A DNA stretch of 62,070 nucleotides from Gammaproteobacteria bacterium. Its GTDB lineage: Bacteria; Pseudomonadota; Gammaproteobacteria; DSM-19610. The translations under genes were made by a program, and so were the position numbers. The notes under the pieces are model-generated. The model worked only from the letters and a program-made list of their open reading frames with translations, was not told where the DNA came from and ran no database searches. This document shows positions 1-62,070 of this stretch, piece by piece. The stretch lies in NCBI GenBank assembly GCA_026197075.1, contig JAPHQV010000033.1:1-62070 (forward strand), read 5' to 3'. How positions within the stretch are numbered: position 1 is the stretch's first letter; the number at the start of each line of letters is the position of its first letter.

Positions 1-99
1 ATGCGGCCGTCGAGCGTACAGGGATGTATTCACAGCGTGTCCCGGACAGGGGACCCCGCGCCACCTGCTCCAGACCGTGAAATTCGACAGGAAACCGAC

Positions 100-540
100 A
101 TGAACCTGATCCCCTGGTACATCGCCGCACTGGGCGCCGCCATCATGTGGGGCATCCACTATCCCCTCATCGGCCATGCCCTGAAATACGTTTCCCTGCC
201 CTCGGTGCTGGTGATCACCGTGCTGCCCCTGTTCGTGCTGGGTCCCTTTTTCGTGCGCCCGGTACTGGCCGACCTGCAGATCCTGATGGGCCTCGACTGG
301 GGGATCCGCGCCCTCATCCTGGCCATCGCCCTCACCAGCCTGCTGGGTACGGTATTCCTGTACCTGGCCATCGGCGGCAAGAGCGCCACCCTGGCGGCGG
401 TGATCGAGATTTCCTATCCGATGTTCGTGGCCTTGTTCACCTGGTTGTTGTTTCGCGAGGTGCACATCAACGCCAGTGTAGTGATCGGCGGTGCGCTGGT
501 GTTCGCCGGCGTTGTCACCATCATCCTCGGGAACCGCTGA
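100..540 (+). CDS. EamA/DMT-family half-size transporter
   Basis: A 146-residue, very hydrophobic protein with four to five predicted membrane helices, ending in a typical EamA last helix (GGALVFAGVVTIILG). Most EamA permeases have two such repeats and about 300 residues, so this is a single-repeat, half-size member that would have to dimerise or pair with another half. I chose the ATG at 100 because the hydrophobic domain starts there (MNLIPWY); the frame stays open to the window edge but that upstream stretch is Arg/Pro-rich and not membrane-like. Its 3' end overlaps the convergent channel gene by 20 bp. The substrate cannot be inferred. Confidence 0.75.
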   Translation: MNLIPWYIAALGAAIMWGIHYPLIGHALKYVSLPSVLVITVLPLFVLGPFFVRPVLADLQILMGLDWGIRALILAIALTSLLGTVFLYLAIGGKSATLAAVIEISYPMFVALFTWLLFREVHINASVVIGGALVFAGVVTIILGNR

Positions 541-1807
541 CCCCGAGGCCTAGTTCGCGCAGGTCCGCGCCGCTGGGGTGCTGGAACAGGCGCAGGCCGA
601 ACTCGGGCAGGATCGCCATCAGGTGATCGAAGATGTCCGATTGAATCCCCTCGTACGGTACCCACGAGGTGGTATTGGTAAAGCAATATACTTCCAGCGG
701 GAGCCCGTCCGCCGTGGGATTCAACTGGCGCACCATCAGCGTCAGCGACTTGTTGACCCCCGGGTGGCTGCGCAGGTAATTGACGATATAGGCGCGGAAG
801 CAGCCAATATTGGTCAAGCGCCGGGTATTCACGGGTTCCATCCCGGACTCCGCCAGGCGGGTGTTCCATTCCTCGATTTCCTGCTGTTTCCCCTTCAGGT
901 ACTCACCCAACAGGCTGAAACGGTGCAAACGCTGCACCTCTTCCACCCCCAGGAAATGCACGCTCTGCTGGTCCAGGTAGAGGCAACGCTTGATGCGCCG
1001 CCCACCGCTTTCAGTCATGCCGCGCCAGTTCTTGAAGGAATCGCTGATCAGCCGCTTGGTGGGAATCATGGTGATGGTCTTGTCCCAGTTCTGCACCTTC
1101 ACCGTGTGCAGGGCAATGTCGATGACGTCGCCGTCGGCATTGAGTTCCGGCACCTCGATCCAGTCGCCGACCCGCACCAGGTCGTTGGAAGAGATCTGCA
1201 CGCTCGCCACCAGGGACAGCAGGGTGTCCTGGAAGATCAACATCAGCACCGCGGCCATGGCGCCGAGGCCGGACAGCAGGATCAGGGGTGAGCGATCGAT
1301 GAGGGCGGCGATAATGAGCAGGGTCGCAATGGCGAACACCAGGATCTTGATTACCTGCAGGTACCCCTTGATGGGGTGCATGTCGGAATCGGGCCGGCGC
1401 TGGTAGAGATGGTTGATGATATCCAGGAAGGCGCTCAGCGCCAGCGCCAGGGTCAGCACGATAAAACCACTGCTGACATTGCGTACGACGGTGACCAGGG
1501 TTTCCGGGAGATCCGGGATGGTGCCGATGCCGAGCGAAATCACCAGCGCCGGTACGATATTGGAGAGGCGCTTGATGATGCCGAAGTCCTGCAGGGGGGC
1601 ATCCCCATAGCGGCGCGCGATACGGTACAGGCCGCGCACCAGGATGCGCTTGACCACCCAGTTGGCCAGCCAGGCAACGAATATCAACAGCACCGTGGCG
1701 TACAGGGTCTGCAATTGGGGGCTGTCGCTGAGCCCGTGCCACCACGAGGAAACATCATCGTACATGGTCAACTCCACATCGTCCGCCTGAGCGGATGACT
1801 GTTTCAA
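521..1807 (-). CDS. MscS-family mechanosensitive channel, YbdG/MscM-like
   Basis: A 428-residue inner-membrane protein with about five membrane helices followed by a soluble MscS beta domain. The pore-lining region (LSGLGAMAAVLMLIFQDTLL, about residues 177-196) and the following VRVGDWIEVPELNADGDV segment are hallmarks of the miniconductance branch (E. coli YbdG). It would release solutes on hypo-osmotic shock. The longest frame starts with TTG at 1807 and overlaps the upstream stop as TTGA, suggesting translational coupling; an ATG at 1765 (MYDDVSS) is an alternative. It is the last gene of a three-gene minus-strand unit with the outer-membrane protein and the hydroquinone reductase. Confidence 0.85.
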   Translation of the reverse strand: MKQSSAQADDVELTMYDDVSSWWHGLSDSPQLQTLYATVLLIFVAWLANWVVKRILVRGLYRIARRYGDAPLQDFGIIKRLSNIVPALVISLGIGTIPDLPETLVTVVRNVSSGFIVLTLALALSAFLDIINHLYQRRPDSDMHPIKGYLQVIKILVFAIATLLIIAALIDRSPLILLSGLGAMAAVLMLIFQDTLLSLVASVQISSNDLVRVGDWIEVPELNADGDVIDIALHTVKVQNWDKTITMIPTKRLISDSFKNWRGMTESGGRRIKRCLYLDQQSVHFLGVEEVQRLHRFSLLGEYLKGKQQEIEEWNTRLAESGMEPVNTRRLTNIGCFRAYIVNYLRSHPGVNKSLTLMVRQLNPTADGLPLEVYCFTNTTSWVPYEGIQSDIFDHLMAILPEFGLRLFQHPSGADLRELGLGVSGSRG

Positions 1808-3066
1808 AAGGGAATGCTGGCCTGCAGATTACCACCACCGAAGGCCAGGCGGTGGAGATACAGGGTGGGATTGAAGATAAGGGTGGCGCCACTGGCCTCG
1901 TGCACCAGCACCTCCAGCGGCAGGCCCAGCTTGCCCACAAAGCCCTCGTCATCGCGGTTACGGGCAGGGTCCGCGGGAAAACGTTCATCATTATCGATGA
2001 AGTCCAGATAGATCATGGGATGAAAACGATAGCGCGCGCCCAGGCGCCAGGTCACCCCCGCGTACAGCATGGTCTCCTCGCGGCGCAGCCGCAGTTCGTC
2101 CAGCGGGTCAAAGCCATGACGGCCGGTTTCCTCGAAGCGCAGCAAACGGACCCCTGCCCGTCCCGCCAGACCCGGGCCCAGGTCACGCCCCAGTTCCGCA
2201 CCCAGCTCGCGGTGATGGCGGGAAAAACGCGCCGGTGCGTTGGAGCCGGACAGGCTTTCATAGCGGCGTCGACCCTGCTCACCTTCCAGCCAGACCCGTA
2301 ACCGCCAGATACCCAGATCGGCATCGACCCCTACGCCAGCAACCGTTTGCCGGTAGTGGAAATCCTGGTCCAGCAACTCATTGCGCAGGCGTGTGTCCGT
2401 GTTGTGATTGACGAAGGCGAGCAGGGCCAGGGCCGGTGTCCACTGCCAGCGCAGATCGGCAAAGCCGGTATATGGCTGGCGGGTGAACCGCGCCGCCTCC
2501 TGCTTGTCATTGAAAAGGTAGTCCGGGGCGACCAGGGCGAATCTTGCATGGTTGCCGGTTTCATCGCGCCAGCTCAGATCTGCCTGCAGATCGATCCGCG
2601 ACTTGTCCCCCTCGACATCGCCGGAAAAACCGGCACTCCAGCGCGCGCCAAAATTGCGGCCCACACCGATCAGGTTGCGATCGTAACGGCCGTCGAAATC
2701 CTCGTCGCGCTGGAAGCGGTAACGCAGGAACCAGTCATTGTCGAGGGGCATGGTCTTCTGCAACTGCATCAGGGTATAGAGTTCATTGCTGCGGGTACTG
2801 CCGGCACTGCCGTACAGGCCTTCTCGATCCTCGGCAAGCCCCGATGGCGGAGGCATCAGGGGCATGAAGCTGATACGGTGCAGGAAGCTCACGTCATTGT
2901 AATGAATGTCGCGTCCGGCCAGGGCATCCTCCATCCGAAAGGGCCGCGGATCGGCATAACCCAGTGGACGCAACAGGGACTGCGCCTGGCAGGCAGAACT
3001 GAATACCAGCAAGGAGGCCAGGACAAGCACAACATTTAGGCCTGCACAGCCACGGCCCGGGTTCAT
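1804..3066 (-). CDS. Putative outer-membrane beta-barrel protein
   Basis: A 420-residue exported protein. An N-terminal signal peptide (hydrophobic VVLVLASLLVFSSA ending near CQAQS) is followed by alternating polar/aromatic strands typical of an outer-membrane barrel, and the last residue is Phe, as required by the BAM machinery. No named family is recognisable by eye. Its ATG overlaps the stop of the glutathionyl-hydroquinone reductase gene (ATGA) and its stop overlaps the channel start, so the three are probably co-translated. A porin-like or lipid-modifying role is possible; no catalytic motif is evident. Confidence 0.7.
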   Translation of the reverse strand: MNPGRGCAGLNVVLVLASLLVFSSACQAQSLLRPLGYADPRPFRMEDALAGRDIHYNDVSFLHRISFMPLMPPPSGLAEDREGLYGSAGSTRSNELYTLMQLQKTMPLDNDWFLRYRFQRDEDFDGRYDRNLIGVGRNFGARWSAGFSGDVEGDKSRIDLQADLSWRDETGNHARFALVAPDYLFNDKQEAARFTRQPYTGFADLRWQWTPALALLAFVNHNTDTRLRNELLDQDFHYRQTVAGVGVDADLGIWRLRVWLEGEQGRRRYESLSGSNAPARFSRHHRELGAELGRDLGPGLAGRAGVRLLRFEETGRHGFDPLDELRLRREETMLYAGVTWRLGARYRFHPMIYLDFIDNDERFPADPARNRDDEGFVGKLGLPLEVLVHEASGATLIFNPTLYLHRLAFGGGNLQASIPF

Positions 3067-4043
3067 GTCAACCGCCCCCTCTCATGGGCCACCGTCAAAT
3101 CCTGCTCCGGCCCCAGGGGCACGATCTGGCGCGGGTTGAGATCCGTATGGCTGTAGTAATAGTGATACTTGATGTGATCAAAATGTACCGTCTCCGCCAC
3201 GCCCGGCCACTGGTACAGCTCCAGCAGATACTGATAGAGGTTGTGATAGTCGCGGATACGCCTGAGGTTGCATTTGAAATGCCCCACGTACACCACGTCG
3301 AAGCGCAGCAGGGTGGTGAACAGACGCCAGTCGGCCTCGGTGATGCGCTCGCCCACGAGATAACGTTGCCGCGACAGGCGTTCCTCCAGCTGATCCAGCA
3401 TGTTGAACAGGCGCGTGAAATTCTCCTCGTAGACCTCCTGGGTGGCGGCGAAGCCGGTACGGTACACCCCGTTATTCACCTTCTCGTAGATCTCGGCATT
3501 GATGGTATCGATCTCGCCCCGCAGTTCCTCGGGATAGAAATCCAGGGAGGTGTCGCCCCAGGCATCGAAGGCACTATTGAACATGCGGATGATCTCCGCG
3601 GATTCGTTACTGACGATGGTGTTGCGTTGCTTGTCCCATAACACCGGCACGGTGATGATGCCGCTGTAACGGGGATCTGCCTGGGTATAGACCTGATGCA
3701 TGAACTCGTGGCCGTTGACTGTGTCACCCGTGGCGCCGGGCCAGGCATCGAAGCTCCAGCCTTCCGTCCCCATGTAGGGATGCACCACGGACACGCTGAT
3801 CATATCATCCAGTTTCTTCAGCTTGCGGAAGATGAGGGTGCGGTGCGCCCAGGGACAGGCATAGGAGACATACAGGTGGTAACGGCCAGGTTCTGCCTCG
3901 AAACCACCCTCGCCGCTGGGCCCGGGGCTGCCATCTGGCGTGATCCAGTGGCGAAAACTGGATTCCTTGCGCTTGAACTCGCCACCCTCGGTTTCGGCGT
4001 CCAGCCAGTCCTCATGCAGCTTTCCATCGATCATCAAACTCAT
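3063..4043 (-). CDS. yqjG: Glutathionyl-hydroquinone reductase (Xi-class GST)
   Basis: A 326-residue cytosolic enzyme of the Xi-class glutathione transferases (E. coli YqjG, yeast ECM4), which reductively remove glutathione from glutathionyl-hydroquinones. The catalytic motif YACPWAHRTL is present with Cys at residue 63, followed by the family signature VVHPYMG and VPVLWDK, and an all-helical C-terminal domain. Length is normal for the family. The start at 4043 is chosen because GCAGGAG sits six bases upstream; a start 36 bp earlier lacks such a site. It heads the three-gene minus-strand unit with the outer-membrane protein and MscS channel. Confidence 0.9.
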   Translation of the reverse strand: MSLMIDGKLHEDWLDAETEGGEFKRKESSFRHWITPDGSPGPSGEGGFEAEPGRYHLYVSYACPWAHRTLIFRKLKKLDDMISVSVVHPYMGTEGWSFDAWPGATGDTVNGHEFMHQVYTQADPRYSGIITVPVLWDKQRNTIVSNESAEIIRMFNSAFDAWGDTSLDFYPEELRGEIDTINAEIYEKVNNGVYRTGFAATQEVYEENFTRLFNMLDQLEERLSRQRYLVGERITEADWRLFTTLLRFDVVYVGHFKCNLRRIRDYHNLYQYLLELYQWPGVAETVHFDHIKYHYYYSHTDLNPRQIVPLGPEQDLTVAHERGRLT

Positions 4044-4087
4044 GCCATACTCCTGCGTCACTGAGACATCGATCAACACATTTTAGT

Positions 4088-4142
4088 AAAAAGGGGTCGG
4101 TGACAAATGAGTCTAGTTATCATTTGTCACCGACCCCTTTTT
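4088..4142. repeat. 23-bp perfect palindrome (REP/terminator-like)
   Basis: Arms at 4088-4110 and 4120-4142 are exact reverse complements with a 9-nt loop. The core reads GGGGTCGGTGACAAATG. The A-run/T-run edges let it act as an intrinsic terminator in both directions; it follows the stop of the SLC13 gene (minus strand). The core resembles GGGGTC(A/G)G-type palindromes that accompany REP-associated tyrosine transposases in other gammaproteobacteria (recalled, not checked). Confidence 0.85.
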
Positions 4143-4159
4143 TGCTTTGTTATTTTTCT

Positions 4160-6070
4160 CTACAGGGGCCATACCAAGAGCAGCATGGGAATGCTCACCG
4201 CCACCACCAGTATTTCCACAGGCAGGCCCAAGCGCCAGTAATCGCCAAAGCGGAATCCGCCCGGCCCCAGGATCAGGGTGTTGTTCTGGTGCCCGATGGG
4301 CGTGAGAAAGGCGCAGGAGGCGCCGATGGCCACCGCCATGAGGAAGGAGTCCGGACTGGCGTTCAGCTGCGCGGCGCTGCTGATGGCGATGGGACACATG
4401 ACGGCGGCGGTGGCGGCATTGTTCATGAAATCCGACAGGGTCATGGTGACCACCAGGATCAAGGCCAGCGCCAGCACCGGGTGCCCCTGTGCCACCCACT
4501 CCAGCAGCGCACGCGCGAGCAGATCGGCCGCGCCCGTGGTGGCCATGGCGCCGGCCACGGGAATGAGGGCGGCCAGCAGCACCACCACCGGCCAGTCGAC
4601 GGCCTCGTAGACCTTGCGCAGGGGCATGACCCGCAGGGCCATGTACAGCAACACCCCACCGGCAAAGGAGATCGCCGCGGGCAGCAGGCCCAGGGCGGCG
4701 CCGCCCACCGCCATGAGCATCACCAGCATGGCGATCAGGGATTGGCGCCGGTCGGGAATTCGGATGGCGCGGGCCGCCAGCGGCACGCAGCCATACTCGG
4801 CCGCGAAGCCGGCCAGCGCCTCCTGGTGCCCCTGCATGAGCAAGACATCGCCGGCGCGGATATCGGTGGAACGCAGGCGCTTGATGCTGCGATGGCCCTG
4901 GCGGGAGATGGCCAGCAGGTTGAGGCCGTAGCGGGTGCGCAGCTGGATGCCGGTGGCGGATCGGCCGATCAGGCTGGCCCCGGGCAGGACCGCCAGTTCC
5001 TGGATCAGGATCTCCTCGCGCTCACGCCGAGCCTTTTCCTTCTCCTTCTCTTCCTCTTTGCCTTTCTCCCCGTCCTCCCCCTTGTCCGTTTTCTTGCCGG
5101 CCTCGGAACCCCGCTCCAGGACGTCAGCGGCCACCTTGCCCCGTGCCTCGTCGGCATCCATGGCCTCTTCGATGGCCCCCGCCACCTCCTCTTCCAGTTT
5201 CAGTCCCAGCGAGGACAACACCGAAGACAGCGCCTCCGGTTCCGCCTCGATCACCAGGATGTCGTCCTCCCGCAGTAACCGCGAGGGATTGGGCGCGCTG
5301 ACCCGGAATTCGTTGCGCACCATGCCGACCACCTGGGCATCCGCTTCCTCGAGGACCTGCTCCACCTCGGCCAGGGTCTTGTCCACCGCCTTGCTGCCCT
5401 TGTCGAGGCGCACCTCGGTCAGGTAAGTGCCCGTATCGAAGCCCCCGCTGTCCGTCTGTTTGCGGGTCGGCACCAGGCGCCAGCCGAGCAGGACGATGAA
5501 GAGCACACCCAGCCCCGCCACCACCACACCCACAGGAGTGAAGTCAAACATGGCGAAACTGCCCAGTCCCGTCTCCTTGCGAAAACCGGCCACGATCAGG
5601 TTGGGTGGCGTGCCGATCATGGTGGTCATGCCGCCAAGAATGGAACCGAAGGCCAGCGGCATGAGCACCTTGCCCGGCGGCAGCTCCTGCTTGGCCGCGA
5701 TCTGCAGCGCCACGGGCATCAGCAGCGCCAGCGCGCCCACATTGTTCATGAAGGCGGACAACAGGGCGCCCAGGCCGGTCAACGCAGCGATGGTCAGGGT
5801 CGGCCCACCCGTGGTGGGCAACAGGCGCTGGGCCAGCACGTCCACGGCGCCGGTGCTCTGCAGGCCCGCGCTGAGTACCAGCACACAGGCCACGGTCACC
5901 ACCGCGGGATGGCCAAAGCCAGCAAAAGCTTCGGCGGAAGGCACCAGCCCCAGCAGCACACAGGCCAGCAAGGCGCCCACGGCAATCATATCGTGGCGCC
6001 AGCGGCCCCAAAGGAACATCACAATGGTCACTGTCAGCACAAGAAAGATGGTCAATTGGGCCTGGGTCAT
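4160..6070 (-). CDS. SLC13-type permease with two RCK_C (TrkA-C) domains
   Basis: An inner-membrane transporter of 636 residues. Two membrane halves carry the SLC13/ArsB-like signatures FMNNVGALALLMP with MIGTPPNL, and DFMNNAATAAVMCP with LTPIGHQNNTLI. Between them lie two cytosolic RCK_C domains (about residues 215-290 and 355-427) that usually bind a regulatory ligand. The domains are separated by an extremely charged Lys/Glu linker (about residues 320-355). Such proteins move dicarboxylates, sulfate or other anions with sodium; the substrate here is unknown, though sulfate would suit a sulfur oxidiser. The ATG at 6070 is chosen; a TTG at 6109 would add 13 residues, and neither has a clear ribosome site. 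Confidence 0.85.
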   Translation of the reverse strand: MTQAQLTIFLVLTVTIVMFLWGRWRHDMIAVGALLACVLLGLVPSAEAFAGFGHPAVVTVACVLVLSAGLQSTGAVDVLAQRLLPTTGGPTLTIAALTGLGALLSAFMNNVGALALLMPVALQIAAKQELPPGKVLMPLAFGSILGGMTTMIGTPPNLIVAGFRKETGLGSFAMFDFTPVGVVVAGLGVLFIVLLGWRLVPTRKQTDSGGFDTGTYLTEVRLDKGSKAVDKTLAEVEQVLEEADAQVVGMVRNEFRVSAPNPSRLLREDDILVIEAEPEALSSVLSSLGLKLEEEVAGAIEEAMDADEARGKVAADVLERGSEAGKKTDKGEDGEKGKEEEKEKEKARREREEILIQELAVLPGASLIGRSATGIQLRTRYGLNLLAISRQGHRSIKRLRSTDIRAGDVLLMQGHQEALAGFAAEYGCVPLAARAIRIPDRRQSLIAMLVMLMAVGGAALGLLPAAISFAGGVLLYMALRVMPLRKVYEAVDWPVVVLLAALIPVAGAMATTGAADLLARALLEWVAQGHPVLALALILVVTMTLSDFMNNAATAAVMCPIAISSAAQLNASPDSFLMAVAIGASCAFLTPIGHQNNTLILGPGGFRFGDYWRLGLPVEILVVAVSIPMLLLVWPL

Positions 6071-6375
6071 GATGGGCAAGGGGGTCCTGTGCAAGTCTGG
6101 TTGCGCCAATAATGAAAATGTCCCCAGGCGGCTTGTTTCCGAAGGAAACCTGCGTTAGCCAGCCAGGTCGCATCATGGTAGCCCGGGAACGCACTGGCGC
6201 GCCACCGTCCGGCTAGCGTGCATGGGTACAGCATGATGCGACACACCAGAAAGTGTACGCAGCCTCGCCTTACCGGTCGGGCTTGGCCTTCTATCGCGCC
6301 TAAGGAAAGCCGCCAGTACCAATTGAATGACCATGCCGGAGAAAAGCCTGTCGCCGCTGCGTTGCGCAGCGACCC

Positions 6376-6522
6376 TCATTTCTGCATCAGGTACTTGATC
6401 AACGCCGCCAGCAGCAGGATCACCACCACCCACAGCAGTATCCCGAGTCCCCAGTGCCCGAATCCGAAACCCCAGTGCCTGAATCCGAAACCCCAGTGCC
6501 AGTCACCGAAACCGTCGTGCAT
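6376..6522 (-). CDS. 48-residue Trp/Gly/Phe-repeat single-pass membrane peptide
   Basis: A small gene with a strong ribosome site (GAGGAGGGG just before the ATG). The first half is a short repeat of the unit HWGFGF/HWGLG (HWGFGF at 9-14, HWGFGFG at 16-22, HWGLG at 23-27), followed by one hydrophobic helix (ILLWVVVILLLAALI, 28-42) and a short basic tail (KYLMQK). It is 24 bp downstream of the Cu P-type ATPase on the same strand and so likely belongs to the copper operon. The His/Trp/Met content would fit metal contact or assistance to the ATPase, but that is inference; I know no characterised function. Confidence 0.7.
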   Translation of the reverse strand: MHDGFGDWHWGFGFRHWGFGFGHWGLGILLWVVVILLLAALIKYLMQK

Positions 6523-6546
6523 CGACCCCTCCTCGATATTCCTTTC

Positions 6547-8652
6547 TCATGCCGTGTGCGCCCGCGCCTCTTCCCGATCCACGCTCGCGCGCCCCGTGCG
6601 CCCGAGCAGGCGGGCGTTGATCGCGACGATGACGGTACTCACGGACATGAGCACCGCGCCCACCGCGGGCGTGAGTAGCACCCCCCAGGCCGCGGCCACG
6701 CCGGCGGCGAGCGGGATTGCGATGACGTTGTAGCCGGTGGCCCACAGCAGGTTCTGTACCATCTTGCCGTAGGTGGCGCGTGACAGCCCCAGCACGGCCA
6801 CTACGTCGCGGGGATCGCTTCGCACCAGCACGATATCGGCGGATTGGACGGCAACGTCGGTGCCGGCGCCGATGGCTATGCCGAGATCGGACTGGGTGAG
6901 GGCGGGGGCGTCATTGACCCCATCGCCGACCATGGCCACGCTCAGCCCGCGGCGCTGCACCTCCTTGATCTTCTCGGCCTTCTCCTCCGGCAGCACCTCG
7001 GCGAAGTAGTCGTCCAACCCGAGCTCGGCGGCGACGGTCCGGGCCACGGTGCGCGAATCGCCGGTGAGCATCATGCACTGAATGTTCATGGCCTTGAGCC
7101 GCTCGATCGCCGCGCGCGACTCGGGACGTACCACGTCGGCGAGCGCGATGGCCGCGGCGGGCTTGTTTTCCACCAGCAGATACACCAGGGTCTTGCCCTT
7201 TTCCGCGAGCCGTTCCAGGCGCGGATCATTGATCTCGTGCCCGTGCTCGCGCACGTAGCCAGGGCTCACTACCTTGATCTCCCGGCCGTCGACGTGCGCC
7301 TGCGCGCCGCGGCCGGTGAGATTGCGGAACCCGGAGACGCCCGGAAGCTTCAACCCGCGTTCCTCGGCTGCGCGCGTCACGCCCTTGGCGATCGGGTGCT
7401 CGGACTGGCTTTCGAGCGCGGCGGCGAGACGCAGGCACTCTTCCTCGGAGAGATCCGCCAGCGGCACCACATCGCTCACGCCGAAGCGGCCCTTGGTAAG
7501 CGTTCCGGTCTTGTCGAACACCACCGCGTTCAGGTTGCGTGCGCGCTCGAAGGCGGCGCGGTCACGGATCAGCAACCCGTGGGAGGCAGACAGGCTGGTG
7601 CTCACCGCCACTACCAGCGGCACGGCAAGGCCGAGCGCATGCGGGCAGGCGATGACCATGACCGTGACCGCACGCGTGATGGCGAAGTCAAGGCCCTGCC
7701 CCGTGAACAACAGCCAGGCAAGAAAGGTCAGGGTCCCGCCGCCGAGAGCGACGGCGGTGAGCCATACCGCGGCGCGGTTGGCCAAGTCCTGGCTGCGCGA
7801 GCGCGATTCCTGGGCGCGACGCACCATATCCATCACCTGGGCGAGGTAGGTCTCGTCGCCGGTCTTACGGATCTCCATCGTGATGGCACCCTCGCCGTTC
7901 ACGGCGCCGCCGATCACCTCCGCGCCTTCACCCTTTTCCATCGGCCGGGACTCGCCCGTCAGCATGGACTCGTCCAGGCTGGTGCTGCCCGCTACGATCA
8001 CGCCGTCGGTGGGTACACGCTCCCCGGGCTTGACCAGCACCCGGTCTCCCGCATGCAGATCCGCAACGGGGACATCCTCGACGGAATCGTCTTCGGCAAG
8101 CCGGTGCGCCTCGGCGGGCAGCAGACGTACCAGCGCCTCCAGTGCTCCCGACGCACCCATCACCGAACGCATCTCGATCCAGTGCCCGAGCAGCATGATG
8201 TCGATCAGCGTGGCGAGCTCCCAGTAGAAGCCCATGCCCGGGAACCCGAAGGTGACGGCGGCAGAGTAGACATAGGCCGCGGTAATGGCCACGGCGATCA
8301 GTGTCATCATCCCCGGCATGCGCCGCGCCAGCTCGGAGAAGAGTCCGTGCAGGAACGGCCAGCCGCCATAGAAATACACGACGCTCGCGCCGACGAACAG
8401 CACATAGCGATCACCGGGGAAGGTAACGAGCGGTTCCAACCCGAGCAGCGCCCACAGGTCGTGCGAGAGCGCCAGCACCGGTACGGTCAGGGCCAACGAC
8501 ACCCAGAAGCGGCGGCGGAAATCCGCCACCATGGCGGCGTGGTCATGCCCGCCATGTGCGTCATGTCCCGCCTGTGCGGACTTAGCCGAGTGTCCATGGG
8601 CGCTTGTGCGCGGTTCCCCGTGCTTATCATGCCCTTCGTGTGCGTGATTCAT
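6547..8652 (-). CDS. Copper-exporting P1B-type ATPase, CPH class (CopB-like)
   Basis: A 701-residue inner-membrane heavy-metal ATPase. In order: a His-rich N-terminus (ten His in the first 38 residues, no CXXC metal-binding domain), membrane helices, the actuator TGES (232-235), the ion-binding motif CPH (336-338) in helix 6, the phosphorylation site DKTGT (380-384), and GDGVNDAP in the nucleotide domain. CPH rather than CPC places it with CopB-type ATPases, associated with Cu(II)/Ag(I) export, rather than CopA-type Cu(I) pumps. It sits downstream of the thioredoxin-like and Met-rich genes in the copper island and presumably moves cytosolic copper to the periplasm for CopA oxidation. Confidence 0.93.
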   Translation of the reverse strand: MNHAHEGHDKHGEPRTSAHGHSAKSAQAGHDAHGGHDHAAMVADFRRRFWVSLALTVPVLALSHDLWALLGLEPLVTFPGDRYVLFVGASVVYFYGGWPFLHGLFSELARRMPGMMTLIAVAITAAYVYSAAVTFGFPGMGFYWELATLIDIMLLGHWIEMRSVMGASGALEALVRLLPAEAHRLAEDDSVEDVPVADLHAGDRVLVKPGERVPTDGVIVAGSTSLDESMLTGESRPMEKGEGAEVIGGAVNGEGAITMEIRKTGDETYLAQVMDMVRRAQESRSRSQDLANRAAVWLTAVALGGGTLTFLAWLLFTGQGLDFAITRAVTVMVIACPHALGLAVPLVVAVSTSLSASHGLLIRDRAAFERARNLNAVVFDKTGTLTKGRFGVSDVVPLADLSEEECLRLAAALESQSEHPIAKGVTRAAEERGLKLPGVSGFRNLTGRGAQAHVDGREIKVVSPGYVREHGHEINDPRLERLAEKGKTLVYLLVENKPAAAIALADVVRPESRAAIERLKAMNIQCMMLTGDSRTVARTVAAELGLDDYFAEVLPEEKAEKIKEVQRRGLSVAMVGDGVNDAPALTQSDLGIAIGAGTDVAVQSADIVLVRSDPRDVVAVLGLSRATYGKMVQNLLWATGYNVIAIPLAAGVAAAWGVLLTPAVGAVLMSVSTVIVAINARLLGRTGRASVDREEARAHTA

Positions 8653-8712
8653 GGAGCTCCCTGTAAGAATCCGGCAGATAATGCCCTGGCATTCGAGCCT
8701 GTCAGGCAGGTT

Positions 8713-8949
8713 CTACCGCCGTCCTGTGTGGCTGAAAAAATTTCGCAGATCCCCCTCGCTGGGCTGACCCTGGAACACCACACAGTCATCCACTACCAGC
8801 ACGGGGGAATGCCGGATACCGAGTCTCAGGGCGTCCTCCGGATGTTCCTCTACAAACATGAGCTCATAATCGATACCGAGATCGTGCAGCTCCCGCTCCA
8901 GATTGGGCCGGTGGCTACAGGTTTTCGTCGCTACAATCTGCACTTTCAT
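8713..8949 (-). CDS. Thioredoxin/glutaredoxin-like small protein (CSHRP motif)
   Basis: A 78-residue cytosolic protein with a beta-alpha-beta thioredoxin-like start (MKVQIVATKTCSHRPNLERE) and the cis-Pro equivalent in GIRHSPVLVVDD. The active site has only one cysteine (C11-S-H-R), so a monothiol or metal-binding role is more likely than dithiol exchange. It lies 60 bp upstream of the Cu ATPase, and similar small thioredoxin-fold proteins are commonly found beside copper ATPases. A role in copper hand-off or thiol repair is inferred from context only. Confidence 0.75.
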   Translation of the reverse strand: MKVQIVATKTCSHRPNLERELHDLGIDYELMFVEEHPEDALRLGIRHSPVLVVDDCVVFQGQPSEGDLRNFFSHTGRR

Positions 8950-9104
8950 GGGGCACTCTCCTTCGTCTCATAAAAACTCGCAGTGCCGTAACAAGAACAG
9001 GCAAACAACGGCCGTCAACGCAGGGAGTGAAGCAAGATAAATAGGGTTGTCTCCGATCGGAATGCGGGCGGCGATCGCGCCACCCGCGTTCCTTGGAACA
9101 CGGC

Positions 9105-9587
9105 TCAGCGACGCCGCATACGATCGCGCTCCTGCTGATGCTCCATCATCTGATCCATCATCATCTGCATCATATCCATGCGCTTCTGCATCATCTCGGG
9201 AGACATGCCCATGCCGGCGCCTTCTCCGCTCTTACCCATCATGTCACCTTTCCCATCCTTACCCATCATGTCACCTTTCCCATCCTTGCTCATCATGCCG
9301 CCTTTCCCTTCCTTGCCCATCATGCCGCCATCCATCTGCTGCATCATTTGCTGGCGACCGCCCATCATCTCGTGCATCTGACTCATGGTCTCGCGCATCT
9401 CCTTCATGTGCTGCTGCATGAGCTCCATGTGTTGGTCACTGTCATCGGTCTTCCGGGCCTGTTCCATCATGCGGTCCATTTTCTGCACACGTTCCTGCAT
9501 GTTCATCATGCCGCCACCCTGTGGTGCGGCCGATACCGTCATGCTGGCAACCATGAGCGTCACGAACAATAGAGTTTTCCGTTCCAT
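9105..9587 (-). CDS. Methionine-rich exported protein, probable periplasmic copper sponge
   Basis: A 160-residue protein with a signal peptide (MERKTLLFVTLMVASMTVSA, cut near AAPQ) and about 41 methionines. Met pairs and triplets occur throughout; residues 87-122 are four tandem 9-residue units of the form G-G/D-M-M-G/S-K-x-G-K/E, flanked by coiled-coil-like helices rich in Met, Gln, Glu and Arg. Methionine clusters bind Cu(I) in the periplasm (CopA, CusF and CopK families use this chemistry), so buffering is the likely role. Its place between the other cop genes supports this. No enzymatic motif is present. Confidence 0.8.
   Translation of the reverse strand: MERKTLLFVTLMVASMTVSAAPQGGGMMNMQERVQKMDRMMEQARKTDDSDQHMELMQQHMKEMRETMSQMHEMMGGRQQMMQQMDGGMMGKEGKGGMMSKDGKGDMMGKDGKGDMMGKSGEGAGMGMSPEMMQKRMDMMQMMMDQMMEHQQERDRMRRR
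9222..9329 (-). repeat. 27-bp in-frame tandem repeat (four units)
   Basis: Four adjacent 27-bp units encode the 9-residue Met/Lys/Gly repeat of the Met-rich protein. Neighbouring units are nearly identical at DNA level (for example CATCATGTCACCTTTCCC occurs twice), which suggests recent slippage expansion; the copy number may vary between strains. Confidence 0.85.
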
Positions 9588-9761
9588 CTTAAATTCCTCC
9601 AGTTATCACTTTTGCACCTCGATCGTTCGGTTGGCATCTCCATTTGGAAATGACCAACCACCGCTGAGAAACCCCTGACCAGATCCATCCCCGCTGGATA
9701 CCGGCCTGCGCCGGTATAACGGGTCAATCAGAGGTTCCATATAAAGCATCCAGCCAAGCAC

Positions 9762-10184
9762 TCACTCCGAGGGCCCAGGCCCAAGAGTGGGACTCTCGGT
9801 GCGCGGCTGAATACTTTGTACCTGCAGGGCCGTCAGCCCGTATTTCGAAAAACGGCCATGATCGTAATACAGGACATCGATCACGACCCCTTCGCCGTCG
9901 AATACCAGGGTATAGGTCCGGTGCCACTCCCGTTCCCCGACGTCATACAGCCAACCAGGCAAGCCATTGGGAAGGGTGAATTCCCTGTTCGCCTTGCCAT
10001 GATGCGAAAAGGCCGCACCCTTGCTGATGACGCCCAGCGGATACCTCGCCAAAATCTTTTCCGGACCCTCCTCCAGCGAAAAACCTGGCGGCATCTGCGC
10101 AGGCGGCTGCTGCGCCTGAACAAGAGACCCGCCTAAAACCAGCCCGAGCATCAACACCGGGATAACACCAATTCCCATCTTCAT
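9762..10184 (-). CDS. Small exported protein of the copper cluster, function unknown
   Basis: A 140-residue protein with a signal peptide (MKMGIGVIPVLMLGLVLGGS, cleavage near VQAQQ). The mature part contains LEEGPEKILARYPLG and YTLVFDGEGVVIDVLYYDHG, giving a compact alpha/beta layout reminiscent of small SmpA/OmlA-like or BLIP-like periplasmic proteins, but I cannot assign a family. The start at 10184 has GGAGG eight bases upstream and is preferred over an ATG 15 bp earlier, which overlaps that site. It lies between copB and the Met-rich gene. A GC stem (9698-9717) lies downstream without a T-run. Confidence 0.75.
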   Translation of the reverse strand: MKMGIGVIPVLMLGLVLGGSLVQAQQPPAQMPPGFSLEEGPEKILARYPLGVISKGAAFSHHGKANREFTLPNGLPGWLYDVGEREWHRTYTLVFDGEGVVIDVLYYDHGRFSKYGLTALQVQSIQPRTESPTLGPGPSE

Positions 10185-10283
10185 GAATATAGCCTCCATT
10201 TCTCAGCCTGCCGTAGTCCCAGGCACGTCGCCTCAATCCACCACCATCGCCATCTGCCACCCCTCACCCGTCGGCAGGTATCT

Positions 10284-11111
10284 TCAGAACCAGAAGCGCA
10301 GCCCGGCGACGAGGCGTGTCTCACTCGTATCTTCGCCGGCGGCTCGCGCCAGGTCCTTGGTGTCACCAAACGTACCGGCCCACTCGATCCCCAGGTAGGG
10401 AGCGAACTCGCGCCGGATCTCATAACGCAGACGGATACCGGCAACGATTCCGGAAAGGCCGGAACCGATGCCGAGTTCGCGGTCGTCCTTACCGTAAAAA
10501 TCCGCCTCGATGCGCGGCTGCAGAATCCATTTCTGGGTCAGCAGCAGTTCATACTCGGCTTCCAGGTTGAGCGCGGTACGTCCTCCTTCCCCGATATACC
10601 CCGTGGCATCGATTTCGAACCAGTAAGGCGCCAGCCCCTGCACACCGAAGGCCAGCCAGGTACGGTCGGGGCCTTCGCCACCGTCATGGCGGACGCCGAG
10701 TTGGGTGTTCCAGAATGCGGCCACGGCATGACTCCACAGCAATTCGGTACTGGCCTCCTCGAACCTGCCGTCATCGTATTCGCCCTCGGCCTTCAGCACG
10801 GCACGATCATAGGTGCCCCCGTACCAGGCCTGCAGGTCGTAGGCCACGGAGGTATTGCCGTCACTGCGCACCGCTTCGAACCGGTCCATCAGCAAGGAGC
10901 CGAAACTGTGCTCGTCCGCGAGCCTCAGCCGGTCCGGCCTGATGGTGTAGCCGCCGGAATAGGCATGCGGATCGCGCGCATCCGCTGGCGCCGAGCCGCC
11001 CTGCATCGACCCCATTTCCATTGCCGAGACCCCGTTCATGCCAGCCATAGCAAGGACAAGGAGTGTCGCTCGCTTATGTATCGTCGTTTGTTGCCGTCGC
11101 AGTGCTCTCAT
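10284..11111 (-). CDS. copB: Copper resistance outer-membrane protein CopB/PcoB
   Basis: A 275-residue outer-membrane barrel of the CopB/PcoB family. A basic leader and signal peptide (TLLVLAMAGMNGVSA) precede a short Met-rich mature N-terminus (MEMGSMQGG), then the conserved start of the barrel (LRLADEHSFGSLLMDRFEAV) and strands ending in LRFWF with a C-terminal Phe. PcoB/CopB works with the periplasmic oxidase CopA to sequester or export copper. The Met-rich segment is much shorter than in Pseudomonas CopB. Its ATG overlaps the copA stop (ATGA), so the two are translationally coupled. Confidence 0.92.
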   Translation of the reverse strand: MRALRRQQTTIHKRATLLVLAMAGMNGVSAMEMGSMQGGSAPADARDPHAYSGGYTIRPDRLRLADEHSFGSLLMDRFEAVRSDGNTSVAYDLQAWYGGTYDRAVLKAEGEYDDGRFEEASTELLWSHAVAAFWNTQLGVRHDGGEGPDRTWLAFGVQGLAPYWFEIDATGYIGEGGRTALNLEAEYELLLTQKWILQPRIEADFYGKDDRELGIGSGLSGIVAGIRLRYEIRREFAPYLGIEWAGTFGDTKDLARAAGEDTSETRLVAGLRFWF

Positions 11112-12871
11112 GCCACGACCACCTCACGGAACATGCCCGCGTCCATGTGATAGAGAATATGGCAGTGCCAGGCCCAGCGGCCGAGCGCGTCCGCGGTCAC
11201 CAGGAAGCTCACCCGCTGCGCCGGCTGCACGCTGATGGTGTGGCGGCGCGCCAGGAAGCGGCCATCCGGGTCCTCCAGCTCACTCCACATGCCGTGCAGG
11301 TGCATGGGGTGGGTCATCATGGTGTCGTTGACCAGGATCACCCGCAGGCGTTCGCCATAGCGGAAATGAATGGGCGTGGACTTGCCGAATTCCACGCCGT
11401 CGAGCGACCAGGTGTAGCGCTCCATGTTGCCGGTGAGGTGCAGTTCGATCTCCCGCCCGGGGCCGCGCGCGTCGAGCGGCCCGCCCAGGGTGTGGATATC
11501 GGCATAGGTCAGCACCTGTCGGCCGTTATTGCGCAGGCCGACGCCCGGGTCGTCCAGGTTAGTGCGTGGGAAATCGACGCGCATGTCGACGCTCGGGCCG
11601 TACTCGGTACGGGCGTGGTGAGCGCGCACCGGGGCAGTCATGACCATACCGGCGGGCATGGCGTGACCACTGTGATCCATGCCATCCATCCTGGTCATGT
11701 TCCCATCGTCCATGGCGCCCATCATATCCACCATGGTGAGTGGCTCTGGCGGATCGAGCGCCGGGACCTCGGCCTCCATGCCGGCCCGTGGCGCGAGCGT
11801 GCCACACGCGAAGCCGGTGCGGTCCATGGATTGCGCAAAGATGGTGTAGGCACGGTAGTCCTTGGGCCTGACAATGACATCATAGGTCTCGGCCACGCCA
11901 ATGCGGAACTCGTCCACCGTGACCGGCTCGATGTCCTGGCCATCGACATGAACGACGGTCATCTCGAGCCCGGGAATTCGTACGTCGAAGAAGGTCTGGG
12001 CGCCCGAGTTGATGAAACGCAGTCGCACACGCTCGCCACGGTGGAACTGGCCCGTCCAGTTGCCCGCGGGTGTGGTACCGTTCATGAGGAAGGTGTAGGT
12101 ATAGCCCGAGATATCGGCCAGGTCGGTCGGATTCATGCGCATCTGGTTCCACATCCTGCGCTTGTCCAGGGCATTCTTGAGTCCCGTGTCGGCCACGTCG
12201 CGGAAGAAGTCCCCGACGGTCGGCTGGTTGAAGTTGTAGTAGTGACTCAGCTTCTTGAGCTTGGCCAGTACCCGCATCGGGTCCTCGTCGGTCCAGTCGG
12301 ACAACTGCACCACGTAGTCCCGGTCGGCCCGGATCGCATCCCCGCGCGCCGGATCAATGATGAGGGCGCCGTACATACCCGTCTGTTCCTGGAACCCGGA
12401 GTGGGAGTGGTACCAGTAGGTTCCCGATTGCCGTACCGGGAAGCGGTAGGTGAAGGTCTCGCCGGGTCGGATGCCCGGGAAGCTGATGCCCGGCACCCCG
12501 TCCATCTGGAACGGCAGCAGGATGCCGTGCCAGTGGATAGAGGTGTCCACGGGTAGCCGGTTGGTGACGCGCAGCGTGACCGTATCCCCCTCGCGCCAGC
12601 GCAGGATGGGGGCCGGGATCGAGCCGTTGATGGTAGTGGCCAGGCGCGGTGTGCCGGTAAAATTGACTGGCGTCTCGGCGATGACGAGGTCGAATTCCGT
12701 GCCCGAAAGCACCGGTGGCGTGCCGGTGCGGGTGCCGGCCGTCTCCCCTGCCCGGGTCGGACCGATCCAGGGTGACAGGCCCAGCATCACCCCGCCCGCG
12801 GCCAACCCCTGCAGGAAGCGCCGGCGTGGCGGATCAGGCAGTATCAGGGAAGTTTGGCTACGGGATTTCAT
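11108..12871 (-). CDS. copA: Multicopper oxidase CopA (Tat-exported)
   Basis: A 587-residue periplasmic multicopper oxidase of the CopA/PcoA family. The twin-arginine signal is PRRRFLQG near residues 15-22. Copper ligand motifs are HWHG (113-116), WYHSHS (153-158), HPMHLHG (521-527) and HCHILYHMDAGM (569-580), so type 1 and the trinuclear site look intact. A Met/His-rich insertion (MVDMMGAMDDGNM... to HSGHAMPAGM) probably binds Cu(I). It oxidises Cu(I) to the less toxic Cu(II) in the periplasm. It is the first gene of the minus-strand copper operon, about 120 bp from the palindrome shared with copR. Confidence 0.95.
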   Translation of the reverse strand: MKSRSQTSLILPDPPRRRFLQGLAAGGVMLGLSPWIGPTRAGETAGTRTGTPPVLSGTEFDLVIAETPVNFTGTPRLATTINGSIPAPILRWREGDTVTLRVTNRLPVDTSIHWHGILLPFQMDGVPGISFPGIRPGETFTYRFPVRQSGTYWYHSHSGFQEQTGMYGALIIDPARGDAIRADRDYVVQLSDWTDEDPMRVLAKLKKLSHYYNFNQPTVGDFFRDVADTGLKNALDKRRMWNQMRMNPTDLADISGYTYTFLMNGTTPAGNWTGQFHRGERVRLRFINSGAQTFFDVRIPGLEMTVVHVDGQDIEPVTVDEFRIGVAETYDVIVRPKDYRAYTIFAQSMDRTGFACGTLAPRAGMEAEVPALDPPEPLTMVDMMGAMDDGNMTRMDGMDHSGHAMPAGMVMTAPVRAHHARTEYGPSVDMRVDFPRTNLDDPGVGLRNNGRQVLTYADIHTLGGPLDARGPGREIELHLTGNMERYTWSLDGVEFGKSTPIHFRYGERLRVILVNDTMMTHPMHLHGMWSELEDPDGRFLARRHTISVQPAQRVSFLVTADALGRWAWHCHILYHMDAGMFREVVVA

Positions 12872-12992
12872 TACGGTTCATCCTTCGCTGCAATTGCGGT
12901 TGATCCTGGTATGCGGCAGATGGCAGTGTCACCACCCGCTCGCATTCCTTGCAGCAAGCGTAGTGCAAGCCCCTGTCCCTGAGGTGACGCCG

Positions 12993-13012
12993 GCATTACA
13001 ATTGTGTAATGC
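12993..13012. promoter_or_regulatory. Palindromic CopR/CusR operator (cop box)
   Basis: GCATTACA-ATTG-TGTAATGC is a perfect 8-bp inverted repeat with a 4-nt centre in the 270-bp gap between copA (minus) and copR (plus). It matches the TTACAnnnnTGTAA type of box bound by CopR/CusR-family regulators. It is about 120-130 bp from both start codons, so one site could drive both arms. A weaker CTGTC/GACAG dyad follows at 13015-13032. Confidence 0.8.
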
Positions 13013-13141
13013 TCCTGTCATCTTCCCGACAGTGAAGCGCAGTTACCCTGATATTCCGTTCGCCAAACCCCTGGGAGCGAAGATACCGGGGCCGTGGGCG
13101 GCACCTTTTCTACTCTTCACCGAGCACAGCCCGGACCACGC

Positions 13142-13825
13142 ATGAAAATACTGATCGTCGAGGACGAAGCCAAAATCGGTGAATACCTCCGCCAGGGCCT
13201 CGCCGAGGCTGGCTTCGTAGTGGACCTTGCCCGTAGCGGGCTCGATGGACAGCACCTCGCCATGACCGGCTCGTATGACCTGCTGATCCTCGATGTCATG
13301 CTGCCGGACATCGACGGCTGGCGGATTCTGCAGTCGCTGCGCGAAGCGGGAAACAAGGTCCCAATACTGTTTCTCACCGCGCGCGACAGCGTGGACGACC
13401 GCGTCAAGGGACTGGAACTCGGCGCCGACGATTATCTTGTCAAACCTTTCGCGTTCGCCGAACTGCTGGCCCGGGTGCGCACCCTGCTGCGGCGCGGCAC
13501 CGTCCCGGTAATGGAAACCATGATCCAGGTGGCCGATCTCGAGCTGGACCTGATGCGCCGGCGTGTCTCTCGTGCCGGACGGCGTATCCCGCTCACTGCC
13601 AAGGAGTTCGCACTGCTGGAGCTCCTGCTACGCCACCGGGACGAGGTCCTGCCGCGCTCCTTGATCGCCTCTCAGGTCTGGGACATGAATTTCGACAGTG
13701 ACACCAACGTCATCGACGTCGCCATCCGACGACTGCGCGCCAAGATCGACGATGACTTCGAACACAAGCTCATCCACACGGTTCGCGGCATGGGCTACAT
13801 GCTGGATTCTTCGGGCGAGGCCTGA
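13142..13825 (+). CDS. copR: Copper-responsive response regulator (OmpR family)
   Basis: A 227-residue OmpR/PhoB-type regulator. The receiver domain shows E7-D8 ([16 protein letters not shown]), phospho-acceptor D51 in [10 protein letters not shown] and K101 in the VKPF motif; the C-terminal winged helix ends with the usual [11 protein letters not shown]. It is closest in style to CusR/CopR/PcoR. The start at 13142 is fixed by the conserved N-terminus. It is divergent from copA across the palindrome at 12993 and seven bases upstream of its kinase; it likely activates both copper operons on copper stress. Confidence 0.93.
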
Positions 13826-13832
13826 GCATTCG

Positions 13833-15239
13833 ATGCGCAGGCCGCTCTCCCTCACGCTGCGCCTGACTCTGTTCTTCAGTATCGCGGCGGCCATCGTATT
13901 TCCCTTGTTCGGCTGGATCATCGATCGCTCCATGCAGCATTACTTCGACGAGGAGGATGCTGTCGAACTCGAGAGGATCACCAATATGGCACAGGAACTA
14001 CTTACCGACCTCCAACCCGGCGGTGAAGACAAGGACAGCGGGCAATGGTTTGAGGGCTTCCCGGCAGGACATCGAGACGCCCTGCTTCATATCGTTTCGT
14101 ACGACGGGCGCATACTCTATGCCAGCCCTGGGGTAAATCTTTCCAGCTTGGTGCACCAAGCCCCTGAACACACCATGACGGATCGGATTTTTCATTGGCA
14201 ACACGCGGACCACAATTACCGGGTGTTAGTCCGGCATGTGGATGCGAATCGCACGACGGGTGACGCGACTTACACGGTGATCGCCGCCGTATCGATCGAT
14301 CATCACCTGCGTTTTCTGCAGGGTTTCAGGCACAATTTGTGGCTTATGTCGGCCAGCGGCATCATCATCATGACCTTCATGGGCTGGCTCGCGGTACGCC
14401 AGGGACATGCGCCTCTGCGCCGCATCACGGCACGCATCCGGGAAACCGGTGCCAGCCGCCTGCGTACCCAGATTCCGCCCGGATCCCTGCCGGCGGAACT
14501 GGCCGATCTTGCCATCTCGTTCAACGAAATGCTCAGGCGCATCGAGGAGGCCTTTATCCGCCTCTCGAACTTCTCGGCCGACATCGCGCATGAATTGCGC
14601 ACCCCCGTGGCCAATCTGATGACCCAGACCCAGGTCGCACTGTCCGGCAAGCGCAGCGCGGATGAGTATCGTCGTATTCTCTATTCCAACCTGGAGGAAT
14701 ATGAACGTCTCGCACAGATGACCAGGGACATGCTGTTTCTGGCGCAGGCGGACCACGGTCTGAGCAGGCTGGAGGTATCAGAACTGAACCTGGACGAGGA
14801 AGTGCGGGCATTATTCGACTACTACGAGGCCTGGGCCGAGGCACACGGTGTCACGCTGGAACTGGACGGTAGCGCGACCATGATGGGAGACCGGCTGATG
14901 TTGCGACGCGCCCTGGGCAACCTCCTGTCCAACGCCATCCGTCATACTGCGCCCGGCCAAGCGGTTTCGGTGCACCTCACACCCACCGCCGGCGGCGAGG
15001 TCGAGATCCTGGTCGAGAACCCTGGCGCGATACCCACCGAACATCTTCCGAGACTGTTCGACCGTTTCTATCGCGTAGACCCGTCCCGGCAACGCAGCGG
15101 CGAAGGCGCCGGACTAGGCCTGGCCATCGTTAAATCGATCGTCGAAGCCCACGGCGGGACGATCGAAGCGACCTCCGGGGCCGGTCGAATCCGATTCCGG
15201 ATCAGACTTCCGGTTGCAGGCCCTGACCTGAATAATTGA
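13833..15239 (+). CDS. copS: Copper sensor histidine kinase (CusS/CopS type)
   Basis: A 468-residue inner-membrane kinase: TM1 (about 10-30), a periplasmic sensor loop (31-168), TM2 (about 169-188), HAMP, HisKA with phospho-acceptor H253 in IAHELRTP, and an ATPase domain with the N box around GNLLSNAIRH (362-371) and G box GEGAGLGLAI (423-432). The periplasmic loop is rich in His (for example LVHQAPEHTM and FHWQHADHNYRVLVRH), as expected for Cu/Ag binding in the CusS family. It would phosphorylate the adjacent CopR. The ATG is seven bases after the copR stop. Confidence 0.92.
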   Translation: MRRPLSLTLRLTLFFSIAAAIVFPLFGWIIDRSMQHYFDEEDAVELERITNMAQELLTDLQPGGEDKDSGQWFEGFPAGHRDALLHIVSYDGRILYASPGVNLSSLVHQAPEHTMTDRIFHWQHADHNYRVLVRHVDANRTTGDATYTVIAAVSIDHHLRFLQGFRHNLWLMSASGIIIMTFMGWLAVRQGHAPLRRITARIRETGASRLRTQIPPGSLPAELADLAISFNEMLRRIEEAFIRLSNFSADIAHELRTPVANLMTQTQVALSGKRSADEYRRILYSNLEEYERLAQMTRDMLFLAQADHGLSRLEVSELNLDEEVRALFDYYEAWAEAHGVTLELDGSATMMGDRLMLRRALGNLLSNAIRHTAPGQAVSVHLTPTAGGEVEILVENPGAIPTEHLPRLFDRFYRVDPSRQRSGEGAGLGLAIVKSIVEAHGGTIEATSGAGRIRFRIRLPVAGPDLNN

Positions 15240-15348
15240 TGCACAACGGCTTTAGTGACTGACACTGGGGGTTTGACTTCCATTCCTTGTCAAGTTACCG
15301 TCCACGGCTGTACAAACCTGTCCTTGATTCACCAACTCCACGGCCACA

Positions 15349-15765
15349 ATGACATCAGCCTCCTACAGAAGGGATACCCGCCAGACAGCCATCTGCTGGA
15401 TGCTGGTCCTGGCCTTCCTTTCGTTGACGCTGTTCCCACACCACTACCATCTGCACCATACCGACGATCCGGTGCCGCAGGCCTCCGGCATACAGGAGCA
15501 TGCAGCCAGCGTGCATGCTCACGCACATACGGCAAGCGACGATATTTCCCATCATGAAGATGCGCATATCATCAAGGCCGTAGCCGACGCCCCGTTGAAA
15601 TTCCAGGGAAACAAGTTGGCCTGGGCTGTAATCCTCCTCACCTTTCTGCTGTTGCTGCCGCTTTTTACCCAGGTGGCACGCACGCATCCACTCGCGCTCA
15701 CCCAACCACTCCCTCGCTTTAACCGCCACACCACTCCCCCACTGCGAGCACCGCCCCGCAACTAA
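15349..15765 (+). CDS. Histidine-rich membrane protein upstream of czcCBA
   Basis: A 138-residue protein with an N-terminal hydrophobic helix (ICWMLVLAFLSLTLF), a His-rich segment that would face the periplasm (FPHHYHLHHTDD, HAASVHAHAHTASDDISHHEDAH), a second helix (LAWAVILLTFLLLLPLF) and a basic tail. Proteins of this type often precede Czc-type efflux genes; the His cluster suggests divalent-metal binding or sensing. No clear ribosome site precedes the ATG, so the start is uncertain. Role inferred from composition and position only. Confidence 0.65.
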   Translation: MTSASYRRDTRQTAICWMLVLAFLSLTLFPHHYHLHHTDDPVPQASGIQEHAASVHAHAHTASDDISHHEDAHIIKAVADAPLKFQGNKLAWAVILLTFLLLLPLFTQVARTHPLALTQPLPRFNRHTTPPLRAPPRN

Positions 15766-15881
15766 GGTATCCCCCCCGCACAAGACCTGTGCCGAGCACT
15801 TGACCGTATGGCCATGAGCGCCCATTTGCACGCTTTACCTGAGTTTTGACAAGGCCGTCCGCCGGTCCGAGGAACCCCCAT

Positions 15882-17137
15882 ATGCACCCCTGCATCAGGA
15901 TCTGCACCTGCGTCTGGATGCTGTCCGTCCCCATCGCCTTTGCGGCGCCCCCGGACACACCCCTCACACTGAGCCAAGCCGTCGTACGCGTGCTCGAAAG
16001 CAATCCGCAACTGCAAGCGGCGGATTTCGATACCCGCGCGGCGGTAGAACGCATTCGCCAGCAAGGCCAATCCACGCCCTATGAGCTAGGGGTGGAAATG
16101 GAGAATTTCGCCGGCTCCGGTAGCGCCAGCGGCACGCGCGGCCTGGAAACCACCCTCAGCCTCGGCCGGGTACTCGAAACAGGCGAGAAACCCCTGCGCC
16201 GCAGTGCGGTGGCGCAACTCGAAGCGGGACTGCTGCGCCATGACCAGGACGCACAGCGCCTGGACCTGCTCGCGGAGACGGCGCGGCGTTTTCTCGCCCT
16301 GGCGCGCGCCCAGGCCGAACGTGAATTTGCCTTGCAGCGACTTGGATTGACGCAGCAGACCCTGGATACGGTGGAACAGCGCTATCGCATCGGCAAGGCG
16401 CCGGCGGCGGAACACTATCGCATGCAGATCGAGATGGCGCGTGCGGAACTCGCACTGGAGGAGACCGATCATCTGTTGAATAACGGCCGTCGCCAGCTGG
16501 CAGTAATGTGGGGTGCATACGAGCCGGGATTCGAGACGGTACAGGCCGAGATCCTTCACCTGGATACGGAACCTGAACTCGCAAGCCTGGACCAGACAAT
16601 CGAACTCAACCCCGCCATCGCACGCCTGGCGACACAGGCGCGCCTGGCCGAGGCGCGCCTGCTGCTCACCCGTACACGGGCACGTCCCGACCTGGACCTG
16701 CGTGCCGGCATACGTCATGCCAATGACACAGACGATGTCGGCCTGGTGCTGTCGCTGCGCATGCCGCTCGGCAGCGCCGGGCGTTCCGGCGCCTACAGCG
16801 ACGAGGCCGAATCACTGGCCGCACGCGAGCCGTTGCTGGCGCAGGACCGGAAACTCGGGCTGCGCGCCACCCTGTACGCGCTGCATCAGGAACTGTTGCA
16901 TGCACGCGATCGCTTCGAAACCTACCAGGACCGCATCATCCCCGCCGCCGGCCAGGCCCTGGCCGATTATCGTCAGGGCTATGCGGTCGGCCGCTATTCC
17001 CTGCTGGAACTGAGCGCGGCCCAGGACACCTTGCTTGATGCACGCCTCGAACTCCTGTCCGCCGCTAACGACCACCATGCCGCTCGTATCGAGATCGACC
17101 GTCTCGTCGGTGCCGCCCCTGTGAATGGAGTATCCCC

Positions 17138-17141
<4 letters not shown>
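15882..17141 (+). CDS. czcC: RND efflux outer-membrane channel CzcC (TolC family)
   Basis: A 419-residue outer-membrane factor with a signal peptide (CVWMLSVPIAFAAPP) and the long helical hairpins of the TolC/CzcC fold (LTLSQAVVRVLESNPQLQAA; ALADYRQGYAVGRYSLLELS). In the CzcCBA tripartite pump it forms the exit duct for divalent cations. The start at 15882 follows GAGGA with good spacing and puts the signal peptide in place; an in-frame start 36 bp upstream adds non-signal sequence. Its stop overlaps the czcB ATG (ATGA). Confidence 0.9.
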
Positions 17142-21557
<4,416 letters not shown>

Positions 21558-21631
21558 AGCCTCCGGCCGACCATGGACCAGCCCATCGGCTGCGCAGTGC
21601 ACCAATTGGTTTTTTATGCGACTCTAGTGGC

Positions 21632-22108
21632 ATGCACACACTGCTGTTGCGCACATCGCTCTTCATCCTGCTGTGGTGGTCCATAAGCGAGGGCGCCGGC
21701 GGCTGGGCGATCGGCCTGCCAGTGATCGCCCTGGCCGTGGCCGCCAGTCATTTCCTGCAACCATCCCGGCAGCTACGCCTGCGCCTGCGCCCTCTGGGCG
21801 TGCTGCGTTTCACCGCTTTCTTCCTGGTGCAGTCCCTGCGTGCCGGCTTCGATGTGGCACTGCGCGCCCTGCGCCCGCGCATGCGGCTGGCGCCCGCCCT
21901 GCAAGAATACCGTCTGCAACTGCCCGCGGGACCGGCGCGGGTATTCCTCGCCGACACCATGAGCCTGTTGCCCGGCACCCTGAGCACGGAACTGCGTGAC
22001 GATTGCCTGTGTCTGCATGTACTGGATGCGCGCCTGCCCGTCGAGGCCGATCTGCGCCAGGTGGAGGTCCGCGTGGCGGACCTGTTCGGGCTGACACTGC
22101 AGGGATAA
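21632..22108 (+). CDS. mrpE: Mrp/MBH antiporter subunit E (MrpE/MbhA-like)
   Basis: A 158-residue membrane protein of the MrpE (MnhE) family with two N-terminal helices (LLLRTSLFILLWWSISEG; AIGLPVIALAVAASHFL) and the conserved C-terminal soluble part (RVFLADTMSLLPGTLSTEL). The start at 21632 opens directly on the first helix. It begins an operon whose order (E, F, G, MbhD, MbhEF, C, D) matches the archaeal membrane-bound hydrogenase antiporter half rather than a canonical mrp operon. It starts 75 bp after czcA, so read-through from the czc promoter is possible. Confidence 0.85.
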   Translation: MHTLLLRTSLFILLWWSISEGAGGWAIGLPVIALAVAASHFLQPSRQLRLRLRPLGVLRFTAFFLVQSLRAGFDVALRALRPRMRLAPALQEYRLQLPAGPARVFLADTMSLLPGTLSTELRDDCLCLHVLDARLPVEADLRQVEVRVADLFGLTLQG

Positions 22109-22164
22109 ATCCGGACGGATTATATACATGGCCACGAAACCCGTGGCCAACTGGAAGGGTTCTC

Positions 22165-22437
22165 ATGGAAAAGCTCTATCTCGCCCTCGCGGTCTTCCTG
22201 ATGCTGAACGTCGCCGCCGGACTGCTGCGCATCCTGCGTGGCCCCACGGCCGCCGACCGCATGCTGGCGGCCCAGTTGTTCGGCACCACCGGTGTCGCCA
22301 TCCTGTTGCTGCTCGCCGAGGCACAGGCGGTACCTGCCCTGCGTGACGTGGCGCTGGTATTCGCCCTGCTGGCGGCGCTGGCCACCGTGGCCTTCGTCAA
22401 ACGGGTCTGGTACCGCAAGCCGGAGGACATACCATGA
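22165..22437 (+). CDS. mrpF: Mrp/MBH antiporter subunit F (MrpF/MbhB-like)
   Basis: A 90-residue protein with three membrane helices and the MrpF motif LLRILRGPTAADRMLAAQLFG, which is the family signature. It is a structural subunit of the cation/proton antiporter. AAGG precedes the ATG at 22165. The stop overlaps the next ATG. Confidence 0.88.
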   Translation: MEKLYLALAVFLMLNVAAGLLRILRGPTAADRMLAAQLFGTTGVAILLLLAEAQAVPALRDVALVFALLAALATVAFVKRVWYRKPEDIP

Positions 22438-22748
22438 ACCTGATTGATCTCCTGGGCACGCTCCTGCTCGCCGCCGGCGGTTTCTTCTTCCTCGCCGGCA
22501 CCCTGGGCCTGCTGCGCTTCCCCGACGTATACACCCGCCTGCATGCCCTCACCAAGGTGGACAACCTCGGCCTCGGCTGCGTGGTGGTGGCCCTGATGCT
22601 GCGCGCCGACAGCGTCGCCGTCGTCTTCAAGCTGGGCCTGATCTGGGCGCTGGCCCTGCTGGCCACCGCCACCGCCGGTTACCTGGTGGCACATAGTGCA
22701 CGCCAGCACGACATCCGGCCCTGGCAAGGCCCGGGGGAGGATGTATGA
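22434..22748 (+). CDS. mrpG: Mrp/MBH antiporter subunit G (MrpG/MbhC-like)
   Basis: A 104-residue protein with three helices and the MrpG signature LGLLRFPDVYTRLHALTKVDNLG. It is a small structural subunit; its start overlaps the mrpF stop by four bases and its stop overlaps the following gene, showing tight coupling along the whole operon. Confidence 0.88.
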   Translation: MNLIDLLGTLLLAAGGFFFLAGTLGLLRFPDVYTRLHALTKVDNLGLGCVVVALMLRADSVAVVFKLGLIWALALLATATAGYLVAHSARQHDIRPWQGPGEDV

Positions 22749-23014
22749 ACGACATCCTGCCCTGGCTCTATGACAGCCTGATCGCCCTCACCCTGTTGTG
22801 GATTGCCTGGCAGACACTGTCCACCCGCGACCTGTTCAAGGCTGTGCTGCTGTTCATCGTCTTCGGGCTGCTGATGGCTTTGGCCTGGGTGCGCCTGCAG
22901 GCTCCCGACCTGGCCCTGGCGGAGGCGGCCATCGGCGCCGGTCTGACCGGCGCCCTGCTGCTCGATGCCGTGGGGCACTTGCGTGTACCGCGCCGCCCGG
23001 GGCCGCGGAAATGA
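22745..23014 (+). CDS. MbhD/DUF4040-like antiporter subunit
   Basis: An 89-residue, three-helix protein matching the MbhD (DUF4040) family, with the motif LAWVRLQAPDLALAEAAIGAGLTGALLLDAV. In canonical Mrp operons this module is fused inside the C-terminus of MrpA; here it is a separate gene, as in archaeal MBH/MBS complexes. ATGA overlaps on both sides. Confidence 0.82.
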   Translation: MNDILPWLYDSLIALTLLWIAWQTLSTRDLFKAVLLFIVFGLLMALAWVRLQAPDLALAEAAIGAGLTGALLLDAVGHLRVPRRPGPRK

Positions 23015-23742
23015 CCCGCACGCTGATCGCCCTGTTGTGCCTCGGGCTGGCCGGGATGCTGGGGTGGGCCTTGTGGCAATTGCCGGGGGATGTCGGCCTG
23101 AAGTCCGACCTGCAGTCCGAGCTGCAGGGTCAGGTGCAAGCGGATATCGTCGGGCTGCCGGCACTGGTGGCGGCCCATCTTGATCAGAGCGGAGTCCGGC
23201 ACCCGGTCACTGCGGTGCTGCTCAACTTCCGCGCCTACGACACCCTGCTGGAGATCGGCGTGCTGCTGCTCGCGGTGCTGGGCGTGCTGGCGGTGCGCCA
23301 TGCCGCCGCCCCGGAGCCGGTACACCCGCAGCGGGCCGGCGCCGTGCTGGCCGCGCTTGTCCACCTGGCCGTGCCGCTCATGGTGCTGGTGGCCGGCTAC
23401 CTGCTGTGGGCCGGCGCCCACCAGCCGGGCGGGGCCTTCCAGGCCGGTGCCGTGCTGGCCGGCGCCGGGGTGTTGCTGCGCCTGTCGGGCCGGCTGCCGG
23501 CGCTGTTGCCACCGGGGTTCTGGCTGCGCGCGGGACTGCTGCTGGGCTTCGCGGTATTCCTGGTCATCGCCCTCGGCGTAACCCGCGGTGGGCACGAACT
23601 GCTGGCCTATCCAGTGCAGCAGGCCGGCGGCCTGATCCTGGCCATCGAGGCCAGCCTCACCCTGTCCATCGGCCTGATCCTGGTGAGCCTGTTCGTGGGT
23701 GCGCCGTCGCCCCCTGAGCATGGCGGGGAGGCAAGCGAATGA
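23011..23742 (+). CDS. mrpB: MbhE-MnhB (MrpB) fused antiporter subunit
   Basis: A 243-residue membrane protein combining an MbhE-like N-terminal part (with VTAVLLNFRAYDTLLEIGVLLLAV) and an MnhB/MrpB domain (GYLLWAGAHQPGGAFQAGAVLAG). The same two modules occur at the C-terminus of the canonical MrpA at 30464-33256 ([26 protein letters not shown]). In the antiporter these helices build the ion path next to the pump subunits. Start fixed by the ATGA overlap at 23011. Confidence 0.85.
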   Translation: MTRTLIALLCLGLAGMLGWALWQLPGDVGLKSDLQSELQGQVQADIVGLPALVAAHLDQSGVRHPVTAVLLNFRAYDTLLEIGVLLLAVLGVLAVRHAAAPEPVHPQRAGAVLAALVHLAVPLMVLVAGYLLWAGAHQPGGAFQAGAVLAGAGVLLRLSGRLPALLPPGFWLRAGLLLGFAVFLVIALGVTRGGHELLAYPVQQAGGLILAIEASLTLSIGLILVSLFVGAPSPPEHGGEASE

Positions 23743-24044
23743 CCGGCGGCCTGTTCTATGCCATCACCGGCGTGCTGCTGTTCTGCCTGGGCCTGTACGG
23801 CTTCATCCAGCATGCCCACCTGCTGCGCAGGATCCTCGCCTTCAACATCATGGGCAGCGGCTGCTTCCTGGTGCTGGTGGGCCTGGCGCAGCGCGGTGGC
23901 CAGGTGGATCCGGTACCCCATGCCCTGGTGCTGACGGGCATCGTGGTGGCGGTCAGCGCCACGGCCTTCGCCCTCATCCTGATGCGCCAGCTCTATGTGG
24001 AAAGCGGTCATTGCACCCTCCCCGGCGAGGATGAGGAATCATGA
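23739..24044 (+). CDS. mrpC: Mrp/MBH antiporter subunit C (MrpC/NuoK-like)
   Basis: A 101-residue NuoK-like protein with three helices: GVLLFCLGLYGFIQHAHLLR, ILAFNIMGSGCFLVLVGLA and the signature DPVPHALVLTGIVVAVSATAFALIL. It is about the usual length and overlaps both neighbours by four bases. Confidence 0.9.
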   Translation: MTGGLFYAITGVLLFCLGLYGFIQHAHLLRRILAFNIMGSGCFLVLVGLAQRGGQVDPVPHALVLTGIVVAVSATAFALILMRQLYVESGHCTLPGEDEES

Positions 24045-25516
24045 GCCACCTGCACGCCTGGCTGGTCGCGGTGGACTGGATCCCCTGGCTGCTGGGCCCG
24101 CCGCTGGCCCATGCCACGCTGGCCTTCCTGCTCGGCCCGCGCCTGGCCCGCCTGCTGGCGCTGCCCGTCCTGGTCCTGGGCCTGGTGGCCGCCAGCGGCC
24201 TGGCGCTGCGGGTACTGGAACTGGGGCCCCAGGTACACGCCCTGGGCGGCTGGGGCGCACCGCTGGGCATCGAGCTGTACGCCGACGGCCTGGCCGCACT
24301 GATGCTGTGGATGACTGCCGCCATCGGCCTGGCGGTCGGCTGCTACAGCCTGGCCTTCTTCAGCGCCGATGACCGGCGCGGCACCTATTTCTGGCCCCTG
24401 GCCGCGTTCCTGATCGGGGCCATGAATGCCCTCTACCTGTCCGCCGACCTCTTCAATCTCTATGTCACCCTGGAACTGATGGGCCTGGCGGCGGTGGGCC
24501 TGGTGGCCCTGAGCAGTGGTGCCGCGGCCCTCGCCGCCGCGCTGCGCTACCTGCTCGCGGCGCTGCTGGGTTCCCTGCTGTACCTGCTCGGCGTGGCCCT
24601 GGTCTACGGCAACCAGGGCAGCCTGGCATTGGCCGGGCTGAGCCTGGAAGCGAACCTGCTCTCGAGCCTGATCATCGCCCTCATGACCCTGGGCCTGGCC
24701 ATCAAGACTGCACTCTTTCCCCTGCACTTCTGGCTGCCGCCGGCCCACGGCGGGGCGCCGGCACCGGTCAGCGCACTGCTCTCGGCCCTGGTCATCAAGG
24801 CCTCGTTCTATCTGCTGCTGCGTCTCTGGTTCGAGCTCTTCCTGCCGGCCATCAACCTGCCCGCCGCCCAGTTCCTCGGCCTGCTCGGGGCCGGCGCCAT
24901 CCTGTGGGGCTCCTGGCTGGCCCTGCAGCAGCGTGAGCTGAAGATGCTGGTGGCCTACTCCACGGTGGCGCAGGTGGGCTACCTGTTCCTGCTGTTCCCG
25001 CTGGCAAGCTTCGCGCCGGGCGCCGAGGCGGCCTGGAATGGCGGCGTCTACCATGCCCTGTCCCATGGCTTCGCCAAGGCCGCCATGTTCCTGGTGGCCG
25101 GCGCCATGCTGTTCGCCGCCGGCCATGGCGAGATCCGGCGTCTTGGCGGGTTGGGCCAGCAGCTGCCCCTGGGCATGTTCACCTTCGCCCTGGCGTCGGT
25201 CTCGCTGATGGGCCTGCCCCCCTCCGGCGGCTTCATCGCCAAATGGCTGCTGCTGGAAGCGGCCCTGGCCAGCGGCCAGTGGTGGTGGATCCTGGTGATG
25301 ATGGTCGGCGGCCTGCTCAGTGCCGCCTACCTGTTCCGGGTGCTGCGCCAGGCCTTTCTGCCAACACCGGCGGACACGCGCTTCCGCCGACCACCGGCCA
25401 TGCTGGTGGGCAGCGCCTTCCTGTTGTCCCTGGTGGCCCTGGGGCTGGGGCTGTGGGCCAACGGCACCCTGGCCCTGCTGCGCGTGGGCGCGCCCTTCAC
25501 GGAGATGACACCATGA
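24041..25516 (+). CDS. mrpD: Proton-pump subunit 1 of the MBH-ordered antiporter (MrpD/MbhH-like)
   Basis: A 491-residue protein of the complex-I ND2/4/5 antiporter family with about fourteen helices. The TM5 glutamate is present (E145 in YVTLELMGLA), the TM7 lysine is in LAIKTALFPLHFWLPPAH, the TM8 lysine is in ALVIKASFYLLLRL and the TM12 lysine is in GGFIAKWLLLE, so the proton path looks complete. It is in the position of MbhH/MrpD after subunit C. It is followed by three further pump-type genes. Confidence 0.9.
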   Translation: MSHLHAWLVAVDWIPWLLGPPLAHATLAFLLGPRLARLLALPVLVLGLVAASGLALRVLELGPQVHALGGWGAPLGIELYADGLAALMLWMTAAIGLAVGCYSLAFFSADDRRGTYFWPLAAFLIGAMNALYLSADLFNLYVTLELMGLAAVGLVALSSGAAALAAALRYLLAALLGSLLYLLGVALVYGNQGSLALAGLSLEANLLSSLIIALMTLGLAIKTALFPLHFWLPPAHGGAPAPVSALLSALVIKASFYLLLRLWFELFLPAINLPAAQFLGLLGAGAILWGSWLALQQRELKMLVAYSTVAQVGYLFLLFPLASFAPGAEAAWNGGVYHALSHGFAKAAMFLVAGAMLFAAGHGEIRRLGGLGQQLPLGMFTFALASVSLMGLPPSGGFIAKWLLLEAALASGQWWWILVMMVGGLLSAAYLFRVLRQAFLPTPADTRFRRPPAMLVGSAFLLSLVALGLGLWANGTLALLRVGAPFTEMTP

Positions 25517-27009
25517 GCGGCGGTGCCTGGTTGCCCTTGCTGGTGCTGGCCAGCTCCCTGTTCGCCGGTCTGATCATCTTCGCCCTGCCGGAGGCCAGCC
25601 AGCGCCTGCGTTCCAGCCTCAACCTGGCCGCTGCCCTCGCCAAGCTCGGCCTGGTGGCCATGATGCTGTGGGGGGTCTACCTGGGCCAGCAATACGAGGC
25701 CCGCTACACCCTCATGCCCGGCATCGACTTCGTGCTGCGCGCCGACGCCCTGGCCATGCTGCTGGTGACGCTGTCGGCGGTACTGTGGCTGTTCACCACC
25801 GTCTATGCCATCGGTTACCTGGAGGGGTCTCCGCACCGCTCGCGCTTCTTCGGATTCTTCAGTCTGTGTGTCACCGCCACCATGGGTCTCGCCCTGGCGG
25901 GCAACCTGTTCACCTTCTTTATGTTCTACGAGCTGCTCACCCTGTCCACCTATCCACTGGTGGTGCATCGCGGCACCGGTCAGGCGCTGCGCGCCGGCAA
26001 GCTCTACCTGGGCTATACACTGACCGGCGGCGCGGTACTGCTGGTCGGCATCATCTGGCTGCATGGCCTGGCGGGCAATGTGGAGTTCGTCCATGGCGGC
26101 GCGCTCTCGAACCTGGACCCCGCCCTGCATGGCGAGCTGGTGCTCATCTTCATCCTGCTCATCGCCGGCCTGGGGGTGAAGGCGGCCCTGGTACCACTAC
26201 ATGGCTGGCTGCCGGTGGCCATGGTGGCGCCGGCGCCGGTGAGCGCACTGCTGCATGCCGTGGCGGTGGTGAAGGCCGGCGCCTTCGGCATCGTGCGCGT
26301 GGTCTACGAGGTATACGGCATCGAATTCGCCGCCGATCTCAATTTGCTGCTGCCGCTGGCGGTAGTGGCGTCCATCACCATCGTCTACGGCTCACTGCGC
26401 GCCCTCAGCCAGAACGACCTGAAGAAACGCCTGGCCTACTCCACCGTCAGCCAGGTGTCCTACATCGTGCTCGGCACCAGCCTGTTCGGGCCGGTGGGCA
26501 CCATCGGCGGCCTGGTGCACCTGGCGCACCAGGGCATCATGAAGATCACCCTGTTCTTCTGCGCCGGCAACCTGGCCGAGACCCTGCACATTCATCGCGT
26601 CAGCGAGATGAACGGCGTGGGCCGGCGCATGCCCTGGACCATGACGGCCTTCACCATCGCCGCCTTCGGCATGATCGGCGTGCCCCCCATGGCAGGCTTC
26701 ATCAGCAAGTGGTATCTCGGTCTCGGCGCCCTGAATTCCGGTATGGACTGGGTGCTGTTGGTGCTGGTGGCGAGCACCCTGCTCAATGCCGCCTATTTCC
26801 TGCCAGTGCTGCATGCCGCCTGGTTCAAGCCCCAGCAGGGACCCTGGCCCGAGGAGAAACCTCGCGGTCAGTTCGAGACCAGCGCCTGGCTGCTGCTGCC
26901 GCCCCTGATCACCGCCGCCCTCACGATTGCCGTGGGCCTGTTCGCGGCGCTGGCCATCAGTCCCCTGGAATGGGCGCGCATCATCACCCTGCGGGAATAC
27001 GTGCGATGA
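25513..27009 (+). CDS. Proton-pump subunit 2 (complex-I antiporter family)
   Basis: A 498-residue ND2/4/5-family protein. Key charges are intact: E140 in FFMFYELLTLSTY, Lys in GLGVKAALVPLHGWLPVAM, Lys in AVAVVKAGAFGIVRV, and Lys in MAGFISKWYLGLG. The loop NDLKKRLAYSTVSQVSYI is typical of active pumps. It differs clearly from subunit 1, so it is a separate paralogue and not a recent duplicate. It overlaps both neighbours by four bases. It probably adds a second ion-translocation unit to the complex. Confidence 0.88.
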   Translation: MSGGAWLPLLVLASSLFAGLIIFALPEASQRLRSSLNLAAALAKLGLVAMMLWGVYLGQQYEARYTLMPGIDFVLRADALAMLLVTLSAVLWLFTTVYAIGYLEGSPHRSRFFGFFSLCVTATMGLALAGNLFTFFMFYELLTLSTYPLVVHRGTGQALRAGKLYLGYTLTGGAVLLVGIIWLHGLAGNVEFVHGGALSNLDPALHGELVLIFILLIAGLGVKAALVPLHGWLPVAMVAPAPVSALLHAVAVVKAGAFGIVRVVYEVYGIEFAADLNLLLPLAVVASITIVYGSLRALSQNDLKKRLAYSTVSQVSYIVLGTSLFGPVGTIGGLVHLAHQGIMKITLFFCAGNLAETLHIHRVSEMNGVGRRMPWTMTAFTIAAFGMIGVPPMAGFISKWYLGLGALNSGMDWVLLVLVASTLLNAAYFLPVLHAAWFKPQQGPWPEEKPRGQFETSAWLLLPPLITAALTIAVGLFAALAISPLEWARIITLREYVR

Positions 27010-28703
27010 GTCCCTGGATCCTCCTCGTGCCCGGCCTGCCCCTCGGCCTGGCCCTGCTCATGATCTCGCCTCTGGCGCGCGCCTGGGTGCCGACCCTCGC
27101 GCCCCTGGCCTTGCTGCCGGCCCTGGCGGCGGTTGTCATGCTGCCCGCTGACACTCTGTTGCTGGACGACTGGCTGCTCGGCCTGCGCCTGGGCCTGGAT
27201 ACCACGGGCCGGGTGTTCCTGTTGTTCAGCGCCCTGGCCTGGTTGTGCGCCGCCCTCTACGCCCGCGCCTGGATGGCCACCGATCCGCACCGCTTCCGCT
27301 TCACCGCCCTGTTTCTGCTCGCCATGGCGGGCAACCTCGGTCTGTGCATCGCCCAGGACGCCCTGGGCTTCTACCTGTTCTTCGCCCTCATGACCTTCAG
27401 CGCCTGGGGCCTGATCCTGCATCGCGGCCACCCCGCCGCCCGCCACGCCGGCCGCGCCTTCCTGGTGCTGGCGGTGCTGGGCGAGGCGGCGCTGCTGGTC
27501 GCGCTGTGGTTCACCGTGGCCAATGGCGGAGCGGATCTCGCCCTGGCCCCCGCCAGCGTGGCTGCCGCGCCGCAGCGGGATCTCATCATCGCCCTGCTGC
27601 TCGTCGGCTTCGGCGTCAAGGCCGGGCTGCTGGGCCTGCACATGAGCCTGCCACTCGCCTACGGCGCGACACCGGCGCCGGGCGCCGCGGTACTGGCCTC
27701 GGCCATGATCAAGGCCGGGCTGCTGGGCTGGCTGCGCTTTCTGCCGCTGGGCGCGGAGGCCCTGCCCGGCTGGGGCGCGGTACTCATCATGCTGGGCTTC
27801 GCCGCCGCCTTCTACGGTGTGGTGATCGGTCTGCTGCAGACGTCGCCGCGGGTCATCCTGGCCTATTCCAGCATCAGCCAGATGGGCCTGATGATCGCCG
27901 GCCTCGGCCTCGGACTGGCCAGCCCGGCGGCGGCCGGCCCGGTGCTGTTCGCCGTCACCCTCTACGCCCTGCACCACGCCCTGGTGAAGAGCGCCCTGTT
28001 CCTGGGCGAGGGTCTGAGTCGGGCCGCCGCCCATGGCCTCATCTTCGCCGGCATGGTGCTGCTCGCCCTGCTGCTGGCGGGCGCGCCGCTGACCGGTGGT
28101 GCCCTGGCCAAGTATCACCTGAAGGCGCTGCTGGATCTTACGCCCATCGCCAGCCCCGGACTGCTGGCGGGCCTGCTGGCCCTGGCCAGTGTCGGCACCA
28201 GCCTGCTCATGGCCCGCTTCCTCTGGCAGTTGCATCACCGCGCCAGGCCGACCCGACGGCCACGCCCGGCCCTGTGGCTGCCCTGGCTGCTGGCGCTGCT
28301 CGCCGCGCTGCTCCTGCCCTGGGTACTGGTAATGGACACGACGGCCCTGCGCACACCGGCGGCCCTGTGGCAGGCCGGCTGGCCGGTACTGGCGGGGATT
28401 GCCCTGGCCTTCATCGGCCGCCACGGCGTGGGCACCCTGGCGCCGCGAGTGCCGGCCGGGGACATCCTCATTCCCCTCGAATGGCTGCTGCAACGAGGCT
28501 GGCGCCGCGGCCGCGCCCTCCTGCGCATCAACCTGACGCGGCGCTGGCGCCGGTTGCGCGACCCCGGCCGGGAAGCACTGCAACGGTGGGCCGGCCCGGT
28601 CCTGGGCGAGCGACTGGAGGCCAGCCTGCGTCCCTGGCGTCGCTTCGGCGTACTGGGCCTGCTGATCGCCTTCTCCCTGGCCATACTGCTCGGCGCGCCA
28701 TGA
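27006..28703 (+). CDS. Divergent pump-type subunit 3, TM5 glutamate replaced
   Basis: A 565-residue member of the same family and the longest in this operon. The TM7 (FGVKAGLLGLHMSLPLAYG), TM8 (ASAMIKAGLLGWLRFL) and TM12 (GGALAKYHLK) lysines are kept, but the TM5 Glu is replaced by Ala127 (YLFFALMTFSAWGL). The C-terminus has PAGDILIPLEWLLQ, then a strongly basic stretch (RRGWRRGR to TRRWRRLR) and a final helix. It resembles the next gene (shared AYSSISQMGLM, WLRFLPLG, SGALAKY-type motifs), so the two look like an old tandem duplication. Whether it pumps protons is uncertain. Confidence 0.85.
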   Translation: MSPWILLVPGLPLGLALLMISPLARAWVPTLAPLALLPALAAVVMLPADTLLLDDWLLGLRLGLDTTGRVFLLFSALAWLCAALYARAWMATDPHRFRFTALFLLAMAGNLGLCIAQDALGFYLFFALMTFSAWGLILHRGHPAARHAGRAFLVLAVLGEAALLVALWFTVANGGADLALAPASVAAAPQRDLIIALLLVGFGVKAGLLGLHMSLPLAYGATPAPGAAVLASAMIKAGLLGWLRFLPLGAEALPGWGAVLIMLGFAAAFYGVVIGLLQTSPRVILAYSSISQMGLMIAGLGLGLASPAAAGPVLFAVTLYALHHALVKSALFLGEGLSRAAAHGLIFAGMVLLALLLAGAPLTGGALAKYHLKALLDLTPIASPGLLAGLLALASVGTSLLMARFLWQLHHRARPTRRPRPALWLPWLLALLAALLLPWVLVMDTTALRTPAALWQAGWPVLAGIALAFIGRHGVGTLAPRVPAGDILIPLEWLLQRGWRRGRALLRINLTRRWRRLRDPGREALQRWAGPVLGERLEASLRPWRRFGVLGLLIAFSLAILLGAP

Positions 28704-30289
28704 ACGCGCGGCTGTTGCGCCTCCTGCCCTGGGCGCCCCTGCCCGCCCTGCTGTTCGCCATCCTGGGCCCCGCCGGTGCCAGCCTGGAAATCCCCTGGCT
28801 GCTGCTGGGCATGCAGTTCGGCCTGGACGACACCGGCCGCAGCTTCCTGTTCTTCAGCGCGCTGCTGTGGCTGTTCGCCGGCTGGCAGGCACGCGACCTG
28901 CTCGCCCAGGACCCGCGCCAGACAAGCTTTGGCCTGTTCTTTCTCGCCACCCTCGGCGGCAACCTGCTGTTGATCCTGGCCGCGGACCTGGCGGGTTTCT
29001 ATTTCGGCTACGCCCTCATGACCTTCGCGGCCTACGGCCTGGTGGTACACAAGGGCAGCCCCGAGGCCTGGCAGGCGGGACGGGTATACCTGGTCATGGC
29101 GCTGCTGGGGGAAGCCCTGCTGTTGCTGGCCTTCCTGCAGCTGGCGGCACTGGCCGACAGCCTGCGGATCGCCGACGTGCAGGCGGCGCTCGCCCGGGCA
29201 CCCGGGCGCGAGGGCATCATGGCCCTGCTGGCCGCCGGCTTCGGGATCAAGGCCGGGGCGCTGACACTGCACCTCTGGCTGCCACTGGCCCACCCGGTGG
29301 CGCCGGTGCCCGCCAGCGCCGTGCTGTCCGGGGTGCTCATCAAGGCCGGACTGCTGGGCTGGCTGCGCTTCCTGCCCCTGGGCATGGTGGCGTCCGACTG
29401 GGGCTGGGTACTGGCGATCGCCGGCCTGATCGCGGTCTTCTATGGCGTGGTCGTCGGCCTGGTGCAGACGGTGAGCAAGGTCATCCTGGCCTATTCCAGT
29501 ATCAGCCAGATGGGCCTCATGACCCTGGCCGTGGGCCTGGGACTGGCCGTTCCCGATGCCTGGCCACTGCTGTTGCCGGCGGTCATCCTGTACGCGCTGC
29601 ACCATGCCCTCACCAAGGGCGCGCTGTTCCTCGGCCTGGCCCTGGTCGGACCGGGACGACGGAGCGTGCTGGCCGGCATGGCCCTGCTCAGCCTGAGCCT
29701 GGCCGGCGCCCCGCTGCTCAGTGGCGCCCTGGCCAAGTACCAGCTGAAGGTCGCCGTACCAAGCGGATCCGCGCAGGACTGGATCCTGCCCATGCTGGCC
29801 CTGGGCAGCCTCGCCACCACCCTGCTGATGGCAAGACTGCTATGGCTCCTGGCACGTGCAAAATCACCGCGCTGGACCGCACCACCCGCGCGCGCCTTCC
29901 TCACCTGGTGGCTGCTGGTACTACTGGCCCTCACGAGCACCTGGTGGTGGCCGCGGCACACGCCCATGGCACTCGGCCTCGAGCACCTCGGGTCCGCCGC
30001 CTGGCCGGTGCTCGGCGGCAGCCTGCTGGCCTGGTGGGCAGCCCGACGGTTTGTGTGGCGCTGGCCCGCCATACCGGCCGGCGACCTGCTGTGGCCCTTG
30101 CTTCGTGCGATTGACCGGCTGCGTCAAGCCGCCCGCTGGCCATTGCCGCCCCTGGATGGACCACAGCGCCGGCTGCACTGGCCGCGCTGGCCCGAGGGCG
30201 GGACCTTGTCGATCGGCAGCAGCCGGGCCCAGGGCCTCCTGCTGCTGTTCGGACTGGTGCTCCTGCTGGCGATGCTGTGGTCCCGCTAG
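28700..30289 (+). CDS. Divergent pump-type subunit 4, TM5 glutamate replaced
   Basis: A 529-residue paralogue of the preceding gene. It has LGMQFGLDDTGRSFLFFSALLW near the start, the lysines in FGIKAGALTLHLWLPLAH, GVLIKAGLLGWLRFLPLG and SGALAKYQLK, and Ala105 in place of the TM5 glutamate (YFGYALMTFAAYG). The C-terminal PAGDLLWPLLRAIDRLRQAARW segment and last helix parallel subunit 3. The last gene of the MBH-ordered operon; a 174-bp gap separates it from mrpA. No hydrogenase, ferredoxin or NiFe-like module follows. Confidence 0.85.
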   Translation: MNARLLRLLPWAPLPALLFAILGPAGASLEIPWLLLGMQFGLDDTGRSFLFFSALLWLFAGWQARDLLAQDPRQTSFGLFFLATLGGNLLLILAADLAGFYFGYALMTFAAYGLVVHKGSPEAWQAGRVYLVMALLGEALLLLAFLQLAALADSLRIADVQAALARAPGREGIMALLAAGFGIKAGALTLHLWLPLAHPVAPVPASAVLSGVLIKAGLLGWLRFLPLGMVASDWGWVLAIAGLIAVFYGVVVGLVQTVSKVILAYSSISQMGLMTLAVGLGLAVPDAWPLLLPAVILYALHHALTKGALFLGLALVGPGRRSVLAGMALLSLSLAGAPLLSGALAKYQLKVAVPSGSAQDWILPMLALGSLATTLLMARLLWLLARAKSPRWTAPPARAFLTWWLLVLLALTSTWWWPRHTPMALGLEHLGSAAWPVLGGSLLAWWAARRFVWRWPAIPAGDLLWPLLRAIDRLRQAARWPLPPLDGPQRRLHWPRWPEGGTLSIGSSRAQGLLLLFGLVLLLAMLWSR

Positions 30290-30363
30290 TCTGAAACAGG
30301 ATATTTCATACTGATTACTGACATCGCCCCACCCCTGCATCAACCGTAGCGGCGTACCTGTCG

Positions 30364-30381
30364 CCGGGAAAAAATTCCCGG
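30364..30381. promoter_or_regulatory. CCGGGAA-N4-TTCCCGG palindrome upstream of mrpA
   Basis: A perfect 7-bp inverted repeat with an AAAA centre in the 174-bp gap between the two antiporter operons, followed directly by TATAGT, which could serve as a -10 box. It lacks a T-run, so an operator or promoter element is more likely than a terminator. Regulator unknown. Confidence 0.4.
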
Positions 30382-30463
30382 TATAGTTAGCCACTCGCCG
30401 ACCAATCCGAAGCAACAAACCCGTGCGAAAATAACGGTTTAAGCGGACCCAGCCACGACCTCC

Positions 30464-33256
30464 ATGACCCTCAGCCTGATCATTTTCCTGCCCCTGCTGG
30501 GGGCCCTGCTGCCACCCCTGTTCATCCGCCTGGGGCGCACGGCCTGTGCCTGGTCGGCGGCCCTGCTCGCCGGTACGGCGCTGGCCATCCTGCTCTACCA
30601 CAGCCCGGCGGTGTTCGCCGGCGAAACCCTGGTGTTCACGCAGCCCTGGCTGCCGGCCCTGGGGCTGAACTTCAGCCTGCGCCTGGACGGCCTGGGCCTG
30701 CTGTTCGCCCTGCTGATCCTCGGCATCGGCCTGCTGATCATTCTCTATGCCCGCTACTACCTGTCGGAACACGACCCCATGGGGCGCTTCTACGGCATGC
30801 TGCTGCTGTTCATGGCCGCCATGCTGGGCATCGTGCTGTCCGAGAACCTGCTGCTGTTGCTGGTGTTCTGGGAGCTGACCAGCCTCAGTTCCTTCCTGCT
30901 CATCGGCTACTGGAAACACCGCAGCGACGCACGCCAGGGCGCGCGCATGGCCCTGGCCATCACCGGCGGCGGCGGCCTGGCCATGCTGGCGGGCATCCTG
31001 CTGCTGGGGCACATCACCGGCAGCTATGAACTCTCGGTGGTGCTGGCCTCGGCGGAGCTGATCCAGGCCCATGCCCTGTACCCGGTCACCCTGGCGCTGA
31101 TCCTGCTCGGCGCCTTCACCAAGTCGGCGCAGTTCCCCTTCCATTTCTGGCTGCCGCACGCCATGGCCGCGCCCACGCCGGTGAGCGCCTACCTGCACTC
31201 GGCCACCATGGTGAAGGCCGGCGTGTTCCTGCTGGCGCGGCTGTTCCCGGCCCTGTCCGGCACCGAGCTGTGGTTCTTCCTGGTGGCCGGCACCGGCACC
31301 GCGACCCTGCTGCTGGGCGCCTACCATGCCCTGTTCAAGCACGACCTCAAGGGCCTGCTGGCCTACTCCACCGTCAGCCACCTGGGCCTGATCACCCTGC
31401 TGTTCGGCATCGGCACGCCACTGGCCGCCGTGGCCGGGGTGTTCCACATCATCAACCACGCCACCTTCAAGGCCTCACTGTTCATGGCGGCGGGCATCAT
31501 CGACCACGAGACCGGCACCCGCGACATGCGTCGCCTGGGCGGCCTGTGGCGCTTCATGCCGCACACCGCCACCCTGGCCATGGTGGCGGCGGCTTCCATG
31601 GCCGGGGTGCCGCTGTTCAACGGTTTCCTCAGCAAGGAGATGTTCTTCGCCGAGACCCTGCATGCCGGCTGGATGGGGGAATGGAGCTGGTTGCTGCCGC
31701 TGCTGGCCACCCTGGCGGCACTGTTCTCCGTAGCCTACTCGGTGCGCTTCATCCACGATGTGTTCTTCGGCACCGGCCCCAGGGACATCACGCGTAAGCC
31801 CCACGAACCGCCGCGCTACATGAAGGTGCCGGTGGAGGTGCTGGTGGCCCTGTGCCTGCTGGTGGGCATATTGCCCGCCTGGACGGTGGCGCCGCTGCTG
31901 GCCGCTGCGGCCGCCAGCACCGTGGGCGCCGAGCTGCCCTACTACAGCCTGGCCATCTGGCATGGCTTCAACCTGCCGCTGCTCATGAGCCTTATCGCCC
32001 TCGCCGGTGGCGTGATCCTCTACCTGCTGCGCTTCCGGCTGTTCGCCCTGCATGACCGGATCTTCCCGCTCTGCGACGCCAAGGCATGGTTCGAGTGCGG
32101 CCTGGCCCGCACCATCGCCGTCTCGCACCAGCTCACCGCCTGGCTGGAAAACGGTTCCCTGCAGCGCTACGCCATGCTGCTGGTGGCCAGTGTGCTGATC
32201 GTCATCGGTACCAGCCTGTGGGGCACGACCCTGACGGGACCAGTGGCCATGGGCACGGTGGACGGCGTGACCCTGACCGGCGCCCTGGTACTTGGCGTCA
32301 GCGCCCTCGCCACCGTGATCTGGCACCGCCGTCGCCTGGCGGCCCTGGTGCTGCTCAGTGTAGTGGGCCTGGTGGTGTCGGTGGCCTTCGTGCGCTTCTC
32401 CGCGCCCGACCTGGCGCTGACCCAGTTGTCGGTGGAGATGGTCACCATCCTCCTGCTCATGCTGGCCCTGTATTTCCTGCCGCAACACAGTCCGGCGGAG
32501 TCCTCCACCGCGCGCCGCTGGCGCGACGGCCTGCTCGCCGCTGGCGCGGGCCTGTCCGTGGCCGCGCTGGCGTGGGGCGTGCTCACCCGTCCCCTCGAGA
32601 CCATCAGCGGTTACTTCCTGGAGCAGAGCAAGCCCGGTGGCGGTGGCAGCAACGTGGTGAACGTCATCCTGGTGGACTTCCGCGGCTTCGACACCCTGGG
32701 CGAGATCACCGTACTGGCCATCGCCGCCTTCGGCATCTATGCGCTTCTGCAGGGCCTGCGCCTGCCTTCACCCACCACCGACGGGGAGGGCCGCCCCTGG
32801 GCGGAGGACCGCCATCCCCTGATTCTCAGCGCCGTGTCCCGGCCGCTGCTGCCACTGGCGCTGATGGTGTCCCTCTATATTCTCCTGCGTGGCCACAATC
32901 TGCCCGGCGGCGGCTTCATCGCCGGCCTGGTCACCGCCGTGGCGCTGATCCTGCAATACGTGGCCAGCGGCGTGGTCTGGACCCGCGAACGGCTGCCCTT
33001 CGACTACATCAAGCTGACCGCCAGCGGCGTGCTCGTGGCCACCCTCACCGGCGTGGCCAGCTGGTGGTTCGCCCATCCGTTCCTGACCTCCACCTTCGAG
33101 TACGTACAGCTGCCACTGCTGGGCAAATTCGAGCTGGCCAGCGCCATGGTCTTCGATGTGGGCGTGTACCTGACCGTGGTGGGCAGCACGCTGTTGATCC
33201 TGGCCAACCTGGGCAAGCTCACCCTGGTGAGTCAACCCCACGAGGAGACCAAGTAA
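30464..33256 (+). CDS. mrpA: Mrp Na+/H+ antiporter subunit A with fused MbhD/E and MnhB domains
   Basis: A 930-residue membrane protein. The N-terminal NuoL-like half has the catalytic E137 in [17 protein letters not shown] and Lys in [16 protein letters not shown]. The C-terminal part carries the MbhD/DUF4040 module ([23 protein letters not shown]), an MbhE-like module ([16 protein letters not shown]) and an MnhB domain ([16 protein letters not shown]). This A+B fusion is the arrangement of group-2 mrp operons (for example in Pseudomonas and rhizobia), where a separate mrpB is missing. It exchanges cytosolic Na+ (or K+/Li+) for protons. First gene of a six-gene operon. Confidence 0.95.
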
Positions 33257-33600
33257 TGGAACTGCTGGTCGCGATCATGATCGGGCTGTTGACCGCCTGC
33301 GGCATCTACCTGCTGCTGCGCGCACGCACCTTTCCGGTGATCATGGGCCTTACCCTGCTGTCCTATGCGGTCAACCTGTTCCTGTTCGTCATGGGCCGGA
33401 TCGGCGAGAGCCAACCCGCGGTGATCGGTGTCGGTGATGGACAATACACCGATCCCCTACCCCAGGCCCTGGTACTGACCGCCATCGTCATCGGCTTTGC
33501 CATGACCGCGTTCGTGGTCACCCTGGCGCTGCGCGCCCGGGGTGAACTGCACAGTGATCATGTGGACGGCGATGCGGATCCGCGGGGGCCCGGGGCATGA
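33256..33600 (+). CDS. mrpC: Mrp antiporter subunit C
   Basis: A 114-residue NuoK-like subunit with three helices and the signature TDPLPQALVLTAIVIGFAMTAFVV. Its ATG shares one base with the mrpA stop (TAATG). It resembles the subunit C of the first operon only in the family motif, so the two operons are not recent copies. Confidence 0.93.
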   Translation: MELLVAIMIGLLTACGIYLLLRARTFPVIMGLTLLSYAVNLFLFVMGRIGESQPAVIGVGDGQYTDPLPQALVLTAIVIGFAMTAFVVTLALRARGELHSDHVDGDADPRGPGA

Positions 33601-35135
33601 CGCACACCATCATCCTGCCGGTCCTGCTGCCGCTGTTGACGGCGCTGGTCCTGCTGTTCGGCAGCCGGCGCAGCCTGGCCTGGAAACGAGGTGTCTCGCT
33701 GGCCGCCACCGCCGCCCTGCTGCCCCTTGGCCTGCTGTTGCTGCAGCAGACGTACAGCGGAGCCTATGGGGTCTATGCCCTGGGGAACTGGGTGGCGCCC
33801 TTCGGCATCGTGCTGGTGCTGGATCGCCTGGCCGCCCTCATGCTGTTGCTCACCGCCCTGCTGAGCCTGCCGGCGCTGCTCTACGCCAGTCATGGCGATG
33901 ACCATACCGGGCCCAATTTCCATGCCCTGTTCCAGTTCCAGCTCATGGGCCTGAACGGCGCCTTCCTCACCGGCGACCTGTTCAACCTGTTCGTGTTCTT
34001 CGAGGTGCTGCTGATCGCCTCCTATGCGCTGTTGCTGCACGGCGCGGGGCCGGCGCGCAGCCGCGCGGGTCTGCACTACGTGATCCTCAACCTGGTGGGT
34101 TCCGGCCTGTTCCTGCTCGCCGTCGGCACCCTGTACGGCATCACCGGCACCCTCAACATGGCCGACCTGGCGGTGCGCGTGGCCGCCGCCGGTCCCGCGG
34201 ACGCGCCCCTGTTGCGCGCCGCCGGCCTGCTGCTGCTGGTGGTGTTCGCGCTGAAGGCGGCGTTATTGCCCCTGTATTTCTGGCTGCCACGCGCCTACAG
34301 CGCCGCCAGCGCGCCGGTGGCGGCGCTGTTCGCCATCATGACCAAGGTAGGGGTGTACTCCATCGTGCGGGTATACAGCCTGATCTTCGGCGCCCAGGCG
34401 GGGCTGCTCGCCGACACGGCGCTGGCCTGGCTCTGGCCGCTGGCGCTCGCCACCCTGGTGCTCGGCGCCCTGGGTGCCCTGGCGGCGCGCGAGCTGCGCA
34501 CCCTCATTGCCTACCTGGTGGTGGTCTCGGTGGGTACCCTGTTGGCCGGCTTCGCCCTCAACAACAACGCCGCCCTGGCTGCCTCCCTCTACTACCTGCT
34601 GCACTCCACCCTGGTGGCCGGCGGCCTGTTCCTGCTGGCCGGCCTGATCCGCACCCAGCGCGGCGCCGAAGGCGACCAGTTGCACCCCGCCGCACCGGTC
34701 AGCCAACCGGCCCTGCTCGGCAGCCTGTTCTTCATCGCGGCCGTGGCGGTGGTGGGCATGCCGCCACTGTCGGGCTTCATCGGCAAGCTGCTGCTGTTGT
34801 CCTCGGTGCCACCGGGTATGCAACTGATCTGGCTGTGGGCCATCGTACTGGGCAGTGGCCTGCTGGCCTTGATCACGCTGAGCCGCGCCGGCAGCCAGCT
34901 GTTCTGGAACACCCTGGAGATCACCCCGGTGGCACCGCGCGCCGACCGCCTGCGCCTGGCCGCTGTGGTGCTGCTGCTGGCCTCCGCGCCGCTGCTCAGC
35001 CTGTTCGCCGAGCCCGTCCACCGCTACACCCAGGCCACGGCCGCGCAGTTGTATGCCCCCGCGGGCTATATTCACGCTGTGCTCGGTGCGCGCGACATCC
35101 CGCGCCTGACCATTGGTCCGGAGGAACGGCCATGA
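33597..35135 (+). CDS. mrpD: Mrp antiporter subunit D
   Basis: A 512-residue NuoN/NuoM-like pump subunit. The TM5 glutamate lies in LFVFFEVLLIASYALLLHG, the lysine in VFALKAALLPLYFWLPRAY, and the TM12 lysine in SGFIGKLLLLSS. ATGA overlaps with mrpC and mrpE. Together with MrpA it forms the ion-exchanging core. Confidence 0.94.
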   Translation: MTHTIILPVLLPLLTALVLLFGSRRSLAWKRGVSLAATAALLPLGLLLLQQTYSGAYGVYALGNWVAPFGIVLVLDRLAALMLLLTALLSLPALLYASHGDDHTGPNFHALFQFQLMGLNGAFLTGDLFNLFVFFEVLLIASYALLLHGAGPARSRAGLHYVILNLVGSGLFLLAVGTLYGITGTLNMADLAVRVAAAGPADAPLLRAAGLLLLVVFALKAALLPLYFWLPRAYSAASAPVAALFAIMTKVGVYSIVRVYSLIFGAQAGLLADTALAWLWPLALATLVLGALGALAARELRTLIAYLVVVSVGTLLAGFALNNNAALAASLYYLLHSTLVAGGLFLLAGLIRTQRGAEGDQLHPAAPVSQPALLGSLFFIAAVAVVGMPPLSGFIGKLLLLSSVPPGMQLIWLWAIVLGSGLLALITLSRAGSQLFWNTLEITPVAPRADRLRLAAVVLLLASAPLLSLFAEPVHRYTQATAAQLYAPAGYIHAVLGARDIPRLTIGPEERP

Positions 35136-35629
35136 TCGCCCCACGCCGCTGGCTGCCTCATCCCCTGCTCAGCCTGTTGCTGCTCATCCTCTGGCTGTTG
35201 CTGTTCAACACCTTGTCCCTGGCCCATGTCCTGTTCGGGCTGCTGCTCGGCATCCTGATGCCGCTGTTCACCCAGCGTTTCTGGCCCGGCAGCCCGCGCG
35301 TGCGGCGTCCCCTGCACCTGGCGCGCTATGCCCTGCTGGTGTTGGGGGACATCCTCATCGCCAATGTGCAGGTGGCCCGGCTCATCCTGGGGCCGGTGAA
35401 AAAACTGCACCCGGCCTTCGTGATCTATCCCCTGGATCTGCGCGAGGACTTCAGCATCACCCTGCTGGCCAGCACCATATCCCTGACCCCCGGCACGGTA
35501 TCCGCCGACGTCAGCCCCGATCGTCGCAGCCTGCTCATCCATGCCCTGGACGTGGATGACGAGGTGGCACTCATCGCCCACATCAAGCAGCGTTACGAAA
35601 CGCCCCTGAGGGAGATATTCGAATGCTAG
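35132..35629 (+). CDS. mrpE: Mrp antiporter subunit E
   Basis: A 165-residue MrpE-family protein: two N-terminal helices (LLSLLLLILWLLLFNTLSL; HVLFGLLLGILMPLF) and the conserved soluble tail (ITLLASTISLTPGTVSADV and LLIHALDVDD). GGAGGAAC precedes the ATG at 35132, which also overlaps the mrpD stop. Confidence 0.93.
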   Translation: MIAPRRWLPHPLLSLLLLILWLLLFNTLSLAHVLFGLLLGILMPLFTQRFWPGSPRVRRPLHLARYALLVLGDILIANVQVARLILGPVKKLHPAFVIYPLDLREDFSITLLASTISLTPGTVSADVSPDRRSLLIHALDVDDEVALIAHIKQRYETPLREIFEC

Positions 35630-35892
35630 CCCTGGCTATCCCCATCGCCTTCGCGCTCATGTCACTGGCGCTGTTGCTGAACCTGTGGCGGGTGGTGCGT
35701 GGCCCCGACCTGCCCGACCGCATCCTGGCCCTGGACACCCTGTACATCAACAGCATCGCCCTGCTGGTGCTGTTCGGCATCCACCTCGACACCATGATCT
35801 ATTTCGAGGTGGCGCTGCTCATCGCCATGATGGGCTTCGTCGGTACGGTGGCCGTGGCCAAGTACCTGCTGCGCGGCGACATCATCGAATAG
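35623..35892 (+). CDS. mrpF: Mrp antiporter subunit F
   Basis: An 89-residue, three-helix subunit with NLWRVVRGPDLPDRILALDTL, the MrpF signature, and YFEVALLIAMMGFVGTVA. It overlaps the mrpE end by seven bases. Confidence 0.93.
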   Translation: MLALAIPIAFALMSLALLLNLWRVVRGPDLPDRILALDTLYINSIALLVLFGIHLDTMIYFEVALLIAMMGFVGTVAVAKYLLRGDIIE

Positions 35893-35908
35893 GGAGGAAA
35901 CCGGCATC

Positions 35909-36256
35909 ATGGAAACCATCATCGAGGCCCTGGTGGCCCTGTTCCTGCTCATCGGCGCGGCCTTCGCGCTGGTCGGCTCCATCGGCCTGGCGAAGCTGCC
36001 GGATTTCTTCATGCGCCTGCACGGCCCCACCAAGGCCACCACCCTGGGCGTGGGCGGCATGATCGTCGGTTCTGTACTGTATTTTTCCACCCGCGGCGAG
36101 GGCCTGAGCCTGCACGAATTGCTCGTCACCCTGTTCCTGTTCATCACCGCGCCCGTCAGTGCCCACATGCTGGCCAAGGCGGCGCTGCACCTGCGGCTGC
36201 GCACGGTGGAACGGACCCGTGGCGAGGGTGCATTGCCGCGAGGTGATGCGGAATAA
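35909..36256 (+). CDS. mrpG: Mrp antiporter subunit G
   Basis: A 115-residue subunit with the signature GLAKLPDFFMRLHGPTKATTLGVGG and three helices. GGGAGG precedes the ATG. It ends the canonical mrpACDEFG operon; a dispersed-type inverted repeat lies 18 bp downstream. Confidence 0.93.
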   Translation: METIIEALVALFLLIGAAFALVGSIGLAKLPDFFMRLHGPTKATTLGVGGMIVGSVLYFSTRGEGLSLHELLVTLFLFITAPVSAHMLAKAALHLRLRTVERTRGEGALPRGDAE

Positions 36257-36273
36257 GCGGGTAATCACTGCTT

Positions 36274-36359
36274 TGTCATTGCGAGGAGCGTAGCGACGAA
36301 GCAATCTCCCGGGTATGAGCTGCGATTCATGGGATTGCTTCGCTTCGCTCGCAATGACA
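36274..36359. repeat. Imperfect inverted repeat (TGTCATTGCGAG element)
   Basis: TGTCATTGCGAGGAGCG...GAAGCAATC at 36274-36305 faces GGATTGCTTCGCTTCGCTCGCAATGACA at 36332-36359. The arms pair over about 28 bases with a small bulge around a 26-bp centre. Elements with this CATTGCGAG...GAAGCAATC sequence are dispersed in many bacterial genomes. It sits between mrpG and the ABC transporter and may act as a transcript-end or mRNA-stability element. Confidence 0.8.
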
Positions 36360-36363
36360 GGCT

Positions 36364-37314
36364 ATGCTGGATAACCCCATGCCGCCGATCCTCTCCATCG
36401 AAAGACTGAACAAGACCTATGCCTCCGGCCTGGCGGCATTGAAGAACATCGACCTCGAGATCCGCCGCGGCGAGATCTTCGCCCTGCTCGGCCCCAACGG
36501 CGCGGGCAAGACCACCCTGATCAGCATCGTCTGCGGCATCGTCACCCCCGGTACCGGCCGCGTTCGCATCGACGGCCACGACATCATCGAAGACTACCGT
36601 GCCGCGCGCGCTATGGTCGGCCTGGTCCCACAGGAACTCCACACGGACATGTTCGAGACCGTGTGGGAAACGGTGAGCTTCAGCCGCGGGTTGTTCGGAC
36701 TTGCGGCCAACCCGGCCCATATCGAGCAGGTGCTGCGCGACCTGTCCCTGTGGGACAAGCGCAAGGCGGAAGTCATGACGCTCTCGGGCGGAATGAAACG
36801 CCGCGTCCTGATCGCCAAGGCGCTCGCCCACGAACCCAAGGTCCTGTTCCTCGATGAACCGACGGCGGGCGTGGATGTGGAACTGCGCCGCGACATGTGG
36901 GCCCTGGTGCGGAAGCTGCGTGACACCGGCGTCACCATCATCCTCACGACCCATTACATCGAGGAGGCCGAGGAGATGGCGGATCGCATCGGCGTGATCC
37001 GCCGAGGCGAACTGATCCTGGTCGAGACCAAGACCGAGCTGATGAAAAGGCTCGGCAAGCGGCAACTCGCGCTGCAGTTGCAGGAACCGCTGGAGAGGAT
37101 TCCCGAGGAACTGGCGGCCTGGGACCTGAGCCTGACCGATGGCGGCAACATTCTGGAATATTGCTTCGAGGCCGGGCAGGAGCATACGGAAATCCCCACC
37201 CTGCTGCGACGATTGCAGGATCTCGGCATCGAGTTCAAGGACCTCAGCACCCGCCAGAGCAGCCTCGAGGAAATCTTCGTCGGCCTGGTGAGCGAACGGG
37301 AAGCCGCAACATGA
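36364..37314 (+). CDS. ABC transporter ATP-binding protein (YadG-like)
   Basis: A 316-residue ATPase: Walker [11 protein letters not shown]-loop VGLVPQE, signature LSGGMKRR, Walker [13 protein letters not shown] and the switch His in TTHYIEEAE, followed by a C-terminal extension ending in [11 protein letters not shown]. The sequence style matches E. coli YadG. It would drive the permease that overlaps its stop codon. The ATG at 36364 lies five bases after the inverted repeat; a second ATG at 36379 is an alternative. Substrate unknown (drug or lipid export is common in the family). Confidence 0.9.
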
Positions 37315-38090
37315 AACAGGCCGCGCACTTCAACCGCCACAGTGTCCTCGCCATCTACTGGTTCGAGATGTCCCGCTTCCGACGCACACTCTGGCAAAGC
37401 CTGGTAACACCCGTGATCACGACGGTACTCTACTTCGTGGTGTTCGGCGCCGCCATCGGCCCGCGCATGGGGGACATCGACGGGGTCAGCTACGGCGCCT
37501 TCATCGTCCCGGGACTGATCATGCTGACCGTCTTTACCGAAAGCCTCAACAATGCCTCTTTCGGTATCCACATGCCGAAGTTCACCGGCACCATTTACGA
37601 GTTGTTGTCCGCGCCCGTGTCGGCCTTCGAGGTGGTATTTGCCTACGTGGGAGCGGCGGCGACCAAATCCGTATTGATCGGACTCATCATCCTTGCCACC
37701 GCCAGCCTGTTCACCCCCATCGACATCCAGTACCCCATGTCCATGGCCATCTACCTGGTACTGGTCGCGATCGCCTTCAGCCTGGCCGGCTTCATCATCG
37801 GCATCTGGGCCAGGGGGTTCGAGGAACTCCAGTTCATCCCCATGCTGATCGTCACACCCCTGACCTTCCTGGGCGGGGTCTTCTACTCCATCGATATCTT
37901 GCCGGGCCTGTGGCGCACCCTGAGCCTGTTCAACCCCATCGTCTACCTGGTCAGCGGCTTTCGCTGGAGCTTCCACGGCAGCGGGGATGTATCCATCGGC
38001 GTCAGTCTGGCCGTGCTCACCGGTTTCCTCACGGCCTGCCTGGCCATCGTGTGGTGGATCTTCCGGACCGGCTACCGGCTCAAGAGCTAA
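37311..38090 (+). CDS. ABC-2 type permease (YadH-like)
   Basis: A 259-residue permease with six membrane helices and the ABC2 motif in its C-terminal half ([40 protein letters not shown]). It pairs with the ATPase through an ATGA overlap. A short GC stem plus a seven-T run just after the stop (38081-38107) could end transcription weakly. Confidence 0.9.
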
Positions 38091-38204
38091 CGCCGCTCGA
38101 TTTTTTTCAAACACTTACACCCTGAACAGCCGGGTTGCGAGGGTTCCTTCCGCACGGACGGGCGAACCATTCGTAACGCGTGGGAAACGGCACTTGCATT
38201 TGAT

Positions 38205-38229
38205 TTAAATTGTACTAAAGTCAATTTAA
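38205..38229. promoter_or_regulatory. TTAAATTG-N9-CAATTTAA operator-like dyad
   Basis: A perfect 8-bp inverted repeat with a 9-nt spacer inside a sharply AT-rich island 32 bp before the TetR gene, in otherwise GC-rich DNA. Position and symmetry suggest the operator of that repressor; the surrounding AT-rich sequence may include its promoter. Confidence 0.55.
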
Positions 38230-38260
38230 TTTAAAGGCAAGCCCCGCAGGAGTCCTCGCG

Positions 38261-38890
38261 TTGAAAACCAGGGCCTACAACAACGAAACCCGGCGCCGGA
38301 AGAAAGCCGCACTGAAGGAACGCATCGCTGCGGTCACGGCCGAGCTGCATGCGGCCAGGGGAGTGACGGCGACCCGCTACGCCGACATTGCCAGGCAGGC
38401 GGGCGTTTCTCTACCCACGGTGTACAGCCACTTTCCGACCCAGGATGAACTGCTCCAGGGCTGCACCGCGCATGTGATGGCCAGGGCGCCGACCCTGCCG
38501 GTCGAGAAAATCCTGGCGGCGACCGACCTGCCAAGCGCCGCCGCAAGCCTTGTGGATGCCATGGAACAACAACATCTTCACTTCGAGCCCTGGAAGGCCT
38601 GGCGCGAGGACCGGGTCATTCCGTTTCTGGCCGCGATGGCTGCCGAGATACGCCAATCGCAGGCGGCACTGCTGGCCAATGTGCTGGCGTCCCACGAAGT
38701 ACAGGGAACGCAACGGGAACTGGTCGCGGCATGGGAATCCATACTGTCATTCGATCTGTGGCACCGTCTCGCCCGTGAGCACCGCTTACCGCGTGCCGCG
38801 GTGCGACGCATGCTTGTGCAATGCTTGCTGGCCGTCGCCGGACCGGCGCCCGCATCCTCATCCAACCCAGGTCCGAGGAGAACGCCATGA
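38261..38890 (+). CDS. TetR-family transcriptional regulator
   Basis: A 209-residue regulator: an N-terminal helix-turn-helix (TATRYADIARQAGVSLPTVYSHFPTQDELL, about residues 36-65, the TetR signature) and a C-terminal ligand-binding helical domain. It starts with TTG at 38261, supported by GCAGGAG eight bases upstream. It overlaps the following metallo-beta-lactamase-fold gene by four bases, so the two are co-translated and likely function together. It may autoregulate through the dyad at 38205. Confidence 0.88.
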   Translation: MKTRAYNNETRRRKKAALKERIAAVTAELHAARGVTATRYADIARQAGVSLPTVYSHFPTQDELLQGCTAHVMARAPTLPVEKILAATDLPSAAASLVDAMEQQHLHFEPWKAWREDRVIPFLAAMAAEIRQSQAALLANVLASHEVQGTQRELVAAWESILSFDLWHRLAREHRLPRAAVRRMLVQCLLAVAGPAPASSSNPGPRRTP

Positions 38891-39615
38891 ACCAGACCCA
38901 CGCCCCGATTGCCTCGATCCATCCGATCGCCGCCGACACCTACCGAATCCACATCGCACTGCCTGACCTGATGCCCGGTGGTTTCTCATTCAACCAGTAC
39001 CTGGTGGTCGACGAGATGCCCCTGCTCTTCCACACTGGTCCAAAACGGTTGTTTGGGCTGGTCCGCGAACAGATCGAAACCGTGCTGCCGGTATCCCGCC
39101 TGCGCTATATCGCGTTCTCGCATGTCGAGGGCGACGAATGCGGCAGCCTGCCCGAATTCCTTGCGGCCGCGCCAGGATCACAGCCCGTGTGCAGCCAGGT
39201 CGCCGCCATGACCTCCATAGGCGACCTGGTCGACGTGACACCCCTGGCCATGGCCGACGGCCAGGAACTCGACCTGGGACGGCACCAGCTGGTGTGGCAA
39301 TCGACCCCCCACCTGCCGCATGGCTGGGAATGCGGCTTCTTCTTCGACAAGACGACCCGCACCCTGTTCTGTGGCGACCTGTTCACCCAGCCCGGCCTGG
39401 GGGAGCACCCCCTGGTCAGCGAGGATATCCTCGCGACGAGCGAGGCCTTCCGACGCCAGATGGACTACTTTTCCCACAGCCGCGACACCCCGCGCATGAT
39501 CGAGAAACTGGCCAGCCTGCGACCGGAGGTGCTGGCCTGCATGCACGGCAGTGCCTGGTCGGGGGATGGCGCCGGCCTGCTGCGCAGATTGGGTGAGTCG
39601 CTGGCACAGCCGTGA
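38887..39615 (+). CDS. Metallo-beta-lactamase-fold (ODP/flavodiiron-like) protein
   Basis: A 242-residue protein of the MBL fold. The metal motif is HVEGDECGSLPEF (flavodiiron-like HxExDE in place of HxHxDH), with a further ligand region in STPHLPHGWECGFFF and CGDLFTQPG, and a late His in ACMHGSAW. This pattern fits the oxygen-binding diiron (ODP) group related to flavodiiron proteins, here without a flavodoxin domain. It may sense or reduce O2/NO, or be a hydrolase; context (TetR partner, soxXA downstream) does not decide. Confidence 0.8.
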   Translation: MNQTHAPIASIHPIAADTYRIHIALPDLMPGGFSFNQYLVVDEMPLLFHTGPKRLFGLVREQIETVLPVSRLRYIAFSHVEGDECGSLPEFLAAAPGSQPVCSQVAAMTSIGDLVDVTPLAMADGQELDLGRHQLVWQSTPHLPHGWECGFFFDKTTRTLFCGDLFTQPGLGEHPLVSEDILATSEAFRRQMDYFSHSRDTPRMIEKLASLRPEVLACMHGSAWSGDGAGLLRRLGESLAQP

Positions 39616-39971
39616 AGATGACGGATGTCCGGGCCTAGCCGACCCGTCAGGGAATCCCGCCGAAGCCCTGGAAAGACCTGATCGCATCCGGACCGGGTAC
39701 CGTCCGAGGAACCGGATCCACGGCCTGGCAACGCGCTCAACCCTACTCCCGGAAAGGATTTTATTCCTTGCCGGAACTTACCCGTGACACTACAAACCTT
39801 TGCACCCGGAACTATAGTTCTCAAAGCCCCCCGTCGGCTGCATGTCACCAGGAAAATGGTGAAAACGATTCTATACTCATGCATGAGCCCCGGATGGGGA
39901 GCAACCCGGCGCCGGGCAGAACCCGTGCGTCGGCCAGGCGAGAAGCCACTCAAACTTTTTTGGAGGTCTCC
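39616..39971. other. 356-bp intergenic region upstream of soxA
   Basis: No gene is supported here. It presumably holds the soxA promoter and leader: TATACT at 39872 could be a -10 box but has no good -35 partner. An open frame runs into soxA from 39768, but the sequence before 39972 is low in coding character and lacks a signal peptide. TTTTTGGAGG lies just before the soxA start. Confidence 0.5.
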
Positions 39972-40808
39972 ATGATCAGACATGCGTTGCTGGTACTGGC
40001 GGTGACCATCGGGGTCCCGGTCCATGCAGATCCATCGCAAAACCCGGTCGAAGTCCTCAAGGAGTTGATCAATTCCGTAGACTCAGCCTATCTCACGCAG
40101 AGTGATCAGAATCTCATGATGATGGAGGACAATCCCGCCTTGTGGACGGTGGAGGAAGGCAAGGCCTTGTTCCACGCCAAGCGGGGGCCGAAGAACGTTT
40201 CCCTGGAGACCTGCGACTTCGGCATGGGCCCCGGCAAGCTGGAGGGTGCCTATGCCGCCATGCCCCGTTACTTCAAGGACACGGGCAAGGTCATGGACCT
40301 GGAGACACGCCTGGTGCACTGCATGACCACCATTCAGGGGTTTCCCGCTGACGACCCGGCGGTGAAGAAGCTGCATGGCTCCGACACCGACCATATGAAA
40401 TTACAGAGCTACATCGCCGCGCAATCCAACGGCATGCCCTGGAACCCGCCCATGGATCATCCCCTGGAAAAGGCCATGCGTGATGCGGGCGAGGTGATCT
40501 TCTACCGTCGCGCCGGCTCGCTCGACATGAGTTGCCAGACCTGCCACAGCGTAACCGGTAAACGCATCCGTGCCTCGGTACTGCCCAATGTCTATGTTCC
40601 CCAGGAATGGTCCAAGGCGATTTCCTGGCCGGCGTTCCGCGTAGGACACCAGGAGACGCGCAGCAGCCAGCACCGCCTGCGTGGCTGTTACTGGCAAATG
40701 CGCAAGGCAGGCCCCGTCGCAGGTTCCCCCGCGACAATCGCCGTGTTGTCCTTCTGGACCGACATGGCGCGTGGTCAGCCGGCCATCCTGCCCGACATGA
40801 AGCGCTGA
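39972..40808 (+). CDS. soxA: Sulfur-oxidation cytochrome SoxA
   Basis: A 278-residue periplasmic c-type cytochrome with a signal peptide (MIRHALLVLAVTIGVPVHA). The haem-binding motif is CQTCH (188-192) and the haem-ligating active-site cysteine is C239 in RLRGCYWQM, which is the persulfidated cysteine in SoxA. The N-terminal haem of diheme SoxA is missing: only single Cys (C81, C117) remain, as in monohaem SoxA. With SoxX it attaches thiosulfate to SoxYZ. GGAGG precedes the ATG. Confidence 0.95.
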   Translation: MIRHALLVLAVTIGVPVHADPSQNPVEVLKELINSVDSAYLTQSDQNLMMMEDNPALWTVEEGKALFHAKRGPKNVSLETCDFGMGPGKLEGAYAAMPRYFKDTGKVMDLETRLVHCMTTIQGFPADDPAVKKLHGSDTDHMKLQSYIAAQSNGMPWNPPMDHPLEKAMRDAGEVIFYRRAGSLDMSCQTCHSVTGKRIRASVLPNVYVPQEWSKAISWPAFRVGHQETRSSQHRLRGCYWQMRKAGPVAGSPATIAVLSFWTDMARGQPAILPDMKR

Positions 40809-40832
40809 ACCCGGATGCCTAGGAGACTCGCC

Positions 40833-41510
40833 ATGATGTTGAACAACATGACCCGCTTTGCGACCGTACTCACACTGAGCCTCGGCGCGTACACCACCTC
40901 CCATGCCGCGGAGCCCGGCAAACCGGATTACACGAAGATGAGCGCCGAGGCCCTGGCCGAACACCTGGTCCTGGAATCCGGCAGTTTCGATCTCGATCAG
41001 CCGACCCAGGAGGGTGGGACGGCCCGTGAGCGCATGATTCAGGACGACCTGCAAAAACTCTGTTCACAAACCCGCAACAAGCCCAACGCCGAGCAGGCCG
41101 GCCAGATCGTCACCGCCGCGCGTGCCTCCATCCAGTACCCTGAAGGCGGCATCTCCCTGGGCGACTGGCAGAAGGGCGGTGACCTGGCCTGGGGCGGCTT
41201 CGGCTATCGCATCGGCCACAATCCCGACGATCATAGCCAGCGCGACCCGAGCGGCAATTGCTACAACTGCCACGCACTGTCACCGCAGCGTACCGGTGGT
41301 GATATCGGCCCCAGCCTGACCGGCTATGGCATCATCCGCGGCGACACCGAGGCCACCCGCCGGTTCGTCTACGATATGATCTATAACCCGCACGCCTATT
41401 TCCCCTGCACCCACATGCCGCGCATGGGCGCCAAGGGCCTGCTCACCCAGGAGGCCATCGCGGACATCATGGCCTACCTGCTGGATCCGGAGTCTCCAGT
41501 GAACAAGTAG
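40833..41510 (+). CDS. soxX: Sulfur-oxidation cytochrome SoxX
   Basis: A 225-residue periplasmic monohaem cytochrome, partner of SoxA. It has a signal peptide (TVLTLSLGAYTTSHA), haem motif CYNCH with the following ALSPQRTGGDIGPSLTGYG, and a candidate Met ligand in THMPRMGAKG. It is longer than Paracoccus SoxX by an N-terminal helical extension. AGGAG lies seven bases before the ATG at 40833, 24 bp after soxA. The pair is followed by a strong terminator and no other sox gene. Confidence 0.94.
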   Translation: MMLNNMTRFATVLTLSLGAYTTSHAAEPGKPDYTKMSAEALAEHLVLESGSFDLDQPTQEGGTARERMIQDDLQKLCSQTRNKPNAEQAGQIVTAARASIQYPEGGISLGDWQKGGDLAWGGFGYRIGHNPDDHSQRDPSGNCYNCHALSPQRTGGDIGPSLTGYGIIRGDTEATRRFVYDMIYNPHAYFPCTHMPRMGAKGLLTQEAIADIMAYLLDPESPVNK

Positions 41511-41646
41511 GGAAAGGCTACGTCGACAATGTAGCCGATTGCTGGGGGGGGACTCGGACGCGGACGCCAAGTGACTGGTACTGGCGTATGCGAATCTGGA
41601 GACGGTGTAGACCGAACCGATTGAGCTGCCCGGAAGAATCGGACAA

Positions 41647-41674
41647 AAAGAAGGCCCCTGCCGGGGCCTTCTTT
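41647..41674. terminator. Bidirectional intrinsic terminator
   Basis: AAAGAAGGCCCC and GGGGCCTTCTTT (41647-41658 / 41663-41674) form a 12-bp perfect stem with a TGCC loop; the A/T ends give a U-run on either strand. It lies between the converging soxX and the minus-strand barrel gene, serving both. Confidence 0.9.
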
Positions 41675-41694
41675 ATCGGGCTCGATCGAGCCGC

Positions 41695-42225
41695 CTAGAA
41701 CTTGATCAGTACACCGATGGACAGCAGATCAACATCATCGTCAATATCATACCACTCCCACTCACCGAACATGCCGAACTGGTCAGTGAACATGTATTGA
41801 GCGCCGATGCCATACATGAGGTCGGTGCCATCGTCGTCAACGCCGGAAAGAGCACCACCGCCTTCGATTTCCCAGTCGACGAGACCGACCCTGGCGAACA
41901 CACCGAGCTGCTCGTTGAGCGGCAGGATGCCCTTGACAGCGAGAGTCCAGCCGTCCGCTTCGGCGCTGACTGCCGAAGCGCCTATGGATCCGCTGATCTC
42001 GCCCATATCCACCCAGGCGGCCTCGAAGGCGATGTTCTGATTCATCTCCCAGCCGCCGAAGATTTTCCAGCCGGTGTCTTCATCGTCGCAATTGGTTACG
42101 CCACTGCAGCCATCGATGGTAGCCTGTCCGATACTCGCACCCGCATAGAAACCATTCTGTGCGAGGGCAGAACCCGTCACACCCATCATCAACAACATTG
42201 CGCCAATAAGTTTCGTTTTGTTCAT
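41695..42225 (-). CDS. OmpA-like small outer-membrane beta-barrel protein
   Basis: A 176-residue exported protein: signal peptide MNKTKLIGAMLLMMGVTGSALAQ without the final residues counted exactly, then NGFYAGASIGQATIDG (typical start of OmpA/OmpW-like eight-strand barrels), strands such as WKIFGGWEMNQNIAFEAAWVDMG, and a C-terminal IGVLIKF with the terminal Phe. The loops are strongly acidic (DDEDTG, DIDDDVD), suiting a halophile-like envelope. It has a possible AAGGAGC ribosome site and converges on soxX over the shared terminator. Confidence 0.85.
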   Translation of the reverse strand: MNKTKLIGAMLLMMGVTGSALAQNGFYAGASIGQATIDGCSGVTNCDDEDTGWKIFGGWEMNQNIAFEAAWVDMGEISGSIGASAVSAEADGWTLAVKGILPLNEQLGVFARVGLVDWEIEGGGALSGVDDDGTDLMYGIGAQYMFTDQFGMFGEWEWYDIDDDVDLLSIGVLIKF

Positions 42226-42520
42226 GAACCGCTCCTTGAGTTACCTCTACGAGTATCATCCAGACAAACTTTCTACACCTCCCGTGAGCTGAACCCAGCC
42301 AGTGACGATAAGCACAAGATAAAAAACGGAATTCCGCGGTAACGCTGTTGTTTGAGCCATCCCTGCCCCCAGTATTATTGGTTTTGGTTATGCATCCTTT
42401 CGGACCCTGTGTGGCCCTGACTGAATTCCTAGACCATGACTTTCAGCTTGTCAAATGGCCGCGTCATAGCACACAGAAATCCATCTCCCTCTCCTACGCG
42501 AATAAGGGAGGAGGGATATA
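42226..42520. other. 295-bp divergent intergenic region
   Basis: The region between the minus-strand barrel gene and the plus-strand zinc locus should carry promoters for both. I looked for a Zur-type GTTATAnnnTATAAC box and saw none. No gene or repeat is supported. Confidence 0.4.
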
Positions 42521-42910
42521 GTGCAACCACACGCGGTTGCCAGCCTCCGCGCCCTGTGCTCCAATGCGCCGATGGCGACCCCTGCACCATTTCGTTTCCT
42601 GCGCACAGGCCCGCGACCCTCGCGCCCCGGTCTGACGCTGCTGCTCGGCCTGTTACTGGCCCTGGCCCAGTTCACGGCGTCTGCCCATGGCCTGAGCCAC
42701 CTGTCCGATCACCCCGATGAAGGCGGCACCCATACCCCCGCCTGCGAATGGTGCCTCAACCTTTCCCAGCTGGGCGCCGCCGTGCCGACGACCGGCCTGT
42801 GCCTGCTTGCCCGGGACGGCTCCAGCCCGCTGCTCGACGCCAGCGCCGTGGTCGCTCCCTCCACTCCTTTCCCCTACCGCTACCACAGCCGCGCCCCACC
42901 CCACGCCTGA
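42521..42910 (+). CDS. DUF2946-like small exported protein of the zinc locus
   Basis: A 129-residue protein with a long basic N-terminus, one hydrophobic signal/anchor (LTLLLGLLLALAQFTASAHG) and a short periplasmic part containing HGLSHLSDHPDE and CEWCLNLSQLG. This His plus CxxC pattern is typical of DUF2946-like proteins that precede metal transport genes. The GTG start at 42521 is supported by GGGAGGAGGG just upstream; an ATG at 42572 is an alternative. Function unknown; metal sensing or relay is only suggested by context. Confidence 0.65.
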   Translation: MQPHAVASLRALCSNAPMATPAPFRFLRTGPRPSRPGLTLLLGLLLALAQFTASAHGLSHLSDHPDEGGTHTPACEWCLNLSQLGAAVPTTGLCLLARDGSSPLLDASAVVAPSTPFPYRYHSRAPPHA

Positions 42911-43015
42911 TACCCGGCCCATGCTAACTGGCGACATCTGTCGCCCATGAACCATTGACCCTGCGCATGGCGACTGCCCCGTGGCATGCCGTGCGCGTGT
43001 ATCAGGAGATCCATC

Positions 43016-44212
43016 ATGTTCAAGCACTACCTCGTCGGCAGCGCCGTCGCTGCGTCCCTGTTGCCTGCCCTGGCCGCCGGCCAGACCAACTTCAACCCGG
43101 AGATGTCCCTCATCCTGCAGGGCGCCTGGGTCGACCGCGCCGGCGGTGAACGCCATATCACCGGCTTCCTGCCCGCCGACAGCCATGGCCATGACCACGG
43201 CGGTGGCGAGTCGTCACGCGGCTTCACCCTCGACCATACCGAGCTCGTCATGTCCGCCAACGTGGACCGTTATTTCCGCGGCTATCTGAACCTCGCCTTC
43301 ATCGACGAGGAGGTGGAAGTGGAAGAAGCCTGGTTCCAGACCCTGGGCCTGGGCCATGGCTTCACCGTCAAGGGCGGTCGTTTCCTGTCCGGCATCGGCT
43401 ACCAGAACGAACGGCACCCCCATGCCTGGGATTTTTACGACACCAGTCTCCTGCACCAGGCCCTGTTCGGCACCCACCTGATCCAGGACGGCCTGCAGGC
43501 CAGGTGGATCGCCCCGCTCGAAACCTTCCTGGAATTCGGTGTGGAAGCGGCGCGCGGCCAGAACTTCCCCGGCACCGACAACGACAAGCGCGGCGTGGGC
43601 ACCTGGGCGGCCTTCGCACATATCGGTGATGACGTCGGCACCTCCCACAGCTGGCGCGCGGGCCTGTCCCATGTGCGCGCCAAGCCCGAGGATCGTGACG
43701 GTGAGGTGGAGGATCTGTGGGGTGACGAGGCGGAGCTGGCGTTCACCGGGAACTCGCGCGCCTGGGTGGCTGACTTCGTATGGAAGTGGGCGCCGGAAGG
43801 CAACCCCACCCAACGCAACCTGACCCTGCAGGCGGAGTACTTCCGCCGTACCGAACGTGGTGAAATGGAATGCGAGGACGGCGCCTGCGTGGGTGAGGAA
43901 GGAGACTACCGGTCCCGGCAGTCGGGCTGGTATGCGCAGGGTGTGTACCAGTTCATGCCGCGCTGGCGGGTGGGCTACCGCTATGACCGGCTGCAGTCGG
44001 ACTCCGTGGACTTCGGCAACCTCGAAACCTGGGTGACCGGTTCCGACTACGAACCCAGCAGGCACACGCTGATGGTGGACTACTCGCCCAGCGAGTTCTC
44101 GCGCCTGCGCCTGCAGTACGCCCGCGACGAATCCATGGAGGACGCCGCCGACAACCAGGTCATCCTGCAGTACATCTTCAGCCTGGGCGCCCACGGCGCG
44201 CATCGCTTCTGA
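43016..44212 (+). CDS. Outer-membrane protein with His-rich loop, zinc-uptake associated
   Basis: A 398-residue exported beta-barrel. After the signal peptide (AVAASLLPALAAGQ) the mature protein has a His-rich segment (DSHGHDHGGG) near its start, aromatic strands throughout, and a C-terminal SLGAHGAHRF ending in Phe. Proteins of this type sit upstream of ZnuA-like genes and are thought to let zinc cross the outer membrane; there is no TonB plug domain at this length, so it is more porin-like. AGGAG precedes the ATG at 43016. The next gene starts 12 bp downstream. Confidence 0.8.
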   Translation: MFKHYLVGSAVAASLLPALAAGQTNFNPEMSLILQGAWVDRAGGERHITGFLPADSHGHDHGGGESSRGFTLDHTELVMSANVDRYFRGYLNLAFIDEEVEVEEAWFQTLGLGHGFTVKGGRFLSGIGYQNERHPHAWDFYDTSLLHQALFGTHLIQDGLQARWIAPLETFLEFGVEAARGQNFPGTDNDKRGVGTWAAFAHIGDDVGTSHSWRAGLSHVRAKPEDRDGEVEDLWGDEAELAFTGNSRAWVADFVWKWAPEGNPTQRNLTLQAEYFRRTERGEMECEDGACVGEEGDYRSRQSGWYAQGVYQFMPRWRVGYRYDRLQSDSVDFGNLETWVTGSDYEPSRHTLMVDYSPSEFSRLRLQYARDESMEDAADNQVILQYIFSLGAHGAHRF

Positions 44213-44224
44213 GGAGCAAACATC

Positions 44225-45118
44225 ATGAAACGATTGTTGCTGTTACTACTGGCCGGCTGCGCCTGGCCGGCCCAGGCCGCCCTCACCGTGCTCGCCTGCG
44301 AGCCGGAATGGGCGGCGCTCACGGAAGAGCTCGCGGGCGATCTTGCCCGTGTCAGCTCCGCCACCACCGCACACCAGGATCCGCACCGCATCCAGGCACG
44401 GCCCTCGCTGATCGCCCGGGCGCGCAACGCGGACCTGCTGGTATGCACCGGCGCTGACCTCGAGATCGGCTGGTTGCCGCTGCTGCTGCGGGAATCGGGC
44501 AATGCCCGCATCCAGCCCGGTCGACCGGGTTATTTCGAGGCGACCGGGTATGTCGAACTCGTGGATCAGCTGGAACGCATCGACCGCTCCATGGGCGACG
44601 TGCACGCGGCGGGCAACCCGCATATCGTCACCGACCCGCGCAACCTGCTGCCGGTGGCCGCGGCCCTGGCCGCGCGCCTGGCGGAGATCGATCCTGCCAA
44701 CGCCGATGCCTATGCACAACGACACCAGGACTTCGACCAAAGACTGCGCGTCGCCATCACCCGCTGGGAGCGGCAAGCGGAGGGGCTGCGCGGAGTACCG
44801 GTACTGGTGCATCACACCAACTGGTCATACCTGGCACGCTGGTTGGAGCTGGAGGTAGTAGGAGACCTGGAACCCAAACCGGGCGTCGATCCCTCCGTGG
44901 CGCAATTGGGGAGATTGCTGGAAACCCTGCAGGCGAAGCCGGCACGCATGACCCTGCGCAGCGCCTACCACGCGCCACGCGCCTCGGAATGGCTCGCCGT
45001 CCGCACCGGCATCCCGGCCGTGGAACTGCCCTATACCGTGGGTGGATCGGAACAGGCCACGGACCTGTTATCCCTGTATGAGGACACCCTCGCGCGCCTC
45101 AAGGCGGCCCTGCCATGA
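44225..45118 (+). CDS. znuA: Zinc/manganese ABC transporter substrate-binding protein (ZnuA-like)
   Basis: A 297-residue periplasmic cluster-A1 binding protein with a signal peptide (LLLLLLAGCAWPAQA). Ligand-bearing motifs are TTAHQDPHRIQ (His), AAGNPHIVTDP (His) and VLVHHTNWSYLARWLEL, with DLEPKPGVDPS, matching the zinc family. The first motif is AHQDPH rather than the common GHDPH and there is no long acidic/His loop. GAGG precedes the ATG; the stop overlaps znuB. Confidence 0.88.
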   Translation: MKRLLLLLLAGCAWPAQAALTVLACEPEWAALTEELAGDLARVSSATTAHQDPHRIQARPSLIARARNADLLVCTGADLEIGWLPLLLRESGNARIQPGRPGYFEATGYVELVDQLERIDRSMGDVHAAGNPHIVTDPRNLLPVAAALAARLAEIDPANADAYAQRHQDFDQRLRVAITRWERQAEGLRGVPVLVHHTNWSYLARWLELEVVGDLEPKPGVDPSVAQLGRLLETLQAKPARMTLRSAYHAPRASEWLAVRTGIPAVELPYTVGGSEQATDLLSLYEDTLARLKAALP

Positions 45119-45861
45119 ACCTGGAACTGCCCTTTGGCATCCTGCTTCCCGCCTTTGTGGCGGGGCTGCTGGTGCTGGCCAGCCACGTGCCCCTGGGCCG
45201 GGAGGTGCTGCGCCGCGGCATCATCTTCATCGATCTGGCCATTGCCCAGATCGCCGGGCTGGGAGTGATCGCCGTGCATGCCCTGGGGCACGCGGAGTCC
45301 CCCTGGCTGACCCAGCTCGGCGCCGTCGGTGCGGCGCTGGCCGGCGCACTGTTACTGCAATGGACGGAACGACGCAATCCCGCACGCCAGGAGGCCATCA
45401 TCGGCGTGAGCTTCGTGGTGGCGGCCAGCGCCGCCATCCTGCTCATCAGCCACGACCCCCACGGTGGTGAGCACCTGCGCGAATTGCTGGTGGGGCAGAT
45501 CCTCTGGACCACCTGGTCCGACCTGCTGCCATTGGGGATTCTGACGCTCGCCGTGCTGGGTGCCTGGTTCGGCCTGCGGCTGTGGCGCTCGCCACTGGGG
45601 TTTTACCTGCTGTTCGCGGTGATGATCACCGCCTCGGTACAGATCGTGGGGGTGTACCTGGTGTTCGCGAGCCTCATCATCCCGGCGCTGGCCGGTGGTG
45701 AACGGCTGTGGCGTGGCTATGCCATCGGCGCGGCCGGCTACGCCCTTGGCCTGCTCGCCTCGGCCTGGCTGGACCTGCCTTCGGGTGCGGCCATCGTGCT
45801 GGCATTGGGGCTGGTGGCGCTGCCGACGGGCGTCATTCGACGCAGACCAACCGCGTCATGA
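45115..45861 (+). CDS. znuB: Zinc ABC transporter permease (ZnuB-like)
   Basis: A 248-residue permease with about eight helices and the family motif RRGIIFIDLAIAQIAGLGV near the start; GVYLVFASLIIPALA near the end contains the EAA-like coupling region. It pairs with the preceding ZnuA by an ATGA overlap. The ATPase (znuC) is not in this cluster. The gene ends 16 bp from the converging histidine kinase gene. Confidence 0.9.
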   Translation: MNLELPFGILLPAFVAGLLVLASHVPLGREVLRRGIIFIDLAIAQIAGLGVIAVHALGHAESPWLTQLGAVGAALAGALLLQWTERRNPARQEAIIGVSFVVAASAAILLISHDPHGGEHLRELLVGQILWTTWSDLLPLGILTLAVLGAWFGLRLWRSPLGFYLLFAVMITASVQIVGVYLVFASLIIPALAGGERLWRGYAIGAAGYALGLLASAWLDLPSGAAIVLALGLVALPTGVIRRRPTAS

Positions 45862-45877
45862 AGGCTGCTGGAATGAA

Positions 45878-47551
45878 TCAACCTGCCTGGTCGGCCAGGT
45901 TGAAATAAAAACTGGCGCCCTGATCCGGTACCGCCTCCGCCGAGATGCGGCCACCATGGCGGTGGATGATGCGCTGCACGGTGGCCAGACCAACGCCGTT
46001 ACCTTCGAACTCTTCGCGCTGATGCAGGCGCTGGAATGCTCCGAAGAGCCTGCCGGCGTGCGCCATGTCGAAGCCGGTGCCATTGTCGCTCACCTGGAAC
46101 ACGGTTACGCCGTCCCGCTGCTCAGCAGCGAACACGATATGGGCGACGGCCTTCCTGGCTGTGTATTTCCATGCGTTGCCGAGCAGATTTTCGAGCACAA
46201 TATAGAGTAAACCAGGATCTCCGGTGGCGAGCAGGCCAGGGGCGATTTCGATGCTGACGTCGCGGCCCGGATCCTGCTGGCGTAATTGCGTGACGATATC
46301 CTCGGCCATCGCGCTGAGGTCGACCCGATCCGGCTCCAGCGGGACATGCGTGATGCGCGATAGCTTTAGCATGTCATCGATGAGTACGCTCATGCGCTGG
46401 ACACCGGCGCAGACACGTTGCAGATAACTCCTTCCGGTGTCGTCGATCTGCTCGGCACAGTCTTGCAGCAGAGCCTGACTGAAGCCATCGATCGCGCGCA
46501 GGGGCGAGCGCAAGTCATGCGAGACGGAGTAGCTGAATGCCTTCAACTCTTCATTGGCCATCTCGAGCTCAGCGGTACGCTGCAACACGCGCCGTTCCAG
46601 CGAGGCATTGAGTTTACGCAGGCTGTCGATGGCCGTCTTGCGTTCAAATTCCACGGCCACCCGCGAAGCAAACACGCCGAGCAGCGGCGCTGTCCAGCGT
46701 GTCAGCATCATGGGCTTTGTGTCCATGACCGAGACGAGACCCAGCATTCGGCCGTTGGATGCAATAAGCGGAGTGCCATAATAACTTTCAACGCCCATCT
46801 GGCTCAGCATCGTGTCGTCCGGATAGAGCCGAGCCGCATCGCGCGGGATTAATTCCTTGCTCAGATCGAGAACATCCTTGCACGGCGTGCCGTTCAGGTT
46901 GTACTCGAAGTTGGGCGCGAAGTCCTCGCCGGCCCACACCGCCTGGGTTCGAACGCTCTTCCTGTTATCGAGCAGCAGACCGATGAACGCGTAACGTGCA
47001 CCGTACGACTGGGCGAGGTTCCGCACGCAGGTTCGAAAGAATTCGTCCGGATCGACCGTACTGGTAGCACGCGCCAGAAACTCCATCACGTCATGCGCCT
47101 GCTTCTGTTCGGTGATATCGATCAGCAAGCCTTGCAGGGCCTTTTGATTATGCGGGCCATCGATGACTTTGACGTGCTCGCGCAGCCACACCGTGCGACC
47201 GTCCGCCGCCAGCATGCGATACTCGAACTCGTGATCCTCACTGAGCCGGGCCGCCTCGGCACAGAAGTCCGGCACCCAATCCCGGTCTTCGGGATGGATG
47301 TGGGTCTGCCAGAAGCCCGGCTCATACCAGGCATCCACGGGATATCCCAGCAACGCTTCAACCTGCGAGCCGATGTGTGTGAAACGGTCTTCTGCCAGGT
47401 CGAAATTCCAGGGTATGGTGCGAGTCGATTCCAACAGGCTGCCGTAGAAGAACGGCGCGGAGAGTACCGCAGCGGCCCGCGGCTCCCGGGAGGCTTGTTC
47501 CCTTTTCCCACGGGTGTTCGGGGGGTCCCCCACGCTCTCATGATCTCTCAT
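45878..47551 (-). CDS. PAS-GAF sensor histidine kinase
   Basis: A 557-residue cytosolic kinase: a PAS/PAC domain (about 45-150, ending GLLIDITEQKQ), a GAF domain (about 165-305), a short coiled coil, HisKA with H345 in FSYSVSHDLRSPLRAIDGFS, and an ATPase domain with ENLLGNAWKYT, VSDNGTGFD and GNGVGLATV. The HisKA is of the phytochrome-like class. GGGAGG sits six bases before the ATG at 47551, so a longer reading start is not needed. There is no membrane helix and no adjacent response regulator, so its partner is unknown. Confidence 0.9.
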   Translation of the reverse strand: MRDHESVGDPPNTRGKREQASREPRAAAVLSAPFFYGSLLESTRTIPWNFDLAEDRFTHIGSQVEALLGYPVDAWYEPGFWQTHIHPEDRDWVPDFCAEAARLSEDHEFEYRMLAADGRTVWLREHVKVIDGPHNQKALQGLLIDITEQKQAHDVMEFLARATSTVDPDEFFRTCVRNLAQSYGARYAFIGLLLDNRKSVRTQAVWAGEDFAPNFEYNLNGTPCKDVLDLSKELIPRDAARLYPDDTMLSQMGVESYYGTPLIASNGRMLGLVSVMDTKPMMLTRWTAPLLGVFASRVAVEFERKTAIDSLRKLNASLERRVLQRTAELEMANEELKAFSYSVSHDLRSPLRAIDGFSQALLQDCAEQIDDTGRSYLQRVCAGVQRMSVLIDDMLKLSRITHVPLEPDRVDLSAMAEDIVTQLRQQDPGRDVSIEIAPGLLATGDPGLLYIVLENLLGNAWKYTARKAVAHIVFAAEQRDGVTVFQVSDNGTGFDMAHAGRLFGAFQRLHQREEFEGNGVGLATVQRIIHRHGGRISAEAVPDQGASFYFNLADQAG

Positions 47552-47727
47552 GAAACACCTCCCGAATATCAGAATACGAATGGCGCATGCCCTTATGCCA
47601 TTATGACAATCAGGCCGGCAGCCCTGCTGGTCCACGCTGATTTCCACCCGACATCAATCGATATCGTCCGATTTGACGGATTCTACATATTGTTACCATG
47701 GAGGAAACCTAATTTACTCCTCCCCCG

Positions 47728-49275
47728 TTACACCAGGATGCCCTGGCGCGCAAACAGTCCCAGGAAACGCTTCACATTGGCGCCTACCTGGCCCTGGAGC
47801 TTTTCCGGTGTGGTGGGTTTCAGGTTGGGCAATATGAGGAGCTGGGCGCGGATATCCTGGGTCAGCAATGCGATGAGCTCGGGCACCGTGCGAGTACCAT
47901 CCAGGTAGCTCACCAGGCGCACCGAGAAATCATCGAGCAGGATCGTGGAGTGCCGCGCCGTAGCCAGGTGCCCGATGCCCTGGGCGGCCTGGGTACGCGC
48001 GAGATGATGGGCACGCGGGCGTTCGGCGTCGCCGCGACTGTGACGACGCGGCAACGGGGTCATGCCCACCGCCTGGTGGGTGAAGAGAATGAACAGCTCG
48101 GACAGCAGTCCATTGACGTCCTCCGCCACCCGGTCATTTCCGACCGCGCGCAGGCGCGCGGCGGCGACTTCGGCCAGTTCCGGGAACGGCACGGCATCGG
48201 GATAACAAGCCGTCAACTCCAGGAGCGCCGCCTTGGCCAGGGGATGGCGGACCTGGACCTCCGTTTTTCCGGCCCGGATGAAGGCCTCGCTGCTGGCCTT
48301 GCGCAGGTTCACCTTGGCGGGCGCATCGAGGTTGGCGAAGAAGGACTGCGTGCGCAGGCGGCCGATGTCCAGGTCATGGGACAGGGGCGCGCCGGCACGG
48401 CACAGCAGGGACTGGCGGAAGCAGCGATTGCCCAGGTAATCCAGATATTGTTCCTGCTCCGCCAGGGTCTCGAACTGTTCCAGCCAGGACTCGGCCTGTT
48501 CGCCGAGCACCGAGGGGAACATGCTCTTGAGATCGGCATCGCACATGTATTGCAGGCCGTGACCCTCGACGGTGCTGATGAACTCGCTGACGAATTGCGG
48601 CTGGTTCCAGGCCTCGAGGTATTCATGGTAGAGATAGCTGGGGTGGGAGGTACGCAAGCGCTGCAGGTCCTCGCGCAAAAAACGGGCGGCCTCGGTTTCC
48701 ACCTGGGTCACCACCGGCTCGAAGCCGGCGAGAAAGGCGATGGCCTTGTCCAGTTTCTGCATGGGGTCCTGAATATCGCGGGTATGGTAGAGCAGCAGGT
48801 CGCGGATCACGCCACGCATGCGCCAACCCGGCCAGGTGTTGTAACTGATGTAGGCGATTCCCCGGGGGGAAAGATGGCGCGCACAGAGATCCAGGATGCG
48901 CGCCTGCACCGCGGGCGGCACCCAGGAATAGACGCCATGGGTGATGATGTAGTCGAACTCGCCGATGCCCTCGTCGAGTTCCATGATATCGCCCTGCTCG
49001 ATGCGGATATTGTCCAGCCCCAGCTCCGCCAACAGGCGCTGGCCATCGGCCACCTGCCGTGCCGCCAGCTCCACACCCAGGAAACGGCCCTCCGGCAGGC
49101 GGAAGGCCATGGGCACCAGGTTGCCACCGCTGGCACAGCCCAGTTCCACTACCCGCGCGCGTGCCGGGTCCGGCGCGTCCAGCCCGAACATCTGGCCCAG
49201 GGCCGCGAGATTTTCCGGGTCGCTGTCGGTGAAGGGGATGCTCTGGTAGGGGATCTCGTCGTAGCTGTCGGTCAT
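47728..49275 (-). CDS. Methyltransferase with regulatory domain, PKMT-like
   Basis: A 515-residue protein. The N-terminal class I methyltransferase domain has the SAM motif VVELGCASGGN (42-52) and FDYIITHGVYSWVPP; the middle part is the methyltransferase regulatory domain and the C-terminal part is a winged-helix/PKMT-type domain. The architecture resembles the rickettsial outer-membrane protein-lysine methyltransferases. The target is unknown. ATG at 49275 is chosen from the conserved start (MTDSYDEIPYQSIPF). Divergent from dxs; about 180 bp upstream of the kinase gene on the same strand. Confidence 0.85.
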   Translation of the reverse strand: MTDSYDEIPYQSIPFTDSDPENLAALGQMFGLDAPDPARARVVELGCASGGNLVPMAFRLPEGRFLGVELAARQVADGQRLLAELGLDNIRIEQGDIMELDEGIGEFDYIITHGVYSWVPPAVQARILDLCARHLSPRGIAYISYNTWPGWRMRGVIRDLLLYHTRDIQDPMQKLDKAIAFLAGFEPVVTQVETEAARFLREDLQRLRTSHPSYLYHEYLEAWNQPQFVSEFISTVEGHGLQYMCDADLKSMFPSVLGEQAESWLEQFETLAEQEQYLDYLGNRCFRQSLLCRAGAPLSHDLDIGRLRTQSFFANLDAPAKVNLRKASSEAFIRAGKTEVQVRHPLAKAALLELTACYPDAVPFPELAEVAAARLRAVGNDRVAEDVNGLLSELFILFTHQAVGMTPLPRRHSRGDAERPRAHHLARTQAAQGIGHLATARHSTILLDDFSVRLVSYLDGTRTVPELIALLTQDIRAQLLILPNLKPTTPEKLQGQVGANVKRFLGLFARQGILV

Positions 49276-49505
49276 GAACGGCCCTGGGCAGGAGTTGGAT
49301 CGAGCAGGAAGGATGTCGCCGGAACAGTACCGAAACCCCATGAGGGAGTAAATGCAGGAGGGACGGCACCGGCCTGCTTCGATGGCAACATCCTCATGAT
49401 TGAAAAGGATTTTACCAGACAAAGCGCGCACACCGGCAGGGTGTTTTTCCTTGCGTGGAACAGGGCTGACAGGGATAATAACCGGTTTCCGTGCTGGTCC
49501 GCCCC

Positions 49506-51401
49506 ATGACAGTTTCGAGCGATTTCCCCCTGCTGCGCAGCCTGGATAGCCCGGCGGACCTGCGCGCCCTGCCGGCCGCGCGGCTGGGCGCCGTGGCGCG
49601 GGAATTGCGCGCCTTCCTGATCGACTCCCTGAGCCGCAGCGGCGGCCACCTGGCGGCCAACCTGGGCACGGTGGAACTGAGCGTCGCCCTGCACTATGTG
49701 TTCAACACCCCCGATGACCGACTGGTGTGGGACGTGGGCCACCAGAGCTACTGCCACAAGATCCTCACCGGGCGCCGCGATGCGCTGGCGCGGATCCGCC
49801 AGCAGGACGGTCCCTCGGGCTTTCCCAAGCGCGCCGAAAGCCCCTACGATGCCTTCGGCGTGGGCCACTCCAGCACCTCCATCAGCGCCGCCCTGGGCAT
49901 GGCCCTCGCCGCCGCGCGGCAGGGCGTCGAGCGCCGCGTGGTGGCGGTGATCGGGGACGGCGCCATGACCGCCGGCCAGGCCTTCGAGGCCATGAACCAT
50001 GCCGGCTCCCTGGACGCCAACCTGTTGGTGGTGCTGAACGACAACGACATGTCCATCTCCCCCAATGTCGGCGGCCTGTCCAACTACCTGGCGCGGGTAC
50101 TCTCGGGCCGGCTGTATTCCACCGTGCGCGAGGGCAGCAAGAAGGTGCTGGCCGGCATGCCACCGGTATGGGAGCTGGCACGCCGCGCCGAGGAACATAT
50201 GAAGGGCATGGTGGTGCCCGGCACCCTGTTCGAGGAGCTGGGCTTCAACTACATCGGCCCCATCGATGGCCACGACCTGGACGCCCTGCTCTCCACCCTG
50301 CGTAACCTGCGCGCCCTCAAGGGCCCGCAGCTGCTACACGTGGTCACCCGCAAGGGCAAGGGTTTCCCACCCGCGGAACAGAACCCCTGCGATTACCATG
50401 GCGTGGGACCCTTCGACCCGGAGACCGGGGTGGTGGCGCGCAAGGGCGGCAAGCCCAGCTTCACCCAGGTGTTCAGCGACTGGATCTGCGACGCCGCCGT
50501 CGCACACCCGGAACTGGTGGCCATCACGCCGGCCATGCGCGAAGGCTCGGGGCTGGTGGCCTTCTCCGAGCGCTTCCCGCAGCGCTATTTCGATGTGGGT
50601 ATCGCCGAGCAGCACAGCGTGACCCTGGCCGCCGGCATGGCTTGCGAGGGCCTCAAGCCGGTGGTGGCCATCTACTCCACCTTTCTGCAGCGCGCCTACG
50701 ACCAACTCATCCACGATGTCGCCATCCAGGGCCTGCCGGTACTGTTCGCCATCGACCGTGGCGGCCTGGTGGGCCCCGACGGTGATACCCACGCGGGCAG
50801 CTTCGACCTCTCCTACCTGCGCTGCATCCCCGGCCTGGTGGTCATGGTCCCGGCCGATGAGCGCGAATGCCGCCTGCTGCTGCAGACGGGCCTGGAACAC
50901 GACGGACCCGCCGCCGTGCGCTACCCGCGCGGCACCGGCATGGGCATGGCCGTGGAACCGGGGCTTGCCAATCTGCCGCTGGGCAAGGGCGAGATTCGCC
51001 GCCAGGGCAAGGGTACTGCCATACTTTCCTTCGGGACGCTGCTGCCGGAGGCCTTGGCGGCGGCCGAGGCCCTGGACGCCACGGTGGCCAACATGCGCTT
51101 CGTGAAGCCCCTGGACGAGGCCCTGATCGAGGAGCTGGCCGCCCGCCACGAGCGCCTGGTCACCCTGGAGGACAATGCCGTGCGGGGCGGGGCCGGCAGC
51201 GCCGTGGGTGAGTGCCTGGCCGCCCGGAACCTGGCCGTTCCCCTGTTGCAACTGGGGATTCCCGATCGATTTATCGGCCACGGCAGCCGCGAACAACTGC
51301 TGGCGGCCTGCGGCCTGGACGCCACCGGCATCCAGGCCGCCATCGAGGCCGCCTGCCGGGCTGCCGATTGCGCACCGCCCCGCAGTCGATTAATATCCTA
51401 G
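49506..51401 (+). CDS. dxs: 1-deoxy-D-xylulose-5-phosphate synthase
   Basis: A 631-residue cytosolic thiamine-diphosphate enzyme catalysing pyruvate + glyceraldehyde-3-phosphate to DXP, the first step of MEP isoprenoid synthesis. Motifs: [10 protein letters not shown], the ThDP motif GDGAMTAG (150-157), the catalytic Glu in [13 protein letters not shown] (E368), [10 protein letters not shown] and the transketolase C-terminal domain. The ATG at 49506 is preferred; a GTG 15 bp upstream is possible. ispA and xseB, frequent neighbours, are absent; queD follows by 21 bp. Confidence 0.96.
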
Positions 51402-51422
51402 TATTTTAGTCAGGAATAGATT

Positions 51423-51803
51423 GTGGCCGCCAAATACACCCTGCGCATCCATACCGATTTCGCCTCCGCCCATACCCTGCGCGGCTACCCGGGCGCCTGT
51501 GCCCGCATGCATGGTCATAACTGGAAGGTGGAAGTGGAAGTGGAAGCGACCCGCCTGGACGAGGTGGGCATGGGCGTGGATTTCAAGGTGATCAAGACCG
51601 CCACCCGCGAGCTCGCCGGGCGCCTGGATCACCGCTATCTCAACGAACTGGAGCCCTTTACGGAACTCAATCCGACGGCGGAGAACATTGCGGCCTATTT
51701 CCACCGTGAGCTGTCCCGGGTACTCAACCAGCCCCACCTGAAGGTCAGTGCCGTGACTCTGTGGGAAACCGAGCGCGCCTGCGTGCGATATGTAGAGGAA
51801 TGA
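51423..51803 (+). CDS. queD: 6-carboxy-5,6,7,8-tetrahydropterin synthase
   Basis: A 126-residue enzyme of the PTPS/QueD family, which converts 7,8-dihydroneopterin triphosphate to 6-carboxytetrahydropterin in queuosine synthesis. Zinc ligands are H17 (SAHTLRGY), H30 and H32 (RMHGHNW); the catalytic Cys is C26. The start is GTG at 51423. It is directly upstream of folE2, whose product is the QueD substrate. Confidence 0.93.
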
Positions 51804-51807
51804 ACGA

Positions 51808-52656
51808 ATGAGCCAACGCAAAGCCATCGAACGCAGCAGCGCCGCCAGCGAGGTCAGCAACGACATCATGGAGGACGTGCAGAGCCGGGCCGATACCCGC
51901 CACATCGCCATCGACAAGGTGGGCATCAAGGACATCCGCCACCCGGTGCGGGTCAAGGATCGTACCGGCGGGGAACAGCACACCATCGCGCATTTCAACA
52001 TGTACGTGAACCTGCCCCATAACTTCAAGGGCACGCACATGTCCCGCTTCGTGGAGATCCTCAATATCCACGAGCGCGAGATCACCGTGGAATCCTTCAA
52101 GGACATGCTGGGAGAAATGACCGAGCGCCTGGAAGCGGAATCCGGCCATATCGAGATGGCCTTTCCCTACTTCGTCAACAAAACCGCCCCCATCTCCGGG
52201 GTGGAGAGCCTGCTGGACTACGAGGTCACCTTCATCGGCGAGATCCATGACCGTAAGCCGGTCATGACCGTGAAGGTGGTGGTGCCGGTGACCAGCCTGT
52301 GCCCCTGTTCCAAGAAGATCTCCGAGTACGGTGCCCACAACCAGCGCTCCCACGTCACCGTCAGTGCCCGCACCCAGGGCTTCGTATGGATCGAGGAACT
52401 GATCGACCTGGTGGAAAAGGAGGCCTCTTGCGAGCTCTATGGCCTGCTCAAGCGGCCCGACGAGAAATACGTCACCGAACGCGCCTACGACAACCCCAAG
52501 TTCGTCGAGGACATGGTGCGTGACGTGGCCGCCCGCCTCAACGAGGATCCCCGTATCAGCGCCTACCAGGTGGAATCAGAGAACTTCGAGTCCATCCATA
52601 ACCACTCGGCCTATGCACTGATTACTCGCGACAAGGAACAAGACCCCGTAAGATAG
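51808..52656 (+). CDS. folE2: GTP cyclohydrolase I type B (FolE2)
   Basis: A 282-residue GTP cyclohydrolase IB that makes 7,8-dihydroneopterin triphosphate for folate and queuosine. The signature [19 protein letters not shown] is present (C165, C167), with DIRHPV and the C-terminal [12 protein letters not shown]. Unlike FolE it does not need zinc and is often induced under zinc limitation. It is four bases after queD. With the ZnuAB genes 6 kb away it fits a low-zinc lifestyle. Confidence 0.95.
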
Positions 52657-52681
52657 GGTCTCATTCAACAATAATGAATAC

Positions 52682-52804
52682 ACCGCAAAGACGCAGAGAA
52701 CGCTGAGGAAGATAAAAAAACCGGCCGCGGCCCCTGGCCAACACCCAGAGCCATTCAATCGCTTGATTTTGAGTATATCTCCGCGCACTCTGCGCCTTTG
52801 CGGT
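52682..52804. repeat. Inverted repeat with ACCGCAAAG..GCAGAG arms
   Basis: ACCGCAAAGACGCAGAGAACGC (52682-52703) faces GCGCACTCTGCGCCTTTGCGGT (52783-52804), two mismatches apart, around an 80-bp centre. The arm sequence is akin to the element at 60022-60191. It fills the 170-bp gap between folE2 and the REC-CheC gene. Confidence 0.7.
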
Positions 52805-52826
52805 ACATAGCCAGGGACAATCCCGC

Positions 52827-53822
52827 ATGGGTACACCGGTGCTGATCTGCGATGATTCCAGTTTCGCGCGCAAGCAGATGGCGCGCGCGCTGCCTGCCGA
52901 CTGGGACATCGACATCTCCTTCGCCGAACATGGCCGCGAGGCCATCGCGGCCATCGCGGCCGGCAAGGCCGACATCCTGTTCCTGGATCTGAACATGCCG
53001 GTCATGGATGGCTACGAGGTATTGGAGGCCATCCGCGCCGGCGACCTGCCCACCCTGGTCATCGTCGTCTCCGGTGACATCCAGCCGGAGGCCCATGCCC
53101 GGGTCACGCAACTCGGCGCCCTGGATTTCATCAAGAAACCCGTCGATCCGGCCGGCCTGCTGGAACTGCTCGACCGCTACGGGATCCGCACCCACTCGGA
53201 CCGGCCGCGCGAGACACTGGAGTTGAAGGTCGACCTGCTGGACATCTACCGCGAGATCGCCAACGTGGCCATGGGCCGCGCCGGCGATCGCCTGGCACGG
53301 CTCCTCGGGGTCTTCATCACCCTGCCCGTGCCGCAGGTGAACATCATCGAGGGCAACGACCTGCGCATGGCCTTCCAGGAAGTCGCCACCAACGAAACCG
53401 TGTCAGCGGTCTGCCAGGGCTTCATCGGTGCCGGCATCGCCGGCGAGGCCCTGCTGACCTTCAATGATTCCAGCCTGACGGACATCGGCGAACTCATGCA
53501 CTATGAAGGTGAGATCGACGAGACCGTGGAACTGGAACTCATCATGGACATCTCCAGCCTGTTGATCGGTGCCTGCCTGAACGGCCTTGCCGAACAACTC
53601 GATATCAGCTTCAGCCAGGGGCACCCACTGGTGCTGGGCCGCCACGTGGCGATCCATGATCTGCTGCGGCGCAATGCGGCGCGGTGGAGGGGCATCCTGG
53701 CCATCGAATTCGGCTACCGGATCGCGAACCGCAACATCAACTGCGACCTGATGCTGTTGTTCACCGAGGATTCCATGCAGGCCCTTGGCGAACGGGCCTC
53801 CTACATCGAGTCGACCACATGA
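52827..53822 (+). CDS. REC-CheC fusion response regulator
   Basis: A 331-residue protein joining a CheY-like receiver (D9-D10, phospho-acceptor D54 in LFLDLNMPVMDG, K104) to a CheC-type domain (about 135-325). The first CheC phosphatase helix keeps Glu143 and Asn146 (REIANVAMGR) but the second helix has Asp241 and Ser244 in their places, so only one site looks active. It could act on a partner such as a chemotaxis regulator or its own receiver. It overlaps the diguanylate cyclase by four bases. Confidence 0.85.
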   Translation: MGTPVLICDDSSFARKQMARALPADWDIDISFAEHGREAIAAIAAGKADILFLDLNMPVMDGYEVLEAIRAGDLPTLVIVVSGDIQPEAHARVTQLGALDFIKKPVDPAGLLELLDRYGIRTHSDRPRETLELKVDLLDIYREIANVAMGRAGDRLARLLGVFITLPVPQVNIIEGNDLRMAFQEVATNETVSAVCQGFIGAGIAGEALLTFNDSSLTDIGELMHYEGEIDETVELELIMDISSLLIGACLNGLAEQLDISFSQGHPLVLGRHVAIHDLLRRNAARWRGILAIEFGYRIANRNINCDLMLLFTEDSMQALGERASYIESTT

Positions 53823-54766
53823 GCAGCGACATCAAGGAACTGCACTGGCTCATGGACATGCTCCAGAACGTGGATGCGGGTCTGGTGGTACTGGACCGCG
53901 ACTACGGTGTTCATTTATGGAATGGTTTCATGGCCAACCACAGCGGCCTGTCGCCCACCCATGCCATCGGGCATAATCTTTTCGAATTGTTCCCGGAGAT
54001 CCCGCGTCGCTGGTTCCAGCGCAAGCTGGATGCCGTGTTCCAGCTCAAGACCCGTTCCTTCATCACCTGGGAACAGCGCCCTTTCCTGCTGCGCTTCAAG
54101 AATTACCGTCCCATCACCGGCATGGCGGAATTCATGTACCAGAACCTGACCCTGATCCCGCTGGCCTCGGCCGATGGTTCCGTGCGCCACGTGGGCGTGA
54201 TTCTCTACGATGTCACCGACGCCGCCACCAGCAAGCTGGAACTGGAGAGTGCCAACGACCAGTTGGCGGTATTGAGTCGTACCGACCGCCTCACCGGACT
54301 GAATAATCGCGGCCACTGGGAGGAGTGCCTGCGCAACGAGTTCTCCCGCTGCCTGCGTACCCGCCAACCAGCCAGCCTGGTGATGTTCGATATCGACCAC
54401 TTCAAGAAAGTGAACGATACCCATGGCCACCAGGCCGGCGACGAGGTGATTCGCGTCGTCGCCGGGGTCCTGCTCGAGAGTATCCGCGGTACCGATATCG
54501 GTGGGCGTTATGGTGGAGAGGAGTTCGGGGTCATCCTGCCCGCCACCAGCGCGGCAGACGGCCACGTCGTGGCGGAACGCATCCGTACCCGTATCGAGAA
54601 TACTCCCGTGTCGCACGAGGATCGGACCATTGCCTTCACTGTCAGCCTGGGGATCGCCGATTTTTCCCAGGAAATGGCAGGGCATGCGGAATGGCTGAGC
54701 CACGCAGACCAGGCCCTCTACCAGGCCAAGGAAGGCGGGCGCAACCGGACGGTGATCTGGAAATGA
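53819..54766 (+). CDS. PAS-GGDEF diguanylate cyclase
   Basis: A 315-residue cytosolic enzyme: a PAS-type N-terminal domain (about 12-135) and a GGDEF domain with the active-site motif GGEEF (232-236) and a preceding inhibitory I-site RGTD (223-226), five residues upstream, so product feedback is likely. It should make cyclic-di-GMP. The REC-CheC gene upstream is translationally coupled (ATGA), suggesting one signalling unit. No membrane segment. Confidence 0.92.
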   Translation: MSSDIKELHWLMDMLQNVDAGLVVLDRDYGVHLWNGFMANHSGLSPTHAIGHNLFELFPEIPRRWFQRKLDAVFQLKTRSFITWEQRPFLLRFKNYRPITGMAEFMYQNLTLIPLASADGSVRHVGVILYDVTDAATSKLELESANDQLAVLSRTDRLTGLNNRGHWEECLRNEFSRCLRTRQPASLVMFDIDHFKKVNDTHGHQAGDEVIRVVAGVLLESIRGTDIGGRYGGEEFGVILPATSAADGHVVAERIRTRIENTPVSHEDRTIAFTVSLGIADFSQEMAGHAEWLSHADQALYQAKEGGRNRTVIWK

Positions 54767-54815
54767 AGCCCTGGACGCCAGGGGACGGATTTCAAATCTG
54801 CCCCCGTTTATCCTC

Positions 54816-54887
54816 CCTGTAGGAGCGGCCTCTGGCCGCGAACCTTTCTGCCAACACTGCTTCGCGGCCAAGGGCCGCTCCTACAGG
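54816..54887. repeat. REP-like palindrome, copy 1
   Basis: CCTGTAGGAGCGGCC...GGCCGCGAA (54816-54842) faces TTCGCGGCC...GGCCGCTCCTACAGG (54861-54887). One of four copies in the final 7.3 kb; located between the 3' ends of the diguanylate cyclase and slipin genes (convergent). Confidence 0.88.
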
Positions 54888-54893
54888 AATGGC

Positions 54894-55664
54894 TCAGGCG
54901 TCCTTGCCCTTCCCGCCACTCACCAGATGCCGGAAGCCCTCCAGCATCTCCACCGGGAAGGGGAAGATCACCGTGGCCTTGCCGTCGGTGCTCATATCGC
55001 TCATGGTCTGGAGGTAGCGTAACTGCAAGGCTTGGGGATTGGTGGCGATGATATTGGCGGCGCCCACCAGCTTCTCGGCGGCCTGCAACTCGCCCTCGGC
55101 GTGGATCACCTTGGCGCGTCGCTCGCGTTCCGCCTCCGCCTGGCGAGCGATGGCACGGACCATGTTCTCGTTCAGGTCGACGTGCTTGATCTCCACGTTG
55201 GTGACCTTGATGCCCCAGGAATCGGTCTGCTTGTCGAGGATACCCTGGATGTCGTCATTGAGCTTATCGCGCTCGGACAGGATCTCATCCAGCTCGTGCT
55301 TGCCCAGCACGGAACGCAGGGTGGTCTGGGCCAGCTGGCTGGTGGCGTTGAAGAAATCCTCCACCTGGATGATGGCCCGCTCGGGATCGATCACCCGGAA
55401 GTAGAGCACCGCGTTCACCTTTACGGTGACGTTGTCCATGGAGATCACGTCCTGGCTGGGCACATCGAGGGTAATCACCCGCAGATCCACCCGGACCATC
55501 TGTTGCAGGCCGGGGATGACGATGATCAGGCCCGGTCCCTTGGTGGACTGGAAACGGCCCAGGAAAAAAATCACGCCACGTTCGTATTCGCGCAGGATGC
55601 GCACCGACATGACCAGCAGACCGAGGATCAAAAACAGGGGGACAATGTACATGGTGGTCGTCAT
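54894..55664 (-). CDS. Slipin/stomatin-like SPFH protein
   Basis: A 256-residue membrane-anchored SPFH protein. It has an N-terminal helix ([19 protein letters not shown]), the SPFH/Band 7 core ([33 protein letters not shown]) and a coiled-coil C-terminal half. Such slipins form membrane oligomers and are usually cleaved by or coupled to NfeD, whose gene lies upstream on this strand. The gene ends seven bases before the REP-like palindrome. Confidence 0.92.
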
Positions 55665-55707
55665 GGGATCGCTCCTTCAGTAGATATCCTAAAACCGTAA
55701 AATCCGA

Positions 55708-55901
55708 TTATGGCCACGGAAGCACACGGAAATACACGGAAAAATTTGAGCTGTATTGCAAGGCACCTGTAGGAGCGGCCTCCGGCCGCGAACATTTGGT
55801 GTGCCACATGCGGTTCGCGGCCGGAGGCCGCTCCTACAAGTGCCTTCGGCTAGCTGCAATATTATCTTTCCCTGTATTTCCGTGTGCTTCCGTGGCCATA
55901 A
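55708..55901. repeat. Nested inverted repeats: 29-bp outer stem around a REP copy
   Basis: An outer perfect stem of 29 bp (55708-55736 and 55873-55901, motif TTATGGCCACGGAAGCACA) encloses the second REP-like copy, whose perfect 25-bp arms are 55769-55793 and 55813-55837 (GTAGGAGCGGCC core). A further AAGGCAC/GTGCCTT stem extends the inner palindrome. The structure nearly fills the 254-bp gap between slipin and nfeD, suggesting one mobile palindrome inserted inside another. Confidence 0.9.
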
Positions 55902-55918
55902 CAAGATTTTCCTGAATC

Positions 55919-57373
55919 TCATTCCTCCGAGCCCGATACCGGCTCCACTCGCAACTTCAAGCCGTCCATGGCGATGACGCGCACCGTTTGATCCTTGCGT
56001 AGCGGTCGGTCGCTGAGGGCGGTCCAGCGTTCACTGTGCAGCCACACCGGCCCCTCACCGTCAAAATCCTTCATGGCCGTGGCGATGGCGCCGACCATTT
56101 CCTCGCGACCGGTGCCGACCTTGTGGCGACGGATGCTGATGAAACGACCCATACCCCAGACCAGGAAGGCACCGGTAAAGAGGGCAGTGCCGCCGATGAG
56201 TGGCAGGGACACCTGCCAGCTTTCGTCGTCCACCAGGATCACCGATCCGACCACGAAGGCGATGACACCGCCGATGCCGAGGATACCGAAGCTGGGCATG
56301 AAGGCCTCGGCGATGATGAAGGCCAGCCCCAGGATGATCAGTGCCAGGCCGGCGTAATTGATGGGCAGCAATTGGAAGGCGTACAGGGCCAGCACCAGGC
56401 AAATGACGCCGATCACCCCGGAGACGATGGTGCCGGGATTGGCGAGCTCGAAGATGATGCCGTAGATGCCCACCAGCATGAGCAGGTAGGCGATATTCGG
56501 GTTGGTGATAATACCCAGCAGGCGGCTGCGCCAGTCCGGTTCCAGGGTCACTACCTCAAGCTGTTCCGTATCGAGGGTCTTGTCCCCGAAGTCCATTCGA
56601 ACGGTACGCTCATGCAGCTGTTCCAGCAGATCCGGAACACTCTCCGCCACCAGGTCGATGACATTCTTTTCCAGGGCCTCCCGTGCCGTCAGACTCACCG
56701 CCTCGCGCACCGCCTCCTCCGCCCAGTCGGCGTTGCGTCCGTGGCGCTCCGCGAGCCCGCGGATATAGGCCACCGCATCCTCCAGTACCTTGCGTTCCAT
56801 GGCGGTCTTGCCCCGGCGGGGAGCCTCTTCCGCGTCCGCGTCCCCTGTGTCTTGGGTTTCCTTCCCGTCGCCCTCGCCCTCTTCCGGTTGTGGCGAACGA
56901 TCGGTGGGCATGTCCGGCACACCGGGTGGCCCGCCGATCTGTACCGGCGTGGCGGCGCCCAGGTGGGTGGCGGGCGCCATGGCCGCCACCTGGCTGGCAT
57001 AGAGCATATAGGTGCCGGCGCTGGCGGCACGGGAACCGGCCGGGGCCACATAGGTCACGACGGGCACGGGCGAGGACAGCATGCCCTTGATGATGGCGCG
57101 CATGGAGGAATCGAGTCCGCCCGGGGTATCCAGGCGCAGGATAACGAGTTCGGCCGCGTCGAGGCGGGCCTGTTCCAGGCCCTGCAGGATGTACTCGGCA
57201 CTGGCGGGACCGATGGCACCATCCACGTCAAGCAGGATGGCCACGCGGCGGTCCTGGCCGATGCCGGGCAGGGCCAGTAGCAGACCCAGTATGAGCGCAC
57301 CAATACAGAGCCCCGCGCGCAGGCGGCGTGCCCACGGTGGCCGTATCGGCGTGATGAAGTCAGGAGACCGCAT
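55919..57373 (-). CDS. nfeD: NfeD membrane-bound serine protease (ClpP class)
   Basis: A 484-residue protein: signal/anchor helix, ClpP-like protease domain with LDTPGGLDSSM and the catalytic Ser118 in GSRAASAGTYM (equivalent to archaeal 1510-N), a candidate Lys at about 194 (ERKVLEDAV), four to five membrane helices (330-430) and a C-terminal OB-fold NfeD domain. It has an acidic insertion (about 160-185) inside the protease domain. It works with the slipin encoded downstream, probably trimming its hydrophobic C-terminus. Confidence 0.93.
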   Translation of the reverse strand: MRSPDFITPIRPPWARRLRAGLCIGALILGLLLALPGIGQDRRVAILLDVDGAIGPASAEYILQGLEQARLDAAELVILRLDTPGGLDSSMRAIIKGMLSSPVPVVTYVAPAGSRAASAGTYMLYASQVAAMAPATHLGAATPVQIGGPPGVPDMPTDRSPQPEEGEGDGKETQDTGDADAEEAPRRGKTAMERKVLEDAVAYIRGLAERHGRNADWAEEAVREAVSLTAREALEKNVIDLVAESVPDLLEQLHERTVRMDFGDKTLDTEQLEVVTLEPDWRSRLLGIITNPNIAYLLMLVGIYGIIFELANPGTIVSGVIGVICLVLALYAFQLLPINYAGLALIILGLAFIIAEAFMPSFGILGIGGVIAFVVGSVILVDDESWQVSLPLIGGTALFTGAFLVWGMGRFISIRRHKVGTGREEMVGAIATAMKDFDGEGPVWLHSERWTALSDRPLRKDQTVRVIAMDGLKLRVEPVSGSEE

Positions 57374-57433
57374 GAAATAACTCTAGCACAGCCAACGACA
57401 GGCTCTACCTGGAACCCGCGGCTATCTTCGCCA

Positions 57434-57506
57434 TGTAGGAGCGGGCTGCGCCCGCGAATGGCCGGCGGGAACCTCGAACGGTTCGCGGCCAAAGGCCGCT
57501 CCTACA
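57434..57506. repeat. REP-like palindrome, copy 3
   Basis: TGTAGGAGCGGGC...GCCCGCGAA (57434-57458) faces TTCGCGGCC...GGCCGCTCCTACA (57482-57506). The left half is a sequence variant, so the two halves differ at five bases. The pgpA stop codon (57502-57504) lies inside the right arm. Confidence 0.85.
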
Positions 57507-57990
57507 GGTGGGAGATCAGGAAATCCGCCGCAAGTAACAGCACACCGGCCCCCAGTCCTGCCAGCACATCATCGAGCATGATGCCGAAGCCACCCCCTAC
57601 CCGGCGATCGACCCAGCGGATAGGCCAGGGTTTCCAGATGTCCAGCAGGCGAAACAGCAGGAAGGCCGCCAGCACCCAGAGCCAGCCCGTGGGCACCATC
57701 AACAGGGTGAGGAGAAAACCGGCGATCTCGTCCCAGACGATACCAGGATGATCGTGCATACCCAGTTCGCGCGCGGCACGATCGCACCAGTAGATGCCGG
57801 CCAGGGTCGCCACCAGCACGAAGGCGGCGAAGAACAACCAGGGCCCCTGGATCAACAGCCAATAGAGGGGCAGCGCGGCCAGGGTGCCGAAGGTCCCGGG
57901 CGCGCGTGGCGCCAGCCCGCTGCCGAAGCCGAAGGCCAGCAACTGCACCGGGTTGCGCAACAGGGAGGAGAAGCGGGGTGTATTCATCAT
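57502..57990 (-). CDS. pgpA: Phosphatidylglycerophosphatase A
   Basis: A 162-residue membrane enzyme that dephosphorylates phosphatidylglycerophosphate. It has the PgpA pattern LAFGFGSGLAPRAPGTFGTL near the start and VWDEIAGFLLTLL and DDVLAGLGAGVLL later, with the conserved Asp residues of the family. It overlaps thiL by four bases (ATGA), and its last codons run into a REP-like palindrome. Confidence 0.94.
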   Translation of the reverse strand: MMNTPRFSSLLRNPVQLLAFGFGSGLAPRAPGTFGTLAALPLYWLLIQGPWLFFAAFVLVATLAGIYWCDRAARELGMHDHPGIVWDEIAGFLLTLLMVPTGWLWVLAAFLLFRLLDIWKPWPIRWVDRRVGGGFGIMLDDVLAGLGAGVLLLAADFLISHL

Positions 57991-58943
57991 GTGACGAAGT
58001 GTTCGTACCCTTTGGACGTCGGCTGGTGTTCCCGGCCATCCTCATGACGGCAATGAATCCCCTGCCCGGCGCGGATCCGCCCCACCTCGGTGAGGGGCAG
58101 GCCCAGCTCCGCCAGTCGCGCGCGCGCCGTTTCGATGCGCTCCGGCGCCAGGGTAACGCAGAGTTCGTAGTCATCCCCGCCCGTAAGCGGCAGTCCATGC
58201 CAGTCCGGCTGCTCCCGCTCCACGGTCTGGCGGAAGGCATCTGAACGCGGCAGGGCATCCACCCAGAGTTCGGCGCCCACAGCGCTGGCCCGGACGATGT
58301 GGCCAAGGTCGGCGAGCAGGCCGTCGGAGAGATCGATGGCGCTGCTGGCCAGTTCGCGCAGTGCCTCGCCGGCGGCCACCCTCGGGTGTGGCATATCCAG
58401 GCGTGCGCGCAACGCGCTGACGGCTGCCGCACCCCGTTTCAGCGCCAATGCCGCGTCGCCCAGGTAACCGGTGACCAGGATCGCATCGCCCTCCCGGGCG
58501 CCGGCGCGGCGCAGTGCCCGGCCTGCGGGCACCAGTCCCATGGCCTGTACCGTGATGGACAGGGGACCATGGGTGGTGTCGCCACCCACCAGTTGCACAC
58601 CATGCGCCGCGGCGAGGGCAAACAAGCCTTCGGCAAAGGCCGCGAGCCAGTCGGTATCCGCGGTTGGCAGCGTCAGGGCCAGGGTTACCCAGGCGGGTGT
58701 TGCGCCCATGGCGGCCAGGTCGCTGAGGTTGACCGCCAGCGCCTTGTGGCCGATGGCCGCCGGCGGGGTATCGACAGGAAAATGTACACCCGCCACCAGG
58801 GTGTCCACCGTGACCACCAACTCCTGCCCGTCCGGCACTCGCAACAGGGCGGCATCGTCACCGATGCCCAGTGTCACGTCCGGACGTTCGGCTCCGGACC
58901 GGTGAAAGTAATGATCAATGATGCTGAATTCGGATTCGGGCAT
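57987..58943 (-). CDS. thiL: Thiamine-monophosphate kinase
   Basis: A 318-residue kinase that makes thiamine pyrophosphate from the monophosphate with ATP. Motifs: EFSIIDHYF, GIGDDAALL (26-34), VDTLVAGVHF, KALAVNLSDLAAMGA, VGGDTTHGP, IDLSDGLLADLGHI and GGDDYELC. Complete. Its product feeds the ThDP enzyme Dxs encoded 7 kb away. Between nusB (59 bp upstream) and pgpA in the usual gammaproteobacterial order. Confidence 0.95.
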   Translation of the reverse strand: MPESEFSIIDHYFHRSGAERPDVTLGIGDDAALLRVPDGQELVVTVDTLVAGVHFPVDTPPAAIGHKALAVNLSDLAAMGATPAWVTLALTLPTADTDWLAAFAEGLFALAAAHGVQLVGGDTTHGPLSITVQAMGLVPAGRALRRAGAREGDAILVTGYLGDAALALKRGAAAVSALRARLDMPHPRVAAGEALRELASSAIDLSDGLLADLGHIVRASAVGAELWVDALPRSDAFRQTVEREQPDWHGLPLTGGDDYELCVTLAPERIETARARLAELGLPLTEVGRIRAGQGIHCRHEDGREHQPTSKGYEHFVT

Positions 58944-59002
58944 GGAGAATCGTCACGCCTTGATGGAAGGAAACCGGATGATCTGCGACTAGTAATGCCT
59001 GT

Positions 59003-59458
59003 CTATTTCGCCTGTTCATGGGGACGCAGGCGGCGCGCCGCCTGGTCGAGCACACCATTGACAAACTTGTGGGCCTGTTCCGCACCGAACTTCTTGGCCA
59101 GGTTCACCGCTTCGTTGATCACCACCCGGTAGGGGATGTCCGGGCGCGCCTGGAGTTCATAGCTGGCCAGGCGCAACACGGCCCGCTCCACGGGATCGAG
59201 TTCCGCCCAGGGGATCTGCATGGCACCCGCCAGGCCGGCCTCCACCGTATCGAGGCGGGCCGGCACCTGGTGCAGTAACTCCTGGAAATATTCGTCATCC
59301 ACACCGGGGAATTCTTCCGATTCCCGGAACTGCTGCTCGATCAGCTTGAGATCGGTTCCGGAAAGGTCCCACTGGTACAACGCCTGCAGCGCCAGGCGGC
59401 GTGCCTTGGCACGCGCCTGGTTGGCGCCGCGATTATCCTTTCCGGTAACAGCCGTCAT
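59003..59458 (-). CDS. nusB: Transcription antitermination factor NusB
   Basis: A 151-residue RNA-binding protein of the NusB/NusE antitermination complex acting in rRNA transcription. The N-terminal arginine-rich RNA-binding helix (RAKARRLALQALYQWDLSG) and the C-terminal EAVNLAKKFGAEQAHKFVNGVLD are typical. Four bases after ribH, in the conserved ribH-nusB pair. Confidence 0.95.
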   Translation of the reverse strand: MTAVTGKDNRGANQARAKARRLALQALYQWDLSGTDLKLIEQQFRESEEFPGVDDEYFQELLHQVPARLDTVEAGLAGAMQIPWAELDPVERAVLRLASYELQARPDIPYRVVINEAVNLAKKFGAEQAHKFVNGVLDQAARRLRPHEQAK

Positions 59459-59462
59459 GGTC

Positions 59463-59939
59463 TCAGCCTTCCAGCTTGGGCAGCAGATTGACCATTTCGA
59501 TCATCGACAGGGTGGCTTCCACCCCCTTGTTACCCGCCTTGGTACCGGCGCGCTCGATGGCCTGTTCGATACTGTCCACCGTCAACACGCCGAAGCCAAC
59601 CGGAATATCGTACTGCAATGACACCTGGGCCAGGCCCTTGGTGCACTCGCCGGCCACGTATTCAAAGTGAGGAGTACCGCCGCGGATCACCGCGCCCAGG
59701 GCGATGATGGCATCGTACTTCTTCCCGGCCGCCAGGCGCTGTGCGGCGATGGGCATCTCGAAGGCGCCGGGCACGCGGATGATGTCGATGTCGCGCTCGT
59801 CGGCACCATGCCGCTTGAGAGTATCCAGTGCCCCTTGCAGCAGACTCTCCACCACGAAGCTGTTGAAGCGCGCCACCAGCAGGGCGAAGCGCTTGTCGCG
59901 GATGACCATATCGCCTTCCAGTACATTCAGGTTGCTCAT
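59463..59939 (-). CDS. ribH: 6,7-dimethyl-8-ribityllumazine synthase
   Basis: A 158-residue lumazine synthase that condenses the ribBX product with 5-amino-6-ribitylaminouracil. Motifs: [36 protein letters not shown] and the catalytic His therein. It has a long 266-bp leader separating it from ribBX; an inverted repeat lies in this gap. Confidence 0.96.
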
Positions 59940-60021
59940 GTTCGTTTCCCGTCTTTCGGTTTCAAATTCGTTTCAATGGGCGATGGTGGTGCTGGTCGCC
60001 GGATGGGCTCTATTTTACTGC

Positions 60022-60191
60022 GGAGCCGCAAAACGCGGAGGACGCAGAGAACACAGAGTAAAGGAGATCACGAATGGCGAAACCCTGCCCAGCTTACCAT
60101 CCGTCACGGGGCATCATCCAAGCACCCACATCCCTAACCCAAAAAACTCTGTGTCCTCCATATCTCTGCGTTCTCCGCGTTTCGCGGCTCC
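60022..60191. repeat. Inverted repeat between ribBX and ribH
   Basis: GGAGCCGCAAAACGCGGAGGACGCAGAGAA...ACAGAGT (60022-60059) faces CTCTGTGTCC...CTCTGCGTTCTCCGCGTTTCGCGGCTCC (60145-60191), with a nine-base extra segment in the right arm and an 85-bp centre. Same family as 52682-52804. A 60-bp piece around 60061-60120 between the arms is not repeated. Confidence 0.75.
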
Positions 60192-60205
60192 AACCTTTGG
60201 ATAGG

Positions 60206-61292
<1,087 letters not shown>

Positions 61293-61312
<20 letters not shown>

Positions 61313-61982
61313 TCGTTGTATACCGCTGCAGGAAACCGTGTTCGGCCAGGAAGGCCATGTCGATGCCCGTGGCACCCGCGTCCGCCGCCCGCTCGCCCAG
61401 CAGCAGGCGCTCCAGGTAGCGGGCAATGAGATCCACCTCCAGGTTCACCCGCCGCCCGGCCTGGAATCCGCCCAGGGTGGTCTCCGCCAGTGTGTGGGGC
61501 ACGATGTTCAGCTCGAACACCTTGTCCTGCACGGCATTGACCGTGAGGCTGACGCCATCGACGCAGATGGAGCCCTTGGCGGCGATGTACTTCGCCAGTG
61601 CATCCGGTGCCGCAATGGAGAAGCGCACCGAGCGCGCGTCGTCACGCCGCGCCAGTACCTCGCCCACGCCGTCCACGTGGCCACTCACCAGGTGGCCGCC
61701 CAGACGGGTACTGGGGGTAAGGGCGCGCTCCAGGTTCACCTTCGCGCCTACCTTCAATTGTCCCAGCGAAGTGCAGGCCAGGGTCTCGCCGGACACATCG
61801 GCCCAGTAGCCGTCGCCGGGCAACTCGATCACGGTCAGGCACACCCCGCTGGTGGCGATGCTGTCGCCGAGCTTCACGTCCTCCAGCGGCAGCTTGCCGG
61901 AACGCACCCGCAGGCGCACGTCGCCGCCCCGGGGTTCCAGGGCGGCGATCTCGCCGATAGCTTCTATGATGCCTGTGAACAT
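61293..61982 (-). CDS. ribE: Riboflavin synthase alpha chain
   Basis: A 229-residue enzyme with two lumazine-binding repeats that dismutates 6,7-dimethyl-8-ribityllumazine to riboflavin. Repeat 1 starts [12 protein letters not shown] and contains GVCLTV and [13 protein letters not shown]; repeat 2 contains [13 protein letters not shown] and [16 protein letters not shown]. The start at 61982 matches the conserved N-terminus; an in-frame codon 33 bp earlier is ignored. First riboflavin gene in this window; any upstream gene or FMN riboswitch lies beyond the edge. Confidence 0.95.
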
Positions 61983-62022
61983 GCCATTCCACTCATTACG
62001 ATACTGTCCACCCACCGAACCC

Positions 62023-62070
62023 CCTGTAGGAGCGGCCTCTGGCCGCGAACGGGTGTGCCACCGCCGGTTC
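62023..62070. repeat. REP-like palindrome, copy 4 (cut by window edge)
   Basis: CCTGTAGGAGCGGCCTCTGG followed by CCGCGAAC is the left arm of the same palindrome; the right arm begins GGTTC at the last bases. It lies 41 bp upstream of ribE. Confidence 0.8.

Follow-up and report, generated by a model that had tools for sequence, protein, structure and literature searches.

Positions 6522 to 6376 on the minus strand of the window (i.e., the whole 62,070-nucleotide stretch of DNA that was analyzed) carry a genuine gene that standard annotation would overlook. Judged by sequence comparison, its 48-amino-acid product (MHDGFGDWHWGFGFRHWGFGFGHWGLGILLWVVVILLLAALIKYLMQK) is a member of an as yet unnamed family of very small membrane proteins with a single helix, encoded in the copper-resistance clusters of many bacteria. 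The reading frame runs from an ATG at 6522 to a TGA at 6378 to 6376, and good Shine-Dalgarno sequences stand upstream of this gene and of many homologs. The dN/dS ratios of four homolog pairs were about 0.14, 0.14, 0.19, and 0.07; the frame is therefore under purifying selection at the protein level. A spurious frame or noncoding stretch in the GC-rich tail of an operon would fit the shortness of the frame, the missing aligned ATG in a relative of the same genus (G001), and the lack of matches in family libraries. This explanation was rejected on the dN/dS values (0.07 to 0.19 in four independent pairs), and the ribosome-binding sites and the residues conserved across many families also count against it; we consider it highly improbable. 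An earlier note on this DNA had described a small, easily missed membrane peptide in a copper operon with a strong ribosome-binding site. The first point is borne out by homologs across the Gammaproteobacteria and by the purifying selection; the second is borne out by a perfect AGGAGG at a distance of 5 nt from the ATG.

The peptide gene is the last of a minus-strand operon in the order CopA, CopB, a 145-amino-acid protein (p145), a Met-rich protein, a thioredoxin-like protein (Trx), an ATPase, and the peptide (Table 1). A gap of 24 bp separates the ATPase stop codon from the peptide start codon, confirming the placement of the peptide immediately after a Cu-ATPase at the end of the operon in the earlier note. 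By its CPH and MSxST motifs, the ATPase is a P1B-3-like Cu-ATPase. Genes for a response regulator and a histidine kinase form a divergent pair at 13.1 to 15.2 kb. The hairpin 3' of the peptide stop codon folded no better than shuffled sequence and is a possible but weak candidate for the operon terminator.

Table 1. Coordinates of the peptide gene, its parts, the copper operon of the window, and beta-propeller genes at loci of homologs
Feature	Sequence	Position	Strand	Basis or remark
48-aa single-helix membrane protein	Window	6376..6522	-	ORF, homologs, dN/dS
Shine-Dalgarno AGGAGG (perfect)	Window	6528..6533	-	5 nt 5' of peptide ATG
His/Trp/Gly/Phe N-terminal segment, residues 1-23, predicted periplasmic	Window	6454..6522	-	Charges, model, alignment
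Predicted transmembrane helix, residues 24-42	Window	6397..6453	-	Hydropathy, model, charges
21-bp tandem duplication (repeated HWGFGF)	Window	6457..6498	-	
Diverged third unit, HWGLGI	Window	6436-6456	-	
Hairpin, then AGGCTTTTCT (short T run)	Window	6350..6373	-	Directly 3' of peptide stop
Heavy-metal P-type ATPase, 701 aa, His-rich N-terminus	Window	6547..8652	-	CPH and MSxST motifs
Small thioredoxin/glutaredoxin-like protein	Window	8713..8949	-	PF13192
Met-rich repeat protein	Window	9105..9587	-	No Pfam family
145-aa uncharacterized copper-island protein (p145)	Window	9762..10199	-	
CopB outer-membrane copper protein	Window	10284..11111	-	PF05275
CopA multicopper oxidase	Window	11108..12871	-	TIGR01480
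Decayed second copy of peptide gene	Window	15239..15280	+	33/42 bases identical to peptide gene start
YncE-like beta-propeller gene downstream of short peptide	L026	8419-9486		
YncE-like beta-propeller gene downstream of short peptide	L028	2218-3276		
YncE-like beta-propeller gene downstream of short peptide	L033	3717-4820		
YncE-like beta-propeller gene downstream of short peptide	L035	9358-10413		
YncE-like beta-propeller gene downstream of short peptide	L093	9050-10138		
YncE-like beta-propeller gene downstream of short peptide	L098	7381-8430		
YncE-like beta-propeller gene downstream of short peptide	L114	9087-10139		

The sequence following the histidine-kinase gene indicates that this copper island formerly carried two copies of the peptide gene. 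The decayed copy (ATGCACAACGGCTTTAGTGACTGACACTGGGGGTTTGACTTC) begins with an ATG that overlaps the histidine-kinase stop codon, and its frame meets an in-frame TGA after 7 codons; its match to the peptide gene scored 24, against 11 or less in 300 shuffles. Genome G249 likewise contains a broken second copy (L125).

Single-sequence searching under permissive settings gave matches in 21 of 144 relatives, the weakest of which were at chance level. With a profile, a significant match was obtained in 44 of 370 genomes of the class (SHOCT-bearing forms, described below, included) and in 8 of 397 genomes of a phylum-wide sample. About 30 of the homologs are short forms, mostly from Gammaproteobacteria. 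The window peptide had no match in Pfam, NCBIfam, or PHROGs, and 24 short homologs gave only chance-level matches to library models (PHROGs, NCBIfam, Pfam, and PDB). A plasmid-wide tblastn search with the peptide and its G062 homolog as queries returned nothing; the BLAST low-complexity filter probably masks such sequences. A scan of the genome_contigs set yielded 5 loci, all of them in genomes already among the matches and entered there by their public names. Nor was a description of the short-peptide family found in open-licence papers on SHOCT and copper, small proteins of copper operons, or P1B-3 accessory proteins. The homolog from the same genus (G001; L025, positions 2866-2988) has AGG where the aligned ATG stands, and this copy therefore either uses another start or is failing. 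In G001, the ATPase is a different one and comes after the peptide instead of ahead of it, so that the gene order departs from that of the window.

The peptide contains one hydrophobic segment of 19 residues (mean hydropathy, 2.8), and AlphaFold2 modeled a single helix (residues 21 to 47) with a high-confidence core and a low-confidence N-terminus, in agreement with the single membrane helix claimed previously. Across the 24 short forms, the mean charge was -1.25 for the N-terminal part and +1.96 for the C-terminal tail, and the charge pattern was of the N-out type in 23; the N-terminus is thus predicted to be periplasmic and the short Lys/Arg tail cytoplasmic. Alignment of these forms revealed a conserved M-H or M-M-H start with a Trp shortly after it, G-x-G-H-W (or G-H-G) ahead of the helix, and a Trp inside the helix followed by a Lys-Tyr-rich end; none of the 24 contains Cys. 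The window peptide has the complete set of family features (M(M)H start, Trp, G-x-G-H-W, transmembrane Trp, and K-Y tail, with no SHOCT domain). A His at position 2 or 3 was present in 25 of 31 short forms and in 5 of 23 SHOCT forms; this comparison is circular in part, since MH-bearing members had gone into the search profile. Divergent members without the N-terminal His also occur (e.g., MMDGTG in L033).

The HWGFGF repeat reflects a local duplication event and is not a family trait. A tandem duplication of 21 bp, whose copies agree at 20 of 21 bases, produced its two exact units, and the same-genus G001 and the other homologs lack one of the units (the one-unit form of the N-terminal segment is MMHEMNDWHWGFGFGHW). 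The motif had been called triplicated, which holds for two units and is generous for the diverged third.

The short family is linked to copper islands. For each match, copper genes were mapped in some 18 kb of surrounding sequence (or in the entire contig), with markers counted within about 9 kb; 31 short forms entered the count after the exclusion of L118 (which carries SHOCT) and L125 (broken). CopA, CopB, or a Cu-ATPase was near 19 of the 31 short forms and none of 20 control regions drawn from their genomes (P = 3e-6). When RND metal-efflux genes were counted too, the figures were 25 of 31 and 0 of 20 (P = 3e-9); these P values are rough, the sequences being related. The other 6 short homologs had no marker, some of them owing to contig ends. 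At the genome level, CopA was present in 15 of 24 genomes with a short form versus 103 of 346 others (P = 0.001). Typical neighbors were DUF2933, ICMT, cytochrome c, and LTXXQ/Metal_resist proteins and Met-rich proteins related to that of the window, and the immediate neighbors were largely secreted or envelope proteins. A YncE-like beta-propeller gene occurred in 10 of 27 loci, directly downstream of the peptide in 9, and in none of the 20 controls; the propeller is likely a functional partner of the short peptide. The genome to which the window belongs gave no match for it.

In our best reading, to which we give an even chance, the peptide is a small inner-membrane, periplasm-facing accessory of copper-resistance islands, i.e., a membrane-anchored copper-binding peptide or acceptor. 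We infer copper binding and hand-over by analogy. CusF binds Cu(I) with a His-Met-Trp set, and a His2 close to a free N-terminus is reminiscent of copper sites of the Xaa-His or Xaa-Xaa-His kind. ATCUN/Xaa-His sites (such as that of human Ctr1 at its N-terminus) share with the peptide a free N-terminus and a His at position 2 or 3, which in the peptide is predicted to be extracytoplasmic; the likeness to Ctr1-type sites is one of chemistry, not homology. In the membrane, the N-terminus of the peptide would face the periplasm and its Lys/Arg tail the cytoplasm, and the exposed segment (Met-His or Met-Met-His through Gly-x-Gly-His-Trp at the membrane surface) would bind copper, with the free amine plus His2/3, and also Met, Trp, and the second His, as candidate ligands. 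Anchored in the membrane next to the exporter, the peptide could then accept copper or serve as the point of its hand-over, passing it to periplasmic partners such as the CopA oxidase, CopB, the Met-rich protein, the YncE-like propeller, and Cus-type pumps. A sharper version is tentative and, in our estimate, clearly less likely than not: that the tiny N-out family has its copper site in the free Met-His N-terminus plus the membrane-surface His-Trp and provides a periplasmic hand-over point that can serve CPC ATPases, CPH ATPases, and RND pumps interchangeably.

The earlier note had instead suggested that the peptide could regulate the ATPase, as short peptides do for other P-type pumps. The family did prove to be conserved in other copper islands, but a CPH partner was confined to the window's genus and the repeat is not general. 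Among 15 short-form loci with a recognizable full-length Cu-ATPase, the partner was of the CPC type in 13 and of the CPH type only in the window and G001. The peptide precedes or follows the ATPase or adjoins CopB, beta-propeller, cytochrome c, or RND genes, and several loci have no ATPase within about 9 kb, some having RND efflux genes alone. A dedicated regulator of the CPH ATPase is unsupported because the partner switches between CPC and CPH and some loci are RND only, and a dedicated P1B-3 (CPH) subunit was rejected for its inconsistent genetic partnership. Together with the variable position, this switching argues against a regulator of one pump, not against a general partner of pumps. 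KdpF and phospholamban-type peptides are small regulators of other P-type pumps, and a subunit of this kind, binding the Cu-ATPase in the membrane and tuning or stabilizing it, would suit the position of the gene just after the ATPase in the window, 11 bp before one in L097, and 75 bp after one in L108, as well as a helix that could pack against the pump through its conserved Trp and Lys-Tyr. Like KdpF and similar regulators, the window peptide is tiny, single-helix, and encoded beside a P-type pump; unlike KdpF (by its description), the short family keeps to no single pump type and conserves residues outside the helix, i.e., in the N-terminal segment. With the place relative to the pump also not fixed and only RND genes near several loci, we regard a pump-binding subunit as unlikely. 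CcoS/FixS proteins resemble the window peptide in size (about 50 aa), in their one helix, and in their position beside a Cu-ATPase (CcoI), but the short family is linked to copper resistance genes and not to cbb3 oxidase assembly, and neither the window peptide nor other members matched a CcoS/FixS model in Pfam or NCBIfam.

The relatives carrying SHOCT bear on another possibility, namely, that the short form is a SHOCT-less version serving in the membrane as a scaffold or stress anchor, which would recruit other envelope proteins and bind no copper itself. Longer homologs (74 to 89 aa) have the same N-terminal segment and helix followed by a C-terminal PF09851 domain. The short-form profile found SHOCT-bearing L032 at 1.3e-14, although L032 was outside the profile, and L104 at 1.3e-10; L032 (SNWHWGFGFGHWIFGVLFW) differs little from the short forms, and the N-terminal half is homologous between the two types. 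Small SHOCT membrane proteins encoded next to copper ATPases, which carry the annotation "SHOCT domain-containing protein," also share the Gly/aromatic segment, single helix, and copper-island setting (e.g., on the Halomonas KO116 plasmid). The short family differs in ending right after the helix, in lacking SHOCT (no PF09851 match at the gathering score in the window peptide or the 24 short homologs), and in keeping the N-terminal Met-His and premembrane Gly-His-Trp. A point against the copper-binding reading is that N-terminal segments rich in aromatic residues often occur at membrane interfaces, so that the His and Trp could do no more than anchor the peptide. Against a scaffold, the two His and the Trp are kept in short forms and mostly missing at the N-terminus of SHOCT forms, and SHOCT did not behave as an oligomerization unit when tested as such, in a paper that does not mention copper (PMC3581485). 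A SHOCT membrane protein of a haloarchaeon is silver induced (PMC10694973). On this evidence, the scaffold is rather unlikely. The CopQ family of Cupriavidus also occurs in cop clusters, and CopQ is copper induced; by description it is set apart by an N-terminal signal peptide, whereas the helix of the short family forms its C-terminal half (PMC7563307).

Although copper-resistance operons have been studied in depth, the family libraries tested do not contain this recurrent peptide. If the peptide does bind copper at the membrane face, as in the accessory-peptide reading, it would supply a missing step in the route of the exported ion from the pump in the inner membrane to the periplasmic oxidases or efflux systems.

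Other features of the window deserve mention. The CopA and CopB reading frames share 4 bases (11108-11111), which suggests translational coupling. The 145-amino-acid protein, which has no family, recurs beside copper genes in G001, L113, and L123, and the Met-rich protein contains MMGKDGKGD-type repeats and has relatives near the peptide in several other copper islands. A near-perfect inverted repeat (AAAAAGGGGTCGGTGACAAATGA / TCATTTGTCACCGACCCCTTTTTT) lies between two genes at positions 4087-4141.
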